NCBI GenBank assembly: GCA_903826405.1
Contig: CAIKEH010000043.1
Location: 38,093 to 102,092 of the forward strand
DNA length: 64,000 bases
Reading direction: 5' to 3'
From: an uncultured bacterium
Lineage (GTDB): Bacteria > Bacteroidota > Bacteroidia > Chitinophagales > Chitinophagaceae
Shown: in pieces, positions 1 to 64,000 of the stretch
How the letters are laid out: the number at the start of each line of letters is the position of its first letter
Position numbering within the stretch: position 1 is the first letter of the stretch
Program-made: the position numbers and the translations under genes
The notes under the pieces: generated by a model
Told to the model about the DNA's origin: nothing
What the model saw: the letters and a program-made list of their open reading frames with translations, nothing else
Database searches by the model: none

Positions 1-2
1 TC

Positions 3-536
3 AAAGAACTTCTACATTCATCTTTTCAAACCACTCATTTCGACTTCTTGGTGAACAATGCTGGAATGGGCCGTACGGTACCTTTCCTTGAAGTGAATGA
101 AGAACTGTTCAACGATTTCCTGAATGTGCATTTCAAGGGTGTTTATTTCCTTACACAAAAATTGGTGCCCATCATGAATCCTGGTGGAGGAATCATCAAT
201 ATTTCAACGGGAACGACCAGGTTCTCCAATCCAGGCTACTCCGTATATGCTTCGATGAAAGGTGCCATTGAAGTGTTTACGAAATACCTTTCAAAGGAGT
301 TGGGATCAAGAGGTCTTCGCGCCAACGTGGTTGCTCCAGGTCCGGTTGAGACCGATTTCAACAATGCTTTCATACGCAGCAACCCGCAAATCAAAGCCAA
401 TTTAAGTAGTATGACCCCACTGGGTCGGGTTGGTTTTGCCGAAGATATCGGCGGGGTCGTGTCATTTCTGTGCAGTGATGACGCTCGATGGGTGAATGGG
501 CAGCGCATAGAAGTTAGTGGTGGCATCAACGTATGA
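3..536 (+). CDS. SDR family oxidoreductase, 5'-truncated by window edge
   Basis: The reading frame is open to the window start (KELLHSSFQTTHFDFLVNNAG). NNAG motif, YxxxK (YSVYASMKGA) and C-terminal SDR pattern VNGQRIEVSGG. Confidence 0.93.
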   Translation, partial: KELLHSSFQTTHFDFLVNNAGMGRTVPFLEVNEELFNDFLNVHFKGVYFLTQKLVPIMNPGGGIINISTGTTRFSNPGYSVYASMKGAIEVFTKYLSKELGSRGLRANVVAPGPVETDFNNAFIRSNPQIKANLSSMTPLGRVGFAEDIGGVVSFLCSDDARWVNGQRIEVSGGINV

Positions 537-611
537 ATTGATGCTTCGTGATGTAACAATCTCAATCAAGCCGTTAATGATATTTTACAAACCAACATTA
601 CCCGCAACCAA

Positions 612-1741
612 TCAGAGATTCATTCCCGGATTATCGATCCCGCTGCTCAGGGAGTCCTGTTTGTGCGGTTTGGGAGCTCCATAATGGGACATGTCCAATT
701 GCTTTATCTGCCTTAGAACTTCAACAGAATTATCGGCCAGATCCCGGCTGGCTTTTATGATGTATTCACTTTTCTTGAATTGAAGTACATTTTTGTCCAT
801 GTCTTCCGCCGTCCAACCACGGCTCCATCCCAGAAAACTGGAAGGTGGGAAAGTAAATCCGAGATCGGTAAAAAAACACATCATTTGACCGGCCACTTGT
901 TGGATATTATCCTGACCTCCTGTGATGATAAAAGAAGCAACCTTGTTCTTCACGAGTATCTTGTCGTGGATGGTGATCTGATTCTGTACCGTATTGAGTC
1001 TTTCTGCCATTTTGTAATAAAGCGCTGAGGCCTCGCCCCAACGGATAGGTGTGGCCAACAAGACAATATCCGCCCAAAGTATCATATCTCTGTATACTTG
1101 GGTCACCCCATCATCAGGTTCCATCTCCGTTATACTGCATGGCCAATTGCAAGCCTGCATGTGCTATGAATAATAACCTTCACAATGCCTGAATTGCAGA
1201 TCGCGAAGGCGAATCAATTTGGCACTAGCGCCATACTTTTCCACTGCATAATCCAACGATTTCCGGAGTGCATCTTCCGAAGTGGAGAATCGAGGAAGAT
1301 CCTTATTCATATGCGTTGCAGAAATACCGAGAATATTCAGGGAATCAGGAGTGGTCTGATTTCGCAAGTTGACGAGATCATCTAGCAATGGTGTTATGTG
1401 TGTGGCTTTTTTAGCTTTGACGATGGGGTCTTCACTAACGCAGATCTTATCGTCCCGAAGCACAACTTCATGCACTGATTGCTGATCAAAGTACCCGGGA
1501 GGTGCACTGCCGGTCTCGATATTATATTCCCATCCATGCCATGGGCAAGTCACATAAATCCCATCAAGTTTTTTCTCCACGCCCCCCAGCACTATCGGCC
1601 CACCTCGATGAAGGCATGCATTACCGATGACCGTAAATTTCCCACATAATGGAATAAAGCGATTTTCCGGTTATTCACCTTGACCAACTTTGCACTTTCC
1701 GCGGGTAGTTGATCAATTTCGAGAACATTGATGAATCCCAT
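612..1741 (-). pseudogene. Rieske 2Fe-2S + NADPH-dependent FMN reductase/flavodoxin fusion, interrupted by a frameshift and an in-frame TAG
   Basis: Start MGFINVLEIDQLPAESAKLVKVNNRKIALFHYV (ATG at 1741). The frame then shifts at the CCC/GGG run 1641-1643 into GKFTVIGNACLHRGGPIVLGGVEKK...CPWHGWEYN (Rieske CxH...CxxH). In-frame TAG at 1164-1166 in GYYS*HMQACNWPCSI, after which the flavodoxin-like part continues (WADIVLLATPIRWGEASALYYKMAERLN). Confidence 0.8.
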
Positions 1742-1787
1742 ACTTTAAATATTGAATGCTTATTTCACTGAACTAGAAACATCGTTA

Positions 1788-3701
1788 TCAATTTTTTGAG
1801 ACCGCTATACCATCCATTGGATCCATCTGCATCAGTTCCCAGTTGTCCATCTTCACCCATTTGCCTTTTATGGAAACGGGCATGGCCACTTTATCCCGCA
1901 GAATGCCATTGACTGCAACACCATCGTGACCGGTGAGAATAACGTAATGGTCAGCTCCTGATGAAACATAATGCAAGACAGGCATTATTCCTCCACTGAT
2001 ACAACGTGCCGCGCAACTCAAATGAGTTTTACCCTGGCCTGGGTTCATCGCTCCAAAATAGCATTTCGGGTCAATGATCTCTCCAAAAAGAAGTGTGTCC
2101 CGAAATGTCGAGTTGATCACCTCATCGACCATGGGATAGGGTTCGGGTATGGGGGAAAACTCAAGAAGTCCATCTTCACCGATCTCCATGAGTGGGAAAG
2201 ACCTGGTGCCTATAAGGCATTGGCTGCAGGGGCGATCGCAATCAGCGGGTGAATATCCACAATCTACATAACGTTGGCTCAGGTAGCCTTTCAACCTGAC
2301 ATACATGTGTCGAGCTTTCCCACTGGTGATTTCGTATTTGTTGACCTTAGCAAGAGCTCCAAATTTCAGAGCATCCACCAAAAGGACATCTTTGTACATC
2401 GGATTCCCCTGCATATCCTTTCCTTCCATGATGCGGATCATGGGGACAGGAGTAGAAAGTAACCAGCCTTCTATCTGCCGTTTGGTGCCATAATCCAATA
2501 CATAAGGTGAAGGGTGTTGTTGAAATGCCGGTATGAGCAGTCCGATCACGATCATGCAGCCCGCAATGGCTATGGCGAATTTTTGGGATGTTGACGAGAA
2601 TTTAAAACTTCGGGCCGAGTCCCAGCCGATAAAATATTTGTCTTTCGGATAATTCAAATTCACATCATTATAGATCTGTAAAGGTTCAACATGAGTTCCT
2701 TCCGGGAGAGGTATTGGATCAATGAAAACCAGATCTTTCTCTTGCTTGAGCCTATAGGTATGCAACTTCTCTTGGAATGGAGGGGGGGAGCACCCATCTT
2801 CAGGATGGTACTGAAAGCCATGCCAGGGACAAACGATGCAGCCATCAACTATCTTTCCTTCTCCCAAAGGACCCATCTGGTGCTTGCAAACATTATGTAC
2901 CGCACTCAATCTTCCCTCATTATTGAAAATTGCGATCCGCTGATCATCAACCCGCAGAATCTTTGCTTGAGAAGCAATGAATTCATCCCTCCTGCCAGCA
3001 AGCACCCAGTTTTTTGGATCTGCATGGATTCGGGTACGTTCAGCGCGCTTCTCTTTCAGAAATGCCAAGATGTGGATCGTACTTACCATGGAAGCCCCGA
3101 TCAAAAGCAGAATGGCAAAAAGTGGATTTTTTTCTGACTGCAAGGAACCAAGAGATACATGTGCAATCAAAAGAACATATGCCCCGTAAACCATCATGTG
3201 TAGTCCTTTCCAAATTCGTGTACCGAATATGTTCAACCAGAAATCATGGCTAGTCAAAGCCATCAACATCAGAATGACAAGGGCAAAGAAACCCAATGTC
3301 TGAAAAGGAAAGAATGACAATGAGCCATAATGTTTATTACTCGTGAACAGTGAAACAAAAGGGTTCAGGTCTCCACCGCCATGGAACCAAAAGAGGCTCA
3401 ACATTCCGTGTATCGAACCCATCAAGAACATGGTGACGCCGAGATGTCTCCTGTTATATAACAATGGAAGGAAGCACACAGACAATCTAGCCGCTGGGCC
3501 GATCAGAAGGATAACATGGAGAAGTATGAGTGCAAGTGTCCCGAAAGCCCGTATCAACACCGTCATCATGTTGGCAATGGGATGGATTGCCATATTAACC
3601 AAGGTGAATAAGGAAAGATATACCAAGCAGGTGGCAATTACGAACACATCATATTTCTTTTTGTAGGTATTCCAAGAAATGGCAACAAATCCGAAACTCA
3701 T
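1788..3701 (-). CDS. Ferric-reductase-like transmembrane + Rieske [2Fe-2S] + C-terminal Cys-motif domain fusion protein
   Basis: 637 aa. N-terminal multi-TM region with His residues, central Rieske motif (CKHQMGPLGEGKIVDGCIVCPWHGFQYH), another TM (FAIAIAGCMIVIGLLI), and a C-terminal domain with CGYSPADCDRPCSQC and KCYFGAMNPGQGKTHLSCAARCISGG. Confidence 0.8.
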   Translation of the reverse strand: MSFGFVAISWNTYKKKYDVFVIATCLVYLSLFTLVNMAIHPIANMMTVLIRAFGTLALILLHVILLIGPAARLSVCFLPLLYNRRHLGVTMFLMGSIHGMLSLFWFHGGGDLNPFVSLFTSNKHYGSLSFFPFQTLGFFALVILMLMALTSHDFWLNIFGTRIWKGLHMMVYGAYVLLIAHVSLGSLQSEKNPLFAILLLIGASMVSTIHILAFLKEKRAERTRIHADPKNWVLAGRRDEFIASQAKILRVDDQRIAIFNNEGRLSAVHNVCKHQMGPLGEGKIVDGCIVCPWHGFQYHPEDGCSPPPFQEKLHTYRLKQEKDLVFIDPIPLPEGTHVEPLQIYNDVNLNYPKDKYFIGWDSARSFKFSSTSQKFAIAIAGCMIVIGLLIPAFQQHPSPYVLDYGTKRQIEGWLLSTPVPMIRIMEGKDMQGNPMYKDVLLVDALKFGALAKVNKYEITSGKARHMYVRLKGYLSQRYVDCGYSPADCDRPCSQCLIGTRSFPLMEIGEDGLLEFSPIPEPYPMVDEVINSTFRDTLLFGEIIDPKCYFGAMNPGQGKTHLSCAARCISGGIMPVLHYVSSGADHYVILTGHDGVAVNGILRDKVAMPVSIKGKWVKMDNWELMQMDPMDGIAVSKN

Positions 3702-3714
3702 GCGAAAAAGTTGA

Positions 3715-4044
3715 TCAGGGTCTTTTTAAAAGCGAAAAGAAAATAATCAAAAAGATGATGATCGGCAATATGACCCACGTCAATGCATGACCACTGCGCA
3801 AAAGCACTTCGTAAGTACGGAGTTGTTCTTCGGATTTTCCCACTGACAGTCGAGAAGATCGAGCTGGAATCATCCGTTTCCAGAACAAATAGGGCCATGA
3901 GATTGCCAGACAGGGAAAGATCAGCAGTCGAAAAGGTATGCCCGAATTCCGTGCAGGCGTCTTTTTGAAGCCAATCAGCATAAACCAGAAACCATAGATC
4001 ATTCCGATGATTATGTACGAATTGAACATATAGAATGCGACCAT
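3715..4044 (-). CDS. Small integral membrane protein
   Basis: 109 aa, about 3 hydrophobic helices; ends 13 bp upstream of the 637-aa redox protein on the same strand. Confidence 0.6.
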   Translation of the reverse strand: MVAFYMFNSYIIIGMIYGFWFMLIGFKKTPARNSGIPFRLLIFPCLAISWPYLFWKRMIPARSSRLSVGKSEEQLRTYEVLLRSGHALTWVILPIIIFLIIFFSLLKRP

Positions 4045-4329
4045 TACTCTATCGTTTTTGACCGTCTTTCACAAAGAGATCATTTACACTATATATTACA
4101 AATTAATTATTTTTCCCCATACATGTCCAGCAGTGGTCAATCAAACACCGTATCCATTCACCTTAATTTGGCATGAAAAGTATAATATTTGGAGTCGCCT
4201 ATAAAAGTCAAAAAATAGATCAGAGTTCCTGAAATTCTTCAGGCCAAATTTAACATTCCGACCACTTCATCTTATGGAAAACTCGCCTTATCCTGCCATT
4301 ATCATATGCAGACCGATCTTCAATGATCA

Positions 4330-4893
4330 TCAAGCCCTCATGCGAAGGATCCTGGACTGGATTATAGTAGCAAATATTTGTATGGTTCCCATTACTATGA
4401 ATAGGATATTGAAGGAACCATAATGTGCAATCATGCCTCCAAAGAAAATGGCAAGGCCAGTGACAATCTGGGATTGACCGCTTGACAACCCCCACGCGTA
4501 GGTATCGTGTTCCGCATTGACATTCTTGGCGTAAAGTGAATCCCAGGCTGGTGTACCTATCGCCTCCGCAACACCCAGACCAGCCTGTACGAAAAAAAGC
4601 TGCCAGGAATTATGTACGAATAGATAGCAGAAGGTGAGTAGGGCATTCAGGCCGTATCCCATGACCATAACCTTGGCCTGATAAGGTTTCCCGTTTATGA
4701 GTTTGCCCACTACTATGTAACAAACACCCGTAACCATCAAATACGCTGCCCACGCCCAAGTGATATCCAGTATGTCGCCGCCCACTTTCTCAGAAAAAAT
4801 GGCGAATAAAGGACCAAGCATACCTTCTCCGAAAAACCAAAGGTTGGCACCGAGCAGTAGGATCCGGGTCGTTTTGGAGAGTTGAAGTGCCAT
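4330..4893 (-). CDS. Short (half-size) MFS-like membrane protein
   Basis: 187 aa, about 6 TM helices, MFS-like loops (GPLFAIFSEKVGGDILDITWAWAAY). Confidence 0.65.
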   Translation of the reverse strand: MALQLSKTTRILLLGANLWFFGEGMLGPLFAIFSEKVGGDILDITWAWAAYLMVTGVCYIVVGKLINGKPYQAKVMVMGYGLNALLTFCYLFVHNSWQLFFVQAGLGVAEAIGTPAWDSLYAKNVNAEHDTYAWGLSSGQSQIVTGLAIFFGGMIAHYGSFNILFIVMGTIQIFATIIQSRILRMRA

Positions 4894-5665
4894 GAAGTAT
4901 TGGGGAAGGTAAATGTAAGGGATCGGGGGATGCCTACACTAGTGTTGAATTAAGACTCAGTTAATGCTTCGTTAATGTAAACTGTCATCCAAAAATACAG
5001 CAGGTCCGCGTCCGAGGTCATGAAATCCGGAATTTAACCCACCAGATTGAATAATGAAGCCTTCAAATCAGATCGCTGGTCAATTAGTTCGATCTGTTCA
5101 TTTGGGGTCGAAATAGGTCAAGGGGCAAGAAAAATGCAACGGGAGTAAAGCAGCGGCCGGAATCGCCGCTAAACGGGGGCCCAGATCTTATCTGCCAGTT
5201 TCATTCATGGATGAAAGGAGAAAAGCGCAGCTTCCCACTAAAATTATGGAAGGACTTTAGCTTGAAGGATGGTGATGCTGATTTGGCTACTATTTTTATG
5301 GTTTCAGCTTTCGCTACATCTGAATTTATCGGCTTATTTCCAGATCCAAAATTCCAACTTTCCCGATGACTAATACTCCGTTCGAATTCAGTGTAACTTG
5401 AACTGTCACTCAACCTATCAGCAAGTTGAGCAGGCGATTAGTTCTGATTTCATTGACATGCTCTTTCAAGATCGGCTTAAAATAAGCTGGCCCCCAAAAT
5501 AGAGCATCGATCAAAATGGGTATATATAGAGCGGTAAAATAAGATCGGAAAAATTAAGAACTTTACCGGGAACATAATTTTACCTTGAACCTGTTAAACC
5601 GGAACGATCGAATAGATTCATGGAAAGTATACTCTGGTTGAATACGGATTAAAAAATCATCAAAC

Positions 5666-6148
5666 ATGAACAGGGCCATAAAAATTTGCCTTTCCGGATT
5701 GGTTGTTCTTTATCTTTTCATAGTATGCTTCAATAATATATTTGACTATGGTGCAAATTTCCAGTTCGTGACCCATGTGACTTCCATGGACGAAATCTTC
5801 TCCAGGCAGAAAAATGGGTGGCGCGCGCTGGAGAGTTCTTGGGTACACCATATGATATATGTAATCATTATCATTTTTGAATTGACTACACTGGTCATGA
5901 TTGCTCTAGGAACAATAGGCATGCTGAAAGCTAGACGTTCAGATTTCACCACATTCAAACGTGCCGGGAGGTTTACAACTTATGGATTGACGATGGGTAT
6001 CACTCTTTGGTTCGGAGCTTTCCTGACCATTGGAGGCGAATGGTTCCTCATGTGGCAGACTAAATCCTGGAATGCCCAGAACAATGCATTCATGTTGACC
6101 ATGATTTTCCTGCTATTGCTCATTCATCATCAAACGGATGAGAAATGA
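5666..6148 (+). CDS. DUF2165-like small integral membrane protein
   Basis: 160 aa with TM pattern and motifs typical of this family (NNIFDYGANFQFVTHVTSMD, GGEWFLMWQT). Confidence 0.75.
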   Translation: MNRAIKICLSGLVVLYLFIVCFNNIFDYGANFQFVTHVTSMDEIFSRQKNGWRALESSWVHHMIYVIIIIFELTTLVMIALGTIGMLKARRSDFTTFKRAGRFTTYGLTMGITLWFGAFLTIGGEWFLMWQTKSWNAQNNAFMLTMIFLLLLIHHQTDEK

Positions 6149-6828
6149 ATCCAATCCATCAGTCATTCAGGATATTATTTTGTACCGTTACTTTATTGGC
6201 TTCCTGCAGATTTGCGTGTATATCCCAGATACAGGTCCGTGATGAGCCAAAACACAGACCAGTTATGGAGAATAAGTTTATCAGGATCCTCGACGTCTGG
6301 ATAAAGGGGGGTGATAGTTGCAAATTTCACCTGCACAATACTCCATCCTTATTCGTTTATCTGAGTAGTGCCCGGGTACGTACTCAGGTGCAAGGAGAAC
6401 AGCCGGTTGAACAGAAAGTGGAACCCGGACAAACATGGTATAATTCCTTTTCCGAAAAACCACTGGTTCACAGAGCATGGGTTCGCGATGTGACTTCATT
6501 ACATGCGATAGATATTGAACTTTTGGGTGAACTTCCATTTAGCCACTCCGAATATCTGACCGCCTCAGGATTGACACTCTTGCAGGATAGCACCAGGCAC
6601 AGGACATACCGATTTGAACTTCCGCCAGGTACGAGATTGCAACTACAAGCCAAGGAATATCCGGTGATCATCATACCCTATAAGGGGGATGGCGATATCA
6701 GTGACCAGGAAGGCCGATCTGATCTCTATCAAGGTCAGTTTCATTGGATGGATAAGCAGGGGTCGATGGAATTGAAGAACAAAGGAGAAGGGCGAATGGA
6801 GGGGTATGTTTACGAGATAAAGCAATGA
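6145..6828 (+). CDS. Cupin-like exported/lipoprotein-like protein
   Basis: Signal-like N-terminus followed by NKFIRILDVWIKGGDSCKFHLHNTPSLFVYLS; 4-nt ATGA overlap with the upstream DUF2165-like gene. Confidence 0.6.
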   Translation: MNPIHQSFRILFCTVTLLASCRFACISQIQVRDEPKHRPVMENKFIRILDVWIKGGDSCKFHLHNTPSLFVYLSSARVRTQVQGEQPVEQKVEPGQTWYNSFSEKPLVHRAWVRDVTSLHAIDIELLGELPFSHSEYLTASGLTLLQDSTRHRTYRFELPPGTRLQLQAKEYPVIIIPYKGDGDISDQEGRSDLYQGQFHWMDKQGSMELKNKGEGRMEGYVYEIKQ

Positions 6829-6835
6829 GGCGATT

Positions 6836-6880
6836 CCACCCTCCTCAAAACCACCCTCCAAGAGTCCACCCTCCAAGAGT
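6836..6880. repeat. 15-nt tandem repeat, 3 copies (CCACCCTCCTCAAAA, then CCACCCTCCAAGAGT x2)
   Basis: Read directly; copies at 6836-6850, 6851-6865 and 6866-6880. Confidence 0.9.
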
Positions 6881-6970
6881 CCCGCCAATTTTGAACTAAA
6901 GTTGAAGGAATAAAGATCGCAATCCTGAGAAAAACACGAATTTCGATCACTGTTTACCTTGTTCTGGAGA

Positions 6971-7000
6971 GACCCTCCAAGGGTGGACCCTCCAAGGGTG
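6971..7000. repeat. 15-nt tandem repeat, 2 exact copies (GACCCTCCAAGGGTG), each with a small internal palindrome ACCCT-CCA-AGGGT
   Basis: Read directly; related to the repeat at 6836-6880 (shared core ACCCTCCAAG). Confidence 0.9.
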
Positions 7001-7018
7001 GATTAAAAAAAAGAACAA

Positions 7019-7828
7019 ATGATCAAAAATCTACTCAATGAGAAACCCATCAGGGTCTTCAACATCCTGATGTCCTTCTTCGTCGCCAACGCACTCATTG
7101 CCGAATGCATCGGTGGGAAGATCTTCAATCTGGAAGCACTCCTCGGCATAAAACTGCCCCACTTTGATCTATTCGGCGAAAAGGATCTGACCTTCGCACT
7201 CACCTGTGGCGTGCTTCTATGGCCGATCGAATTCGTCATGACGGACATAGTGAATGAATATTTCGGCCCCAAGGCAGTCCGTAGGATCTCCTATACCGCC
7301 ATCGCCCTAATCTCCTATGCCTTTCTCATGTTCTACTTCGCGATGAGCACGACGCCCCCGGATTGGTGGGTGACAAGCAAAGTCGAAAATGGCGTCCCCA
7401 ATATGCAGTTCGCATTCAACGCGATCTTCGGACAAGGCATGTGGATCATCCTCGGCAGCCTTACCGCATTCCTCGTGAGTCAGGTGGTGGACGTACTCGC
7501 TTTCCATCGCATCAAAAAAATCACCGGCGAAAAATGGCTATGGATGAGAGCAACCGGCTCCACCCTGATCTCCCAATTGGTCGACAGCTATATTGTTCTC
7601 TTCGTGGCATTCTACATCGGACAAGGATGGAGCTGGCAGAAAGTACTGGCCATAGGGACCGTAAATTACATTTACAAGGCTACCGTTGCCTTATTAATGA
7701 CACCGGTCATATATTTGATCGAAAAAAGGATCGAATCTTTTGTCGGCTCAGATACCGCCAAAAAAATGAAGCGACTGGCCATGGGGAAAGAAGAAGATGC
7801 ACCCATCAACATCCCTACTGCCGGATAG
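7019..7828 (+). CDS. Queuosine precursor transporter (YhhQ/VUT family)
   Basis: 269 aa multi-TM; conserved WPIEFVMTDIVNEYFG and SQVVDVLAFHRIKKITGEKWLWMRATGSTLISQLVDS. Confidence 0.93.
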   Translation: MIKNLLNEKPIRVFNILMSFFVANALIAECIGGKIFNLEALLGIKLPHFDLFGEKDLTFALTCGVLLWPIEFVMTDIVNEYFGPKAVRRISYTAIALISYAFLMFYFAMSTTPPDWWVTSKVENGVPNMQFAFNAIFGQGMWIILGSLTAFLVSQVVDVLAFHRIKKITGEKWLWMRATGSTLISQLVDSYIVLFVAFYIGQGWSWQKVLAIGTVNYIYKATVALLMTPVIYLIEKRIESFVGSDTAKKMKRLAMGKEEDAPINIPTAG

Positions 7829-7844
7829 TCCAAAAGCCATAAAC

Positions 7845-8645
7845 ATGAAAAAATCAACTATCATCATTCTCGTCGCGCTGACCTCCTGTTCCCAACAAAA
7901 GAAGCTCAGTACTTATTCTGATGGTATGTCTTGGACTGACCTGACTTACACATTTGACGCATCAACCCCTTACTGGCCTAACAACCCACGTGGTTTCGAG
8001 CACAACACAGATGCGGAAGGAAGAACCCCATTGGGTTACTATTATTCTTCCTATTCGATCTTCACTCCGGAACACGGTGGTACGCATCTGGACGCACCCA
8101 ACCATTTCTCGGAAAAAGGTCTGACTGTGGATCAGATTCCCATGAGCAGCCTTACCGGCAATGCCATAGTGATTGATATCTCAAGAAAAGCACTTGCTGA
8201 CCGGGACTACATTTTATCCGTTCAGGATATCATGGATTGGGAAAAAGTCAATGGAGCGATCCCCACAAACACGATCATCTTGATCAGGACAGGTTACGGA
8301 AAATTTTATCCGGATCGCGCATCTTATTTCGGCACGGCGATGACAGGATTGTCCGCCATACCACTTCTGCATTTTCCCGGCGTTTCGCCCGAAGCCATGC
8401 AATGGCTGGTAGATAATCGGGATATCAAGGCTCTAGGTTTGGATACACCGAGTATGGACTATGGACAATCCAAGGAATTCAAAAGCCATCAGATCCTGCT
8501 TGGCCGAAATAAACCTGGCTTTGAGAACCTGGCGAATCTTGACAAATTACCGACCAAGAATATTTACATCATTGCTCTCCCGATGAAGATCGGAAAAGGA
8601 AGCGGAGGGCCGCTACGCATCATAGCGGGCATACCCAAAAGCTGA
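7845..8645 (+). CDS. Cyclase family protein (kynurenine-formamidase-like), exported lipoprotein
   Basis: MKKSTIIILVALTSCSQQ lipobox; HGGTHLDAPNHF metal-binding motif. Confidence 0.88.
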   Translation: MKKSTIIILVALTSCSQQKKLSTYSDGMSWTDLTYTFDASTPYWPNNPRGFEHNTDAEGRTPLGYYYSSYSIFTPEHGGTHLDAPNHFSEKGLTVDQIPMSSLTGNAIVIDISRKALADRDYILSVQDIMDWEKVNGAIPTNTIILIRTGYGKFYPDRASYFGTAMTGLSAIPLLHFPGVSPEAMQWLVDNRDIKALGLDTPSMDYGQSKEFKSHQILLGRNKPGFENLANLDKLPTKNIYIIALPMKIGKGSGGPLRIIAGIPKS

Positions 8646-8658
8646 CCCTACCTACTTA

Positions 8659-10086
8659 TTAATGTAAGGATGTTGCGCCTTTAATGCACGTATTAAAAGT
8701 CGCACAAAATGATGGGGTGGTGACATCATCAAACGGATCATCAGGCAGTCTGATCAAATTACTCCTTCCCTTTTCCACTGCATCAGCCCGCAATAAACTC
8801 AATCCTATACCAGCAACTCCTTGCATGAGTCCTGTTTGAGCCTGCAATAGGCCGGGGCGAGAACGATTTTCAGCCTGAACCCACTGCAGTCCTTTGCCAT
8901 GGCTAGTGCTTTTTTGCAGAAGATCATCCAGCACGCGCTTTGCAAATTGAAGATATATGCTGTCTCTGTATATGCCATACATGTCGAGATAGAAGGCAGC
9001 AATGCCTGCATTACCACAACAGAAACCGACATTGTCCCAATAACCACTGGTCGGCTTTTCCGGTATGCCGGAGTTTATGACCGATCCAGCTGCCTTGCCC
9101 AGCTGTTCTTTCCAGTATGGAAGTCCTGTTTGAGTAAAAAGCTCATGGTAAAGCCTTGCTGTTCCTGCTGGCCCATGGCACCAACCCACATAATAACGAT
9201 CCATGGCCGCAGGATCCGGTTCCGCATGACGGATCATTCCCTGTGACGAAGAAATCCCCGCCAGATATCTAGCCGCTTGATCGGCATCACTGAAAAACAT
9301 TTGGAGTCCGGTCTCCCGGTATAATCTTGCCATGAAGTAAGCGACCCCGGCCGTACCATGGGAAAAATTGGGCATGAAGAAATGATTCGCCGTATCCTTC
9401 ATGAGCATGGGCCATCGTGCAACACCCTTAGAAGACGAAAGCATCCGCTTATTGAGGATGGCCCCCACTTTAGAGGCCTGATCAAGTCCATCATCCATGA
9501 AACCCTCTTTCTTGGCGTATAAGAATGTAAGTCCAATACCTGCATATCCATATATGATATCATTCGCCACCGATGAACTATCGCCATACTTATTCACAAA
9601 TGCCCTGAGGCTATCCAGAACCTGACGGGCGGCCATACCATAGGACTTCTTTCTGAACATCTTGTCCGCCTCATGCAAGACGAATACCAATCCTGAAGCA
9701 CCGGTATAAAGTCCGGTGTTGTTTTCGTCCCAACTGTTGGGCAATAAAGCTATGAGACGGTCAGTCGCTTTTTCTGCGACACGAAGGAACCTGCCCTCTC
9801 CCGTCGCATGATAGAGTTCGAGATAGAATAAAATTATACCTGAGTTGCCTGAATAAAGCTCCGGTGTTGAGGACGTAGAGTCACGGACATCGGGCCAAGA
9901 AATGCCTTTGCTATCAATGCGTTGCAGAGTGGATAACCAACTTTCCGCTTTGAGCGCCGCTTCAAGATAACGACCGGATTGTGCAATGCCTGGATATGAT
10001 GAAAGAAAAATTAACACTGCTAAGCATAATGCTTTGAGCAATGAACAATTAAGATGATGCCGGATCTTCACATCGTTCAATCGCAT
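8659..10086 (-). CDS. Exported lanthionine synthetase C (LanC)-like protein with CCG zinc motif
   Basis: Signal peptide (LKALCLAVLIFLSSYPGIAQS), HGTAGVAYF, YVGWCHGPAG, VGFCCGNAG and QGVAGIGLSLL repeats of the LanC alpha/alpha toroid; C-terminal tail DDVTTPSFCATFNTCIKGATSLH. Confidence 0.85.
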   Translation of the reverse strand: MRLNDVKIRHHLNCSLLKALCLAVLIFLSSYPGIAQSGRYLEAALKAESWLSTLQRIDSKGISWPDVRDSTSSTPELYSGNSGIILFYLELYHATGEGRFLRVAEKATDRLIALLPNSWDENNTGLYTGASGLVFVLHEADKMFRKKSYGMAARQVLDSLRAFVNKYGDSSSVANDIIYGYAGIGLTFLYAKKEGFMDDGLDQASKVGAILNKRMLSSSKGVARWPMLMKDTANHFFMPNFSHGTAGVAYFMARLYRETGLQMFFSDADQAARYLAGISSSQGMIRHAEPDPAAMDRYYVGWCHGPAGTARLYHELFTQTGLPYWKEQLGKAAGSVINSGIPEKPTSGYWDNVGFCCGNAGIAAFYLDMYGIYRDSIYLQFAKRVLDDLLQKSTSHGKGLQWVQAENRSRPGLLQAQTGLMQGVAGIGLSLLRADAVEKGRSNLIRLPDDPFDDVTTPSFCATFNTCIKGATSLH

Positions 10087-10087
10087 A

Positions 10088-11146
10088 TCAATTTGCCCGC
10101 TTCAACTTATATGGATAAACCTTACCTGATGCCCATTGAGCTACGTAGAGGTTGCCATCCCGATCCACACATACATCATGTGGATGGTTGAAGATCTTTT
10201 CGGACTGCCGCATCGGCTTCAACGAACCATTCTCATAAATCGGCTCTGTACCTCCTATATTGCTGACCACCTTGTTGTTCTTGTCGAGTATGGTCACAAA
10301 TCCGGTACCCTCTGCACTCAGGTCGGGTGAACGCAGTACCGCTGCAAAGAGATGATCACCGCTGATGACGGGTCTGCAAACGCAGGCACCGGGCAATGAA
10401 ATCTTATCCAAAAGCTTTCCGCTTGTAGAGAAACGCTTGAAGCAGTTTCGGGTGCGGTCCGTCACGAGCAGGGTTTCACTGCCATCGCGTCTATCGAAAG
10501 TGATGCCATGTGCATTATCCAGATGTTCGTCACCGTCCCCACGTCCGCCGAAATAATTCTTCAGCTTGCCGTTCCTGTCGTAGTGAAGTACATACTGGGC
10601 GCCGTAGCCATCTGCGATATATATGTCCCCATCCTCACCGATGACGGTTTCGGTGGGCACGAATTCATCGTTTTTCTTGTAAATACCATTCGCGTCCAGA
10701 GGGGCAGGGATCGTCAACAAGATTTTCCCATCCATGGATACTTTATAGACCTCATGCTTATTGGTGTCCGTCACATACAGGAACTCCGTTCCTCCTTCAC
10801 TATGCAAAGTGAGGCCATGCGCTCCGGGGAATTCATGCCCCCAGCTATCTAATAGCTTGCCTTTCGTATCGTATATCAGGATGTTGTTTTTCGTTTCATT
10901 CGTAAGCAAAATGATCCTTCCCTTTTTATCTTGTACCATCTCATGGCAATCGTTCACCGGATACTTCTCCTTGTCTGCACGACTCCAGGATGTGTCCAGG
11001 GTATAACGCATGCCATTATGCCCATAGACAGGACCTTTATCCCGAGCGAATAGCCCTTTCGTGATGAGGATACCACCGGTTGCTGCGGCAGTGTTTCGTA
11101 GAAATGTCCTTCTGTTCTGTGACATGCTTTTGTTTTTGGATTTCAA
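10088..11146 (-). CDS. Tat-exported 6-bladed beta-propeller/NHL-repeat protein (peptidyl-hydroxyglycine lyase-like fold)
   Basis: NRRTFLRNTAAATGG twin-arginine signal; repeated NHL blades (GAHGLTLHSEGGTEFLYVTDTNKHEVYKV, DNAHGITFDRRDGSETLLVTDRTRNCFKRF, NHPHDVCVDRDGNLYVAQW). 1-nt gap to the LanC-like ATG. Confidence 0.82.
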   Translation of the reverse strand: MKSKNKSMSQNRRTFLRNTAAATGGILITKGLFARDKGPVYGHNGMRYTLDTSWSRADKEKYPVNDCHEMVQDKKGRIILLTNETKNNILIYDTKGKLLDSWGHEFPGAHGLTLHSEGGTEFLYVTDTNKHEVYKVSMDGKILLTIPAPLDANGIYKKNDEFVPTETVIGEDGDIYIADGYGAQYVLHYDRNGKLKNYFGGRGDGDEHLDNAHGITFDRRDGSETLLVTDRTRNCFKRFSTSGKLLDKISLPGACVCRPVISGDHLFAAVLRSPDLSAEGTGFVTILDKNNKVVSNIGGTEPIYENGSLKPMRQSEKIFNHPHDVCVDRDGNLYVAQWASGKVYPYKLKRAN

Positions 11147-11311
11147 ACGTTCAACTGATCGGTTTACGGCCCCGATCTTCCCTCAAGTTAGTGTTTTATC
11201 CTTCGAAAAAACCATGATCCGGGCGTCAAAAGCACGTATCATGGCTTAAACATTAGATATCACTGACAACCAGCCTTTCCGTCATAAAATATCTCTTTGG
11301 CTGAAGGTCGA

Positions 11312-11725
11312 TCACAGGATCTGATTGAACTCCAGCCGCTCGCCATCGGGTCCAAGGATCATGAAATAACGGCATCCCGTTGACCAGAAAGTTGGCAGGT
11401 GAACAGGGGCATCCTCAACGATACGATAGCCGGCATTCTTCAACTTCTGGAACACGGCATCAACATCATCCACATCGAATGCGATGTGATCCACATGTCC
11501 ATTGCTCCTGCTGCGCACTTCTTCGAGATGGCTCTTCGGCATCTGATAAAGTTCGATGATCATACCCTTCAACTGCATCATGCTCACTTTTCCTTGCTCA
11601 CCCTCCAACTCAAAAGTGGTGGACATCACATCCGTGAATCCCAAGCTTTCATAAAATAACTTGGAGGTGGCGATGTCCGTTACAGGAATGCCCACATGCT
11701 GAAGGTGATTGATACTTATATCCAT
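11312..11725 (-). CDS. VOC (glyoxalase/bleomycin-resistance fold) family protein
   Basis: HLQHVGIPVTDIATSKLFYESLGF ... HVDHIAFDVDDVDAVFQKLKNAGYRI ... YFMILGPDGERLEFNQ. Confidence 0.9.
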   Translation of the reverse strand: MDISINHLQHVGIPVTDIATSKLFYESLGFTDVMSTTFELEGEQGKVSMMQLKGMIIELYQMPKSHLEEVRSRSNGHVDHIAFDVDDVDAVFQKLKNAGYRIVEDAPVHLPTFWSTGCRYFMILGPDGERLEFNQIL

Positions 11726-11760
11726 GGTTGTATTTTTCTACTAAAAAATTTGAACTTAAA

Positions 11761-13050
11761 TCATTTTACCCCTGAATATCCGAAGACCAGGCTGCAGAAG
11801 GCTTTGACTCCCGTGATGAAGCTGGATTCGTCCAAATAGAAATCAGGCGTATGATGCTGCCCGAATCCAGAAGCGGCCTGGCCCTTGGGCATACCCCCCA
11901 GACTGAAGAAAAAAGAAGGTGCTTTTTCACCATAAAAGGAGAAGTCCTCAGCTACCATGACCCATGTGGATTCCACTACCTGATCCGACCCTACAGCCTT
12001 CAACAGTAAAGCAGCTGACTTCTTGGCCAGTTCAGGGTCATTGTAATTGACGAGGGTCTGCGTATTGATCTCCACTTCAGCAGTGGCTCCTGCACTCTCA
12101 GCGATGGAGGTCACGGTTTTGCGTATCCTTTCATGAACTTTTTTACGCATATCCGCATCCAATGATCGAATCGTTCCACCCATCTCCGCTTTTTCAGGTA
12201 TGATATTATCTCTTACACCGGCATGGAACTGCCCCACCGTGATGACCAGAGGTGCTTTGGTGAGATCTGTTTCTCGACTGACAATATGCTGCAGCCCCTC
12301 GATGATCTGTGCCGATACCACAATCGGGTCAATACTGCTCCAGGGCATGGCCCCATGACTACCCTTACCCATCACCGTTATCTTGAAAAGATCTGACGAT
12401 GCCTGAAATGCCCCGGATTTATATGCCAACTGGCCGGAGGGAAGTCCTGCTGCCATGTGCAGACCGAAAGTCGCTTCCACTTTGGGATCGTTCAGCGCAC
12501 CTTGCTTGATCATGAGAGGCGCCCCAGCTTCTTCTTTGTTCGGAGCACCCTCTTCAGCAGGTTGGAAAAGGAATACTATAGTCCCCGGAAGATCTTTCTG
12601 CATCTGCTTCATCACCTTTGCAGTGGCCATGAGTATGGAGGTGTGTGCATCATGCCCGCATGCGTGCATCACGCCCACAGTTCGCCCGTTGAACTCGGTG
12701 GTCACTTTGGATGCGAAAGGGACAGCGGTTCTTTCGGTGAGAGGCAGCGCATCGATATCGGCACGCAGGGCCAGAACCGGACCCGGCTTCCCCCCTTTCA
12801 ATATGGCCACAACTCCTGTATTCGCCACTGGATATCGGACCTCAAGACCCAATGTTTTCATCTGCTCTGCGATGAAGGCGCCAGTCTTGAACTCCCTGTT
12901 GGAAAGCTCCGGATTCTCGTGGAAATGATGACGCCAACCGATCAATTCAGGCTCAACGGCCTTGAGCAACACATCATAATTCTTGGGCATGACCTGCGCG
13001 AAGGAGATCAAGCTCATGAACAGCCCCACCAGCAAGAGCCACTTTTTCAT
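11761..13050 (-). CDS. M20D family amidohydrolase, exported
   Basis: Signal peptide; MHACGHDAHTSILMATAKV, FQPAEEGAP and HHTPDFYLDE metal-site motifs. Confidence 0.93.
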   Translation of the reverse strand: MKKWLLLVGLFMSLISFAQVMPKNYDVLLKAVEPELIGWRHHFHENPELSNREFKTGAFIAEQMKTLGLEVRYPVANTGVVAILKGGKPGPVLALRADIDALPLTERTAVPFASKVTTEFNGRTVGVMHACGHDAHTSILMATAKVMKQMQKDLPGTIVFLFQPAEEGAPNKEEAGAPLMIKQGALNDPKVEATFGLHMAAGLPSGQLAYKSGAFQASSDLFKITVMGKGSHGAMPWSSIDPIVVSAQIIEGLQHIVSRETDLTKAPLVITVGQFHAGVRDNIIPEKAEMGGTIRSLDADMRKKVHERIRKTVTSIAESAGATAEVEINTQTLVNYNDPELAKKSAALLLKAVGSDQVVESTWVMVAEDFSFYGEKAPSFFFSLGGMPKGQAASGFGQHHTPDFYLDESSFITGVKAFCSLVFGYSGVK

Positions 13051-13330
13051 ACTTCTAGATTTTCCGGCAAAGTAATGATACTAAGCGGAAAAGAGTGGAG
13101 AAAGATCAACAGCCGTTTTTATTATTTGGGGCAGATCCCTTTATTTCAGTCCATGACTCAAAGAAAAGGGATGGGGTGAATGCCTCTCATCACCCACATA
13201 ACAATAAGTGAGTACAAAGTAATTGACTGCGTACACCTGGGTGGCTCCACCTTTTACAAAGTACTGGAACAAGGAACCTCGAATTTCAAAATATGAACTA
13301 TTCTCTATCTTAGTGGATAACGCATCACTT

Positions 13331-14626
13331 ATGAATAAGTTCGTTATTCTCTTTCTCGTGCTTTGTATGGACTTCCATACACAGGCACAACGTACCCTCA
13401 TCCTGGCTAAAACATTGATAGATGGAACCGGTAAGGTGATTTCCGATCCAGCCGTACTGATCGATAGTGGCAGGATCATCAGCATCGGCAGGCGTGGTCC
13501 GGTCTCCAAAGGAACCCAGTTGATAAACTTGGGTGAACGTACTTTATTGCCGGGGCTCATCGACGTGCATGTTCATCCGGATAATGGCGACGACGATTAC
13601 CAGGTTGCTCACCTCCGTAGTTCTTCTGCATACAAAGCATTAATGGCACTTAAAAACGTACAGGATCTTCTTCAGGCTGGGTGGACCGCCTTACGTGTGG
13701 CCGGCGACCAGGACGTCGCCTATGCAAACATGGATCTCAGGAAAGCCATTGATGGCGGACTCTTCACTGGTCCTCATATTTATGGTGCAGCCCACTACAT
13801 TTCCGTTACTGGTGGCGGAGGCGATATAAACTTCATTTCTCCCGAACAACAGGTGATCGCCGATGGTCTTATCGCAAATGGTCCTGACGAGATGCGCAAG
13901 GCCGTTCGCAACGAGATCAAATATGGCAGCAATTGGATCAAGATACTGGAGACCGGCGCATTCATGACCACAGGCGATAATCCCCAGAACGTACACTTCA
14001 GCCCGGAGGAACTGAAGGCCGTCGTTGAAGAGGCCTCTCGTCGCGATGTTCCCGTCATGGCTCATGCCCATGCCACAGAAGGCATCAAACAAGCCGTGAA
14101 AGCAGGTGTAAGATCCATAGAACATGGTTCCTATATGGACGAAGAAGCCATCGACCTGATGATACAATACGGTACCTGGCTCATACCCACCCTGACCATC
14201 GACCTCTGGTTTCAGGAAAAATGGTCAGATAGTAAAGCACTGTCCAAAGCGATCGAACTGGCGAAGAACTCCCGAAAACAAGTATATGATATGCTGAGGT
14301 TGGGCATCCGCAAAGGACTGAAAGTAGGCGTCGGTACTGACTATGTAGGTTGGCCGGCGGAATATTCTGCAAGAGAATTTGAGGAATTGGTGAAGGTAGG
14401 CATGACCCCGATGCAGGCCATCATGGCCGGAACCAAGGTGAATGCAGAACTCCTGAGAAAGGACAATGAGATCGGGACGATCGAACCCGGTAAACTGGCG
14501 GACATCATCGCCGTAGATAAGGATCCTCTTAAAGACATCAGCGAGCTTCAAAGAGTGACCTTTGTCATGATAGGAGGTAAGGTGGTGAAAAAAACCGGTT
14601 TGTCGGACTCACCGCAGTCAAAATAG
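13331..14626 (+). CDS. Amidohydrolase family protein (imidazolonepropionase-like), exported
   Basis: Signal peptide MNKFVILFLVLCMDFHTQAQ; GLIDVHVHPD, IKILETGAFM, VMAHAHATEGIKQAVKAGVRSIEHGSYMDEE, GTDYVGWP. Confidence 0.92.
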   Translation: MNKFVILFLVLCMDFHTQAQRTLILAKTLIDGTGKVISDPAVLIDSGRIISIGRRGPVSKGTQLINLGERTLLPGLIDVHVHPDNGDDDYQVAHLRSSSAYKALMALKNVQDLLQAGWTALRVAGDQDVAYANMDLRKAIDGGLFTGPHIYGAAHYISVTGGGGDINFISPEQQVIADGLIANGPDEMRKAVRNEIKYGSNWIKILETGAFMTTGDNPQNVHFSPEELKAVVEEASRRDVPVMAHAHATEGIKQAVKAGVRSIEHGSYMDEEAIDLMIQYGTWLIPTLTIDLWFQEKWSDSKALSKAIELAKNSRKQVYDMLRLGIRKGLKVGVGTDYVGWPAEYSAREFEELVKVGMTPMQAIMAGTKVNAELLRKDNEIGTIEPGKLADIIAVDKDPLKDISELQRVTFVMIGGKVVKKTGLSDSPQSK

Positions 14627-14792
14627 GTCGTCCGGTTGACCATAAAACCGCAGGGCTTGTTAAGTAGGAAATTCATTTTGCCTTTTTTAATTATCCGGTG
14701 AAGCTCAATAGCAGAATTGGGCGAGCCTCACAAATGACCGCTTACATCAGGATCAAAAAACAACATCAAAAAAACAAATCGACATTTCACAC

Positions 14793-15959
14793 ATGAAAAA
14801 AAGCACGGCCGCAGTATGGAGTGGAGAAGGTGATCTCAACACAAAAGGAGCTGCCACCTCACCTATCGTGAATAGCGTTGCCTTCAGCTACAAAGACCTT
14901 GAAGCATGGCATCAGGTCTCCCTCGGAAAAACTGATGGGTTCATTTATAGCCGGAACACAAATCCCACCGTAGCTGTATTGGAAGAAAAGATACGTGTAT
15001 TGGAAGGGGCAGAAGATGCAACATCTTTCTCAACCGGAATGGCCGCCATCAGCAATACGCTATTCACCTTTCTTACCACGGGCAAACGTGTGGTCTCCCT
15101 GAAGGACACCTACGGTGGAACGAGCAAGATCTTCCTTGACTTCCTTCCCAAATATGGCGTTGACGTGAAATTGTGCGACACAACGGATCATGGACAACTT
15201 GAAACCGAGATCGCGAAAGGTTGCGATCTCCTTTATCTGGAGACACCAACCAATCCGACACTGAAAGTGGTCGACATCAAAAGGCTTGCTGATGCAGCTA
15301 AAAAAGTTGGGGCAGTGGTGGTGGTGGATAACACCTTCGCCACCCCCATCAATCAGAATCCGCTGCAGTCAGGCGCCGACCTTGTCATCCACAGTGCCAC
15401 CAAATTCCTATGTGGCCATTCTGACGCCATGGGCGGATTGCTGGCAGGGAGAAAAGAACTGGTACGTAAAGTTTACCATTTCAGGGAGATCAACGGCGCT
15501 AGCTTGCAAGCCGACCCTGCCTACATGATTGCACGGGGAATGAAAACCCTTGAGCTTCGCATCGAAAGACAAAATGCTTCGGCCATGACCATTGCCCGAT
15601 ACCTCAAGACACACTCGAAAGTGAAGGATGTTTTTTACCCTGGGCTTGAATCGCATATCGGACATGATATCGCAAAGCGGCAAATGTCCGGATTCGGCGG
15701 GATGATGAGTTTCGCATTGGACGGCAGCTACGAGCTCGTGAAAAAATTCCTCACCAGCCTGCAATGGGTACACCTCGCCGCAAGCCTTGGCTCGGTCAGT
15801 ACCCTGGCCGGCCCACCCCGCACAACCAGCCATGTGGAACTGACCGAGCAGCAACGAGCCATGCTGGGTATCCCGGAAAGCCTGATCCGATACAGCGTAG
15901 GTATTGAGAATGTGGAGGACCTGCTGGAAGATATAGAACAAGCGCTGGGGAAATTGTAG
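14793..15959 (+). CDS. Cys/Met metabolism PLP-dependent enzyme (cystathionine gamma-synthase/lyase family)
   Basis: YSRNTNPTVAVLEEKI, LLYLETPTNPTLKVVDI, HSATKFLCGHSD (PLP lysine), SLGSVSTLAGPPRTTSH. Confidence 0.94.
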   Translation: MKKSTAAVWSGEGDLNTKGAATSPIVNSVAFSYKDLEAWHQVSLGKTDGFIYSRNTNPTVAVLEEKIRVLEGAEDATSFSTGMAAISNTLFTFLTTGKRVVSLKDTYGGTSKIFLDFLPKYGVDVKLCDTTDHGQLETEIAKGCDLLYLETPTNPTLKVVDIKRLADAAKKVGAVVVVDNTFATPINQNPLQSGADLVIHSATKFLCGHSDAMGGLLAGRKELVRKVYHFREINGASLQADPAYMIARGMKTLELRIERQNASAMTIARYLKTHSKVKDVFYPGLESHIGHDIAKRQMSGFGGMMSFALDGSYELVKKFLTSLQWVHLAASLGSVSTLAGPPRTTSHVELTEQQRAMLGIPESLIRYSVGIENVEDLLEDIEQALGKL

Positions 15960-16018
15960 TTTTCCAAGAGCACAAGCCAGGATGCTTTAACCTCCTGTGA
16001 GCAGTCTCAAATCCTTTA

Positions 16019-17671
16019 ATGCTGCCCGAAAAATCGAAAACATCTCATATGGAAGGACTAATGATGCAGTATCCACTTACGCTCACCATGATTCTGGAAC
16101 ATGGATATCGTATACATCCGACCAAGCAGATCGTATCCATCCTTCCTGACAAAAGACGCCACCAATATACTTTTGCCGATCTCTACAAAAGGAGCAAACG
16201 ACTTGCACATGCATTGAGGCACCAACTCGGTCTAGGTAAAGGAGACATGGTCGGGACCTATGCATGGAACCACCACCAGCATCTCGAAATGTATTTCGGG
16301 ATACCAGCCAGCGGCGCCATCTGCCACACCATCAACATCCGGCTTTCCGCAACACAAACGGAGTTCATCGTGAACCATGCGGAAGACAAATACATCTTCA
16401 TAGATGCCACTCTGGTTCCTCAATTCGAGAAGATACGATCTGCTTTGACAACGGTACGGGGATTCATAGTACTCAATGCACCAGAAGATTTCACCACTAC
16501 GCTTCATAACTGGCAACATTATGAAGAACTGCTGTCCAGAGCTTCGGAGGATGCGGATTGGTCACTGATTGAAGAAGACGATCCTTGTGCAATGTGCTAC
16601 ACCAGCGGCACAACCGGTCAACCGAAAGGAGTCCTGTATTCACATAGATCCACCGTACTGCATGCGATGTCCGTTTGTATGCCCAATCATGCGAATGTAT
16701 CATTCCACGACACCATGCTCATCATCGTTCCTCAATTTCATGTCATGGCATGGGGGTTCCCCTTTGCAGGAATAATGGCCGGCGCACGCATCGTCTTCCC
16801 GTCCATGCATATGCAACCAGAGTCCCTGATCCGTATCATTTTGGCGGAGAATGTCAATAAAGCCGCAGCTGTTCCCACCATCTGGCTGGGTGTTTACGCC
16901 GCACTGAAGTCGGGTGGCATCAAAAGCATCCCCTTGAAAGAACTCATCGTTGGCGGAGCCGCAGTTCCACCCAACCTGATCGAGAATTTCCAGCAAGAAT
17001 TCAACATCACTGTGGTCCACTCCTGGGGCATGACGGAGACATCCCCCGTAGTCACCATGGGCAGGTTGCAACCGGAACATGCATCGCTTAGCGATGAACA
17101 GAAGATCACATTAAGAGCCAGGCAGGGTCAACCCCTTTTTGGCACCGAGATACGCATCATGAAGGAAGACCACACCCCAGCACCCTGGGACGGGATTACA
17201 CCAGGTGAAGTACAGGTACGAGGGGCATGGGTCATCGAAAGCTACTATCAAGTGAAAAGCCGGGATAATTTCACGGAAGATGGCTGGTTCCGTACCGGCG
17301 ATGTGGCAACGATGGATCCACAAGGCTACATGCAGATCACTGACCGCACAAAGGATCTGATCAAAAGTGGTGGTGAATGGATCTCTTCCGTCGCTCTTGA
17401 ACTCTCGATCATGACACATCCTAAAGTAAGAGAAGCGTCAGTCATCGCCATCCCCGATGATAAATGGCTGGAGCGTCCTTTGGCCTGCGTAGTGCTTAAG
17501 GATCCTGAAGAAATCATCTCCCATCAGGAATTGACGGAGTTCCTCACGCCACATTTCGCGAAATTCCAGATTCCTGACCAACTCCGTATTTTGCTGGAGA
17601 TCCCTAAAACCAGTGTGGGCAAATTCGACAAGAAAGAGATGAGAAGGCTATATGCAGAAGGGAAATTATAG
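16019..17671 (+). CDS. Long-chain fatty-acid/AMP-dependent acyl-CoA ligase
   Basis: CYTSGTTGQPKGVLYSHRS, SWGMTETSPV, DGWFRTGDVATMDPQGYMQITDRTKDLIKSGGEWIS. The start may lie downstream at MEGLMMQYPL. Confidence 0.94.
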   Translation: MLPEKSKTSHMEGLMMQYPLTLTMILEHGYRIHPTKQIVSILPDKRRHQYTFADLYKRSKRLAHALRHQLGLGKGDMVGTYAWNHHQHLEMYFGIPASGAICHTINIRLSATQTEFIVNHAEDKYIFIDATLVPQFEKIRSALTTVRGFIVLNAPEDFTTTLHNWQHYEELLSRASEDADWSLIEEDDPCAMCYTSGTTGQPKGVLYSHRSTVLHAMSVCMPNHANVSFHDTMLIIVPQFHVMAWGFPFAGIMAGARIVFPSMHMQPESLIRIILAENVNKAAAVPTIWLGVYAALKSGGIKSIPLKELIVGGAAVPPNLIENFQQEFNITVVHSWGMTETSPVVTMGRLQPEHASLSDEQKITLRARQGQPLFGTEIRIMKEDHTPAPWDGITPGEVQVRGAWVIESYYQVKSRDNFTEDGWFRTGDVATMDPQGYMQITDRTKDLIKSGGEWISSVALELSIMTHPKVREASVIAIPDDKWLERPLACVVLKDPEEIISHQELTEFLTPHFAKFQIPDQLRILLEIPKTSVGKFDKKEMRRLYAEGKL

Positions 17672-17758
17672 TCTAAAGAGATCAGCAAAAGGCTACAGTT
17701 TTTTCCCTTAACGTAAGAAAAAAATACAACCTTCATTCTCGAAACCGGCTAGATACAC

Positions 17759-18910
17759 ATGAAACAATACGACGCCATAGTAATCGGCTTGGGATCCATG
17801 GGGTCCTCGACGGTTTATCACCTCGCTAAAGAAGGTATGAGCGTACTGGGCCTGGAGCAGTTCGACATCACACACGATCAGGGTTCCCATGCGGGCCAAA
17901 GCCGCATCATTCGAAAATCATACTACGAACACCCCGACTATGTTCCTATACTGGAGAGGGCGTATCACAATTGGCGTGTACTGGAAAACATCACCGGCGT
18001 AGAAGTATACCATCGCACTGGTCTGCTCTATTTTGGGAATCCCGAACATCAACTCATCAAAGGCAGTAAACTTTCCGCTTCCACATACAATATCCCTTTT
18101 CATCCAATGAATGACGAGGAGGTTTCAATAAAATATCCTCACTTCGAGGTTCCCCAAGACCATGAGAAATGGTTCGAACCCGATGCAGGTTTCGTTACGC
18201 CGGAACGTGCTATACTCTTATACGTTCAATTGGCGATGCGCCTTGGGGCTGACATACAGGCCAAAGAGAAGGTTCTGCACTGGAATAGGAGACCCGATGG
18301 CATTACCGTGACCACCGATAAAGGAGTTTACACGGCCAGAAAATTGATCATTACTGCCGGACCCTGGGCAGGAAAGCTCATTCCAACTCTATCTGGAAAT
18401 CTCAGTCCGAGCCGACAGGTAGTAGCTTGGGTTAAACCCAAAAACTGGAAGGATTTTGAAATGGGTAATTTCCCCTGCTGGACTTTGGCGGATGGCATGA
18501 AACCCGGTATATATTATGGCTTCCCCATTCTTGATGTAGGAAAATTCGGTGGCCCGATCGGACTCAAGTTGGCATACCACTACCCTACTGGGAAAACCGA
18601 TCCGGATGCGGTGAGCAGGATCATCACCGAAGCAGATGAAGCGGAGATACGTTACATTTTGGACAACTTCTTTCCAAACAGTAATGCTGAATTGCTGACA
18701 CTAAAAACCTGTCTGTATACGAACACTCCGGACGAGAACTTTATCATCGACTTCGCCCCCGGACAGGATGAAGATGTGGTGATAGCCGCAGGGTTCAGTG
18801 GGCATGGTTTCAAATTCGCCTCCGCCATCGGCGAGATCATGGCCGATCTTGCACTGAAAGGAAAAACGTTCTTACCCATAGGCTTCTTGAGTGCAAAAAG
18901 ATTCGCATGA
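17759..18910 (+). CDS. solA: FAD-dependent oxidase, N-methyl-L-tryptophan oxidase/sarcosine oxidase-like
   Basis: YDAIVIGLGSMGSSTVYHLAKEG (FAD GxGxxG), LEQFDITHDQGSHAGQSRIIRKSYYEHPDYVPI, C-terminal FSGHGFKFASAIGEIMADL. Confidence 0.85.
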   Translation: MKQYDAIVIGLGSMGSSTVYHLAKEGMSVLGLEQFDITHDQGSHAGQSRIIRKSYYEHPDYVPILERAYHNWRVLENITGVEVYHRTGLLYFGNPEHQLIKGSKLSASTYNIPFHPMNDEEVSIKYPHFEVPQDHEKWFEPDAGFVTPERAILLYVQLAMRLGADIQAKEKVLHWNRRPDGITVTTDKGVYTARKLIITAGPWAGKLIPTLSGNLSPSRQVVAWVKPKNWKDFEMGNFPCWTLADGMKPGIYYGFPILDVGKFGGPIGLKLAYHYPTGKTDPDAVSRIITEADEAEIRYILDNFFPNSNAELLTLKTCLYTNTPDENFIIDFAPGQDEDVVIAAGFSGHGFKFASAIGEIMADLALKGKTFLPIGFLSAKRFA

Positions 18911-19392
18911 AAACAATACCGCATATCTGCTCCATGATATACTTCCTATTGATCAGCATGATAGCCACGGCCCAGTCCGATGATCTACTCATCAGGGAGG
19001 CACGTACCCGATCGAATTCCGCTATTGCAGCCAGGGATACGACTGCTCTTGCTGCAGAATGGACTGAGGATTTCCATGTCATTTCATCCCGGAATTCAGA
19101 AGTCTCCGGCAAAGCAAATAACAGACACCTGTTCGCTAACGAGTTTCAAACGAAGAAAAACTTGATCTATATCCGATCTACGGACAAGGTTAAAGTGAAT
19201 CCAGCATGGAACATGGCGTCGGAAAGTGGCCAGTGGACGGGTTCCTGGCAGGAACCAGACGGCCTGGTGAAAATCGGAGGAAACTACTTCGCCAAATGGC
19301 ACAAGTTGAAGGGAGTATGGAAGATCCGTGCAGAGATTTTCGTACCGCTATATTGCACGGGTAGCGTTTTTTGCGATAAAACGCCGTTTTGA
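18907..19392 (+). CDS. Exported SnoaL/DUF4440-like (NTF2 fold) protein
   Basis: Signal peptide, then ARTRSNSAIAARDTTALAAEWTEDFHVISSRNSEVSGK; 4-nt overlap with solA-like gene. Confidence 0.8.
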   Translation: MKTIPHICSMIYFLLISMIATAQSDDLLIREARTRSNSAIAARDTTALAAEWTEDFHVISSRNSEVSGKANNRHLFANEFQTKKNLIYIRSTDKVKVNPAWNMASESGQWTGSWQEPDGLVKIGGNYFAKWHKLKGVWKIRAEIFVPLYCTGSVFCDKTPF

Positions 19393-19544
19393 TCTTACTG
19401 CAACATCTTGGATCGCTTGAAGATCTTTACCATCATAAAGTAACGATACGTCTGCAAAATGAAATTTGTCGTTTCGTCATGCTTGACAACGCTTACATCC
19501 AGCTAAACGCCGACCTCGCTGAAGACCGGGCACGCAGCTAACAG

Positions 19545-20762
19545 TTATCCATCCTTGGGCTTGACAAACTCCCCTTCACTCTTCGCGATGACCACGGTGG
19601 CCACCCCATTACCGATCAGATTGGTGATTGCCCTGGCTTCAGACATGAACTTGTCCACGCCCAGCAGAAAAGCCAGCCCCTCCAAGGGTATACGATGCAA
19701 TGCAGTGAGTGTGGAGGCCAATACGATGAACCCACTACCCGTAACACCGGCAGCTCCTTTTGAAGTGATCATCAGGATCCCGATGATGCTTACGATCTCC
19801 GGCATGCTCAACTGCACATCGTAAAGTTGTGCCAGGAAAATGATGGCCATGGACAGGTAAATGGAAGTTCCATCCAGATTGAAGGAATAGCCGGTTGGAA
19901 CGACCAATCCCACAACTGGTTTACTGCAACCCATCCGTTCGAGTTTCGAGATGAGAGAAGGTAAAGCCGCCTCAGAAGAAGAAGTACCCAATACGATGAG
20001 CAATTCTTCTTTGATGTATCCCAGGAATTTCCAGATGTTCTCTTTCGCATATCGCATGATGGAACCAAGCACGCCAAAAATAAAGATGAACATGGTGCAG
20101 TAAACCGTCAACATCAGTTTGGCAAGGGGTATCAGTGTATGCAATCCGAATTTGCCAACGGTAAAGGCCATTCCGCCAAAAGCACCGAGCGGTGCCAGAT
20201 ACATGACCCATCGTAACCCCGTGAAAACGAAACCGGATGCCTTTTTCAAAAAGTTGAGGATGATGGGTGGCCTGTTATACATGGCCAAAATGATGCCCGT
20301 GATGATGGAGACCAGGAGTACTTGCAAAGTGAAATTGCTCATGAAGAATTTACCCCACTCAATGCCACTATCTGCATGGTTGGTGTATTTACTGCTGTCC
20401 TGCGGAATCAGGCCTTGACGGGCGATCCTTCCTGGCTGGATCACGTGGGCAACAACTATTCCAATGACCAAGGCCAATGTAGTTACCACTTCGAAATAGA
20501 CGACCGCCTTCAGTCCGATCCTTCCCACTTTGGCCAGACTTTCCATTCCGGCAATGCCCAGCACAATGGTCAGGAATATTACGGGGGGAATGAACAACTT
20601 GATGATGTCGACGAAAGTTGTACCGATTACTCCCATTTTAATTGCAGTGGCAGGCAAGTAATGCCCCACCAATACCCCGATGGTCACGGCAATGAGTACC
20701 CAAAAAGTCAGGTTGGATAGCATCCTGAGATATAAAGGACGGACGATGGGATCTGATTGCAA
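19545..20762 (-). CDS. Dicarboxylate/amino acid:cation symporter (DAACS/GltP-DctA family)
   Basis: VLGTSSSEAALPSLISKLERMG, GYSFNLDGTSIYLSMA, TSKGAAGVTGSGFIVLASTLTAL. Confidence 0.94.
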   Translation of the reverse strand: MQSDPIVRPLYLRMLSNLTFWVLIAVTIGVLVGHYLPATAIKMGVIGTTFVDIIKLFIPPVIFLTIVLGIAGMESLAKVGRIGLKAVVYFEVVTTLALVIGIVVAHVIQPGRIARQGLIPQDSSKYTNHADSGIEWGKFFMSNFTLQVLLVSIITGIILAMYNRPPIILNFLKKASGFVFTGLRWVMYLAPLGAFGGMAFTVGKFGLHTLIPLAKLMLTVYCTMFIFIFGVLGSIMRYAKENIWKFLGYIKEELLIVLGTSSSEAALPSLISKLERMGCSKPVVGLVVPTGYSFNLDGTSIYLSMAIIFLAQLYDVQLSMPEIVSIIGILMITSKGAAGVTGSGFIVLASTLTALHRIPLEGLAFLLGVDKFMSEARAITNLIGNGVATVVIAKSEGEFVKPKDG

Positions 20763-20887
20763 GGGAATGTGTTTGCGTCAAAATACTGAAAATTAACTCC
20801 GGAGCGGCGAGATAAGGAACAAATTTCAAAGCAAGTAAGCTTCAGCGGCAATATTTTCTTACCTTGAAGAGACCAAAACCAACATTG

Positions 20888-22018
20888 ATGTCTGGCACAA
20901 CTGCTTCACAACCCAACTTATCTCAGCGTCTTTATTCACTCGATGCCCTTCGTGGCTTCGATATGTTCTGGATCATGGGCGCCGAGGATATTTTCCATTC
21001 ACTCGCAAAGGCTACCGGTTCACCCTTCTGGGGAGCTATTGCAGATCAACTGACACATCCTTCCTGGAACGGATTTCATATGTATGACCTCATCTTTCCG
21101 CTATTTCTTTTTATTGCAGGTGTAGCTACCCCGTATTCCGTAGGACGTGAACTGGAAAAAGGAAAGTCAAGGCAACAGGTATTGATGCGCATCATACGCA
21201 GAGGCATCCTTTTGGTCCTACTGGGGATCATATACAACAATGGACTGGACGAAATAAAGCCACTGAGCGAGATCCGTTTCGGTAGTGTACTCGGTCGCAT
21301 CGGCCTGGCCTGGATGTTCGCGAACATCATATATGTCTTCACCAGCCGACCATTCACACGTTTCGTTTGGTTTTTCTCTCTGATCATCGGCTATTATCTG
21401 ATCCTGAAATTCAATGCTGCCCCCGGATTCGCCCCCGGCGATCTTACCCAGCCTGGAAACTTCAGTTCATATGTCGACCGTCTGTTCATGCCCGGTAGAC
21501 TTTACCTCGGCAATCATGATCCAGAAGGCCTTTTTTCCACCATACCTGCCATCGGAACAGGGCTGCTCGGAATTTTGACAGGAGAATTCCTGAAAAACAG
21601 CACTTTCAGTGGAACCCAAAAGGCACTCAGATTAGCCGGTTTCGGTGCATTGGCCATTATAGGTGCCGTACTCTGGAACATGGATTTCCCCATAAATAAG
21701 AACCTCTGGACAAGCTCTTTCGTACTTCTCGTCGGCGGCATCAGCTTGCTATTCCTTTCCATATTCTACTACATCATCGACGTGAAAGGTTACCAAAAAT
21801 GGGCTTTCTTCTTCAAGGTGATCGGTATGAATTCCATATTGATCTACCTGTCAGGCCATGTCATCAATTGGGAATATGCGAATAATGGTCTTTTCGGCTG
21901 GCTGGGACAATTAGTTGGAGAGCCTTACAAAGCGGTCCTAATGGCGATCACCTTCGTTCTTCTGGAATGGGGATTCCTTTATTTCCTCTACAAAAAGAAG
22001 ATTTTCCTGAGGGTTTGA
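20888..22018 (+). CDS. DUF5009/heparan-alpha-glucosaminide N-acetyltransferase-like multi-TM protein
   Basis: SQRLYSLDALRGFDMFWIMG, W(N/E)GFHMYDLIFPLFLFIAGVA; about 10 TM helices. Confidence 0.88.
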   Translation: MSGTTASQPNLSQRLYSLDALRGFDMFWIMGAEDIFHSLAKATGSPFWGAIADQLTHPSWNGFHMYDLIFPLFLFIAGVATPYSVGRELEKGKSRQQVLMRIIRRGILLVLLGIIYNNGLDEIKPLSEIRFGSVLGRIGLAWMFANIIYVFTSRPFTRFVWFFSLIIGYYLILKFNAAPGFAPGDLTQPGNFSSYVDRLFMPGRLYLGNHDPEGLFSTIPAIGTGLLGILTGEFLKNSTFSGTQKALRLAGFGALAIIGAVLWNMDFPINKNLWTSSFVLLVGGISLLFLSIFYYIIDVKGYQKWAFFFKVIGMNSILIYLSGHVINWEYANNGLFGWLGQLVGEPYKAVLMAITFVLLEWGFLYFLYKKKIFLRV

Positions 22019-22247
22019 TGCCAAAAGGTCTGCCTTATCGATGTCCCGATTAATCAGTTTTACGGGAACGGCATGAGCATATCCTGACCGTTTAAAATAA
22101 CTCAAGTAAAAAGACCCGAACAAAAATTCTGATCCCGGAATAGAGACAGGCGTTCTCCAGAGAATAATATGCCTACACATTCAGTTATGCCTTAGAACGT
22201 CTGATTCAACTATTCTTCAATTTGACTCACTGCTTCAACTCTGTTTC

Positions 22248-24311
22248 ATGAAAAAGATGTTATTGCTTGGTTTCATCTTATGTAATATCACCCTGGGCAT
22301 GGCTCAGGCAACGATCAATTGGGACGAATGGGGCGTGCCCCATATACAGGGAAAAAATGATGAAGAACTCATGTTCGCCGAAGGTTGGGCTCAGATGCAA
22401 CTCCACGGGAACCTGATCACGGAACTATATGGACGTGCCCGGGGTCGTGGTGCGGAATATTGGGGCAAGACGAGATTACAGGAAGACATGTTCATACATA
22501 CCCTTGGATTCCCGGAACTGGCAGACAAGTGGACCGCTGAGCAGGATCCCGAATACAAAAGATTATTAACGGCATTCGTCAAAGGTCTGAATGCATATGT
22601 CCAAGCTTTCCCGGAAACCATTAGACCGGAGAACCGCATCGTACTTCCGCTGACCCCGACAGATGCGAATGCGCATGCCATCTTTGTGCTCTATGGACGT
22701 TTCGTGGGTGGCGGCGAGATGGAGATGGATCAGGATTGGCGGGAAATGGGTTCAAATACTTGGGCCATTGCCCCATCCAGATCGGCGAGTCATAACGCCA
22801 TGTTGATACAAAACCCTCACCTTCCTTGGCAAGGGGAATTCCTCTTCACCGAATTGCACCTCATGAAACCGGGTAAAAATATGTACGGCTCCTCACTTGT
22901 TGGTCTTCCCGGTATCGCCATAGGCTTCAATGAGAATCTCGGCTGGAGCCACACCAATAATACCATCGACAATGCGGATACTTATGAAGTCACCCTTCAG
23001 GATGATGGTTATTTGCTGGACGGCGTGAAACTCCCATTCCAAGTAAAAAACAAGGTGCTTCGTTACAAAGATGAAAATGGACAAATGAAGGAAGAGAAAT
23101 TCGTCATCAGGTCCACCCTTCATGGTCCCTTGGTGGGAATGGGCAAGAACAAGGCTCTCGCCATTCGCATGCCCGGGTACGACCGGCCGAATGCAGGCCT
23201 GCAGTGGTGGCACATGATCAATGCCAACAGTTTCCAGGAATTCGAAGCCGCACTGAAAATGGCGCAGATCCCTTTCTTTAATGTCATGTATGCGGACAAA
23301 GCCGGCAATATTTTCTATCTATTCAATGGACTGGTTCCCAAACGCCGCGAAGGAGATTGGGAGCACTGGAACAAAGTGGTTCCTGGAGATAAATCAGCGG
23401 ATATCTGGAATGAAGTGCATTCATATGCCGAACTTCCCAAGTTGAAAAACCCTTCCACAGGATGGTTGCAGAACACTAACGATCCACCTTGGAGTTCTAC
23501 TTACCCCTTCGCAATAAACTCCGCGGATTTCCCTCCCTACATGTCGCCACATGTCATGGACTACAGGAATCAGCGTTCCATTCGGATGCTCATGGAAGAT
23601 GATTCCATCACCTTCGATGAACTCATGGAATACAAACTGTCCACAAGGATGGAATTGGCAGATCGTATACTGGACGATCTCTTTCAGGCCATCGACTTAT
23701 ATGGGACCCCTATCAGCAAGAGTTCCAAAGATGTCCTTTCAAAATGGGACCGGAAGGCTGATGCAGGAAGCTCCGGCGCTGTCCTTTTTGCCAGGTGGGC
23801 AGAACGCATGAACACGGGAAATCCTGCCATGTACTCCGTGAAATGGAACGAGAAGGACCCACTCCGTACGCCGAAAGGACTTGCAGATCCTAAGACCGCC
23901 GTACGCGAACTGGATTCAGCCACCCTCGAAGTGATCAGGGATCATGGGAAAGCGGATATAAGTTGGGGAGATGTAGTTCGTATTCATTCACAGAAATTCG
24001 ATTTGCCAGGCAATGGTTCCAGTGGTGGTCTGGGAGTATTCCGTGTGGCCTGGTCGGGTATGGGCAAGAACCATAAACAATATATTGGGGGAGGCGACTC
24101 TTGGGTAGGACTCATCGAATTCGGCAAGAAAGTCAGGGCAAGGGTCCTGCTCAGCTATGGGAATTCCTCACAGCAAGGCAATGAACACAATGGGGACCAG
24201 TTGAAATTTTTCTCAGAGAAAAAAATGCGCACAGCATACTTCTATCCAAAAGACGTAGATGCGCATCGGGTAAGGAAGGAACTCATGAAAGGCAAAGTGT
24301 TCGCCGAATGA
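22248..24311 (+). CDS. Penicillin acylase family (S45, Ntn hydrolase) protein, exported
   Basis: Signal peptide; NWDEWGVPHIQGKNDEELMFAEGWAQMQ, GSNTWAIAPSRSASHNAMLIQNPHLPW (nucleophile Ser after Gly), NEHNGDQL. Confidence 0.92.
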   Translation: MKKMLLLGFILCNITLGMAQATINWDEWGVPHIQGKNDEELMFAEGWAQMQLHGNLITELYGRARGRGAEYWGKTRLQEDMFIHTLGFPELADKWTAEQDPEYKRLLTAFVKGLNAYVQAFPETIRPENRIVLPLTPTDANAHAIFVLYGRFVGGGEMEMDQDWREMGSNTWAIAPSRSASHNAMLIQNPHLPWQGEFLFTELHLMKPGKNMYGSSLVGLPGIAIGFNENLGWSHTNNTIDNADTYEVTLQDDGYLLDGVKLPFQVKNKVLRYKDENGQMKEEKFVIRSTLHGPLVGMGKNKALAIRMPGYDRPNAGLQWWHMINANSFQEFEAALKMAQIPFFNVMYADKAGNIFYLFNGLVPKRREGDWEHWNKVVPGDKSADIWNEVHSYAELPKLKNPSTGWLQNTNDPPWSSTYPFAINSADFPPYMSPHVMDYRNQRSIRMLMEDDSITFDELMEYKLSTRMELADRILDDLFQAIDLYGTPISKSSKDVLSKWDRKADAGSSGAVLFARWAERMNTGNPAMYSVKWNEKDPLRTPKGLADPKTAVRELDSATLEVIRDHGKADISWGDVVRIHSQKFDLPGNGSSGGLGVFRVAWSGMGKNHKQYIGGGDSWVGLIEFGKKVRARVLLSYGNSSQQGNEHNGDQLKFFSEKKMRTAYFYPKDVDAHRVRKELMKGKVFAE

Positions 24312-24502
24312 AAATGAAATGAACATCCAGATGCAACTCTGATCTGTCTCATTCCGGCATTTCCCTGGCCCTCGCCATGAACATGACCAAACACATGTTT
24401 TTTTGCGTTGCTGCATCAACTATCATGACCAAGGTCAATGATTCAGGATTGACATTGGCATAACTTTTCAATTCATTTCAAGGCCGGTAAAAATCACACA
24501 GC

Positions 24503-24922
24503 ATGAAACTCAACATGAAACAATATCATCCGGTATCCAGGTTGGCCATTTACCTGCTTGCCGGCATCCTGATATGCATAGGGATTTATTATCTGGTAAA
24601 ACCTGGAGACCTGTTGGCCTATGTACCTGTGTTCCTCATCGGAGGCATCATGTGGGCATATTTGGTTGGAGCATGCTTCATTGGAGCAGGCGTTTCACTG
24701 ATCGCCAATCAATATGTGAAGTTGACCAGCTATCTCCTCGCTTTTTTTCTGGTCGTGTTTATTTTGACTATACATGTTCCCAACGCGATCAATACGGCAG
24801 ATGTCACTTTCCGGACCTTTGCGCTGATCAATATTCTGAAGGACACGGCCATTGCGGCATTCGCCCTGCACATAGCTGCCAGTGCGCACCATCAGCATCT
24901 GCATTTCGAGGAGGATGATTGA
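24503..24922 (+). CDS. DoxX-like 4-TM membrane protein
   Basis: 139 aa, 4 predicted helices, DoxX-like layout (RLAIYLLAGILICIGIYYLVKPGDLLAYVP). Confidence 0.55.
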   Translation: MKLNMKQYHPVSRLAIYLLAGILICIGIYYLVKPGDLLAYVPVFLIGGIMWAYLVGACFIGAGVSLIANQYVKLTSYLLAFFLVVFILTIHVPNAINTADVTFRTFALINILKDTAIAAFALHIAASAHHQHLHFEEDD

Positions 24923-24983
24923 AGGATCATTGGTGTATAATCAGGATTGTACTCCTCACGATTCAGGAATCGATCACGAATGT

Positions 24984-26459
24984 TTATTGCTTTGTATCCA
25001 TCTCCATAAAAACCCTCGCAAATTCCTTTTTCATGCAATAGAGGAAGATTCGTTTGTCCACAGGGTCCCTCTCTCGACGGATCAGTACTTCATTCCTACC
25101 GGTAAACTTCATGAATTTGGAGTTGATCTGAGTTATGGTTTGGCTCCGATGCACCTTCTGGACATCATTCTTCCTGTTCGACAAACCCAATAACTGATTC
25201 ATCAGGGCGGCTTCCATATGCTCACCTTCTAGGGTTAACCTTGCCAGTTCCAGCATCAGGCTCTTCTCGGTTCCCGTGAGTGATCCATGAAAAATGGAGA
25301 ACCCATTCATTAGGCCTACACTTTGGGAAGACATATCCTGATCAAGAACAAATGGAGACGACGAAAACATCATGGCTTTCCTACCACGTCGACCTACCCA
25401 GGTGAAGAGTGGGATCATGATCAGCATGGAACCGATCACCCAAGGTACGGGTCCCCCCGGAAAAGGCTCAGTTGTTCGAGTCCTATTTTCAGATACCGGA
25501 ATGAACATTCGCCTCTTCCATTTCCAGTTCATTCCGGTATTCTGGAAGCGGGTTGCCTTCACCCAGGCATTTTCATGATCCCCGCAAAAAAAATAAAGGC
25601 TGTCCCCCAGCTTGATGGAATGGGGAAAGCCCTCTGCAGTATCACAGGTAGCAATAACCTTCGCCAATTCATCGGAATAAATCAAATTTGCTCCGGAAAT
25701 GGTATTCGTCACAGGATCCAAAATGACCAGTTCGCTATCCTTTAATATACCCAGGATGTGACCATCTGTCCACGCATATCCCAACTGGGAATTCCTCGTG
25801 TATTCATGTTCATCCATCTCCATTTCTCCCATGAATTTCCAATCCGAATCTTTAAAATCATACCGCTGGACACGGTTTTTCATGGGTAACGTTGACGGTC
25901 GGACTATTTCTTTTGAATAGCTTTCGATTACATAGAATCGGTCCTCTGATCTATCGTAGTAGGTCAAAAGGATATTACCGAGAATGGAATCAGATCCCTG
26001 ATACATAGTCCATTTCCCGTTAATTGAACTGTAAAATGCAAAAAAGCATCTTCCGTGGTTGAAGGTATCGCATCCAAAAGCGAAGAGTGTATCCCTTCGG
26101 AGGAAGGGAATCATTCGGTATTGGTCACCCAGGTCCTGAGTCGTATCGATCCTGATCACTCTATCCAGAGGGTCAAAGGGATCAGGAATGAATACCCGTC
26201 CGCCACGCTCAAGTACCAGAAAATTATTTTTACCCTCTTTGGCCAATATGAGATGCTGGCCTTTAGGAACTTGATCATGAAAGCGATAGGATAATGGAAG
26301 AGGATCGACGGTTGAGGATAGGGTATCCGAAACCAGCAACCTCAACAAAAAGGACTCAGGCTGGGAGAGATGGGTATTATCCTGAGCAACGATGCCTTCA
26401 TTGCCGAAAATGAGAAAAAATAAAATGGGGAATAAATTGTATTTATAAGAACCTATCAT
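24984..26459 (-). CDS. Putative membrane-anchored sensor/regulator: signal peptide, beta-propeller-like exported domain, single TM, C-terminal HTH-like region
   Basis: MIGSYKYNLFPILFFLIFGNEGIVAQ signal peptide; Kelch/propeller-like repeats; TM at WVIGSMLIMIPLFTWVGRR; cytoplasmic tail SLTGTEKSLMLELARL...LGLSNRKNDVQKVHRSQTITQINSKF. ORF can extend to 26609 through the poly-C tract. Confidence 0.6.
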   Translation of the reverse strand: MIGSYKYNLFPILFFLIFGNEGIVAQDNTHLSQPESFLLRLLVSDTLSSTVDPLPLSYRFHDQVPKGQHLILAKEGKNNFLVLERGGRVFIPDPFDPLDRVIRIDTTQDLGDQYRMIPFLRRDTLFAFGCDTFNHGRCFFAFYSSINGKWTMYQGSDSILGNILLTYYDRSEDRFYVIESYSKEIVRPSTLPMKNRVQRYDFKDSDWKFMGEMEMDEHEYTRNSQLGYAWTDGHILGILKDSELVILDPVTNTISGANLIYSDELAKVIATCDTAEGFPHSIKLGDSLYFFCGDHENAWVKATRFQNTGMNWKWKRRMFIPVSENRTRTTEPFPGGPVPWVIGSMLIMIPLFTWVGRRGRKAMMFSSSPFVLDQDMSSQSVGLMNGFSIFHGSLTGTEKSLMLELARLTLEGEHMEAALMNQLLGLSNRKNDVQKVHRSQTITQINSKFMKFTGRNEVLIRRERDPVDKRIFLYCMKKEFARVFMEMDTKQ

Positions 26460-26460
26460 T

Positions 26461-26476
26461 TTGATTTTCAAATCAA
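26461..26476. promoter_or_regulatory. Perfect inverted repeat TTGATTT-TC-AAATCAA directly upstream of the start codon
   Basis: 7-bp arms, 2-nt spacer, 1 nt upstream of ATG at 26459 (minus strand). Confidence 0.5.
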
Positions 26477-26480
26477 TGGA

Positions 26481-26494
26481 GGGGGGGGGGGGGG
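26481..26494. repeat. 14-nt homopolymeric G tract (C on coding strand)
   Basis: Read directly: 'aatggagggggggggggggcacc'; 22-35 nt upstream of ATG at 26459. Confidence 0.95.
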
Positions 26495-26782
26495 CACCAT
26501 AATTCTTCAATTCGTATCGATTTAGCAGTTGGAAAGAGTTCTTTGTGGAGCAATTAAAATGAAAGTTCCCGCCACGGCTGTTCAAAAGTTTATGAATCAA
26601 AATTGGCATAATCCATTTGATCCGGAATCTTTAGGATATACCATTTTAGGGGTAATGCGCGGAGAAAGACAAAAATCGAAATGATGATTGCTTGATGGCT
26701 CACCGAGAGTGACCAACGAATATTTGAATCAAGATCATTCTACATGACAAATTCATGACAAAACTTTGATGAACCTGAAAAC

Positions 26783-27421
26783 TTAATAAAGGATGAATCT
26801 CTTCTTCTCATTAAGGATTTCCCTTAGTCTTGCCTTCAGGCGATCACAATCATGCCGTTTTTCCTTCTTTTGGGTGAAGTAATTAGCCAGGTTCCATATC
26901 TCAAACCAATGGCGTGTCACCATTCCCAAGGCATGGACCATCAGTTCTTTTGAGGTTAGGTCACCCTTTTTTGATCTATTATCAATCATCTCCCGCAAAC
27001 CTTGTTCCGTCACCACAAAATCATTCAACTGGTCGGTCGGAGGGTCTATGGTACATTGGAGAAGCACAGTTTGATATCCGGAGATCTCGAGAACGGCCTT
27101 TTCCAATTGAACCCGATGATCAAGTTCAGGCTCATGGGAGTAGCCTCCATTTTTAGCCCATTTCTCAGGATCAAGTTGTATGTTCTCTGATATATCCTTT
27201 TGTCCGTCCAGTTCGAGCTCTCCATTCACCTGATGGAATTGGGAGTGACAGGCAGCAACAAATTGACCAGCTATGCCATACGCATATAGAACCTTAAAAC
27301 TTTGTTCTTTCTCCTTTGCCGGGTGGAAACCATTCCCTTCTGATTTTTCCATTGGTGCGGCCACTTCAGCGAAGTCAGGTAAGGTGGGCTCTTCGGATGT
27401 TCGTGCAATGGTAGTCTTCAT
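26783..27421 (-). CDS. Hypothetical protein
   Basis: 212-aa ORF, Bacteroidota-like composition, no family recognised. Confidence 0.55.
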   Translation of the reverse strand: MKTTIARTSEEPTLPDFAEVAAPMEKSEGNGFHPAKEKEQSFKVLYAYGIAGQFVAACHSQFHQVNGELELDGQKDISENIQLDPEKWAKNGGYSHEPELDHRVQLEKAVLEISGYQTVLLQCTIDPPTDQLNDFVVTEQGLREMIDNRSKKGDLTSKELMVHALGMVTRHWFEIWNLANYFTQKKEKRHDCDRLKARLREILNEKKRFILY

Positions 27422-27750
27422 GGAAGTTTAGTCTTTGATCAACATCAAACTTCATGATCTTAAGTTGAAATGATCTCGATTCAGTAATTATATTGGTAAT
27501 TAAAAGTTGGAAATGTTCGAATACACACAAAACTTGGTCTGATTCGCTATTGATATCCGCAGTCCGATATATGGGAATGGATCAAGGATGAAAACATTCA
27601 TGCTTATCCATCATCCCTACCTTTCTACTGTTAATGGTCAGCAAGACGATATAGGCAAGAGATCCATGAACTTCAAAAAAATACCTTTTACCTCTTTTGG
27701 GATCCCCATGGCAGGAAATCCATTATTATAACCCGTAAAACACCGATTCT

Positions 27751-28048
27751 ATGGAAAAAATGGAAAAGCATCCTTCTTCGACTTGAACTGGCTGCAGGAG
27801 CGGCCGGCGGTAACCTTGCCGGCAAACTTATGCCCAAATCCACCTTAGGAACAATCGGAAACTGTATTGCCGGAGTCGTAGGCGGCGGCTTGGGCGGACA
27901 AGTCCTGAGCATGCTGGGCATGGGTGGTGGTGCAGATGCAGCCACCAGCATTGGAATCATCATCGGCAACCTCCTTAGTGGTGGTGGTGGCGGTGGCATC
28001 CTCATGGCCGTCATCGCGCTGATCAAGGGAATCTTGTCTAAGAAATAG
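27751..28048 (+). CDS. Small Gly-rich hydrophobic protein; annotated frame needs a -1 correction in an A6 run near the 5' end
   Basis: From 27830: MPKSTLGTIGNCIAGVVGGGLGGQVLSMLG...KGILSKK. Removing one A from A6 at 27755-27760 gives ATG GAA AAA TGG AAA AGC... = MEKWKSILLRLELAAGAAGGNLAGKLMPKSTLG, in frame with the rest. Confidence 0.55.
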
Positions 28049-28059
28049 CTTATCGGCAA

Positions 28060-29109
28060 TTATAATTTCACTTCCCCCCTCCCCTTCCAGTATTTGTCCC
28101 TGTCACAAATCACTTTACCGTTCACAAATTCCAATTCAGCCACCTGAAGGGAAGAATATCTGCACCGATAGCTATCTTCATCAGCCACTTCCTTTTCCCC
28201 ATTTTCCAGATAGATCCGACCCGGATGGGTGAAATAGAACAAGATGGCTTTCCCATTCACGATCTGTACATCACAATGGCGCCCCTGATCATTGTCATCC
28301 GGCCTCATACCGGGCTTGTCCATTATGGTATTGTTCCATATCCAGTGAGTCGCATCATCCGATCTAAAAACATCCATCCCGGTATAGGATTCATAAGTAG
28401 GATCCGTGATCATCCAGTACGCATTTGCCCACCTGAAAACGATGGGCCCTTCGTGATGCCGGTTACGGACCTCTGGACTGTCCAAATGTGTCCAATGCTC
28501 CAGGTCTTTGCTAACGGATGCATAAGTAAAAGAACCACGGGATTCGTCTTTGTACCACATCTTCCATGTGCCGTCTTTCAATGGGAATGCCGATGCATCT
28601 ATGCAACCGGTCAACCCTATTGGTCCTGCCGGCTTCCAGGTCTTTAGATCGACGCTGGTGAAATGCATGAGCATACGGGTTCCTCCCCAATCATAATACA
28701 CACCTTTTATATAGGTCACCAACATATGATATCGCCCATCTTTCGGATCCCGGAATACTTGCGGTGCCCAAAAAGTATTGATGCCTGTGTCAGGTTGTGG
28801 AAGAATAGCTGTTCCCCTGTATTCCCAACTTTTACCTCCATCTTTGGATGCAGCGAGACCGATTGCCGTTCCGTAACAAAATTCAACACCTTTCAACTCA
28901 AGACGTGCCCTCCGCTGTGTATAGAAGATGAGCCACTCCTTCTTTTTCCCATCATAAATAGCCGTTGGATCAGCCGCCCCATCATAAACAGGATCACGGA
29001 ACAAGGGTGCAGGTGCATCAGACACATGAAAAGGAATTTGCTGGGCAAAAACCTGCAATACCCCAAACAGCAGGATCCCCGTCAAAAAAAGGTAAAGTGA
29101 CCTCGACAT
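28060..29109 (-). CDS. Glycoside hydrolase family 43-like (5-bladed propeller) exported protein
   Basis: Signal peptide MSRSLYLFLTGILLFGVLQVFAQ; DGAADPTAIYDGKKKEWLIFYT, TFWAPQVFRDPKDGRYHMLVTY, HHEGPIVFRWANAYWMITDPT. Confidence 0.75.
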   Translation of the reverse strand: MSRSLYLFLTGILLFGVLQVFAQQIPFHVSDAPAPLFRDPVYDGAADPTAIYDGKKKEWLIFYTQRRARLELKGVEFCYGTAIGLAASKDGGKSWEYRGTAILPQPDTGINTFWAPQVFRDPKDGRYHMLVTYIKGVYYDWGGTRMLMHFTSVDLKTWKPAGPIGLTGCIDASAFPLKDGTWKMWYKDESRGSFTYASVSKDLEHWTHLDSPEVRNRHHEGPIVFRWANAYWMITDPTYESYTGMDVFRSDDATHWIWNNTIMDKPGMRPDDNDQGRHCDVQIVNGKAILFYFTHPGRIYLENGEKEVADEDSYRCRYSSLQVAELEFVNGKVICDRDKYWKGRGEVKL

Positions 29110-29250
29110 TTGATCAAATTTGATTGCGTTCAAATCAAAGCTCAGACAGCACAAAATTATTCATACTCAACTTCTGAAAATAAATCTCGAAAAAATGTCT
29201 TGGAAAAAAAGGCATCTTCACGGTCGTCGAAAAAGTGCCTTCATGACCGT

Positions 29251-30339
29251 TCATGGGAAAATCAATAAGAAAAGTGAAACGAAAAAAATCACCAGCAGCA
29301 CAAGCCCTTGAATGATATTGGTTCTGCCAGTTGCCAATGACTGGATGATCACGGTGATACTGAGAAAGAAAAGCAATGTGGACATCGAACCGATACCCAG
29401 AATCAGGGGCATATGAAAGACTGCTGCCACCAGGGCGATGATAGGCATGGTCAGCCCAATGCTGGCGAGTGCCGAACCCAATGCGAGATTCAGACTTTTC
29501 TGCAACTGGTTCTTTCGGGATGCCTTGTATGCGGAGAGCCCTTCCGGCAAAAGCGTGATGAAAGCGAGTATCACACCAACCAATGATCGAGGAGCATTGA
29601 CTCGATCCAGGAATTCCTCCAACTCATGCGACTGGCTCTCTGCTAGCGCAACAATAGCCCCCAGGCAAGCCAGGAGCAGTAAGAAACTCATCTGCGTCTG
29701 CCTGTTGGAGGGTTTTTCCGGATGGTGCTCCCTTTTCTCATGCTCCTCCACGAAATGAGCACGATGACGGAAATTCTGGACGACCATGAAGCTCAGGTAA
29801 AGAAATAGTACCACGATCGCGATGAATATCTGTTGGGGAGGAGAATAAACAGGACCCGGTACACTCGTGGTGAAATCAGGGAGGATGAACATCAACACGG
29901 ACATGGGTATCAGGACGGTCAATGTAATGGAAGCTCCCTGCAGGATGAAGGTCTGCTCCTTGAACTTGATACCTCCGACCAAAATACTCAGACCGATCAT
30001 GCCGTTCAGGATGATCATGACGGCGGCATACACCGTATCACGAGCAAGACCAGCCGCATGCGGCCCACCCGGGATCATGAGTGAAATGATGATCGAAACC
30101 TCTATCGCAGTTACACAAAGAGCAAGCAGGAGGGTTCCAAAAGGCTCGCCTACCCTATCTGCGATCACTTCAGCATGATGAACGGATTCCAGCACGCAGT
30201 AGATCAGTACCAACAGCAAAATTATATGGAAAAAAAAGCCGTGGAAAAAGTGGTGGCCGGCAAAAAAGGCCCACCCGAGCAGGGGGGCTAAATAGGTCTG
30301 GTAAGACTTGATTTTATTCATGATCCATGTCCCCGACAT
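29251..30339 (-). CDS. chaA: Calcium/proton antiporter (CaCA family, ChaA-like)
   Basis: HHAEVIADRVGEPFGTLLLALCVTAIEVSIIISLM; FLDRVNAPRSLVGVILAFITLLPEGLSAYKASRKNQLQKSLNLALGSALASIGLTMP. Confidence 0.88.
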   Translation of the reverse strand: MSGTWIMNKIKSYQTYLAPLLGWAFFAGHHFFHGFFFHIILLLVLIYCVLESVHHAEVIADRVGEPFGTLLLALCVTAIEVSIIISLMIPGGPHAAGLARDTVYAAVMIILNGMIGLSILVGGIKFKEQTFILQGASITLTVLIPMSVLMFILPDFTTSVPGPVYSPPQQIFIAIVVLFLYLSFMVVQNFRHRAHFVEEHEKREHHPEKPSNRQTQMSFLLLLACLGAIVALAESQSHELEEFLDRVNAPRSLVGVILAFITLLPEGLSAYKASRKNQLQKSLNLALGSALASIGLTMPIIALVAAVFHMPLILGIGSMSTLLFFLSITVIIQSLATGRTNIIQGLVLLVIFFVSLFLLIFP

Positions 30340-30480
30340 CCATATAAAAATAAAGGAGCCGGGCGACCAAATATATAGATAAAGGTCATAGCATCCTAAA
30401 TGAGCAAACGGGGAAAACGTTTTATTCCTTCACCGGACAATGGGATAGATTTGCAGACTGGCCAATAAAACTCAGCACAC

Positions 30481-30858
30481 ATGGGCAAACGATCTCTACT
30501 TTTCCTGACCACATCCTACCTCTTCATATCCCTGCTCTCTACTGTCCATGCCTCAGCCCAATCCAGGGATGTGGACAGCCTGACATTATTCAGAAACCGA
30601 ATAGACAGCTTGGATGAAAAAGTGATCGAATTGTTGGGGCGGAGGATGGGGATCGTTGATCAGGTGGGCAAGTACAAGGCTAGGTTGGGAATTCCCTCGT
30701 TGCAACAGTCGAGGTTCGATGCCATTCTCCAAAAGAATATTATATTCGGAAAATCGTTGGGGTTGACGGAAACTTTCGTGACTGAACTCATGCAGGCCAT
30801 TCACAAGGAAAGCTTAGGCAGGCAACAAATGTTCAAAGCCCCGACCATTAACCACTGA
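30481..30858 (+). CDS. Exported AroQ-type chorismate mutase
   Basis: Signal peptide (SLLFLTTSYLFISLLSTVHASAQ); FRNRIDSLDEKVIELLGRRMGIVDQVGKYKARLGIPSLQQSRFDAIL. Confidence 0.87.
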   Translation: MGKRSLLFLTTSYLFISLLSTVHASAQSRDVDSLTLFRNRIDSLDEKVIELLGRRMGIVDQVGKYKARLGIPSLQQSRFDAILQKNIIFGKSLGLTETFVTELMQAIHKESLGRQQMFKAPTINH

Positions 30859-30956
30859 GAACAGGTACTGACTGGACACGTCTTGCAGAACGCATTTCTG
30901 CTGGTACACGATAAAGAATTGGGAATCAATCCGTATAAAAAATTTAAATACCGATC

Positions 30957-32120
30957 ATGCAAAAGAAGATCCTCCTGCTCGGCAGTGGAGAATTAGGCAA
31001 GGAACTCGTCATCGCCCTGAAAAGATTGGGGCAAACCGTAATTGCAGTGGACAACTATCCGGGGGCTCCCGCTATGCAGGTGGCAGATGGATATGAGATA
31101 ATCGACATGCTGAACGGAAGTGAGTTGGATCGGATCGTTTCCCTCTACAAACCTGACCTGGTTGTTCCCGAAGTTGAAGCCATACGTACGGAAAGATTCT
31201 ATGACTACGAAAAACGTGGCATTCATGTAGTTCCCAGCGCGCGCGCAGCCAACTTCACCATGAACAGGAAACTCATCCGGGACATGGCCAGTCGTGAACT
31301 CGGTCTTCGCACTGCCCGCTACGAATATGCCACGGAATATGACATGTTCGAAAAAGCTGTCTTATCCATAGGTCTGCCTTGTGTCGTCAAACCGCTGATG
31401 TCCTCATCCGGAAAGGGTCAGAGCGTTCTTCATAAAGAAGAGGATTTGCATAAGGTATGGGAATATGCCATCAACAATTCCCGTGGTGACCTCAAAGAGG
31501 TGATTGTGGAAGAGTTCATTCACTTCCACATGGAGATCACTCTGCTTACCGTTACACAGATGAACGGTCCAACGCTGTTCTGTCCTCCCATAGGCCACCG
31601 CCAGGAAAGAGGAGATTACCAGGAAAGCTGGCAGCCAGCGGCCATGAGTCAGCAAGACCTTCAGGAAGCGTACGCGATGGCAGACAAAGTCACTGCAGCC
31701 CTCACGGGAGCAGGTATTTGGGGGGTGGAATTTTTCCTGTCCGATAAGGGCGTCTATTTTTCCGAGTTGAGCCCACGCCCACACGATACTGGGATGGTCA
31801 CCCTGGCGGGCACTCAAAATTTATCTGAATTCGAACTCCATGCCCGTGCGATATTGGGTATTCCCATTCCAGAAATCCGACTGGAAAAAGCTGGAGCGAG
31901 TTCTGTGATTCTCGCCAACAAACATGCGGAACGCTTCATCATTTCAGGTGTGGAGCGGGCATTGGCGGACAATCATACGGACATCCGCATTTTCGGCAAA
32001 CCCACAATACGTCCTTTCAGGAGAATGGGTGTGGCACTCAGTTTCAACCATCCGGAAAGTTCAACTTTGGAATTGAGGAAAGCAGCTAAAAAGGCTGCGG
32101 ACGCGATCATCATTGATTAG
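30957..32120 (+). CDS. purT: Formate-dependent phosphoribosylglycinamide formyltransferase
   Basis: ATP-grasp; [71 protein letters not shown]. Confidence 0.97.
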
Positions 32121-32134
32121 TGACTCAAAGGGGT

Positions 32135-33367
32135 TCACTTGAGGAAAGAATCGAACCATGGCTTGGCATGGATCAAGGAATAAATGTAGGTTGCGCGGTG
32201 ATCCGCAATGGGACCTGCGCTTTCAGCACGTGTGGTATTGCTTCCAAAGAGTGTATGAAAGCCCTCTGCAAGTTTGGCGATATATACTGGGACCACCTCA
32301 TCCTTCTCGCCATAAAAATTGATCAGCGGAGTCCTGCAACGCCAACGGTAAGCTTGTGATTTTTCCAGATCAAGCCAATACACACCATTGCCGAAATTCC
32401 CGCCGGAAAGGAATTCAGGATTTAGAAATTCCTGCACCTTGTCCTTCGTCAGTTTTCGGAATGTGGGCCAATCTATCTTGAATTCATAGAAATCTTTGGC
32501 TGCCTGATAATATTCTGGCCGGATAGCGGATCGGGACAGGCCCGGAATCTGGTGGTAAAATTCCACCGCGAAAATATAGTTAGAAACACAGGCGGGCAAA
32601 TACACCGCATCACCGGGCTGATAATTATTCATCCACCTGTTCATGGTGGCGAAAGCATCCACAGGAGCGCTGGCAGTGGCGGCGGCGGTCACCTTTATCC
32701 TCAGGTATTCCAGCTTGCGCAGGAAGGTCATGTTCGTCCATCCTCCTTGCGACCAACCATGTACAAAAAAAGGTCCCTGCTTCACCTTCATGGTTTTCAG
32801 AATATCCTGTGCAGCATAAAGCATGTCCACACAAGCTTGCTCAGAACTCTGACGCACCAAATAGGAATTGGGGAGATCAGATATCCCCAGACCGAAATAA
32901 TCAGCACCTATGACGATATATCCCTGAGAAGCGAATTGGGCGATCATCAACTTGGTCTCCATGGATTCATCCGTGAAAGAGGGCACCTCGTTATGCGAGA
33001 AAACGGTTCCATGCTGGTAGGAGATCATGGGCATGGAATCCTTTCCTGTTTCCGGTATGGCAACAAGTCCGGATGCCACCACCGGCCAGTTACCATATTC
33101 CGGAGCAGATGACCTGTACTTCACTCGGTAGAGTTTAACCGCATATTTCGGTTTGACGAATTGCCCTTTGAAACTGGAAGCAGGCATGGTGGAACTAGCC
33201 ATGAATTCCTCCAACTCCGTGGTCAGGATGCGGTTCAGCTTGCTGAGGTCGAATGTGCCCATGTATTGATATTGGACATGAGGCGATGCATCATTGAACG
33301 CTTCCTGAGCAATAATCCCCGAGAGCACCCAATTACTGAAAATGATGTAGAGTAAAAACTTTTTCAT
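32135..33367 (-). CDS. Secretory lipase-like alpha/beta hydrolase
   Basis: Signal peptide MKKFLLYIIFSNWVLSGIIAQ; QGPFFVHGWSQGGWT (GxSxG), YQHGTVFSHNEVPS. Confidence 0.85.
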   Translation of the reverse strand: MKKFLLYIIFSNWVLSGIIAQEAFNDASPHVQYQYMGTFDLSKLNRILTTELEEFMASSTMPASSFKGQFVKPKYAVKLYRVKYRSSAPEYGNWPVVASGLVAIPETGKDSMPMISYQHGTVFSHNEVPSFTDESMETKLMIAQFASQGYIVIGADYFGLGISDLPNSYLVRQSSEQACVDMLYAAQDILKTMKVKQGPFFVHGWSQGGWTNMTFLRKLEYLRIKVTAAATASAPVDAFATMNRWMNNYQPGDAVYLPACVSNYIFAVEFYHQIPGLSRSAIRPEYYQAAKDFYEFKIDWPTFRKLTKDKVQEFLNPEFLSGGNFGNGVYWLDLEKSQAYRWRCRTPLINFYGEKDEVVPVYIAKLAEGFHTLFGSNTTRAESAGPIADHRATYIYSLIHAKPWFDSFLK

Positions 33368-33601
33368 GACATTAAAGTATATATGGAAGGAACACCACAG
33401 TCCAATATACAAATACAGTATAACTCCAAAAAATATTCTGTGAATCCCAACAGAATTCCAACCATTGTACTTCTGCAGTTAGCATCTGCCGACCCTATCC
33501 TTTGGGTATCCAGGTAATGATTTGGCCCATCTTGTATTCAACGGAAGGATGAGTTTGGCCAAAAGCGGGAAAACCGTAGTTTCGGACCACAACCACATTT
33601 C

Positions 33602-35788
33602 ATGAGCTTCCGGAGCATCATCCGATCCTGGTTACCCAGGACACTTGGCGGCAAATGCCTGCTGGGGCTAGGTCTTGGACTGGCAACTGCATTGACATTT
33701 AAAGAGTACTGCCACTACCTTGATCCCATGGGATCCATATTCATACGTGCATCCCAGATCGTGGTCATGCCTTATATGATCTTTGAGCTGCTCTGCTCAC
33801 TGGGTGAATTGAGCGACAGATCATTGAAAGCACTGTTGCGAACCGGAGGTGTCGTCTTTCTATCCATGTTGGCCATTGGTATCGCTGCCAATTTGTTTCT
33901 TCCCACTTTGCTCCCATCCATTCGCAGCTCAGCATTCTACAATCCCAGTATAATGGAGATGCCACCGGATCCTGATATCCTGGGCACCTATTTGCCGTAT
34001 AATATTTACACTGCCATGGCGCAGGATAATTTCCCGGCCGTAGTTCTTTTCACCGCTATACTGGGGATCGTACTACAGTCTTTACCGGGCAAACAATCCC
34101 TGCTCACAAGCGCCTCACAACTACGCAAGTTATTCTCTAACTTGAATAAACTGGTTGTGAAGCTCACTCCTTATGGCGTATTTGCATTGAGTGCGGTTTC
34201 CCTTTCCAGCCTCGACAGATCTGAATTACTGCGCATGCATGCGATGCCGGTCATCGCTGCCACTGGGGTCATATTGGTCATTACCATGGTGATCGGACTG
34301 ATCAACAGTTTGACTCCATTCAGTTTGAAAGAAATCTGGGGTGTTTTACGTGGACCATTGACCATCACCGCCAGCAGTGCCAACCTGATCATAGCATTGC
34401 CTTTGCTCATCGAATCCATCAAAGAACTTCTCGCGAACAGATCAGGGCACCAAAAATCCGACGCGCTGGAAGATGCCTCCGAGCAAGTGAGTGCACTTAT
34501 CCCGGCGGGTTTCGTCCTGCCCAATTTGGGCCAAGTCTTTCTGCTTGTATTCCTGCCTTTCCTTGCCTGGTACACGGATAAACCCATGAAGTCGATGGAG
34601 ATCATCAACATGATGATCACCAGTATCGCCTCGGTGGTCGGTGGTATAAGAATGGCCATCCAGCAGGGGATCCTTCATCTATCCATGCCTCGCGACCTCA
34701 TCAACATCTTTGTGCTGAACAGCGAATGGACATATCGACTGGAAAAATCACTCTCTCTTATCGGTCTGCTGATGTTGGCATTCATTGTAATCAGCAAGAC
34801 GACCGGAAAACTCAGCATCCGACCAGCAAGACTGGCAACGACTATCTTTTTAGTCCTGGCCATGGCAGTAGTCTTCAAATGGAGTATCCCGAAACTACTG
34901 ACGAAAACATTGGAAGGAACGTATACGAACGACAAAGTCCTGATGAGCCTGCGTCCCATAGTGGATAGTGTGAAATCGGTACATCTGGCATATGATCTTT
35001 ATGAAAAAGGGGAAGAAACCCTGGCGGCGATACCTTCCAGGTCAACATCACTCGACAGTATTCGTGCACATGGAGTTTTGCGTGTGGCCATCAGAACGGA
35101 TGCCATCCCTTGGGCGTATAAGAATGCTGATGGACAGATCGTCGGGTATGATATGGACATGATCCAGTCCCTTGCACAATCCCTGGACGTGGATCTGGAA
35201 CTGGTGACGGCCCCCAAGTCCATGATGGAAAAATTGATCTCCACCCAAAAAGTGGATATAGCCGTTGGAGGGTTCATAGCCTTGCCTGATCGCGCTTCCA
35301 AATTCAACACGAGTCAGGGATACCAGCAGATCCACTTGGCACTGGTGGTCAATGACGACAAGGTGAGGGATGTCCAGGATCTGCAAAATCGGAAAGACAA
35401 AAGGCCCGTAGTCATTGCCTACACCGAACCTCGCCCTCCGCCCGCTGACATACAGTATCAGATTTCCAAATTGCTCGGTGAGCCTGGTCCTTCCGTACCC
35501 GTGGTCTTTCGGCAGATAAGCGGTCGAAACAGTCTACTTGACCACGACAATGACAGTACCTGGGATGCATTGCTGACCACCGCCGAAGGTGGGGCAGCTT
35601 GGGCGGTCATCCACCCTCAAATGACCATGTTGCCGGTTTTCCGAAAAGAGCTTCCCTCCTCACTGATCATCGTGATAGCAAGCGATGAACGCGCACTGTC
35701 GGAATACATCGATAGCTGGATCGGCATGAAGAAAGCACAAGATCTATTCGAAAAACTGTACCATCATTGGGTGATGGCGGAGAGGTGA
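33602..35788 (+). CDS. DAACS-type cation:dicarboxylate symporter fused to a C-terminal SBP_bac_3-type solute-binding domain
   Basis: 728 aa. N-terminal symporter (TASSANLIIALPLLIESIKELL), then SIRAHGVLRVAIRTDAIPWAYKNADGQIVGYDMDMIQSLAQSLDVDLELV...KVDIAVGGFIALPDRASKFNTS. Confidence 0.88.
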   Translation: MSFRSIIRSWLPRTLGGKCLLGLGLGLATALTFKEYCHYLDPMGSIFIRASQIVVMPYMIFELLCSLGELSDRSLKALLRTGGVVFLSMLAIGIAANLFLPTLLPSIRSSAFYNPSIMEMPPDPDILGTYLPYNIYTAMAQDNFPAVVLFTAILGIVLQSLPGKQSLLTSASQLRKLFSNLNKLVVKLTPYGVFALSAVSLSSLDRSELLRMHAMPVIAATGVILVITMVIGLINSLTPFSLKEIWGVLRGPLTITASSANLIIALPLLIESIKELLANRSGHQKSDALEDASEQVSALIPAGFVLPNLGQVFLLVFLPFLAWYTDKPMKSMEIINMMITSIASVVGGIRMAIQQGILHLSMPRDLINIFVLNSEWTYRLEKSLSLIGLLMLAFIVISKTTGKLSIRPARLATTIFLVLAMAVVFKWSIPKLLTKTLEGTYTNDKVLMSLRPIVDSVKSVHLAYDLYEKGEETLAAIPSRSTSLDSIRAHGVLRVAIRTDAIPWAYKNADGQIVGYDMDMIQSLAQSLDVDLELVTAPKSMMEKLISTQKVDIAVGGFIALPDRASKFNTSQGYQQIHLALVVNDDKVRDVQDLQNRKDKRPVVIAYTEPRPPPADIQYQISKLLGEPGPSVPVVFRQISGRNSLLDHDNDSTWDALLTTAEGGAAWAVIHPQMTMLPVFRKELPSSLIIVIASDERALSEYIDSWIGMKKAQDLFEKLYHHWVMAER

Positions 35789-35842
35789 TCAACAATTTGA
35801 CATCATAACCAGATGGCCTCATGGCCAATCCCCTCACTTTTC

Positions 35843-36577
35843 TCAACGATCTCTGAAGATCGTCTCCCCTTTAACCAACCAGGATATGCCGAAACCCTCA
35901 ACGGCCAAGGTTTCCATCCAAAAGGTCAGGTGATAGCGACTGAAGATGTCGTCGGATAAAATACCTGCTGCATTCAGAGCTATAGCCGCCAAAGCGATCA
36001 TCATCAGTATTCCGCAAGTTCGGTAAACGCGGTTCCTCATGATTTTTCCTCTGGTTCGCAAAGGTCCGGGCTTATCCGATTTCGTGAAAAGAAAGAGCGA
36101 CATGAACGCAAGACATCCCAGGAAGAGTGCAGCAGAAAAATAATGGACCCATACCCGCAGACCGGATCCGGCTATAACCGTCACCGCATATCGTTTTTCC
36201 CTATCGCAGCAAACATCGGTTATGTTGCCGGTTGGGAACAACAATAAACAAATGGCGAAGATCCCCGCAACCGATGACAGATACAAATCAATGGGCTCCT
36301 TCCCTTTATATACCAGCAGGAAAATGGCCAGCAGACTGACCACTATGATGAAAAGAGTTCCGGAACGGGTATAATAATAGTGACTGATGGAGTCCAGCGG
36401 AGCACGATGACCACTGAACAAGAACAGGGAGATGAATAGCAGTATGGGAAGAGACATACCCAGGATGCCGACAAGTTTGCGGAGGGCTGCCTGATGTGTG
36501 ATCAATATGTCGTCCGGTAGGAGGTTGTCCTGATCGGTAAAATTGTCGGCGGGGACGTCACGGATCGAATGCTTCAT
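35843..36577 (-). CDS. Multi-TM membrane protein (DUF998-like?)
   Basis: 244 aa, about 6 TM helices; HYFSAALFLGCLAFMSLFLFTKSD. Confidence 0.6.
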   Translation of the reverse strand: MKHSIRDVPADNFTDQDNLLPDDILITHQAALRKLVGILGMSLPILLFISLFLFSGHRAPLDSISHYYYTRSGTLFIIVVSLLAIFLLVYKGKEPIDLYLSSVAGIFAICLLLFPTGNITDVCCDREKRYAVTVIAGSGLRVWVHYFSAALFLGCLAFMSLFLFTKSDKPGPLRTRGKIMRNRVYRTCGILMMIALAAIALNAAGILSDDIFSRYHLTFWMETLAVEGFGISWLVKGETIFRDR

Positions 36578-36714
36578 GGTGTCCAGGTTTCATAAGTGCA
36601 AAGATTAAAGTTCAAGATTCATGAGGTGAATCTGTCGAAAAGCCTTGCACAAAACCGTAGCGAAATAAAGTTCCCGCCTTTGGTTAAAAACCCGAAATCT
36701 GATAAGATGACAGA

Positions 36715-39700
36715 TCAATCTTTATCTTCTTCCTCTTTGGACTCATCCAATTGATCCCCGTTTTTTGAACGCCGAACCTGCACTTTGGGATTCTTCTGTG
36801 TACCGGTTACTGTGAAGGGGATGCCGAAAATGCCGAAGGGGGGCAAGCCGAGTCGACCGGAAAGGTTGAGTTTGCCGTCGAGGCTCACCTGACCTTCGAA
36901 GCGAGGACGGAATCCGGCGACTTTCATCTTTACCCTTTCGATGGTCATGATGTTGTTTTCGATCCGGGATTGGATATCCACCTTCGATATATCAGGATCC
37001 CGGATGGCATCTCGTCCTGTACTGCTGCTGACGGCATTCATGAGTTTGAAGCCTTTCATCTTTACCTTTTTCACACTGAGCACTCCTGCACCCTTTATGG
37101 ACGGATATACGGGCAGCATCCCCACGTCCAGCTTTCCGGAAAGTTTGTAGTTGATGGATATGATACCTTCTGCACTTGAAGCAGATGGAACGAGATCCCT
37201 GAAAAGTTGGATCTCCTTGTAAGCTTTCTTCACATCGAAATCTTGAGCCTCGATGCGGTAATCGAAAGTGGCTTTTCGAGGGCTGATGCCGGTGTATTTC
37301 CCATCCATGGACACCGTGGTACCAACGACTCCGAAATGGGTTTCCTGCATTTTCAAAGTTCTATCTTTCAGGTTCAGTTGTCCGACGAGGTCGTTCAACA
37401 TCAACCCTTCGTAGTCCGTCTTCTTCACCGAGGCGTTGATGTTCAGGTCCACATCAGCAGGCAGAACGACCACGCCTTTTTGCTTGGAGGAATTGGACTG
37501 AGGTGTTTTGCTCTTCCCATTTCCGGCTAAAGCGGTGAACTCATCCACCACAATCCGGTTGCTGTTCAGGTCGAATGTGCCCCGGAGCGGATATTCCTCC
37601 CGAGTGATATAGCTGATCAAATGGTCGAGTTTGCCATGTACCGTAAGGTCTGAACTCCCGTAACGGGCGATAAAATTGTCGAATATCATATTGTCCTGAT
37701 CGAAGTGGAAAGCACCTTCTTTAACCTGTAATGGTTTCGGGAAAGCGTTCGTTGCCAGTTCGATGTCCTTGACCACGAGTGTGCCTTTGTTGTAAAGTCG
37801 GGAGTAACGACCGGCCTCAGCATCCCGGCGTGACCCTTTCATGATGAGATCCGTCTTGATGATCCCTTGCAGATCATGATCTCCAAGGTCAAAGACCCTG
37901 CTGATCTTGCCGAGGTCGATTTGTCCATTTGAGGCAACATCGTATTTGATGTCGTCAAGGTTCTTCACATCCGCTTTGAGCATGAACGATTTTCCCTCGA
38001 AGATGAAATAAACCGGCTTCAGATTCACGTCGAATGCACGAAGGTCACTGGTCTTGTTCTCCAGAGTGGCGTCAATGTCGATCTTCTCCATCGGTCTAGG
38101 ATAATAAGGAGTCTGGACGCTGCCATTGTCCATTCTGAGGTGGGCGGTGGCGATGGGATAGGTCTTTTTCTCCGGAAGATATCTTCCCTTTGCCTTCACA
38201 TCTATATCCAGATCTCCAGAAACTTTGATGCCCTTAAGTGGATAAATTTTTTGTACGTCGGATAAATGGACCACGGACCTGATACTTGCATCCATTGGTG
38301 AACGGCCAAGATCAGCTACGTGCAGGTGCCCGCGAATGAAATTGGTGAGGAATTTGGCATTCAGGGTGTCTATGTCAATCGCGATATGCCGGTACTGATT
38401 GTCCCGACAAACCGCCTTCAGTTCGAATCCAAGTTCATTCACCGGTGCGGGCAGAGTGGACATATGAAAATAACCATTTCGCAATGATGATCGCAGGTTG
38501 AATGAGGGGATACTGGTGATGACCGTATCGAACCGACTGCGCGAACTGCTTTGCACTACACCAGTAGCATATTTGCCTTCAACAGTACCATTCAGGCTGA
38601 TCCGGCCTTTCACTTCAAAAGAACTAAAGCCAAGTGCCCGCTGCCACTTCTCCAAGTCAAGATCGGCGTTGACCATAGCTTTGATATCAGGTTCACTGAG
38701 ACCTTTCCATTTTGCGGAACATCGGAAATAGTCCTGCCCCATGTTTAATCCCAAGGTGTCGATGGCCACCATAAGTTTATTCTGGTCCATATCCGACATT
38801 TCAGTCTTCAGATCAAGAAATAGATTACTGATGGGCACCGGCGACTTATCATGTGTTATACTTCCATTTCTGATGTTAAGATCAGCAAAAAGGGAAGGCA
38901 TGGACTGGCCGGGGATCTGATCGCCTTTCATATGAGCGTTCATCGTGAACGTTCCACTCGCGTCGGTCTTTTCCGCCCACGGCATGAGTTCTGGGGGGAA
39001 TGCGGTGAGCACACTTTTCAATGGTGCATCACGGGCGGAAAGCGTCAGGTCCATTCGGTTACCCTGTTTCAAAAAGTCTATACTTCCCTGGAACTGAAGA
39101 GGAAGATCATTGAACTTGAGCGCTGTTTTTTCGAATTGCAGAGATAGGGAGCGGGTGTTGATGCGCGTGAGCAGGTCCGCGTCCATTTTTTTTGACTGAA
39201 TGAATGGCTGTCCAGCATAAGCCAGATCAAGCGAGTCAATATGCAGTGCCGATGAAAGTTCAAAGACGGCTTGGGACATGTCCCCCTTCCCGGAATAGTT
39301 GAAGCCTCGAGCATGTACGAACATCGGCATGGACCGGTCATCGAAGGTCAGATCGCATTGTTCAAGGCTTATCGCTTCTATGCGGAATGATGCCATGCTG
39401 CTGTCGGCACTTTCAGTCTTTACTTTCTGTTCCTTGGCTTGGTAGACATTGTAGTTGGGCCGCCCCTGCTCATCTACAAGCACCCGGATATCCCCGCCGG
39501 TCAGGTACACCTTTTCAATCGACAGACTCTTTGACAGGATGGAAGTCAGGTCCAGCCCAAGCGAAAGTTCCCGGGCAGCCAACAAGGTATCCTTCTCAAA
39601 GGGTCTGGAGCCTTTCAGGGAAAAATCGTGTAACGTCAGTGTGAGTGCGGGGAAATGCTTGAAAAAAGAAAGCCGAGCCTTGGAGAAATCCAATTCAGCA

Positions 39701-39852
39701 TCTATGCTTTTGTTCGCCCATCCTTTGACTTTTTCGGCCACCACACCAGGGAAAAGCAGAGGAAGAACGACCATCAGCAGGAGAATACCAAGCATGGTTA
39801 GCCCGGTGTATCTGAGCACCCGAAGGATCGATGGAATGAATAAACTGGCCAT
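36715..39852 (-). CDS. AsmA family protein
   Basis: 1045 aa; N-terminal TM, SIEKVYLTGGDIRVLVDEQGRPNYNVY, long beta-rich repeat region, C-terminal LDGKLNLSGRLGLPPFGIFGIPFTVTGTQKNPKVQV. Confidence 0.93.
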   Translation of the reverse strand: MASLFIPSILRVLRYTGLTMLGILLLMVVLPLLFPGVVAEKVKGWANKSIDAELDFSKARLSFFKHFPALTLTLHDFSLKGSRPFEKDTLLAARELSLGLDLTSILSKSLSIEKVYLTGGDIRVLVDEQGRPNYNVYQAKEQKVKTESADSSMASFRIEAISLEQCDLTFDDRSMPMFVHARGFNYSGKGDMSQAVFELSSALHIDSLDLAYAGQPFIQSKKMDADLLTRINTRSLSLQFEKTALKFNDLPLQFQGSIDFLKQGNRMDLTLSARDAPLKSVLTAFPPELMPWAEKTDASGTFTMNAHMKGDQIPGQSMPSLFADLNIRNGSITHDKSPVPISNLFLDLKTEMSDMDQNKLMVAIDTLGLNMGQDYFRCSAKWKGLSEPDIKAMVNADLDLEKWQRALGFSSFEVKGRISLNGTVEGKYATGVVQSSSRSRFDTVITSIPSFNLRSSLRNGYFHMSTLPAPVNELGFELKAVCRDNQYRHIAIDIDTLNAKFLTNFIRGHLHVADLGRSPMDASIRSVVHLSDVQKIYPLKGIKVSGDLDIDVKAKGRYLPEKKTYPIATAHLRMDNGSVQTPYYPRPMEKIDIDATLENKTSDLRAFDVNLKPVYFIFEGKSFMLKADVKNLDDIKYDVASNGQIDLGKISRVFDLGDHDLQGIIKTDLIMKGSRRDAEAGRYSRLYNKGTLVVKDIELATNAFPKPLQVKEGAFHFDQDNMIFDNFIARYGSSDLTVHGKLDHLISYITREEYPLRGTFDLNSNRIVVDEFTALAGNGKSKTPQSNSSKQKGVVVLPADVDLNINASVKKTDYEGLMLNDLVGQLNLKDRTLKMQETHFGVVGTTVSMDGKYTGISPRKATFDYRIEAQDFDVKKAYKEIQLFRDLVPSASSAEGIISINYKLSGKLDVGMLPVYPSIKGAGVLSVKKVKMKGFKLMNAVSSSTGRDAIRDPDISKVDIQSRIENNIMTIERVKMKVAGFRPRFEGQVSLDGKLNLSGRLGLPPFGIFGIPFTVTGTQKNPKVQVRRSKNGDQLDESKEEEDKD

Positions 39853-40405
39853 GTTCCGGCAAAAATATCGTCCGATGCATCAGTTTGTTCCGCATCGGGA
39901 GTTATGGATGAGGTTCGTGAATACTTACTGCTTCTGAATGAGGGTTAGGGATCGACAGGGTTTCAATTTACGACAGTGCGGTGTCCTGTACAAGTTTGTT
40001 AACGAAAGCATGCAGGATGATCCCTTGGGAGGTATCACCTTATTTCGAGGTGTTGTCTTTCAGCGGAATGGCAGATCCTGCCCGAATTTCAGACATCGGA
40101 GATCACTTTTTGCAATGATGTACCTGCCCGTTCGTCCATCCTTCAAGTTGCGAACATGTCCATTGGGTTCAGCGCTGGCGGAAACGGGATCATCCTGTAA
40201 AATGGGATCAACGCAATTTGTTCATGGACAGGATTCCGATTATCGGATGCAAGAAATCCAGAGAGAGTTCCAATAATCTACTGGGCTTTTACAAAAGCAA
40301 TGATATTCTGTGGAGATCCAAAATCAGGCTAGAAGGACCTGAAATCATCTTTCGGCAACACTTTCACAAAGTTGCGAGACAACAAGAATCGATGGTGGCC
40401 TTGGG

Positions 40406-40873
40406 TCATTTGACCAAAGGGAGGGAACTGTTCCATATGTCCCTGTGCATTTTCCAGTTCCCATCTTCTTTTTTCCAATACACGATATATTTACCGACAT
40501 CCGCCTGCAGACCATCGGCTGTGGTCAGGAAGTACTTACCTACTTCCACGGCACTATTCCCAAAAGACTCCACTTCGAAGGTCTCGAGTCTGGCTTTTTT
40601 CACACCTGATTCGAAGAATGCCTTCCAGGTACTGGTTATGTTGGCGCTCCCCTGAATGGGTTCACCATTGGGTGGCAAGAGCATGGCGCCTGATGTATAC
40701 ATGACCGAAACGGGTGCACCGCCTTTTGCATACAAATCGCAGAATTTCAGGTTTGCCGATAGGATCTCGGCTCTTATCGCGGGATCGGTGGACTGGGCCA
40801 TGACTCCGGGAATGCCAAACAGGCAGCAGAAGAACAACATGGGTAAAATAAGACCTGACTTGGGAACTTGCAT
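40406..40873 (-). CDS. Exported DUF4440/SnoaL-like (NTF2 fold) protein
   Basis: Signal peptide MQVPKSGLILPMLFFCCLFGIPGVMAQS; FCDLYAKGGAPVSVMYTSGAMLLPPNGEPIQGSANI. Confidence 0.82.
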   Translation of the reverse strand: MQVPKSGLILPMLFFCCLFGIPGVMAQSTDPAIRAEILSANLKFCDLYAKGGAPVSVMYTSGAMLLPPNGEPIQGSANITSTWKAFFESGVKKARLETFEVESFGNSAVEVGKYFLTTADGLQADVGKYIVYWKKEDGNWKMHRDIWNSSLPLVK

Positions 40874-41018
40874 GTTCTTTGATTTAAGCTTATGAGAAAA
40901 TGTCATTTCTTTTAAATTAGGCCAACTCATTGAAGCAATGAGACTGAATACTTGCTTTATTTCTTCACAAACATTGACGTCCTTGATGCTTCAACCTGCG
41001 TTTGTCGAACAGGATCAT

Positions 41019-42596
41019 TCAACAACTCTTGTATGCCATCACCGTGCCTTGCTCCAATCCCGCTTCAATGCGTTTTGCCGAAGCCGTGACAGAGAGCCCG
41101 CCCAGGTTCGTACACCGAAGCGTGTGATCGATCCGATCTCCTACTACCTTCATGGTCTGGATGACTTCATCAAGTGGAATGAGGTATTCGTAATCTGAGA
41201 GGGCCATGTTGGCGCTGGAGATGGCATTCGTGGCGGCCATTACATTTCTTCCCAGGCAAGGGGCTTCCACCCTGTTGCCTATGGGATCGCAGATGATGCC
41301 GAGCGAATTCTGAAGCGCAAGCGAAGAGGCGGCTATGGATTGTTGTAATGTCCCTCCTTTCAAACCTACGATGCCCGCTGCGGCCATCCCGCCACCGGAG
41401 CCGGTCTCGGCCATGCATCCTCCTACCTCCGCTGCGAAGGTTGCATGTGCGGCGATGAAGACGCCGATCAATCCGGCGGATAGCATCGCTTTCACCATGT
41501 CTTCTTCAGGCAAACCCATTTCATGTGCCGTACCGAAGATGGCGCCGGGCAGGGCGCCGCAGGAACCCGCCGTGGGAGCAGCGACGATGACACCCATGGA
41601 ACTTTTCACCTCCATGATGGACGACACATACATGATGACCCTGTTGTTGACATCGCCTTTGATCAGGTTTCCGGCGAGCATCTGCTCCCTGAAGCGCGGA
41701 GATTGACTTCCCAGGATGCGGTCTTCATATTTTGTGCCCTTTAAACCAGTCTCTATGGCATTTCCCATGATGCGGATGATGTCACGCATCTTTTCAAATA
41801 CTTCGACCGAACTGATGTTGCCTCTTGCAGACTCATAGTCCAAGGCCAGTTCCCACAGTTCTTTCCCCTTGTCCTCATTATACACCATCATATCATGACA
41901 GGTAATGAAAGGCACGGCAAGTCCCTTTCTGGAACGGATAGGCAGAACCGGTTCTAAGAATTTGATGCTGGTCACCTGGTCCATAGCCATGAGCTCTTGA
42001 CGGAGTATCTCATCGGGTTTCTCCTGTGACCTGATCTCGATGAAAGGATTGGGGCCGGGATGGTGAATGATCTCGTCGAACCGGAATGAAGAGTTCAGAA
42101 AGGACATCACCCGGTCATGGTCCGAGCAATAAACGAGTGTCTCATAATAGTCACCCATCATGAATACTTCAGAACCATCGATCTCGATCACTTCTATCAT
42201 ACCACCTCCGGTAGAAAGTGCAGTAAGGGTATGTGATCCTAAGTCATTGGTCAAAGTGAATTTGTATGTATTGGGATGTTCCGCCTGAATGTCGCGGATT
42301 TCGATGGCAACCTCGATACCGGCCGTAGCCAGATGTTTCTCGGCTTCAGGCAGCCTTTCATCATAGGCTTCCCAACCCAGGAAACCTCCAAAAAGCCCCA
42401 TGTCTGATCCCTGACCTTTATGTGTGGTGGCCAATGAGCCATTGGGATCGAATTCGATGAGTATGTTTTTCAGGGAACCATCCATCAGATCACGACATAT
42501 CCTGGCTATGCGCAGAGAGGCCGCACAATGAGAACTCGAAGGGCCTCGCATCACCGGGCCGATGACGTCATTGAAGATGCTGGGATAATGTGCCAT
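41019..42596 (-). CDS. sdaA: L-serine ammonia-lyase, Fe-S dependent
   Basis: SIFNDVIGPVMRGPSSSHCAASLRI, GSCGALPGAIFGTA, GGCMAETGSGGGMAAAG, GIICDPIGNRVEAPCLGRN. Confidence 0.94.
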   Translation of the reverse strand: MAHYPSIFNDVIGPVMRGPSSSHCAASLRIARICRDLMDGSLKNILIEFDPNGSLATTHKGQGSDMGLFGGFLGWEAYDERLPEAEKHLATAGIEVAIEIRDIQAEHPNTYKFTLTNDLGSHTLTALSTGGGMIEVIEIDGSEVFMMGDYYETLVYCSDHDRVMSFLNSSFRFDEIIHHPGPNPFIEIRSQEKPDEILRQELMAMDQVTSIKFLEPVLPIRSRKGLAVPFITCHDMMVYNEDKGKELWELALDYESARGNISSVEVFEKMRDIIRIMGNAIETGLKGTKYEDRILGSQSPRFREQMLAGNLIKGDVNNRVIMYVSSIMEVKSSMGVIVAAPTAGSCGALPGAIFGTAHEMGLPEEDMVKAMLSAGLIGVFIAAHATFAAEVGGCMAETGSGGGMAAAGIVGLKGGTLQQSIAASSLALQNSLGIICDPIGNRVEAPCLGRNVMAATNAISSANMALSDYEYLIPLDEVIQTMKVVGDRIDHTLRCTNLGGLSVTASAKRIEAGLEQGTVMAYKSC

Positions 42597-42656
42597 TTTC
42601 GATCTTTTGTTATGCCCAATGAAAGTACAAATTAAACAGGCAATTCCTCCCTAAAA

Positions 42657-45308
42657 TCAACCTCTGCGATAGGGGGAAACGGAAGATGTCACATTAAAAG
42701 GGCGTTTCAGCATCGAAGTGCCGGATCTGAGTATAAACTCATATGAACCGGGAGGCAGGAATTGCTCATACGGAATGAAATAAGGTAGGTCGCTGTTGAC
42801 CCTTTTGATGGCCAGATCCCATCTGTATTCATTGAAGCCCTTTGTTCCCTGAATGTCCTGATGCCATATTTCCTTTCCGGCCGTGTCCAGCAGGGCAAGG
42901 GAAACTGCTTTTGCATCCGACAGCCAGAACGTGATCGGAGTCTTTACGATCGTCCTGTGGTCCACTTCTCCTTCAGCTGAATTGAACCAAGGTCTTGTAC
43001 CCGCGGGGATGTCAAATAACTGATCTTCCTGCGCAGGCCATTTCGACGTCAGCATGACGTGTATAGCCTTTAGATTCATTCGATATATGCCCCTACCATG
43101 GGTCGCCACCACCAGATCCATCGTCGGTTTGTTGATCTCCAGATCTGCTATCGCCGCCTGGGGCATGCCCCGACCCAGCACCGACCAGGTTTCTCCACGG
43201 TTGGTGGAAATATAAACACCGCGAAGTCCGCCTGCATATAGTACTTCCTCATTAACAAGGTCTTCCAGAATGACATTGACGGGCTCGTCCGGAAGTCCCG
43301 CAGAAATGCTCTTCCAATTTTTTCCATTATCCTCTGAAACGTACAAGTATGCATGCAGGTCGTCCTCGTTGATCCCTGTCATGGATAGATAGACACGTGA
43401 TTTTGAAAACGTGGATGGACAGATACTGCGAATATATTGGTTGGCCAGACCTGAAGATATCTCCTTCCAGCTTCCACCATCATTCTCTGAAATCCAGCAA
43501 GCTCCCTTATCCATCCCGGCATACAGCAAACCTTTTTGGATCTTTGATTCCACCAGTGCGCCTGCAGCGACGGAGCGTTTCGCAGTCAGGGAAGAAATAG
43601 AGAGGTCTGGACTGATGCATTCCCAATGGCTTCCCTGATCCTTAGTCTTGAAGATGAAGTTACCTGCATGATATAGCGTGGCGTGATCGTGCGGTGAAAT
43701 GAAATAGGGTGTCAAATATTGGAAGCGAAGTGTGTCTTTCATCCCTGGTGGCAGCACGGGCATGATCTCTACTGCACTGTCCACGGCACGGTTCAGTCGC
43801 ATGGCGAGACCGTGCTGCATGCTGTAGTAGACGATATTGCTGTCCACCGGATCCACCTGAGTCACACATCCATCACCACCATCCCAAGGGTCGATCCACA
43901 GGTATTTCCAGGGATCCGGAAAATCTGTATTGAGCTCCGTGGCAGGTCCATAAACCGTAGCATCATCCTGCGTCCCTCCGTAGATGACAAAACGCTGCTG
44001 ATCGATGGTGATATCATAAAATTCGCCGGCAGGGATATTATTATAATGCATCCAGGATTCTCCTTTGTCGTAGCTTCCATAGACACCACCATCATTGCCT
44101 AGCAGCAGGTGTCTCGGGTTGATGGGGTCTATCCACAATTCTGCCTGATCCAGATGAAGGCCCTGAGCAGAACTGGGGGTCAAGTGATTCACCTTTCCAC
44201 CTATGTATCCGAATGTTTTGCCACCATCAGTACTATGTGCAAGACGAACACCAAGGCAATACACCTCCTCATCGTTACGAGGATCGAGGTAAACATCCGT
44301 GAAATACCATCCGATGCCTGGAAAGATCTTCAATGGCGTCAGATGTGTCCTCGACCAACTTTTCCCTCCATTCACCGTCTTGTACAATTCGGCGGCTTCC
44401 TCTTTGGGATTACTCAGGTTGTCGACAAGAGCATACGCTTTCTGTGGATCCCTCGCAGATACGGCCAAGCCAATCCTTCCCAGTTTGGGACTCGTGGGCA
44501 ACCCACTACTGACAGACTTCCATGTTCTGCCGCCATCCCCACTCCGATAGACACCGCTGTTCATTCCGCTTATGCCGGGATAAACTTCCCATAATGAGGC
44601 ATACATCACCCTGGGGTCGCTCGGCGAGATCACAACATCATTCGCGCCGGTGGACTCATCCTTGTGGAGCACCTGTTGCCAGGTCTCACCACCATTCGTG
44701 GTCAGATAAAGTCCCCGATTCTTGTTCTTCGACCACAAGTGACCGAGCACGGCAACCAGCACGATATTCGGATCTTTCGGATGAATGGCTATCTCGGCGA
44801 TGGACCAGGAATCCTGCAGACCAATATGCTTCCATGTTTTTCCGCCATCTCCGGATCTGTACATGCCGGTGCCCGGCAAAGTGAAATTCCTGGGCTTTTT
44901 CAAGTTTTCCCCGGTACCCAGGTAAATGATATTGGGATCCGAAGGAGCCAGTTCAACATCTCCGATACCCAGGGAAGACTGATTCTCGAAGATAGGGTAC
45001 CAGCTTATTCCATTATTCTCCGTTTTCCATAATCCACCTGAACCGAACCCCACATACATCGTACCCGGTCTTGATGGGTCGGCCTGCACAACGTCCGCCC
45101 TTGCCGAATTGACGGTAGGACCTACGGAGACCCACTCGAGATTGAAAGGTGTTGCCATGTGCATGGACCGATGGGTTTCATAGGAAGCTTCCAAAGGAGA
45201 TGCTGGTTGCTGCGATTGGGATTGTAATGGAAGGATGCCAGCACTACACAAGGCGAGAACATAGAAAACATGCAGTTTCAAAGTATTTGATATGGAACGA
45301 TTGCACAT
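42657..45308 (-). CDS. Exported BNR/VPS10-like multi-propeller (glycosyl-hydrolase-annotated) protein
   Basis: Many SxDGGxTW Asp-box repeats (GMYRSGDGGKTWKHIG, GVYRSGDGGRTWKSV, LYVSEDNGKNWKSI); signal peptide. Confidence 0.9.
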   Translation of the reverse strand: MCNRSISNTLKLHVFYVLALCSAGILPLQSQSQQPASPLEASYETHRSMHMATPFNLEWVSVGPTVNSARADVVQADPSRPGTMYVGFGSGGLWKTENNGISWYPIFENQSSLGIGDVELAPSDPNIIYLGTGENLKKPRNFTLPGTGMYRSGDGGKTWKHIGLQDSWSIAEIAIHPKDPNIVLVAVLGHLWSKNKNRGLYLTTNGGETWQQVLHKDESTGANDVVISPSDPRVMYASLWEVYPGISGMNSGVYRSGDGGRTWKSVSSGLPTSPKLGRIGLAVSARDPQKAYALVDNLSNPKEEAAELYKTVNGGKSWSRTHLTPLKIFPGIGWYFTDVYLDPRNDEEVYCLGVRLAHSTDGGKTFGYIGGKVNHLTPSSAQGLHLDQAELWIDPINPRHLLLGNDGGVYGSYDKGESWMHYNNIPAGEFYDITIDQQRFVIYGGTQDDATVYGPATELNTDFPDPWKYLWIDPWDGGDGCVTQVDPVDSNIVYYSMQHGLAMRLNRAVDSAVEIMPVLPPGMKDTLRFQYLTPYFISPHDHATLYHAGNFIFKTKDQGSHWECISPDLSISSLTAKRSVAAGALVESKIQKGLLYAGMDKGACWISENDGGSWKEISSGLANQYIRSICPSTFSKSRVYLSMTGINEDDLHAYLYVSEDNGKNWKSISAGLPDEPVNVILEDLVNEEVLYAGGLRGVYISTNRGETWSVLGRGMPQAAIADLEINKPTMDLVVATHGRGIYRMNLKAIHVMLTSKWPAQEDQLFDIPAGTRPWFNSAEGEVDHRTIVKTPITFWLSDAKAVSLALLDTAGKEIWHQDIQGTKGFNEYRWDLAIKRVNSDLPYFIPYEQFLPPGSYEFILRSGTSMLKRPFNVTSSVSPYRRG

Positions 45309-45309
45309 G

Positions 45310-47559
45310 TCAAGATTTTTTTCCTGCATCAGGTGTTTTTACATTCCCTTTGAAGCTGGTTTTGTTCGTTTTCTTCCGATACACATCCATTTCATAAATG
45401 GACCAATGATAGGTTGAATCCTGACCGGTCTGACTTACTCTCAGGAATCGTGCGTGCTGTTCAGGGAATGTGATGGTCGTCATGCCGGGATTTCCCTTAC
45501 CTACTGCGATCGGTTCCCCCCAACGGATCCCATCCCCAGATACCTGCAGAGAATATTTGTTCGGGGAATCCCACATTGCCCAGGAATTGTCCAGCACCAC
45601 CTTGTCAAAATGTTGTGTTTGCCCCATATCAACGATCAGGTATTGACCGGGATATTGGGTTCTTGTCATATCGCGCCAACCATTCCAATGGTCACCATCT
45701 AGGGCATTTTGAGCAGACACACCGATGGGGATATCGTCGCCACTGAAGAGAAAGGAACTGTCTGTGACACTTGCTCTGGCTGTCCAGGAATGTTTATCCA
45801 GGAGAATACCCGGATCTGATGGTGCTGGAGGTTTCTTGGGTGATTCCAAGGACAGCTTGCCATCGGCGGTGAAATGCCAATTCCCGGCTTTGACCGAGAA
45901 CATGACATAGCTTTCATCCTCTCCATACCAGATGACACCTTTCACGTTGCCTATATAAGTCTTATCCCAAATCAGTTCGCCATTGACACGGATGGATCGC
46001 ATGAGGGTGAATGATCTTTTCGGAATACCCACAACAGCTGAAGTGGATGCTGGAGAATGTAAGGAAAGACTATAGCGCTCAGTCGTCTTATTCATTTCCA
46101 CGCTGATCTCCCCTTTCACAGAAGGCACAACGACGCGTATATTCTTCAAAAAAGCCTCTTTGGGAAGTACGGCGTAACTCTCCCAACCGGGCTTCAGGGG
46201 AGAGATGCCCGCAATGGTCTGCGACAAATTGATCACGGGAGGATTCCATCCATGGTTCAGTGATGACCCTTCGTCAAAAGCGTCGATATGAGAAGCCCAC
46301 CACCTGTCATAATGCTCCCAAAGGGTGGTGAAGGTGGCAGGGATCATGGTCCTGTATCTTTGGTACATCCGCAGAAGTGCCCGGTCCTCCAGACCCATCC
46401 TGCATAAAGCTTCAAATACCCAGCGGTCGAAAAAACAACTGGAGTAGGTCTTCACGGAAAGTACATTCCTGTAAATATTTTCCCAAGTGGAGCGATCGGC
46501 CAGACCCGCATTCACTGCCATGGCATTAGCGCGGTCATCGGGCTCCGCTACCTGATCGGACTTGTAGTAGCTCCCTGTCCAATAGCGTGTATGAAAATTT
46601 CGGCGGATACTATCCATCTTTGTATCGATGGAGATGGTGTCTTCCGAATGCCCGGTGATCAGAGCCATCTTCCGCAGAGAGCCCAGATCGATGTACATGA
46701 AACAGGTTTCCATGATGGCAACATCTTTATTTTCCTTGCCCCAGTCGAACCATTGTTTCTTCTTCCCGGGTTTATAGACATTGAACAGGAAGTTGCGTGT
46801 GGCAGGATATACTTTACGGATGGATTCGAGATCACCGGTCTGCATATAATAATACCAGAGACCGTATTCCCCCAGGAATTCCAGTTGCTGCCCAGGGTAA
46901 AACTCCGGATCCAGCTCCCTGAGCACCAGTTCCCGGCAGAGCCGATGTGTATTCGTATCAAAAGCATAAAAGCATTGATCCAACTCCGGTGTGCCATCAC
47001 CCCAAAATCCCACACGTTCCCGGTCCGGGCAATCATAAAAATGATCGCGCATGCAGATATAAGCCGTCCTGGCACCCTTGCGCCATAGTATATTATAATC
47101 TTCATCATTGCAGGTGAATGATCCGGCGAATCTCGTATCGTAGCCCGTCTCTCGATATTTGACGGAGATAACCTTGACCCCAGGAGGTATGGTATACAGT
47201 GCACCTTCCCCACTGATCCAGTTCTTCGCCTCGTAAGACTGACGCGCAGCGGTCATGGTGAAAGTCTCCGTTGGTGTGAGGTATCTGACGAGTGGATTGG
47301 TGGAATTCAAGTTGATCGTGTCCCCCCTTTTACCTTCTACCTGAATGATGGGCTGAAAATGGCAATTGTAGGGCATCTCTGCGATGAGATCCCAGGGGGT
47401 ATTTTCGACATGAGGTAATTTTCGGGACAGACGGATGTACTCCTTTACCCCAAAATCCCGGATGAATGTGTCCGGCACATTACCGTTTCGTGGAATTCCT
47501 GCGTGGGTTGAAACAGGAGAAATACAATTCAAAAGAAGAAGCAGATAAATTATTCGCAT
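45310..47559 (-). CDS. GH78-like alpha-L-rhamnosidase with C-terminal F5/8 type C (discoidin) domain
   Basis: YDCPDRERVGFWGDGTPELDQCFYAF, WEHYDRWWASHIDAFDEGSSLNHGW; C-terminal QNALDGDHWNGWRDMTRTQYPGQYLIVDMGQTQHFDKVVLDN. 1-nt gap to the downstream BNR gene. Confidence 0.87.
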   Translation of the reverse strand: MRIIYLLLLLNCISPVSTHAGIPRNGNVPDTFIRDFGVKEYIRLSRKLPHVENTPWDLIAEMPYNCHFQPIIQVEGKRGDTINLNSTNPLVRYLTPTETFTMTAARQSYEAKNWISGEGALYTIPPGVKVISVKYRETGYDTRFAGSFTCNDEDYNILWRKGARTAYICMRDHFYDCPDRERVGFWGDGTPELDQCFYAFDTNTHRLCRELVLRELDPEFYPGQQLEFLGEYGLWYYYMQTGDLESIRKVYPATRNFLFNVYKPGKKKQWFDWGKENKDVAIMETCFMYIDLGSLRKMALITGHSEDTISIDTKMDSIRRNFHTRYWTGSYYKSDQVAEPDDRANAMAVNAGLADRSTWENIYRNVLSVKTYSSCFFDRWVFEALCRMGLEDRALLRMYQRYRTMIPATFTTLWEHYDRWWASHIDAFDEGSSLNHGWNPPVINLSQTIAGISPLKPGWESYAVLPKEAFLKNIRVVVPSVKGEISVEMNKTTERYSLSLHSPASTSAVVGIPKRSFTLMRSIRVNGELIWDKTYIGNVKGVIWYGEDESYVMFSVKAGNWHFTADGKLSLESPKKPPAPSDPGILLDKHSWTARASVTDSSFLFSGDDIPIGVSAQNALDGDHWNGWRDMTRTQYPGQYLIVDMGQTQHFDKVVLDNSWAMWDSPNKYSLQVSGDGIRWGEPIAVGKGNPGMTTITFPEQHARFLRVSQTGQDSTYHWSIYEMDVYRKKTNKTSFKGNVKTPDAGKKS

Positions 47560-47633
47560 ATCCCTGAACAGGTGTGATATGGGTGAAGCTTCAAGAATGA
47601 TTACGTTCATGCTTATCCTGTTCTGATCCTCAA

Positions 47634-48512
47634 TTATGATGTCTGCGCGACTTCCTGCTTTTTCCTGAAGACGGCATAAAGCATGCTTGCGGAGGTATAG
47701 ATGATGACGGCAATGACTATCCAGCGCAATTTATCAAGAGGCAGGGATTTGACGATGAATGCGGCTATGAGTACGGCGATAATACTTGGAATCAACATAC
47801 CGACGGCTGCCTTTCGGTTATAGGCTCCGGCCCGGATGAACTTTACAGAGGCAGGTGGCATGAGGAAGGCGCAGGATCCCATCATGATGGGGAAGGCTAC
47901 CTTGGGGGAAAGGCCGAGCATGAATACCAATGCCATGCACGGTGCATAAAGCCCGATACCGGCGGTCATCAATGCACCCAGGATGAAATTCACTCCGATG
48001 GCAATGGCGAGTTTCACCCCGGACAAGCCGACCGCTGTTCCCGCACCCTGGATCCAGCCCAGGCTGTTAGCTACCATGAAACCCGCTGTGACCAGAAGGG
48101 CGATTCCCATCGTCAGCCTGATCTTGTTCTCAGAAAGTTTGGAGACGAACCCTGCTCCGAAGATGGCTCCAATGGTCGCACTCAGCAACATGGCAACCAA
48201 CGTCACTGGCTCCACCTCAACCACTTTGATGAAGATGATCGCCTCGATCAACACGGGAATGGTATTGGCCACATTGAGGGTACCCGGCATGACCCTGTCT
48301 TCTGTCTGTCGAGTGAAACGCAACAAAGCGGTCTGCGGTGCAAAAGAGCCAATTCCCAGCACATCGAAGAAATTGACGACAAAGCCGATTATGCCTGTCT
48401 TGACCCAGCTGATATGATCTGGACCGGGTCCAAGGCTCGAGTAATCCTTGAACAGGATCCAGGAGAACCAGATGGCCAGAAGAATGAGTGCGATCCAGAT
48501 GATGAATACCAT
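47634..48512 (-). CDS. TauE/SafE family sulfite exporter-like permease
   Basis: GFVVNFFDVLGIGSFAPQTALLRF, GSCAFLMPPASVKFIRAGAYNRKAAVGM; 8 TM pattern. Confidence 0.9.
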   Translation of the reverse strand: MVFIIWIALILLAIWFSWILFKDYSSLGPGPDHISWVKTGIIGFVVNFFDVLGIGSFAPQTALLRFTRQTEDRVMPGTLNVANTIPVLIEAIIFIKVVEVEPVTLVAMLLSATIGAIFGAGFVSKLSENKIRLTMGIALLVTAGFMVANSLGWIQGAGTAVGLSGVKLAIAIGVNFILGALMTAGIGLYAPCMALVFMLGLSPKVAFPIMMGSCAFLMPPASVKFIRAGAYNRKAAVGMLIPSIIAVLIAAFIVKSLPLDKLRWIVIAVIIYTSASMLYAVFRKKQEVAQTS

Positions 48513-48747
48513 GGTCCATATTTAAGATTATCCTGTAAATGCCATCTGCGTTCGGCTCGACCGACAACTTCCATACCGGATCGGAATGGCCTCGTTCCCG
48601 TTCAAGTTAATGAATATTCCATATTTGCCCTTTTGAGCAATTCCCTTCCATCCCATCCACCTAAGCGGATCAAAAACAAGGAAACCGATTATAAAAGGCG
48701 ACTTCCTCGGGTAAATGGCCAAGAAATTAACCCTTACATTTATCCCT

Positions 48748-49620
48748 ATGCGGACATCCCTAATTCTTGCTTGTTGCCTCGTCGTGGGTCATTCGGCTTT
48801 ATCCCAATCCAAGGAAATCGCCTCCAGAGACAGCGCCTATTCATATCTGTCCGCTTCTCTGGATTTCGTGAACAATTATGTCTACGTGGGAAGACCTTCC
48901 AGGACCACATTCCCATACCTGACCCCGGCGTTGACGTGGTACCACAAGTCAGGTGCCTACTTCGGCGCTTCCACATCCATATTGACCAAAAGTTCGAACA
49001 CCCAAGTAGATCTAAGCTACCTGACGGCAGGATATATGCGCAGCTTCGGCAATTTCGAGGGCGGCGTGGAACTGAACAAATATTGGTACAACAAGAACAG
49101 CTCCAATCCGAAGTCGGAAGTGAATTCCGACATCACCATCAGCGGCGTATATGCAGCAGGCCCGGTGAACATTGGGGCTTCGGCATTTGCCATGTTCAGC
49201 AAGAAGAATACAGATTGGGGTACAACCCTTTCCGTCGATCATAGTTTTTACCTCTTGGAGGAAAGTCTGGAGATCGCGCCAACCTTGACGATGAATGCGG
49301 GAACGAGCAAGTTTTATGGCAAAAATTTCTTGAGGAAATTCACCCCGCCGAACCAGAACGGCATCACCTATGACGTCACGGCCGACCTGTCCGATGCGTC
49401 GCGATTCAAGATCCTGGATTATGAATTGTCCATCCCGGTCTCTTATTATTTCAACAAATTCACTTTTTCCTTTACACCCACTTGGGCGTTTCCCGTCAAT
49501 CCGGCGACCGCAGTGATTCAGGTAACACCATCCACTGGTGTCCCATCAAGACCCAGGCAGGTCACAGAAACCCTGAACAATGTTTTTTTCTTCGCACTGG
49601 ATCTGACTTATGATTTCTGA
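48748..49620 (+). CDS. Outer-membrane beta-barrel-like exported protein
   Basis: Signal peptide MRTSLILACCLVVGHSALSQS; alternating beta strands ending in aromatic residues (NNVFFFALDLTYDF C-terminus). Confidence 0.75.
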   Translation: MRTSLILACCLVVGHSALSQSKEIASRDSAYSYLSASLDFVNNYVYVGRPSRTTFPYLTPALTWYHKSGAYFGASTSILTKSSNTQVDLSYLTAGYMRSFGNFEGGVELNKYWYNKNSSNPKSEVNSDITISGVYAAGPVNIGASAFAMFSKKNTDWGTTLSVDHSFYLLEESLEIAPTLTMNAGTSKFYGKNFLRKFTPPNQNGITYDVTADLSDASRFKILDYELSIPVSYYFNKFTFSFTPTWAFPVNPATAVIQVTPSTGVPSRPRQVTETLNNVFFFALDLTYDF

Positions 49621-49704
49621 AGCTCTCATTAGTGAATAGGGGGCGGCCAGCTAAAGCCCCAACGCAGACTATCCACTCCCCGATTCGAGCCAAAAAAATA
49701 TTAC

Positions 49705-49737
49705 ATTGCAGGGCACCGTGCCGTCCTGCCCTGCAAT
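49705..49737. promoter_or_regulatory. Perfect 11-bp inverted repeat ATTGCAGGGCA-N11-TGCCCTGCAAT
   Basis: Arms 49705-49715 and 49727-49737; A-tract on the left flank (T-tract on the minus strand). Confidence 0.7.
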
Positions 49738-49882
49738 CCTGGCAGGAAACGGATCCAGGCTGACCTTTCTGGCTTCATGATTCAATTTAATGCTCCAATG
49801 GCGATCATCTGAATGATCCGACCTTCTGCATGTATCCACGATGCATGATCGGATCATCGCTGATATCCAAACCAAGATTAAG

Positions 49883-51079
49883 ATGAAACATCAATACAAA
49901 CCTCTTGCCTTACTATCGCTGATGTTCCTGATGGTGGGATCCTTGTTCTGCATGAACGACATCCTCCTGCCTTCTCTCATCACCCATTTCGATCTTAATT
50001 ATACGCAGGCGACCATGATCCAGTTCGCCTTCTATCTCACCTATATCATTTTCCCCATACCCATTGCGGGGATGATCCACAAATACGGGTACAAAGTGAG
50101 CCTGTTGGTGGCCGTTGTGGCCTGCGCTGCGGGATGTGCCTTCTTCCTTCCGGCGAAATATTACGATTCCTATCCATTGGTTCTGATCGCCATCTTCATC
50201 ATTTCCACCGGCCTCACCATCATCAATGTGGCTGCGAATCCATTCGCGGCACTTCTTGGTGACCCAGAGGGATCACACCAGCGCATCAATTTCGTTCAGG
50301 TTTTTTCGAGGATCGGATATGCCGCAACACCCCTTGTTGCCACAGCACTCATTTATGACCGAAGCGGTCAGGTCCGTTTTCATTTTCCCTATGTCATCCT
50401 GGCCATATGCTTGGTGGCCATTGCCGTTCTGATGTTCGCCTCCCACCTGCCCGCCATGAAACCTGATGATGAGGAGCCCTTCACCACCAAGGGCATCATC
50501 CGGGAAGCGAGGTCTTACAAACATCTTTTTTATGGGGTATTCGCCATGTTCTTCTATATGGGCGCCGAAGCCTGTACAGCCGGCTTTTTCATCCCTTATC
50601 TGAAATCCGTCCTGGGATTCAACGACCAGAAAGCAGCCAGTTACCTGACGCTCTATTATGTGCTGACAGCCATCATGGGGATGGCCGCCGTATTTTTCCT
50701 GCGCTACATCAAAGCACACAAACTGGTGGGCATGTTCGGTATAGGCATGATCATCCTCTACATGATCTGCATACACGTGAACACGGGTTACAATGAATAC
50801 CTGCTTGCAGGTTTGGGCATCTTCCTGTCCATCATGTTCCCAACCCTGTTCAGTCTGGCCATCGAGGATATAGGTGCTTTCACCGGCAAGGGTTCTGCAT
50901 TGGTCAATTTTGCCCTGATCGGAGGTTCTATATTCCCGCCATTACAAGGATTCATCGCAGACCACCACGGTGTGCAGGTTTCCTATATGGTGCCGATGGT
51001 ATGCTTTATCATGATAACCATCTATGCTTTCTACTTGACGAAAGAGCCCATCCAGAAAAGAAGCAAGGCAATAGGATGA
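49883..51079 (+). CDS. MFS sugar permease (FucP-like)
   Basis: MKHQYKPLALLSLMFLMVGSLFCMNDILLPSL, NVAANPFAALLGDPEGSHQRINFVQVFSRIGYAATPLV. Confidence 0.88.
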   Translation: MKHQYKPLALLSLMFLMVGSLFCMNDILLPSLITHFDLNYTQATMIQFAFYLTYIIFPIPIAGMIHKYGYKVSLLVAVVACAAGCAFFLPAKYYDSYPLVLIAIFIISTGLTIINVAANPFAALLGDPEGSHQRINFVQVFSRIGYAATPLVATALIYDRSGQVRFHFPYVILAICLVAIAVLMFASHLPAMKPDDEEPFTTKGIIREARSYKHLFYGVFAMFFYMGAEACTAGFFIPYLKSVLGFNDQKAASYLTLYYVLTAIMGMAAVFFLRYIKAHKLVGMFGIGMIILYMICIHVNTGYNEYLLAGLGIFLSIMFPTLFSLAIEDIGAFTGKGSALVNFALIGGSIFPPLQGFIADHHGVQVSYMVPMVCFIMITIYAFYLTKEPIQKRSKAIG

Positions 51080-52008
51080 AAGTTGAACAAGGAAATGAAG
51101 TGAAAAAGAAATTGCTGATCACAGGATCGACGGGATTCGTTGCAGGCCATGTTATAGAGCAGGCAAGTGAAAACTGGTCGGTTCATGGTGTCTCCCGCTC
51201 GATCCATACCAGCAGTTCAGGGTCGGCACAAAACCATGTGGCAGACCTTCTTGAACCGGACCAGGTTTCGCGATTAATTCAGGAGATACGACCTGATGCT
51301 GTGATACACACAGCAGCGATGGCCAACATCGACCAATGCCAGACAGATCAGGTATCGGCGCATGCCGTCAATGTTGGAGCCACGAGCACCATTGCTGAGC
51401 TGTGTAAAAACATGGGAATTAAGTTGGTCTATTGCTCCACGGATTCCATTTTCGACGGAGAAAAAGGCAACTATGAAGAGACGGATACCCCTCATCCGGT
51501 CAACTTTTATGCGGAAACAAAAGTGGAAGCGGAAAAAATCGTTCTGTCCGCATCAGACAGGAATGTAGTGGCCAGGCTATCGCTGGTCATGGGGTTTCCG
51601 GTGAGCGGTAAAGGAAACTCCTTCCTCAACGACATGATCCTCAAAATCGGCAGGAATGAACCGGTGAACTTCCCGCAGAATGAGATCAGGACACCCATCG
51701 ATGTCATCACCCTGGCGACGGCATTGGCGGAATTGGCCGGCAACATATTCCACGGCATCATTCATCTCGCAGGCAACACTCGATCTGACCGATATTCCAT
51801 GGCACAGAAGATCGCAGATATCTTGGGACTGCCGCCTGAATCACGGTCACTGATCAGAGGAACGGATTCCAACTCCATCCCCGGAAGGGCACGCCGTCCG
51901 AATGATGCTTCACTGAACAACAGCAAAGCACGCCAACTGCTCCGCACACCCATGCTCACGCTGGAGGAAGGATTGCAACAGGTGATAAAAGCACATAAAA
52001 CGAATTGA
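51076..52008 (+). CDS. NAD(P)-dependent sugar epimerase/RmlD-like SDR
   Basis: LLITGSTGFVAGHVIEQA, VIHTAAMANIDQCQTDQVSAHAVNV, YCSTDSIFDGEKGNYEETDTPHPVNFYAETKVEAE. Confidence 0.9.
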   Translation: MKVEQGNEVKKKLLITGSTGFVAGHVIEQASENWSVHGVSRSIHTSSSGSAQNHVADLLEPDQVSRLIQEIRPDAVIHTAAMANIDQCQTDQVSAHAVNVGATSTIAELCKNMGIKLVYCSTDSIFDGEKGNYEETDTPHPVNFYAETKVEAEKIVLSASDRNVVARLSLVMGFPVSGKGNSFLNDMILKIGRNEPVNFPQNEIRTPIDVITLATALAELAGNIFHGIIHLAGNTRSDRYSMAQKIADILGLPPESRSLIRGTDSNSIPGRARRPNDASLNNSKARQLLRTPMLTLEEGLQQVIKAHKTN

Positions 52009-52010
52009 AC

Positions 52011-53201
52011 ATGGCCAAGATCCAACACGACCTGGAGATCAAATTCGGTACCCAATATGGTAAAGAAGAGGAGGAGGCGGTACTTCGCGTACTCCGCAAC
52101 AACGCACCTACGAGTGGTGACGAATGCATAGCCTTCGAAAAAGCTTTTGCTGCCTATGCAGGGGTTAAACATGCCCGAGTGGTGAGCAATGGCAGTTCTG
52201 CCCTTTTCCTTTCCATGATCGGCATCGGCATAAAACCGGGAGATCAGGTACTGACCACCCCCATCACCTGGATAGCCACCGCGGCAGCCCCGGTCACCCT
52301 GGGTGCTAAAGTGGATTTCGTGGACATCGATCTGGAGACATACAACTTGGATGTGAAACAGATCGACGCACACATCACACCTCAAACCAAGGCCATCATC
52401 CCTGTACACCTCTATGGACAGCCCGCCGAGATGGATGAGATCATGGCCATTGCTCAGAAACACGGTATCTCCATAGTAGAGGACGCGGCCCATGCCATCG
52501 GCGCAGAATACAAGGGACGAAAAGTGGGCGGATTCGGAGCCACAGGCTGCTTCAGTTTCCACGAACAGAAAAATATCTCCACCCTCGGTGAGGGAGGAAT
52601 GGTTCTCACGAATGATGATGCCATTTTCGAGCGGATCTCCCTTTACCGTTCCCATTGCACACGCGTCCACGGGGTCAGCACTAAATACTGCAAGCTCAAT
52701 GAAGAAAAATTCCCCATCGGCAAAAAATTCTGGTGGCAGGATTTCGATGACTGCGGCTACAACTTCCGGATGACAGATATCCAGGCCGCGGTGGGATTGG
52801 AACAACTCAAGAAAGTGGACCAGTTCAACCAGAAAAGGATCGACCATGCTGCCTTTATAACGGAAGGGCTTAAGGATATGGCCGGCCTGACCTTACCCAA
52901 ACCCAGACCCTACAATAAACATGTATTCCATCTTTATCCCGTACTCATCGATCCTAAAGAATTCGGTTTGACCAAAGAAGACTTCATCCAAGACCTGCTG
53001 TATAAGTATGGTATCAAGGCCGGCTTTCATTACATTCCCTTACATTATTCCACTGCATTCAAAGAACGTGGCTTCAAGAAAGGTCAGTTCCCCAATGCGG
53101 AAAAACTCGGTGATCAGTTGGTGACACTCCCCATCAATCCGAGAATGACGGAAGCTGCACTGGATCATCTTGTAAAGAGTGTTCGCTCACTACAATCCTG
53201 A
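52011..53201 (+). CDS. DegT/DnrJ/EryC1/StrS family PLP aminotransferase
   Basis: ALFLSMIGIGIKPGDQVLTTPITWIATAAAP, PVHLYGQPAEMDEIMAIA, VEDAAHAIGAEYKGRKVGGFGATGCFSFHEQKNISTLGEGGM (PLP Lys). Confidence 0.95.
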   Translation: MAKIQHDLEIKFGTQYGKEEEEAVLRVLRNNAPTSGDECIAFEKAFAAYAGVKHARVVSNGSSALFLSMIGIGIKPGDQVLTTPITWIATAAAPVTLGAKVDFVDIDLETYNLDVKQIDAHITPQTKAIIPVHLYGQPAEMDEIMAIAQKHGISIVEDAAHAIGAEYKGRKVGGFGATGCFSFHEQKNISTLGEGGMVLTNDDAIFERISLYRSHCTRVHGVSTKYCKLNEEKFPIGKKFWWQDFDDCGYNFRMTDIQAAVGLEQLKKVDQFNQKRIDHAAFITEGLKDMAGLTLPKPRPYNKHVFHLYPVLIDPKEFGLTKEDFIQDLLYKYGIKAGFHYIPLHYSTAFKERGFKKGQFPNAEKLGDQLVTLPINPRMTEAALDHLVKSVRSLQS

Positions 53202-53204
53202 ACC

Positions 53205-54602
53205 ATGCAACTGAATTTTGAAGAAAACGTCAGTGGTTTGAAAAAGCGGGGTGAGCTTTTTGCATCCCGGATCCCCATACATATCTCACGTTCTCCGGGC
53301 AGACTCGACCTCATGGGCGGCAATGATGATTATACCGGCGGCCTGGTCTTCGAATCGACCATCCGCGAAGGAACCTATGCGGCGGCTCAACTGAGAACGG
53401 ATGGCAAAATTGTCGTCCGGAATCCAGCAGTAGCCGGAAAAGGATGGGTGAGTGAAATCGTTTTGGAAATCGATGAGCTTTCGGAGGAACAGAAAGTGGT
53501 TGAATGGGTGAACCGGTCGGCTGATATACGTTGGACAGCATATGTGCTCGGAAACATCCACTACCTGAAAAAGAAATTCCCGGACCGCATAAAAGGGGGG
53601 CTTACTTTATACATGGACACTAACGTGCCCTTCAACCGCGGTGTCAGTTCTTCGGCCGCGATCGAAGTGTCTGTTATGAAGGCCTCTGCTGCTGCAATGG
53701 GTATCGATCTATCGGGCATGGAACTGGCGGTTGCCTGCCAATGGGTTGAGAATACCATAGCAGGATCGGCCTGTGGAATCATGGATCAGGCCGCAGTGGT
53801 CACCGGTAAAGAAGGATATATCATGCCGATGATCTGCCAGCCCTGTACCGCCGAGGAACTCATCCGACTACCGGAAGAACTCAATATCTGGGGCATAGAT
53901 TCCGGAGTCAGCCATCAGGTTTCAGGAATAGAGTACGAAGCAGCAAGGGCAGCCGCATTCATGGGTTACAAGATCATTTGTGACGAAGCAAAGGTTCCGG
54001 TTACCTTAGATGGATCTACAGAGATCAGCCGTTATACCGATCCCGTATGGAACGGCTACCTCGCCAACCTGACACTGTCCGAATTCCGTGAAAAATTCGA
54101 GTCGATCCTGCCTGTTCAAATTGATAAAAAAAACTATCTGGAACTTCACCAATTTCACCCGGATCCATTCACACCACTGAAAGATCAGGTCACATATAAC
54201 ATTTTGGCCAATACGAGATACGCGGTGGAAGAGAACCATCGTGTGCAACTATTCTCTGAACTTTCCCGTGGAGCATCACTAAGCGGATCCGTAAGAGCGT
54301 ATCAGTTGATGGGCGAACTCATGTACCAGTCTCATCAGGCGTATACATCCTGCGGATTAGGAGCAAGGGCCACCGATTTTTTAGTGGAGTTGTGCAGGAA
54401 AGAAGGAATGAAGAACGGTATCTACGGTGCCAAGATCACTGGGGGTGGTGCCGGCGGAACGGTAGCCATTCTCGCGGACAAAAAAGCCAGTGAGGTGATA
54501 AAGAGGATATTTGTCACCTATTCCACTTCAGGGATGGGCAACCCCTATCTTTTCGAAGGCAGTTCAGATGGGGCGGATGCATACGGCATAAAGGTGATAT
54601 GA
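53205..54602 (+). CDS. GHMP (galactokinase/L-arabinokinase-like) sugar kinase
   Basis: SRSPGRLDLMGGNDDYTGGLV, NVPFNRGVSSSAAIEVSVMKA, GAKITGGGAGGTVAIL. Confidence 0.92.
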   Translation: MQLNFEENVSGLKKRGELFASRIPIHISRSPGRLDLMGGNDDYTGGLVFESTIREGTYAAAQLRTDGKIVVRNPAVAGKGWVSEIVLEIDELSEEQKVVEWVNRSADIRWTAYVLGNIHYLKKKFPDRIKGGLTLYMDTNVPFNRGVSSSAAIEVSVMKASAAAMGIDLSGMELAVACQWVENTIAGSACGIMDQAAVVTGKEGYIMPMICQPCTAEELIRLPEELNIWGIDSGVSHQVSGIEYEAARAAAFMGYKIICDEAKVPVTLDGSTEISRYTDPVWNGYLANLTLSEFREKFESILPVQIDKKNYLELHQFHPDPFTPLKDQVTYNILANTRYAVEENHRVQLFSELSRGASLSGSVRAYQLMGELMYQSHQAYTSCGLGARATDFLVELCRKEGMKNGIYGAKITGGGAGGTVAILADKKASEVIKRIFVTYSTSGMGNPYLFEGSSDGADAYGIKVI

Positions 54603-54630
54603 TCAAACCATGGTTGCTTGAAAGTAGTGT

Positions 54631-55242
54631 TCAAATGGTCTGTTTATTTTTCCGCCATATTTTGAATTTAAACCGCAGCTTTTTTTGCACGAGCCAAGTC
54701 CGCCAATCAATGAAAAGTAGTGCAAGGATCAAGACCAGATAGACCAAAAGTGCGACGACCGCCTTAGGCGAACCATCTCCGGTCCAAATATCCGCTGAAT
54801 TGTTGATGGCGTAATTACCCATTCCTACGGCCAACGCATCGCTGACGAATTTGCCGATGACGAACGCAGGGATGATATTGAGCGGGTTCAGACGGGCTAT
54901 ACCCGCAGTGACAAAAAGTGGAGTACTCGAAATGGGCAACAGAGTATACAACAGGGTGAAACCTTGCGTTCGTAGTCCGCTTGCATTCAACTTACCTCCC
55001 AGAAATTCAATGTCCTTGATCTTTTCAGCCTTTAGTACTTTACCGGATAGTCGTCCGATATACAGACTGAAAAAATAGCGTCCCATGGCAGAGCCCGCCA
55101 CCCCTAAAAAAATCACAGGCCAAATGTCCAGATGGAACACCACCTGAAGGAGGATCATCAGGGTGAATGCTGGAGGCAGAGGAAGTGGGGTAAGATCCAC
55201 GACCAATGTGCCCAGAAAAACAAGAAGGTAAGCCCACCACAT
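54631..55242 (-). CDS. VTT/DedA-like small multi-TM membrane protein
   Basis: 203 aa; GVAGSAMGRYFFSLYIGRLSG, TLLYTLLPISSTPLFVTAGIARLNPLNIIPAFVIGKFVSDA. Confidence 0.75.
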   Translation of the reverse strand: MWWAYLLVFLGTLVVDLTPLPLPPAFTLMILLQVVFHLDIWPVIFLGVAGSAMGRYFFSLYIGRLSGKVLKAEKIKDIEFLGGKLNASGLRTQGFTLLYTLLPISSTPLFVTAGIARLNPLNIIPAFVIGKFVSDALAVGMGNYAINNSADIWTGDGSPKAVVALLVYLVLILALLFIDWRTWLVQKKLRFKFKIWRKNKQTI

Positions 55243-55519
55243 GCCATTTGATTTTTTCTCACGGTGTACGTATGAAGGTAGATCAAATTAACCGGGTAAA
55301 CTAGCCGTTAGGGGAGGTGGACACATGATCTTCATCGTATCCTGACCAAGCCTTGGTCATTTCCGTATGTAGCAAAGAGGTAGGACAGGCCGTTGGAACA
55401 GAGGTCAAAGCCGACAGAGGATAGTTGCTGATGATTCTCAAACCTGAAGAACCGGATGCTTCAGAACCAGGGCAGGTGCTGAATCCAGGTATCAGTGAAG
55501 GTTTCGATACATCTATAAA

Positions 55520-55822
55520 TCACTTTTCCGTGACGATGAATATCACCAACTCCTGACGACCGTTCTTTTTCCGGCGGAGATCAACGTCCACCGCATAGTT
55601 GCCGAAAGTGTTGATGAAGGGTAACAAGGCAAGAGGACTGCCCTGAACATACCTGACTTGATGAATGCCATTTTCACCTGTATTCGGTGCGGTCAGTGTA
55701 AAACCCATGATCGGACGCATCTGAAGATGGAGTTGGACATCCTTGCTGGAACTGGTGGATTGAGCATGGGCATAACAAGTCACCAAGGCCATGCCCAATG
55801 AGATGAAAATTGGACGATACAT
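55520..55822 (-). CDS. Small exported hypothetical protein
   Basis: 100 aa with N-terminal signal peptide (MYRPIFISLGMALVTCYAHAQS). Confidence 0.6.
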   Translation of the reverse strand: MYRPIFISLGMALVTCYAHAQSTSSSKDVQLHLQMRPIMGFTLTAPNTGENGIHQVRYVQGSPLALLPFINTFGNYAVDVDLRRKKNGRQELVIFIVTEK

Positions 55823-56227
55823 GATGTTGGATTTAGGTTTTTTAAAAAAATAGGATAGGTGGACGAATCAGTTACCGGAAGGGTGACACTTGAAGTGGTT
55901 GGGGAGGGAAATTCTGATTGGAACTTTAGTCCAAAGCAGAAAGGCAGAAAGGAGTCCTTAGGGTAGGTATCTGGGTACAATATACGTCCCTTGGATGATA
56001 TAATATGGCGTTTAGTGATCCCAATGGTCGGAATCATTCATCAGATTGTGTAGATATGTGATTCGGGATTCAGGATCAACGATTAGCACTTTACGAATCT
56101 GTGCAAGTCAACCATCATGGTTGGGATCGAATGGCTACTTTCACACCCCTGTTATCCAAAAACAGGACAGACTGTTCAGATCCAAATTATATAGTCTGGC
56201 GAAAACCGCCATAATCCATCTAAAAAT

Positions 56228-57304
56228 ATGAATACGACCATCAGATCCGTTAAAGATGTAAAGGCTGAAGGATGTGTGACCATCCTATTGAATACGCATC
56301 GCACTGCACCCGACAACCAAGCCGATCCCATTGCCTTGAAAAAATTGATTCAAACCGCAGAAGACAGGGTCAGGGCCGATTATCATAAAGACAAAGGATT
56401 CGGGGAGAAATTGGTCAACCGCATCAAAGAACTGGCCGCCAGTATCGATCACCAACACAATCTGGAAAGCCTCATCCTTTTCGTGAATCAGGATATCGCC
56501 GAATACACCCGACTTCCTATTTCCGTTGAACCTCGCGTTGCCCTGGATGACACATTTACTACACGTGACCTCGTACGTGGAATGCGTGCAGAATCCGGTT
56601 ACTACGTCCTTGTGTTGAATCCGCAGGAAGCCAGGCTTATCGAGGCTTTCAACGACAAACCCGTAGGCGAATCAGGCAAACCTTTCCCCATCCATAACCA
56701 GCACTTGTATTCCACCAATAAGGCCGAGGTATCCAACGCCACGCGCCAATCCAACCTTTCCGCCGAGTTCTTCAACCGTATCGACAAGGAACTCCTGAAA
56801 GCGCATAAGGAACATCCCCTTCCCGTAGTCATCTGCGCAGAAGGATCATCTTATTTCGAATACATGAAGATCGCCGACAAGAAAGAGGTGATCATTGGAC
56901 AAGTCAATCAGGACAGGAATGGCCACAAGTCCAACCATATCGTGGAAGCTGCTTGGCCAGTGGTGAAAAAATACATGGAGGAAAAGAACGCTGCACGATT
57001 CAGCGAACTGGACAAGGCGATCGGCGCAGGAAAGTACGTCGTGGACATAAACGAGATCCTTTCCGCTATCCGACAGGGCCGTGGCAAAACGATCTTCGTC
57101 AACCCCTCCGTATTCATTCCCGCATTGCTGGAAAATGACACCATCACCATCGTTCCTTCCCATGAACGGACGAAAAAAGGCGTCATTGATGATGTCGTAG
57201 ATGAGCTCATAGAAGAGAATTTCCGTTTCGGAGGCGACGTCGTCTTCCTGGAAGGGGACAAACTGGATGTCTATCACGGGCTCGTTCTGTCCACCAGATA
57301 TTAA
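56228..57304 (+). CDS. baeRF3-like (bacterial eRF1/Pelota-like) protein
   Basis: 358 aa; layout of two alpha/beta domains (CVTILLNTHRTAPDNQADPIALKKLI...; YYVLVLNPQEARLIEAFNDKP...PVVICAEGSSYFEYMKIAD...IGQVNQDRNGHKSNHIVEAAWPVVKKY) typical of baeRF proteins. Confidence 0.6.
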   Translation: MNTTIRSVKDVKAEGCVTILLNTHRTAPDNQADPIALKKLIQTAEDRVRADYHKDKGFGEKLVNRIKELAASIDHQHNLESLILFVNQDIAEYTRLPISVEPRVALDDTFTTRDLVRGMRAESGYYVLVLNPQEARLIEAFNDKPVGESGKPFPIHNQHLYSTNKAEVSNATRQSNLSAEFFNRIDKELLKAHKEHPLPVVICAEGSSYFEYMKIADKKEVIIGQVNQDRNGHKSNHIVEAAWPVVKKYMEEKNAARFSELDKAIGAGKYVVDINEILSAIRQGRGKTIFVNPSVFIPALLENDTITIVPSHERTKKGVIDDVVDELIEENFRFGGDVVFLEGDKLDVYHGLVLSTRY

Positions 57305-57442
57305 ACTCGGAACCGCATTTCTGAAGCTTGAGCATCCCTTCGTTCCAAAACTCCGGACCGGAGTGGTCACAACGTAAGGTTAATGTTCTTTTCCATAAAG
57401 AACCTTTACTTAAATTTAGTGCAACGAAAAGCACTTTACGAC

Positions 57443-59701
57443 ATGAGCGGCAAGAAGCCAGTCATCGCGATCCTCATCCTTTCCTTCCTCATCCTTTCTG
57501 TATGCCGGGCGAAATCCCAGTCTTCAGCAGGGCATCCCATACTCTTCGCACAGTTGGACAAAGATGTATATCTACCGGAAGAGACGGTCTGGTTCAAGAT
57601 CTTCATATATAACGACGAGTTCATAGACTCAAGCATACAGAACATCTACGTTGATTACTACAACGACAGGCGCCAATTGATCGCACACCAGAAATATATC
57701 AGTTACCTGTCCACGGCGAAAGGACAATTCACCCTGCCGAAAGATCTGCAAGAAGACAGGATATGGATGGTGATGTATAGAAAGAATGATGTCATCACCG
57801 ACCCGGGGAATCATTTCACAAAAGCCATCCGGGTTTTCCGGGAGAATAAACTGCCGCAAACAGTAGCCTTCAATAATATCGAAACACCAATATCTGCGGC
57901 ACCCCCCCTTAACACATCAAGACTGTTCATCAAACAGGACTCCACATTTGCGAATCTTTCCTTCCATAATGATGACAGGCATTACGATACCATCACCCTT
58001 GAGGTCCTTACTCAAGGAGAAAGCATATTCAGAAACACCTATTCGCTTCGCGAAACACCCCGCTTCCTGTTGCATTTCCCCGCGCAAAAACTTGACAACG
58101 GCTTCCATGAAGTCCGTATTCTGGACAAGGCCGGCATTCTTATCGAAAGAAAGACGTTCTTTCATACGGACAGATCATATCTGATACATCCTCAGATCCG
58201 GCTGGATACTTTCGACGTATCACCGAACAGCGAAAATTACTGGCACATCACCGGCCTGCCACCCGGCACACTCAGCATCTCGATAAATGATGCAGACATG
58301 CCTCATGACCCTTACGGTATGCCTTATGAAATTCATGCAAGACCTTTTGTAAAAAGGGGAATACCGGAGATCGCTGCTCAACTCCTGGATACGACAGGAA
58401 CCATCAATAATATATCGGACAGCCTCGCACTGAACCTTCGTGCCGATTCACTTCCCGTCGGAGGTATGAAAAACGAACCGGACAAACTCATCACCGTGAG
58501 TGGGGTATTGCGCAAGATCGATCCCCGAAAGGACCGGGACTATTATCCATCATTTGTCGACCTGGACCTATATACCGGTCAAAAAATGAACACACGATAC
58601 AAAGCTTATATCATCAACGATTCGATCGTGAGATTCAAGGATCTTTTCTTTTTCGATACCACCATAGCCAGAGGCATGGTGCTGAAGGATGGAGAGGCGC
58701 ATCCCAATTATAAGGTGATCTTCGACTCTCTATACCGGCCTGCTCTGAAAGATCCGATCCTGATGGAAGATACGGGGATACCCGAAATGGGAAAGGATAT
58801 AAGGGAAAATCTGGTCAGGGTACTGCACGGTGGGCAGCAATACGATTCCGCTTTACGAGCGATAACGCTGCAGACAGTATATATCAAAGCCCGCAATAAG
58901 GACCGCATAAAAAAAATAGACGCCCTCTACACCGGCACTTATTTTTCCTCAAGAGACGCAGCTTCCAAAATGGTCGTGGAGGATGACAGCAATTTTGTGA
59001 GGAACACGTTCGAACTCGGTCAGTACATTGCTTCCCACACACCGGGTCTTCGTTTTGACCCTAATGCAAACATAAACATGCAGTCTAATGATCCCGTATC
59101 AACATCTTCCTCATCAATAAGCTCATCGCCATCCACCCCTAGGTTGTTGCCTGATCGAGCCCCTTCCTCCATGTCGAAAATCAGTTTCTTTCCTGATGCT
59201 GACCGGTCCACCCCACCGAATCTGATTGGCGCCCCCTCCACCTTTTTTTACTGGCCACGCGAGAGCGGATCGACCATGATCTATCTAGATGAGGAATACA
59301 CGACCTATGACCTAATCAGGAACATGCCACTGACGAGCTTTTCATATATCAAGGTTTTCAGAAAAGATTTCCATGGCCCCTATGGCTATATTGGTCCGGC
59401 CATCTGTCTGTATACCAAAAAAGGGGGAAGCAAAAGCTATTTCAGCATCAACAAAGCTGGTTATACCATGATCAATGGATATACTCAGGCCGAGAATATT
59501 GCAGATCTCACGGAGGATTCCCGGTTCTCCGTTTGGAACAGCACGGTATATTGGAATCCGGATGTGTATCCCCGTTCCACTTCAGATGAGGTGGAGGTCA
59601 GATTCCGGAACAATTCATTTTCCAAACGTTATCGGATCATCATTCAGGGGCTTACCGTTATGGGAACACCCGTTTATTTTGAAAAGATCATTGCCCAATA
59701 A
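57443..59701 (+). CDS. Large exported protein with macroglobulin MG2-like N-terminus and TonB-plug-like C-terminal region
   Basis: Signal peptide; ILFAQLDKDVYLPEETVWFKIFIYND (MG2-like); Ser-rich linker (STSSSSISSSPSTP); C-terminal YIGPAICLYTKKGG and SFSKRYRIIIQGLTVMGTPVYFEKIIA. Confidence 0.65.
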   Translation: MSGKKPVIAILILSFLILSVCRAKSQSSAGHPILFAQLDKDVYLPEETVWFKIFIYNDEFIDSSIQNIYVDYYNDRRQLIAHQKYISYLSTAKGQFTLPKDLQEDRIWMVMYRKNDVITDPGNHFTKAIRVFRENKLPQTVAFNNIETPISAAPPLNTSRLFIKQDSTFANLSFHNDDRHYDTITLEVLTQGESIFRNTYSLRETPRFLLHFPAQKLDNGFHEVRILDKAGILIERKTFFHTDRSYLIHPQIRLDTFDVSPNSENYWHITGLPPGTLSISINDADMPHDPYGMPYEIHARPFVKRGIPEIAAQLLDTTGTINNISDSLALNLRADSLPVGGMKNEPDKLITVSGVLRKIDPRKDRDYYPSFVDLDLYTGQKMNTRYKAYIINDSIVRFKDLFFFDTTIARGMVLKDGEAHPNYKVIFDSLYRPALKDPILMEDTGIPEMGKDIRENLVRVLHGGQQYDSALRAITLQTVYIKARNKDRIKKIDALYTGTYFSSRDAASKMVVEDDSNFVRNTFELGQYIASHTPGLRFDPNANINMQSNDPVSTSSSSISSSPSTPRLLPDRAPSSMSKISFFPDADRSTPPNLIGAPSTFFYWPRESGSTMIYLDEEYTTYDLIRNMPLTSFSYIKVFRKDFHGPYGYIGPAICLYTKKGGSKSYFSINKAGYTMINGYTQAENIADLTEDSRFSVWNSTVYWNPDVYPRSTSDEVEVRFRNNSFSKRYRIIIQGLTVMGTPVYFEKIIAQ

Positions 59702-59715
59702 GTGAATAGACATTT

Positions 59716-60912
59716 TCACTGATAGGTCCGAATTTTTTCATTCACTTGTTCCTCGCCCTTCAATGCATTCCCAGGAAGTGGATGTTGTTCGTCCGTCGCC
59801 GCAAGTTCAGATGCGTTGAGTACACGTGAAGCATCTTCATTCACTTTCCCCTCCTTGTCCATGACGGCTTGCAGGTCGAGTCCGAGATATTTCGCCATGA
59901 AAGGATACATGGCCAATCGTTTACCTGGGCCGTAGTCGTGCCCTTCATTAGCAAGATGTACATTGTATACTTTTTCTTCCGCATCATATAAGGTGTAGAT
60001 CTTTTTCAGAAAGGGATATTCCACCAAAGGAGTATTGCTTGTCCAATCGGAGCCATCGGACACCAACAATAAAGGCCGGGGGGCGGCAAGGGCGGCTATC
60101 TCTGTATTGTTGGTCTGGTAGTTCCCGTCCCGATGAATAGGCAACCCACTCTCGCATATGCATCCGCCAAAGAAATGTGCCGCCACCATGACCACAGGTG
60201 CCGCCACTTTGATCCTCGGGTCGAGGGCTGTAAGGAAGAAAGTCTGTGTTCCCCCTCCGGATTCTCCCGTTATACCTATCCTTTCCTTATCCACACCCGG
60301 AAGGGATAGTAGAAAATCCAATGCCCGTATGCTGTTGATCGTCTGCAGTTTCAAGGCCAGTGGTATCTCATGAGAGCATTGTTTTGAATCCCCATAGCCG
60401 ATCATGTCCCAGGTGAACACGATGGCACCCATTCTGGCCAGCGTGGCACAGCGCTTTTGCGTCTGCTCGCGAAACCGACCTTGTTGTTGGTCGTCATGGC
60501 CGTGCGGGCAGAGTATCCCTGCGTAGGTCCTGTTTTTTTTCAGAGGGCGGTATAGATTGCCGGTGACATAGAAACCCGGAATACTTTCAAAGAACACATT
60601 TTCAACGCTATACCCATCCATGACCTTTTTCGAATGGATGATGGGCATTGATCGGGTAACAGCTGGCATCCTTTCCAATTGCATACCCTCGCGCAGGTGG
60701 GATAAGATCTCAACTGAACGGACCATCCAGGCTTCCCGGGAAACCGGTACATGATCATTCAGGAATGCAGCGCCTTCTTTTTCAGTGAAGTAGGCACCTT
60801 GGCACAGGTTTTTGGAGGTTGTGATACTGCTATCTTTTACCTGGGCGTAGAGGGAGTTGAGAAAAAGACAGGTCAGTAGTGGAAATAAAAATGCAAGAGG
60901 ATGTCTATTCAT
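59716..60912 (-). CDS. Exported alpha/beta hydrolase (acetyl-xylan-esterase/dienelactone-hydrolase-like)
   Basis: Signal peptide; YAGILCPHGHDDQQQGRF, RIGITGESGGGTQTFFLTALDPRIKVAAPV (GxSxG), HDYGPGKRLAMYPFMAKYL. Confidence 0.85.
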   Translation of the reverse strand: MNRHPLAFLFPLLTCLFLNSLYAQVKDSSITTSKNLCQGAYFTEKEGAAFLNDHVPVSREAWMVRSVEILSHLREGMQLERMPAVTRSMPIIHSKKVMDGYSVENVFFESIPGFYVTGNLYRPLKKNRTYAGILCPHGHDDQQQGRFREQTQKRCATLARMGAIVFTWDMIGYGDSKQCSHEIPLALKLQTINSIRALDFLLSLPGVDKERIGITGESGGGTQTFFLTALDPRIKVAAPVVMVAAHFFGGCICESGLPIHRDGNYQTNNTEIAALAAPRPLLLVSDGSDWTSNTPLVEYPFLKKIYTLYDAEEKVYNVHLANEGHDYGPGKRLAMYPFMAKYLGLDLQAVMDKEGKVNEDASRVLNASELAATDEQHPLPGNALKGEEQVNEKIRTYQ

Positions 60913-61436
60913 GATCGAACGATTGTGATCCCGAAAAGATGCTTAGGCTTATCAATATATTAGTGGCCTCATTCTCATGAAGATACTTGAAATTGAAGCA
61001 TGCCTGTCATCAATCCTACATGATCTCTAAACCGATCCAGGAAATGACCGAATGAATGGACCAAGAGTATCTTGTGCTGAAAGCAAATGAACTCTTTTGA
61101 AATATCGAATGCAAGTAAGTTCAATCATATAAAGGCGACACCTTTTTATATTTTTACATTTTTTCAGCTAAAAAAATTATTTTTCTATTTGAGTTTAAAT
61201 TTTACCTTGGCATCGAACATTTCAGAAACGCGATTATAATCTGAATGTTCCAGGTATGCACATCATGTGTATATTTTTCACTCCGACACCTATAAGATCA
61301 TACCTACCTTAGCCTATCCTTAACCCCCTGAGCATCTTCCCCGGTCCTTCCTCCCATTGAACACTCGCGTACTGCGTCCCTATCATCACGCACTTAGCTA
61401 GCCTCATTTAGACTTACTTCTGAAACCACATTTTAG

Positions 61437-64000
61437 ATGCCTGCTTACCAGGGCTACTTGCCATGCTATGTGCATGCACGAAGGATTATATTCCCCTTCG
61501 TTGTCATGCTATCATTACTCACCTTCACCGGTTTCTCCCAGGTCAAGGTGGTCAATGAATTTCCTACTGGAGTATCCGATCGGCTTCAGTTCGAGATAGA
61601 TGCCACCAAGGATCCTCAATTGGGTTATGTCCCCAAATCAAGACTCGTAACTGCATTTCAGGATAAGCGTGGAAGGACGATGCGTACCACCATGCTGAAT
61701 GCAGCCAGTTCAACTTCCACTTCCACTCCCTTCACCTGGACCGAAAGAGGTCCATACACGGATGCCGTAGGGCCCAGCAACGGTAACACACGGGCAGCTA
61801 AAGGAGTTGCTTCGGGAAGGGTGCGCGCAATATGGGTGGATATTTCAGATGCCACCGGTAAGACTGTTTGGGTGGGTGGCATGGATGGAGGCATATGGAA
61901 GACGACTGATATCACGACAAGTCCAGCAAATTGGATACTCATCGGTGACGCATATGCTAACAATGCCGTCTCCAGCATCTGTCAGGATCCGACGAATGCC
62001 AACATCATGTATTTCGGTACCGGTGAGAAATCCATCAATGCCGATGCCATCCGTGGTGCAGGAATCTGGCAAAGTCTCGACCATGGTATAACCTGGAACA
62101 TCATGCCGAATACATCCAGTTTCTGGAACATCAGCAAACTGGTTTGCGATGCAGCCGGCAATCTTTATGCCGGTTGCAACTCATTGTCCAACACTTCAGG
62201 CGTGGAGCGATATAACAAAGCCACAGGAATCTGGACCAATATCTCCCCGAGCGGTGTGGATCCCCGCATCACAGACATGGAAATCAGTTCAACAGGCAGG
62301 CTGCATGTGGCTTGTGGTTATTACGGCTCTATTAATTCGGGATATAGGTACACGGATGCTCCTTCTACCGTCACATCATCCGGATGGACGTCTCCCGTGA
62401 CTTCTTATTCTCCTACCAATATCAATACGGAATTGGCCTGTAGTGGCAACAATTTATATGCATTGCCGGCCAATTCAACATATGCCGTGGCGACCATTTA
62501 CAAATCCACGGATGGAGGTGCCAACTGGACCCCTACGGCGACCACACCTGGATTCCAAACAAATCAGGGATGGTACAATCTGGCCGCAGCCATAGATCCC
62601 GCCAACAATAACAACGTAATCGTTGGTGGCCTCGATTGTTACAAGTCGACAGATGGGGGTAAAACCTGGCTCCAGATCAGCAATTGGGTTGGGACAACGG
62701 GGCAATATGCTCATGCTGACCAGCAGACCATCGTCTGGACGGCCAACAATCTGCTCATAGGCAATGATGGGGGTGTATTCTATTCCTCCAATGGAGGTAG
62801 CACCATAACTGATCGGAATACGGGCTTAAGGTTGAAGCAGCTTTACTCAGTGGCCATCCACCCCACCTCCACCAATTATTTCCTGGCGGGAGCGCAGGAC
62901 AATGGAGCACATCAGTATAATGGAGCCGGGCTTACGAGCACAGTTGAAGTCACAGGAGGTGATGGCGCTTTCGTTCATATCGATCAGGATCAGCCACAGT
63001 ACCAATGGACATCTTATGTATACAGCAATTACAGAAGAAGCTCGGATGGCGGTAACACCTGGACTTATGTGACAACTGACAACAATGGACGATTCATCAA
63101 TCCAACGGATTATGATGACATCAACAACATCATGTATGCCGGCTATGCCGCCAATACATTTTCTCGATGGTCCAATGCACAGACCGGCAGTACACTGACT
63201 TCTGTCACCATGACAAACTTGAATGGTGGCATCGTTTCAGCAGTCAAGGTATCTCCCTTCACTTCCAATACTGTATATTTTGGCGGGTCAGGTGGATCAC
63301 CTACATTGATCAAAGCCACCAATGCGCATGCCACACCCAGTTTCACAGAGATCAGCAGCGCTGCGATGAAGATCTCAGGTGCTTATCTTTCTTCCATCGA
63401 ATTCGGCACCAACGAAAGCAATATCATCGTCACCTTTTCCAATTATGGCATCAACAATGTCTGGATCACCCGTGACGGTGGTGCAAACTGGACCGCCGTG
63501 GATGGCAACCTTCCCGATATGCCGGTCCGTTGGGCGATGTTCTACCCTGGAGATGATACCAAAGCGATCATCGGAACGGAAACGGGGGTATGGCAAACCG
63601 CCAATTTGAACAATACCAGTGTATCGTGGGATGCTGAGCCTGGATTCCCTGATGTATCCGTTTTCATGCTTGGGTACAGACCAGGTGATCGAACTCTGGC
63701 GGTCGCTACTCATGGAAGGGGGCTGTTCACTACCGTAATACCCCAAACAACCCCATCCTGTGGAACCGTAACCGGATTGGCTGCTTCAGCCATCACGACC
63801 ACAACTGCTAACCTGGCATGGTCAGCACTTTCGGGAGCGATAAACTATGATGTCGATTACAAGCTGACAACCAGCACCACCTGGACCAATGCCGCAACGG
63901 CAACAACTAATCTGTCGGTTTCCATATCTGGACTCTCTGCGTCTTCATCATATGATTTTCAGGTCCGCGCTAATTGTACTGGCGCAACAGGCACATATGC
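61437..64000 (+). CDS. Large exported BNR/VPS10-like propeller + fibronectin type III protein, 3'-truncated by window edge
   Basis: ORF open from ATG at 61437 to window end (absent from supplied track). Signal peptide (IIFPFVVMLSLLTFTGFSQ), repeats (IYKSTDGGANWTP, CYKSTDGGKTWLQ, NVWITRDGGANWTAV), then FN3 (AITTTTANLAWSALSGAINYDVDYKLTTSTTW...LSVSISGLSASSSYDFQVRANC). Confidence 0.9.
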   Translation, partial: MPAYQGYLPCYVHARRIIFPFVVMLSLLTFTGFSQVKVVNEFPTGVSDRLQFEIDATKDPQLGYVPKSRLVTAFQDKRGRTMRTTMLNAASSTSTSTPFTWTERGPYTDAVGPSNGNTRAAKGVASGRVRAIWVDISDATGKTVWVGGMDGGIWKTTDITTSPANWILIGDAYANNAVSSICQDPTNANIMYFGTGEKSINADAIRGAGIWQSLDHGITWNIMPNTSSFWNISKLVCDAAGNLYAGCNSLSNTSGVERYNKATGIWTNISPSGVDPRITDMEISSTGRLHVACGYYGSINSGYRYTDAPSTVTSSGWTSPVTSYSPTNINTELACSGNNLYALPANSTYAVATIYKSTDGGANWTPTATTPGFQTNQGWYNLAAAIDPANNNNVIVGGLDCYKSTDGGKTWLQISNWVGTTGQYAHADQQTIVWTANNLLIGNDGGVFYSSNGGSTITDRNTGLRLKQLYSVAIHPTSTNYFLAGAQDNGAHQYNGAGLTSTVEVTGGDGAFVHIDQDQPQYQWTSYVYSNYRRSSDGGNTWTYVTTDNNGRFINPTDYDDINNIMYAGYAANTFSRWSNAQTGSTLTSVTMTNLNGGIVSAVKVSPFTSNTVYFGGSGGSPTLIKATNAHATPSFTEISSAAMKISGAYLSSIEFGTNESNIIVTFSNYGINNVWITRDGGANWTAVDGNLPDMPVRWAMFYPGDDTKAIIGTETGVWQTANLNNTSVSWDAEPGFPDVSVFMLGYRPGDRTLAVATHGRGLFTTVIPQTTPSCGTVTGLAASAITTTTANLAWSALSGAINYDVDYKLTTSTTWTNAATATTNLSVSISGLSASSSYDFQVRANCTGATGTY

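Follow-up and report, generated by a model that had tools for sequence, protein, structure and literature searches.

The window analysed here, a stretch of 64,000 nucleotides, belongs to an uncultured freshwater bacterium of the Chitinophagaceae, the assembly of which amounts to 3,585,023 bases (3.58 Mb) in 55 contigs. Its reverse strand carries a gene for a protein of 491 aa (24984..26459), upstream of which the coding strand reads C14-TCCA-TTGATTTGAAAATCAA-A-ATG, with the start codon at 26459-26457. The C14 corresponds to 14 consecutive G's on the forward strand (26481..26494), the longest G/C run of the assembly. Farther upstream, on the same strand as the gene, lies an orphan ORF of 212 aa (26783..27421, reverse strand), for which no match was found in 40 relatives and no family match above cut-off. 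The homopolymer is genuine and isolated, and the DNA in which it lies, between this orphan ORF and the regulator gene, is non-coding. An earlier note, which read the locus as a candidate phase-variation switch, had placed a 14-nt poly-G/C tract 22-35 nt 5' of the ATG at 26459, and both its sequence and its position are confirmed.

By prediction, the gene encodes a plausible membrane-anchored one-component regulator, with an exported sensor, a membrane helix and a DNA-binding domain in one protein. Support for this call, which agrees with the sensor/regulator proposed earlier, comes from four predicted parts, namely an export signal, a propeller outside, one membrane pass and a winged helix inside. 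The N-terminal signal-peptide-like segment (26382..26459, on the reverse strand like the parts that follow) was read by eye, and homologues begin at the same place; the kelch-type beta-propeller region spans about residues 49-321 (25497..26315; Foldseek, Pfam); a predicted helix C-terminal to the propeller in the structure model, at residues 338-360 (25380..25448), is read as transmembrane; and residues 380-491 (24987..25322) would form a winged-helix domain, judging from structure model and fold match. The signal peptide and the transmembrane helix were called from sequence and model without a dedicated predictor, and the structure models were built on nine and eight sequences. The protein has no PDB sequence match and no match to a Pfam or NCBIfam family of its own; weak Kelch matches to Pfam appear in 4 of the 13 aligned family members, and a Foldseek comparison of the structure model, of mean pLDDT 71, with the PDB brings up kelch propellers at a best E of 8.5e-7. 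A separate model of the last 117 residues (pLDDT 90) resembles MarR-type winged helices (Foldseek probability 0.99, E about 0.01); the likeness is one of fold only, and at the sequence level no match to the MarR family was found.

ToxR/CadC-like regulators are likewise membrane-anchored, one-component proteins, and the predicted protein is similar to them in that a single membrane protein combines a sensor in the periplasm with a winged helix that binds DNA. It differs from them in that a kelch propeller serves as the sensor, in the reversed order of the parts (sensor N-terminal, winged helix C-terminal), and in that neither a Pfam nor an NCBIfam family covers it.

The protein family is present in 33 of the 41 genomes of the genus, with up to seven matches per genome and three copies in the genome studied, and is patchy elsewhere in the Chitinophagaceae and the order. 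No true orthologue of the gene or of the locus was found among relatives, by protein or by DNA: the matched part of the best homologue shows 29% identity, and paralogues reach at most 29% over their full length. A contig scan with the single protein gave no match; in a scan with an alignment of four, the named matches were uncultured Bacteroidota MAGs, several of the named homologue MAGs being labelled Chitinophagaceae or Chitinophagia and some coming from lakes such as Baikal. Against the 41 genomes of the genus the intergenic DNA gave a scrap of 49 bases and nothing informative, and the neighbouring genes tested are mostly absent from relatives. A comparison of homologous loci for conserved tracts, a check named by the earlier note, covered about 30 loci, none with such a tract: no G/C run longer than 7 occurs within 250 nt upstream in the homologues with upstream sequence (0/28), and no run longer than 8 in the homologue loci of another search. 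Because no orthologous locus was found, conservation is judged here on paralogues only, and the absence of the tract from paralogues so distant (at most 29% identity) says little about orthologues.

Within its own genome the tract stands alone. The whole assembly contains seven G/C runs of at least 9 nt (one G14, one G10 and five G9), so that G14 is the sole run longer than 10 nt in 3,585,023 bases. In 1.25 Mb of the genome, runs of 5, 6, 7, 8 and 9 nt number 892, 170, 30, 6 and 4, respectively, a fall of about 5-fold per extra base up to length 8, and a 14-mer therefore lies far outside the expectation from point mutation. Dinucleotide shuffles are uninformative as to this rarity, because the run's own GG steps are kept in them. 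The tract is well beyond the length from which a homopolymer is taken to slip (about 8 or more G/C), and runs of 14 G's are known to slip in other bacteria. A simple-repeat phasome was sought in the 1.25 Mb sampled and none was found; at the locus itself, an Rfam search returned a chance match only.

Other repeats are present in the genome. A dispersed REP-like palindrome, ACCCTCCAAGGGTnnACCCTTGGAGGGT, has 11 copies at 0-1 mismatch (L065-L079), some with C/G-run tails, and two tandem-half versions of it lie 120 nt apart in the window (6851-6882 and 6971-7002). Degenerate tandem octamers resembling GGATTAAT or GATTAACG were also seen (L196:8910-8966 and 9063-9112; L206:14700-14805); in one case two arrays face each other at a distance of about 100 nt. 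That the tract is what remains of a degenerate ACCCTCCAAGGGT palindrome, which is dispersed too, was considered and rejected, the common part being TGGAGGG only.

Between the tract and the start codon lies an inverted repeat, TTGATTT-GA-AAATCAA (26461..26476, no strand assigned), which had been described as a perfect palindrome. It is imperfect: the 16-mer TTGATTTGAAAATCAA consists of 7-bp arms around a central GA, and its reverse complement is TTGATTTTCAAATCAA. Arms of at least 7 bp occur in 8 of 510 upstream regions of the same genome (1.6%). As an RNA hairpin the repeat reaches -2.3 kcal/mol (z = -0.27 against shuffles, i.e. no better than these), too weak for the masking of the RBS that had been proposed for it.

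For the promoter, a model of the -7 box was learned from the 510 upstream regions, taken from L149-L168, L178-L217 and the window, and was seeded with the known Bacteroidota consensus. Start codons in the model are the first ATGs of ORFs of at least 150 codons, some of them wrong, which blurs the distance classes and should not create the two that were obtained: boxes start mainly at -30 to -21 or at -15 to -11 from the ATG, and almost none at -20 to -16. The -7 element of this genome is TAnnTTTGC; that of F. johnsoniae is TAHHTTTG (PMC6847099). A -33 element was not detectable in the 510 regions. The model makes the -7 box of this lineage readable from sequence, which is of use for all genes of genomes of this kind. 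As an observation apart, the class at -15 to -11 implies that many mRNAs of this genome have no leader or almost none, a share that perhaps exceeds the 5.5% reported for F. psychrophilum (PMC9723704).

Against this model, the -7 box that had been suggested beside the tract for its likeness to TAnnTTTG, TTGATTTG (26469..26476, reverse strand), is rejected on sequence, position and score. It has T where A is needed at position 2, and it carries a disfavoured G at a place where F. johnsoniae promoters virtually never have one (PMC6847099); it starts at -17, inside the nearly empty zone; and its PWM score of 2.78 bits ranks at the 26th percentile among genes and at the 45th among shuffled sequences. 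The best other candidates, at -131 and -146, are unremarkable for 400 nt, as judged from shuffles of 50-nt stretches, and sigma-70-type promoters near the tract are no more numerous than in shuffles. Should transcription start far upstream, C14 would lie in the mRNA leader.

Across the Chitinophagaceae, runs of at least 12 G's are sporadic (43 of 299 genomes), and some of those in this survey lie at contig ends and are probably artefacts. The 40 runs examined were selected for not being at a contig start, although two, L258 and L263, are no more than about 80 nt from a contig end; of the 40, 26 are intergenic, versus 22% of random positions in the same loci, and a start codon is found within 60 nt of 4 of these 26, versus a null of 22%. 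An intergenic excess with no enrichment near starts points to relaxed constraint and not to promoter targeting, i.e. long G runs survive where constraint is weak. Two features of the flanks were recorded as well: TA follows 15 of the 40 long tracts (L224-L263), against 8.5% for short G runs, and TTGC precedes 4 of the 40, against 0.5% for short G runs; for some of them a -7 box may lie just 5' of the tract, with the tract at the transcription start. At contig ends or beside them, three relatives (L048, L050 and L051, in G030, G049 and G059) have poly-G stretches of 33-55 nt, which are probably two-colour Illumina artefacts left in public assemblies. A search for homopolymer phase variation in the Chitinophagaceae found nothing in the literature collection used.

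The tract is probably a slippage-expanded non-coding homopolymer of variable length, with a small or graded effect on expression. A G run past about 8-9 bases would slip at replication and, in weakly constrained intergenic DNA, could grow without selection, so that its length probably varies between cells. C14 would leave untouched both the AUG at 26459 and the initiation region AAAATCAAA directly 5' of it, which is A-rich with A at -3, as is favoured for initiation in F. johnsoniae (PMC6847099); changes in length would therefore most likely have little or graded effect and amount to no on/off switch. What favours this reading is that the tract is the only run beyond G10 in the genome, with no simple-repeat phasome in the 1.25 Mb and no tract in homologues, that long G runs across the family are intergenic and not near starts, and that the -7 box test fails.

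A contingency locus, too, would be expected to show a lone G14 ending 22 nt short of the start codon of a regulator gene. On this second account, which we regard as rather unlikely, the tract would work as a rheostat in promoter or leader, its length altering the spacing upstream of a promoter, the leader structure or the binding of an sRNA, with stochastic expression of the regulator as the outcome. The place of the tract (22-35 nt before the ATG) and its length of 14 speak for it, and there are precedents. In Neisseria, opc and porA have homopolymers in their promoters. The nadA gene of the same genus has a repeat tract between NadR operators, the length of which probably sets operator spacing in the meningococcus (PMC2791445), and the expression of tlpB, a sensor gene of H. 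pylori, is set through the sRNA RepG by a G tract in its leader (PMC8295292). The locus is like nadA, opc and porA in having a simple repeat of slip-prone length upstream of one gene and near a possible inverted-repeat operator, and like tlpB in having a homopolymer of similar length 5' of the coding sequence of a membrane sensor. It is unlike the former in that the proposed -7 box fails and no host-contact gene is involved, and unlike tlpB (G12) in that the coding strand carries C14. Moreover, there is no supported -7 box beside the tract and no detectable -33 element in the genome, the distant boxes at -131 and -146 do not exceed the score to be expected in 400 nt, homologues are without the tract, and long G runs in the family are not enriched near starts.

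It is very unlikely that the tract, or its exact length, is an error of assembly or sequencing. Homopolymer length is error-prone in general, and the 33-55 nt poly-G of some relatives has the look of such errors; in this assembly, however, no G/C run of at least 9 nt lies at a contig end, and the tract is internal to a contig of 102 kb, sits between unique sequences and, as a 14-mer, is shorter than usual assembly k-mers.

Least probable is a translational frame switch, in which translation would start at 26609, the CCC codons would be read through and a change of one base would put the regulator out of frame: the frame is indeed open for 57 codons 5' of 26459, with stops in the other two frames, but complete homologues begin at the equivalent of 26459 with a signal peptide, which the extension would bury, and the genome-trained model finds no -7 box before 26609. 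The open frame that spans the tract counts 548 codons in all, and the 50-codon extension from the in-frame ATG (26460..26609, reverse strand) is not conserved in homologues. Its codon score of 0.10 falls among the values seen in the body of the gene itself; among coding windows it ranks at the 5th percentile, and among intergenic ones between the 75th and the 95th. The extension is probably not translated.

To sum up, of the proposed switch the tract, its position and, by prediction, the regulator hold, whereas the perfect palindrome, the -7 box and the RBS hairpin do not, and the frame route is weak. That a slipping C14 in leader or promoter sets the level of the regulator, so that single cells of a free-living freshwater member of the Chitinophagaceae differ in a whole regulon, is improbable on these data. 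In the Bacteroidota, phase variation is dominated by inversion systems, and a regulator that phase-varies through a homopolymer would, if true, be unusual in a non-pathogenic member. With one tract, one gene and one genome, the locus makes a clear and cheap test case; if the tract does switch the regulator, homopolymer phase variation of a transcription regulator would be added to those known in the phylum, and in a free-living species.
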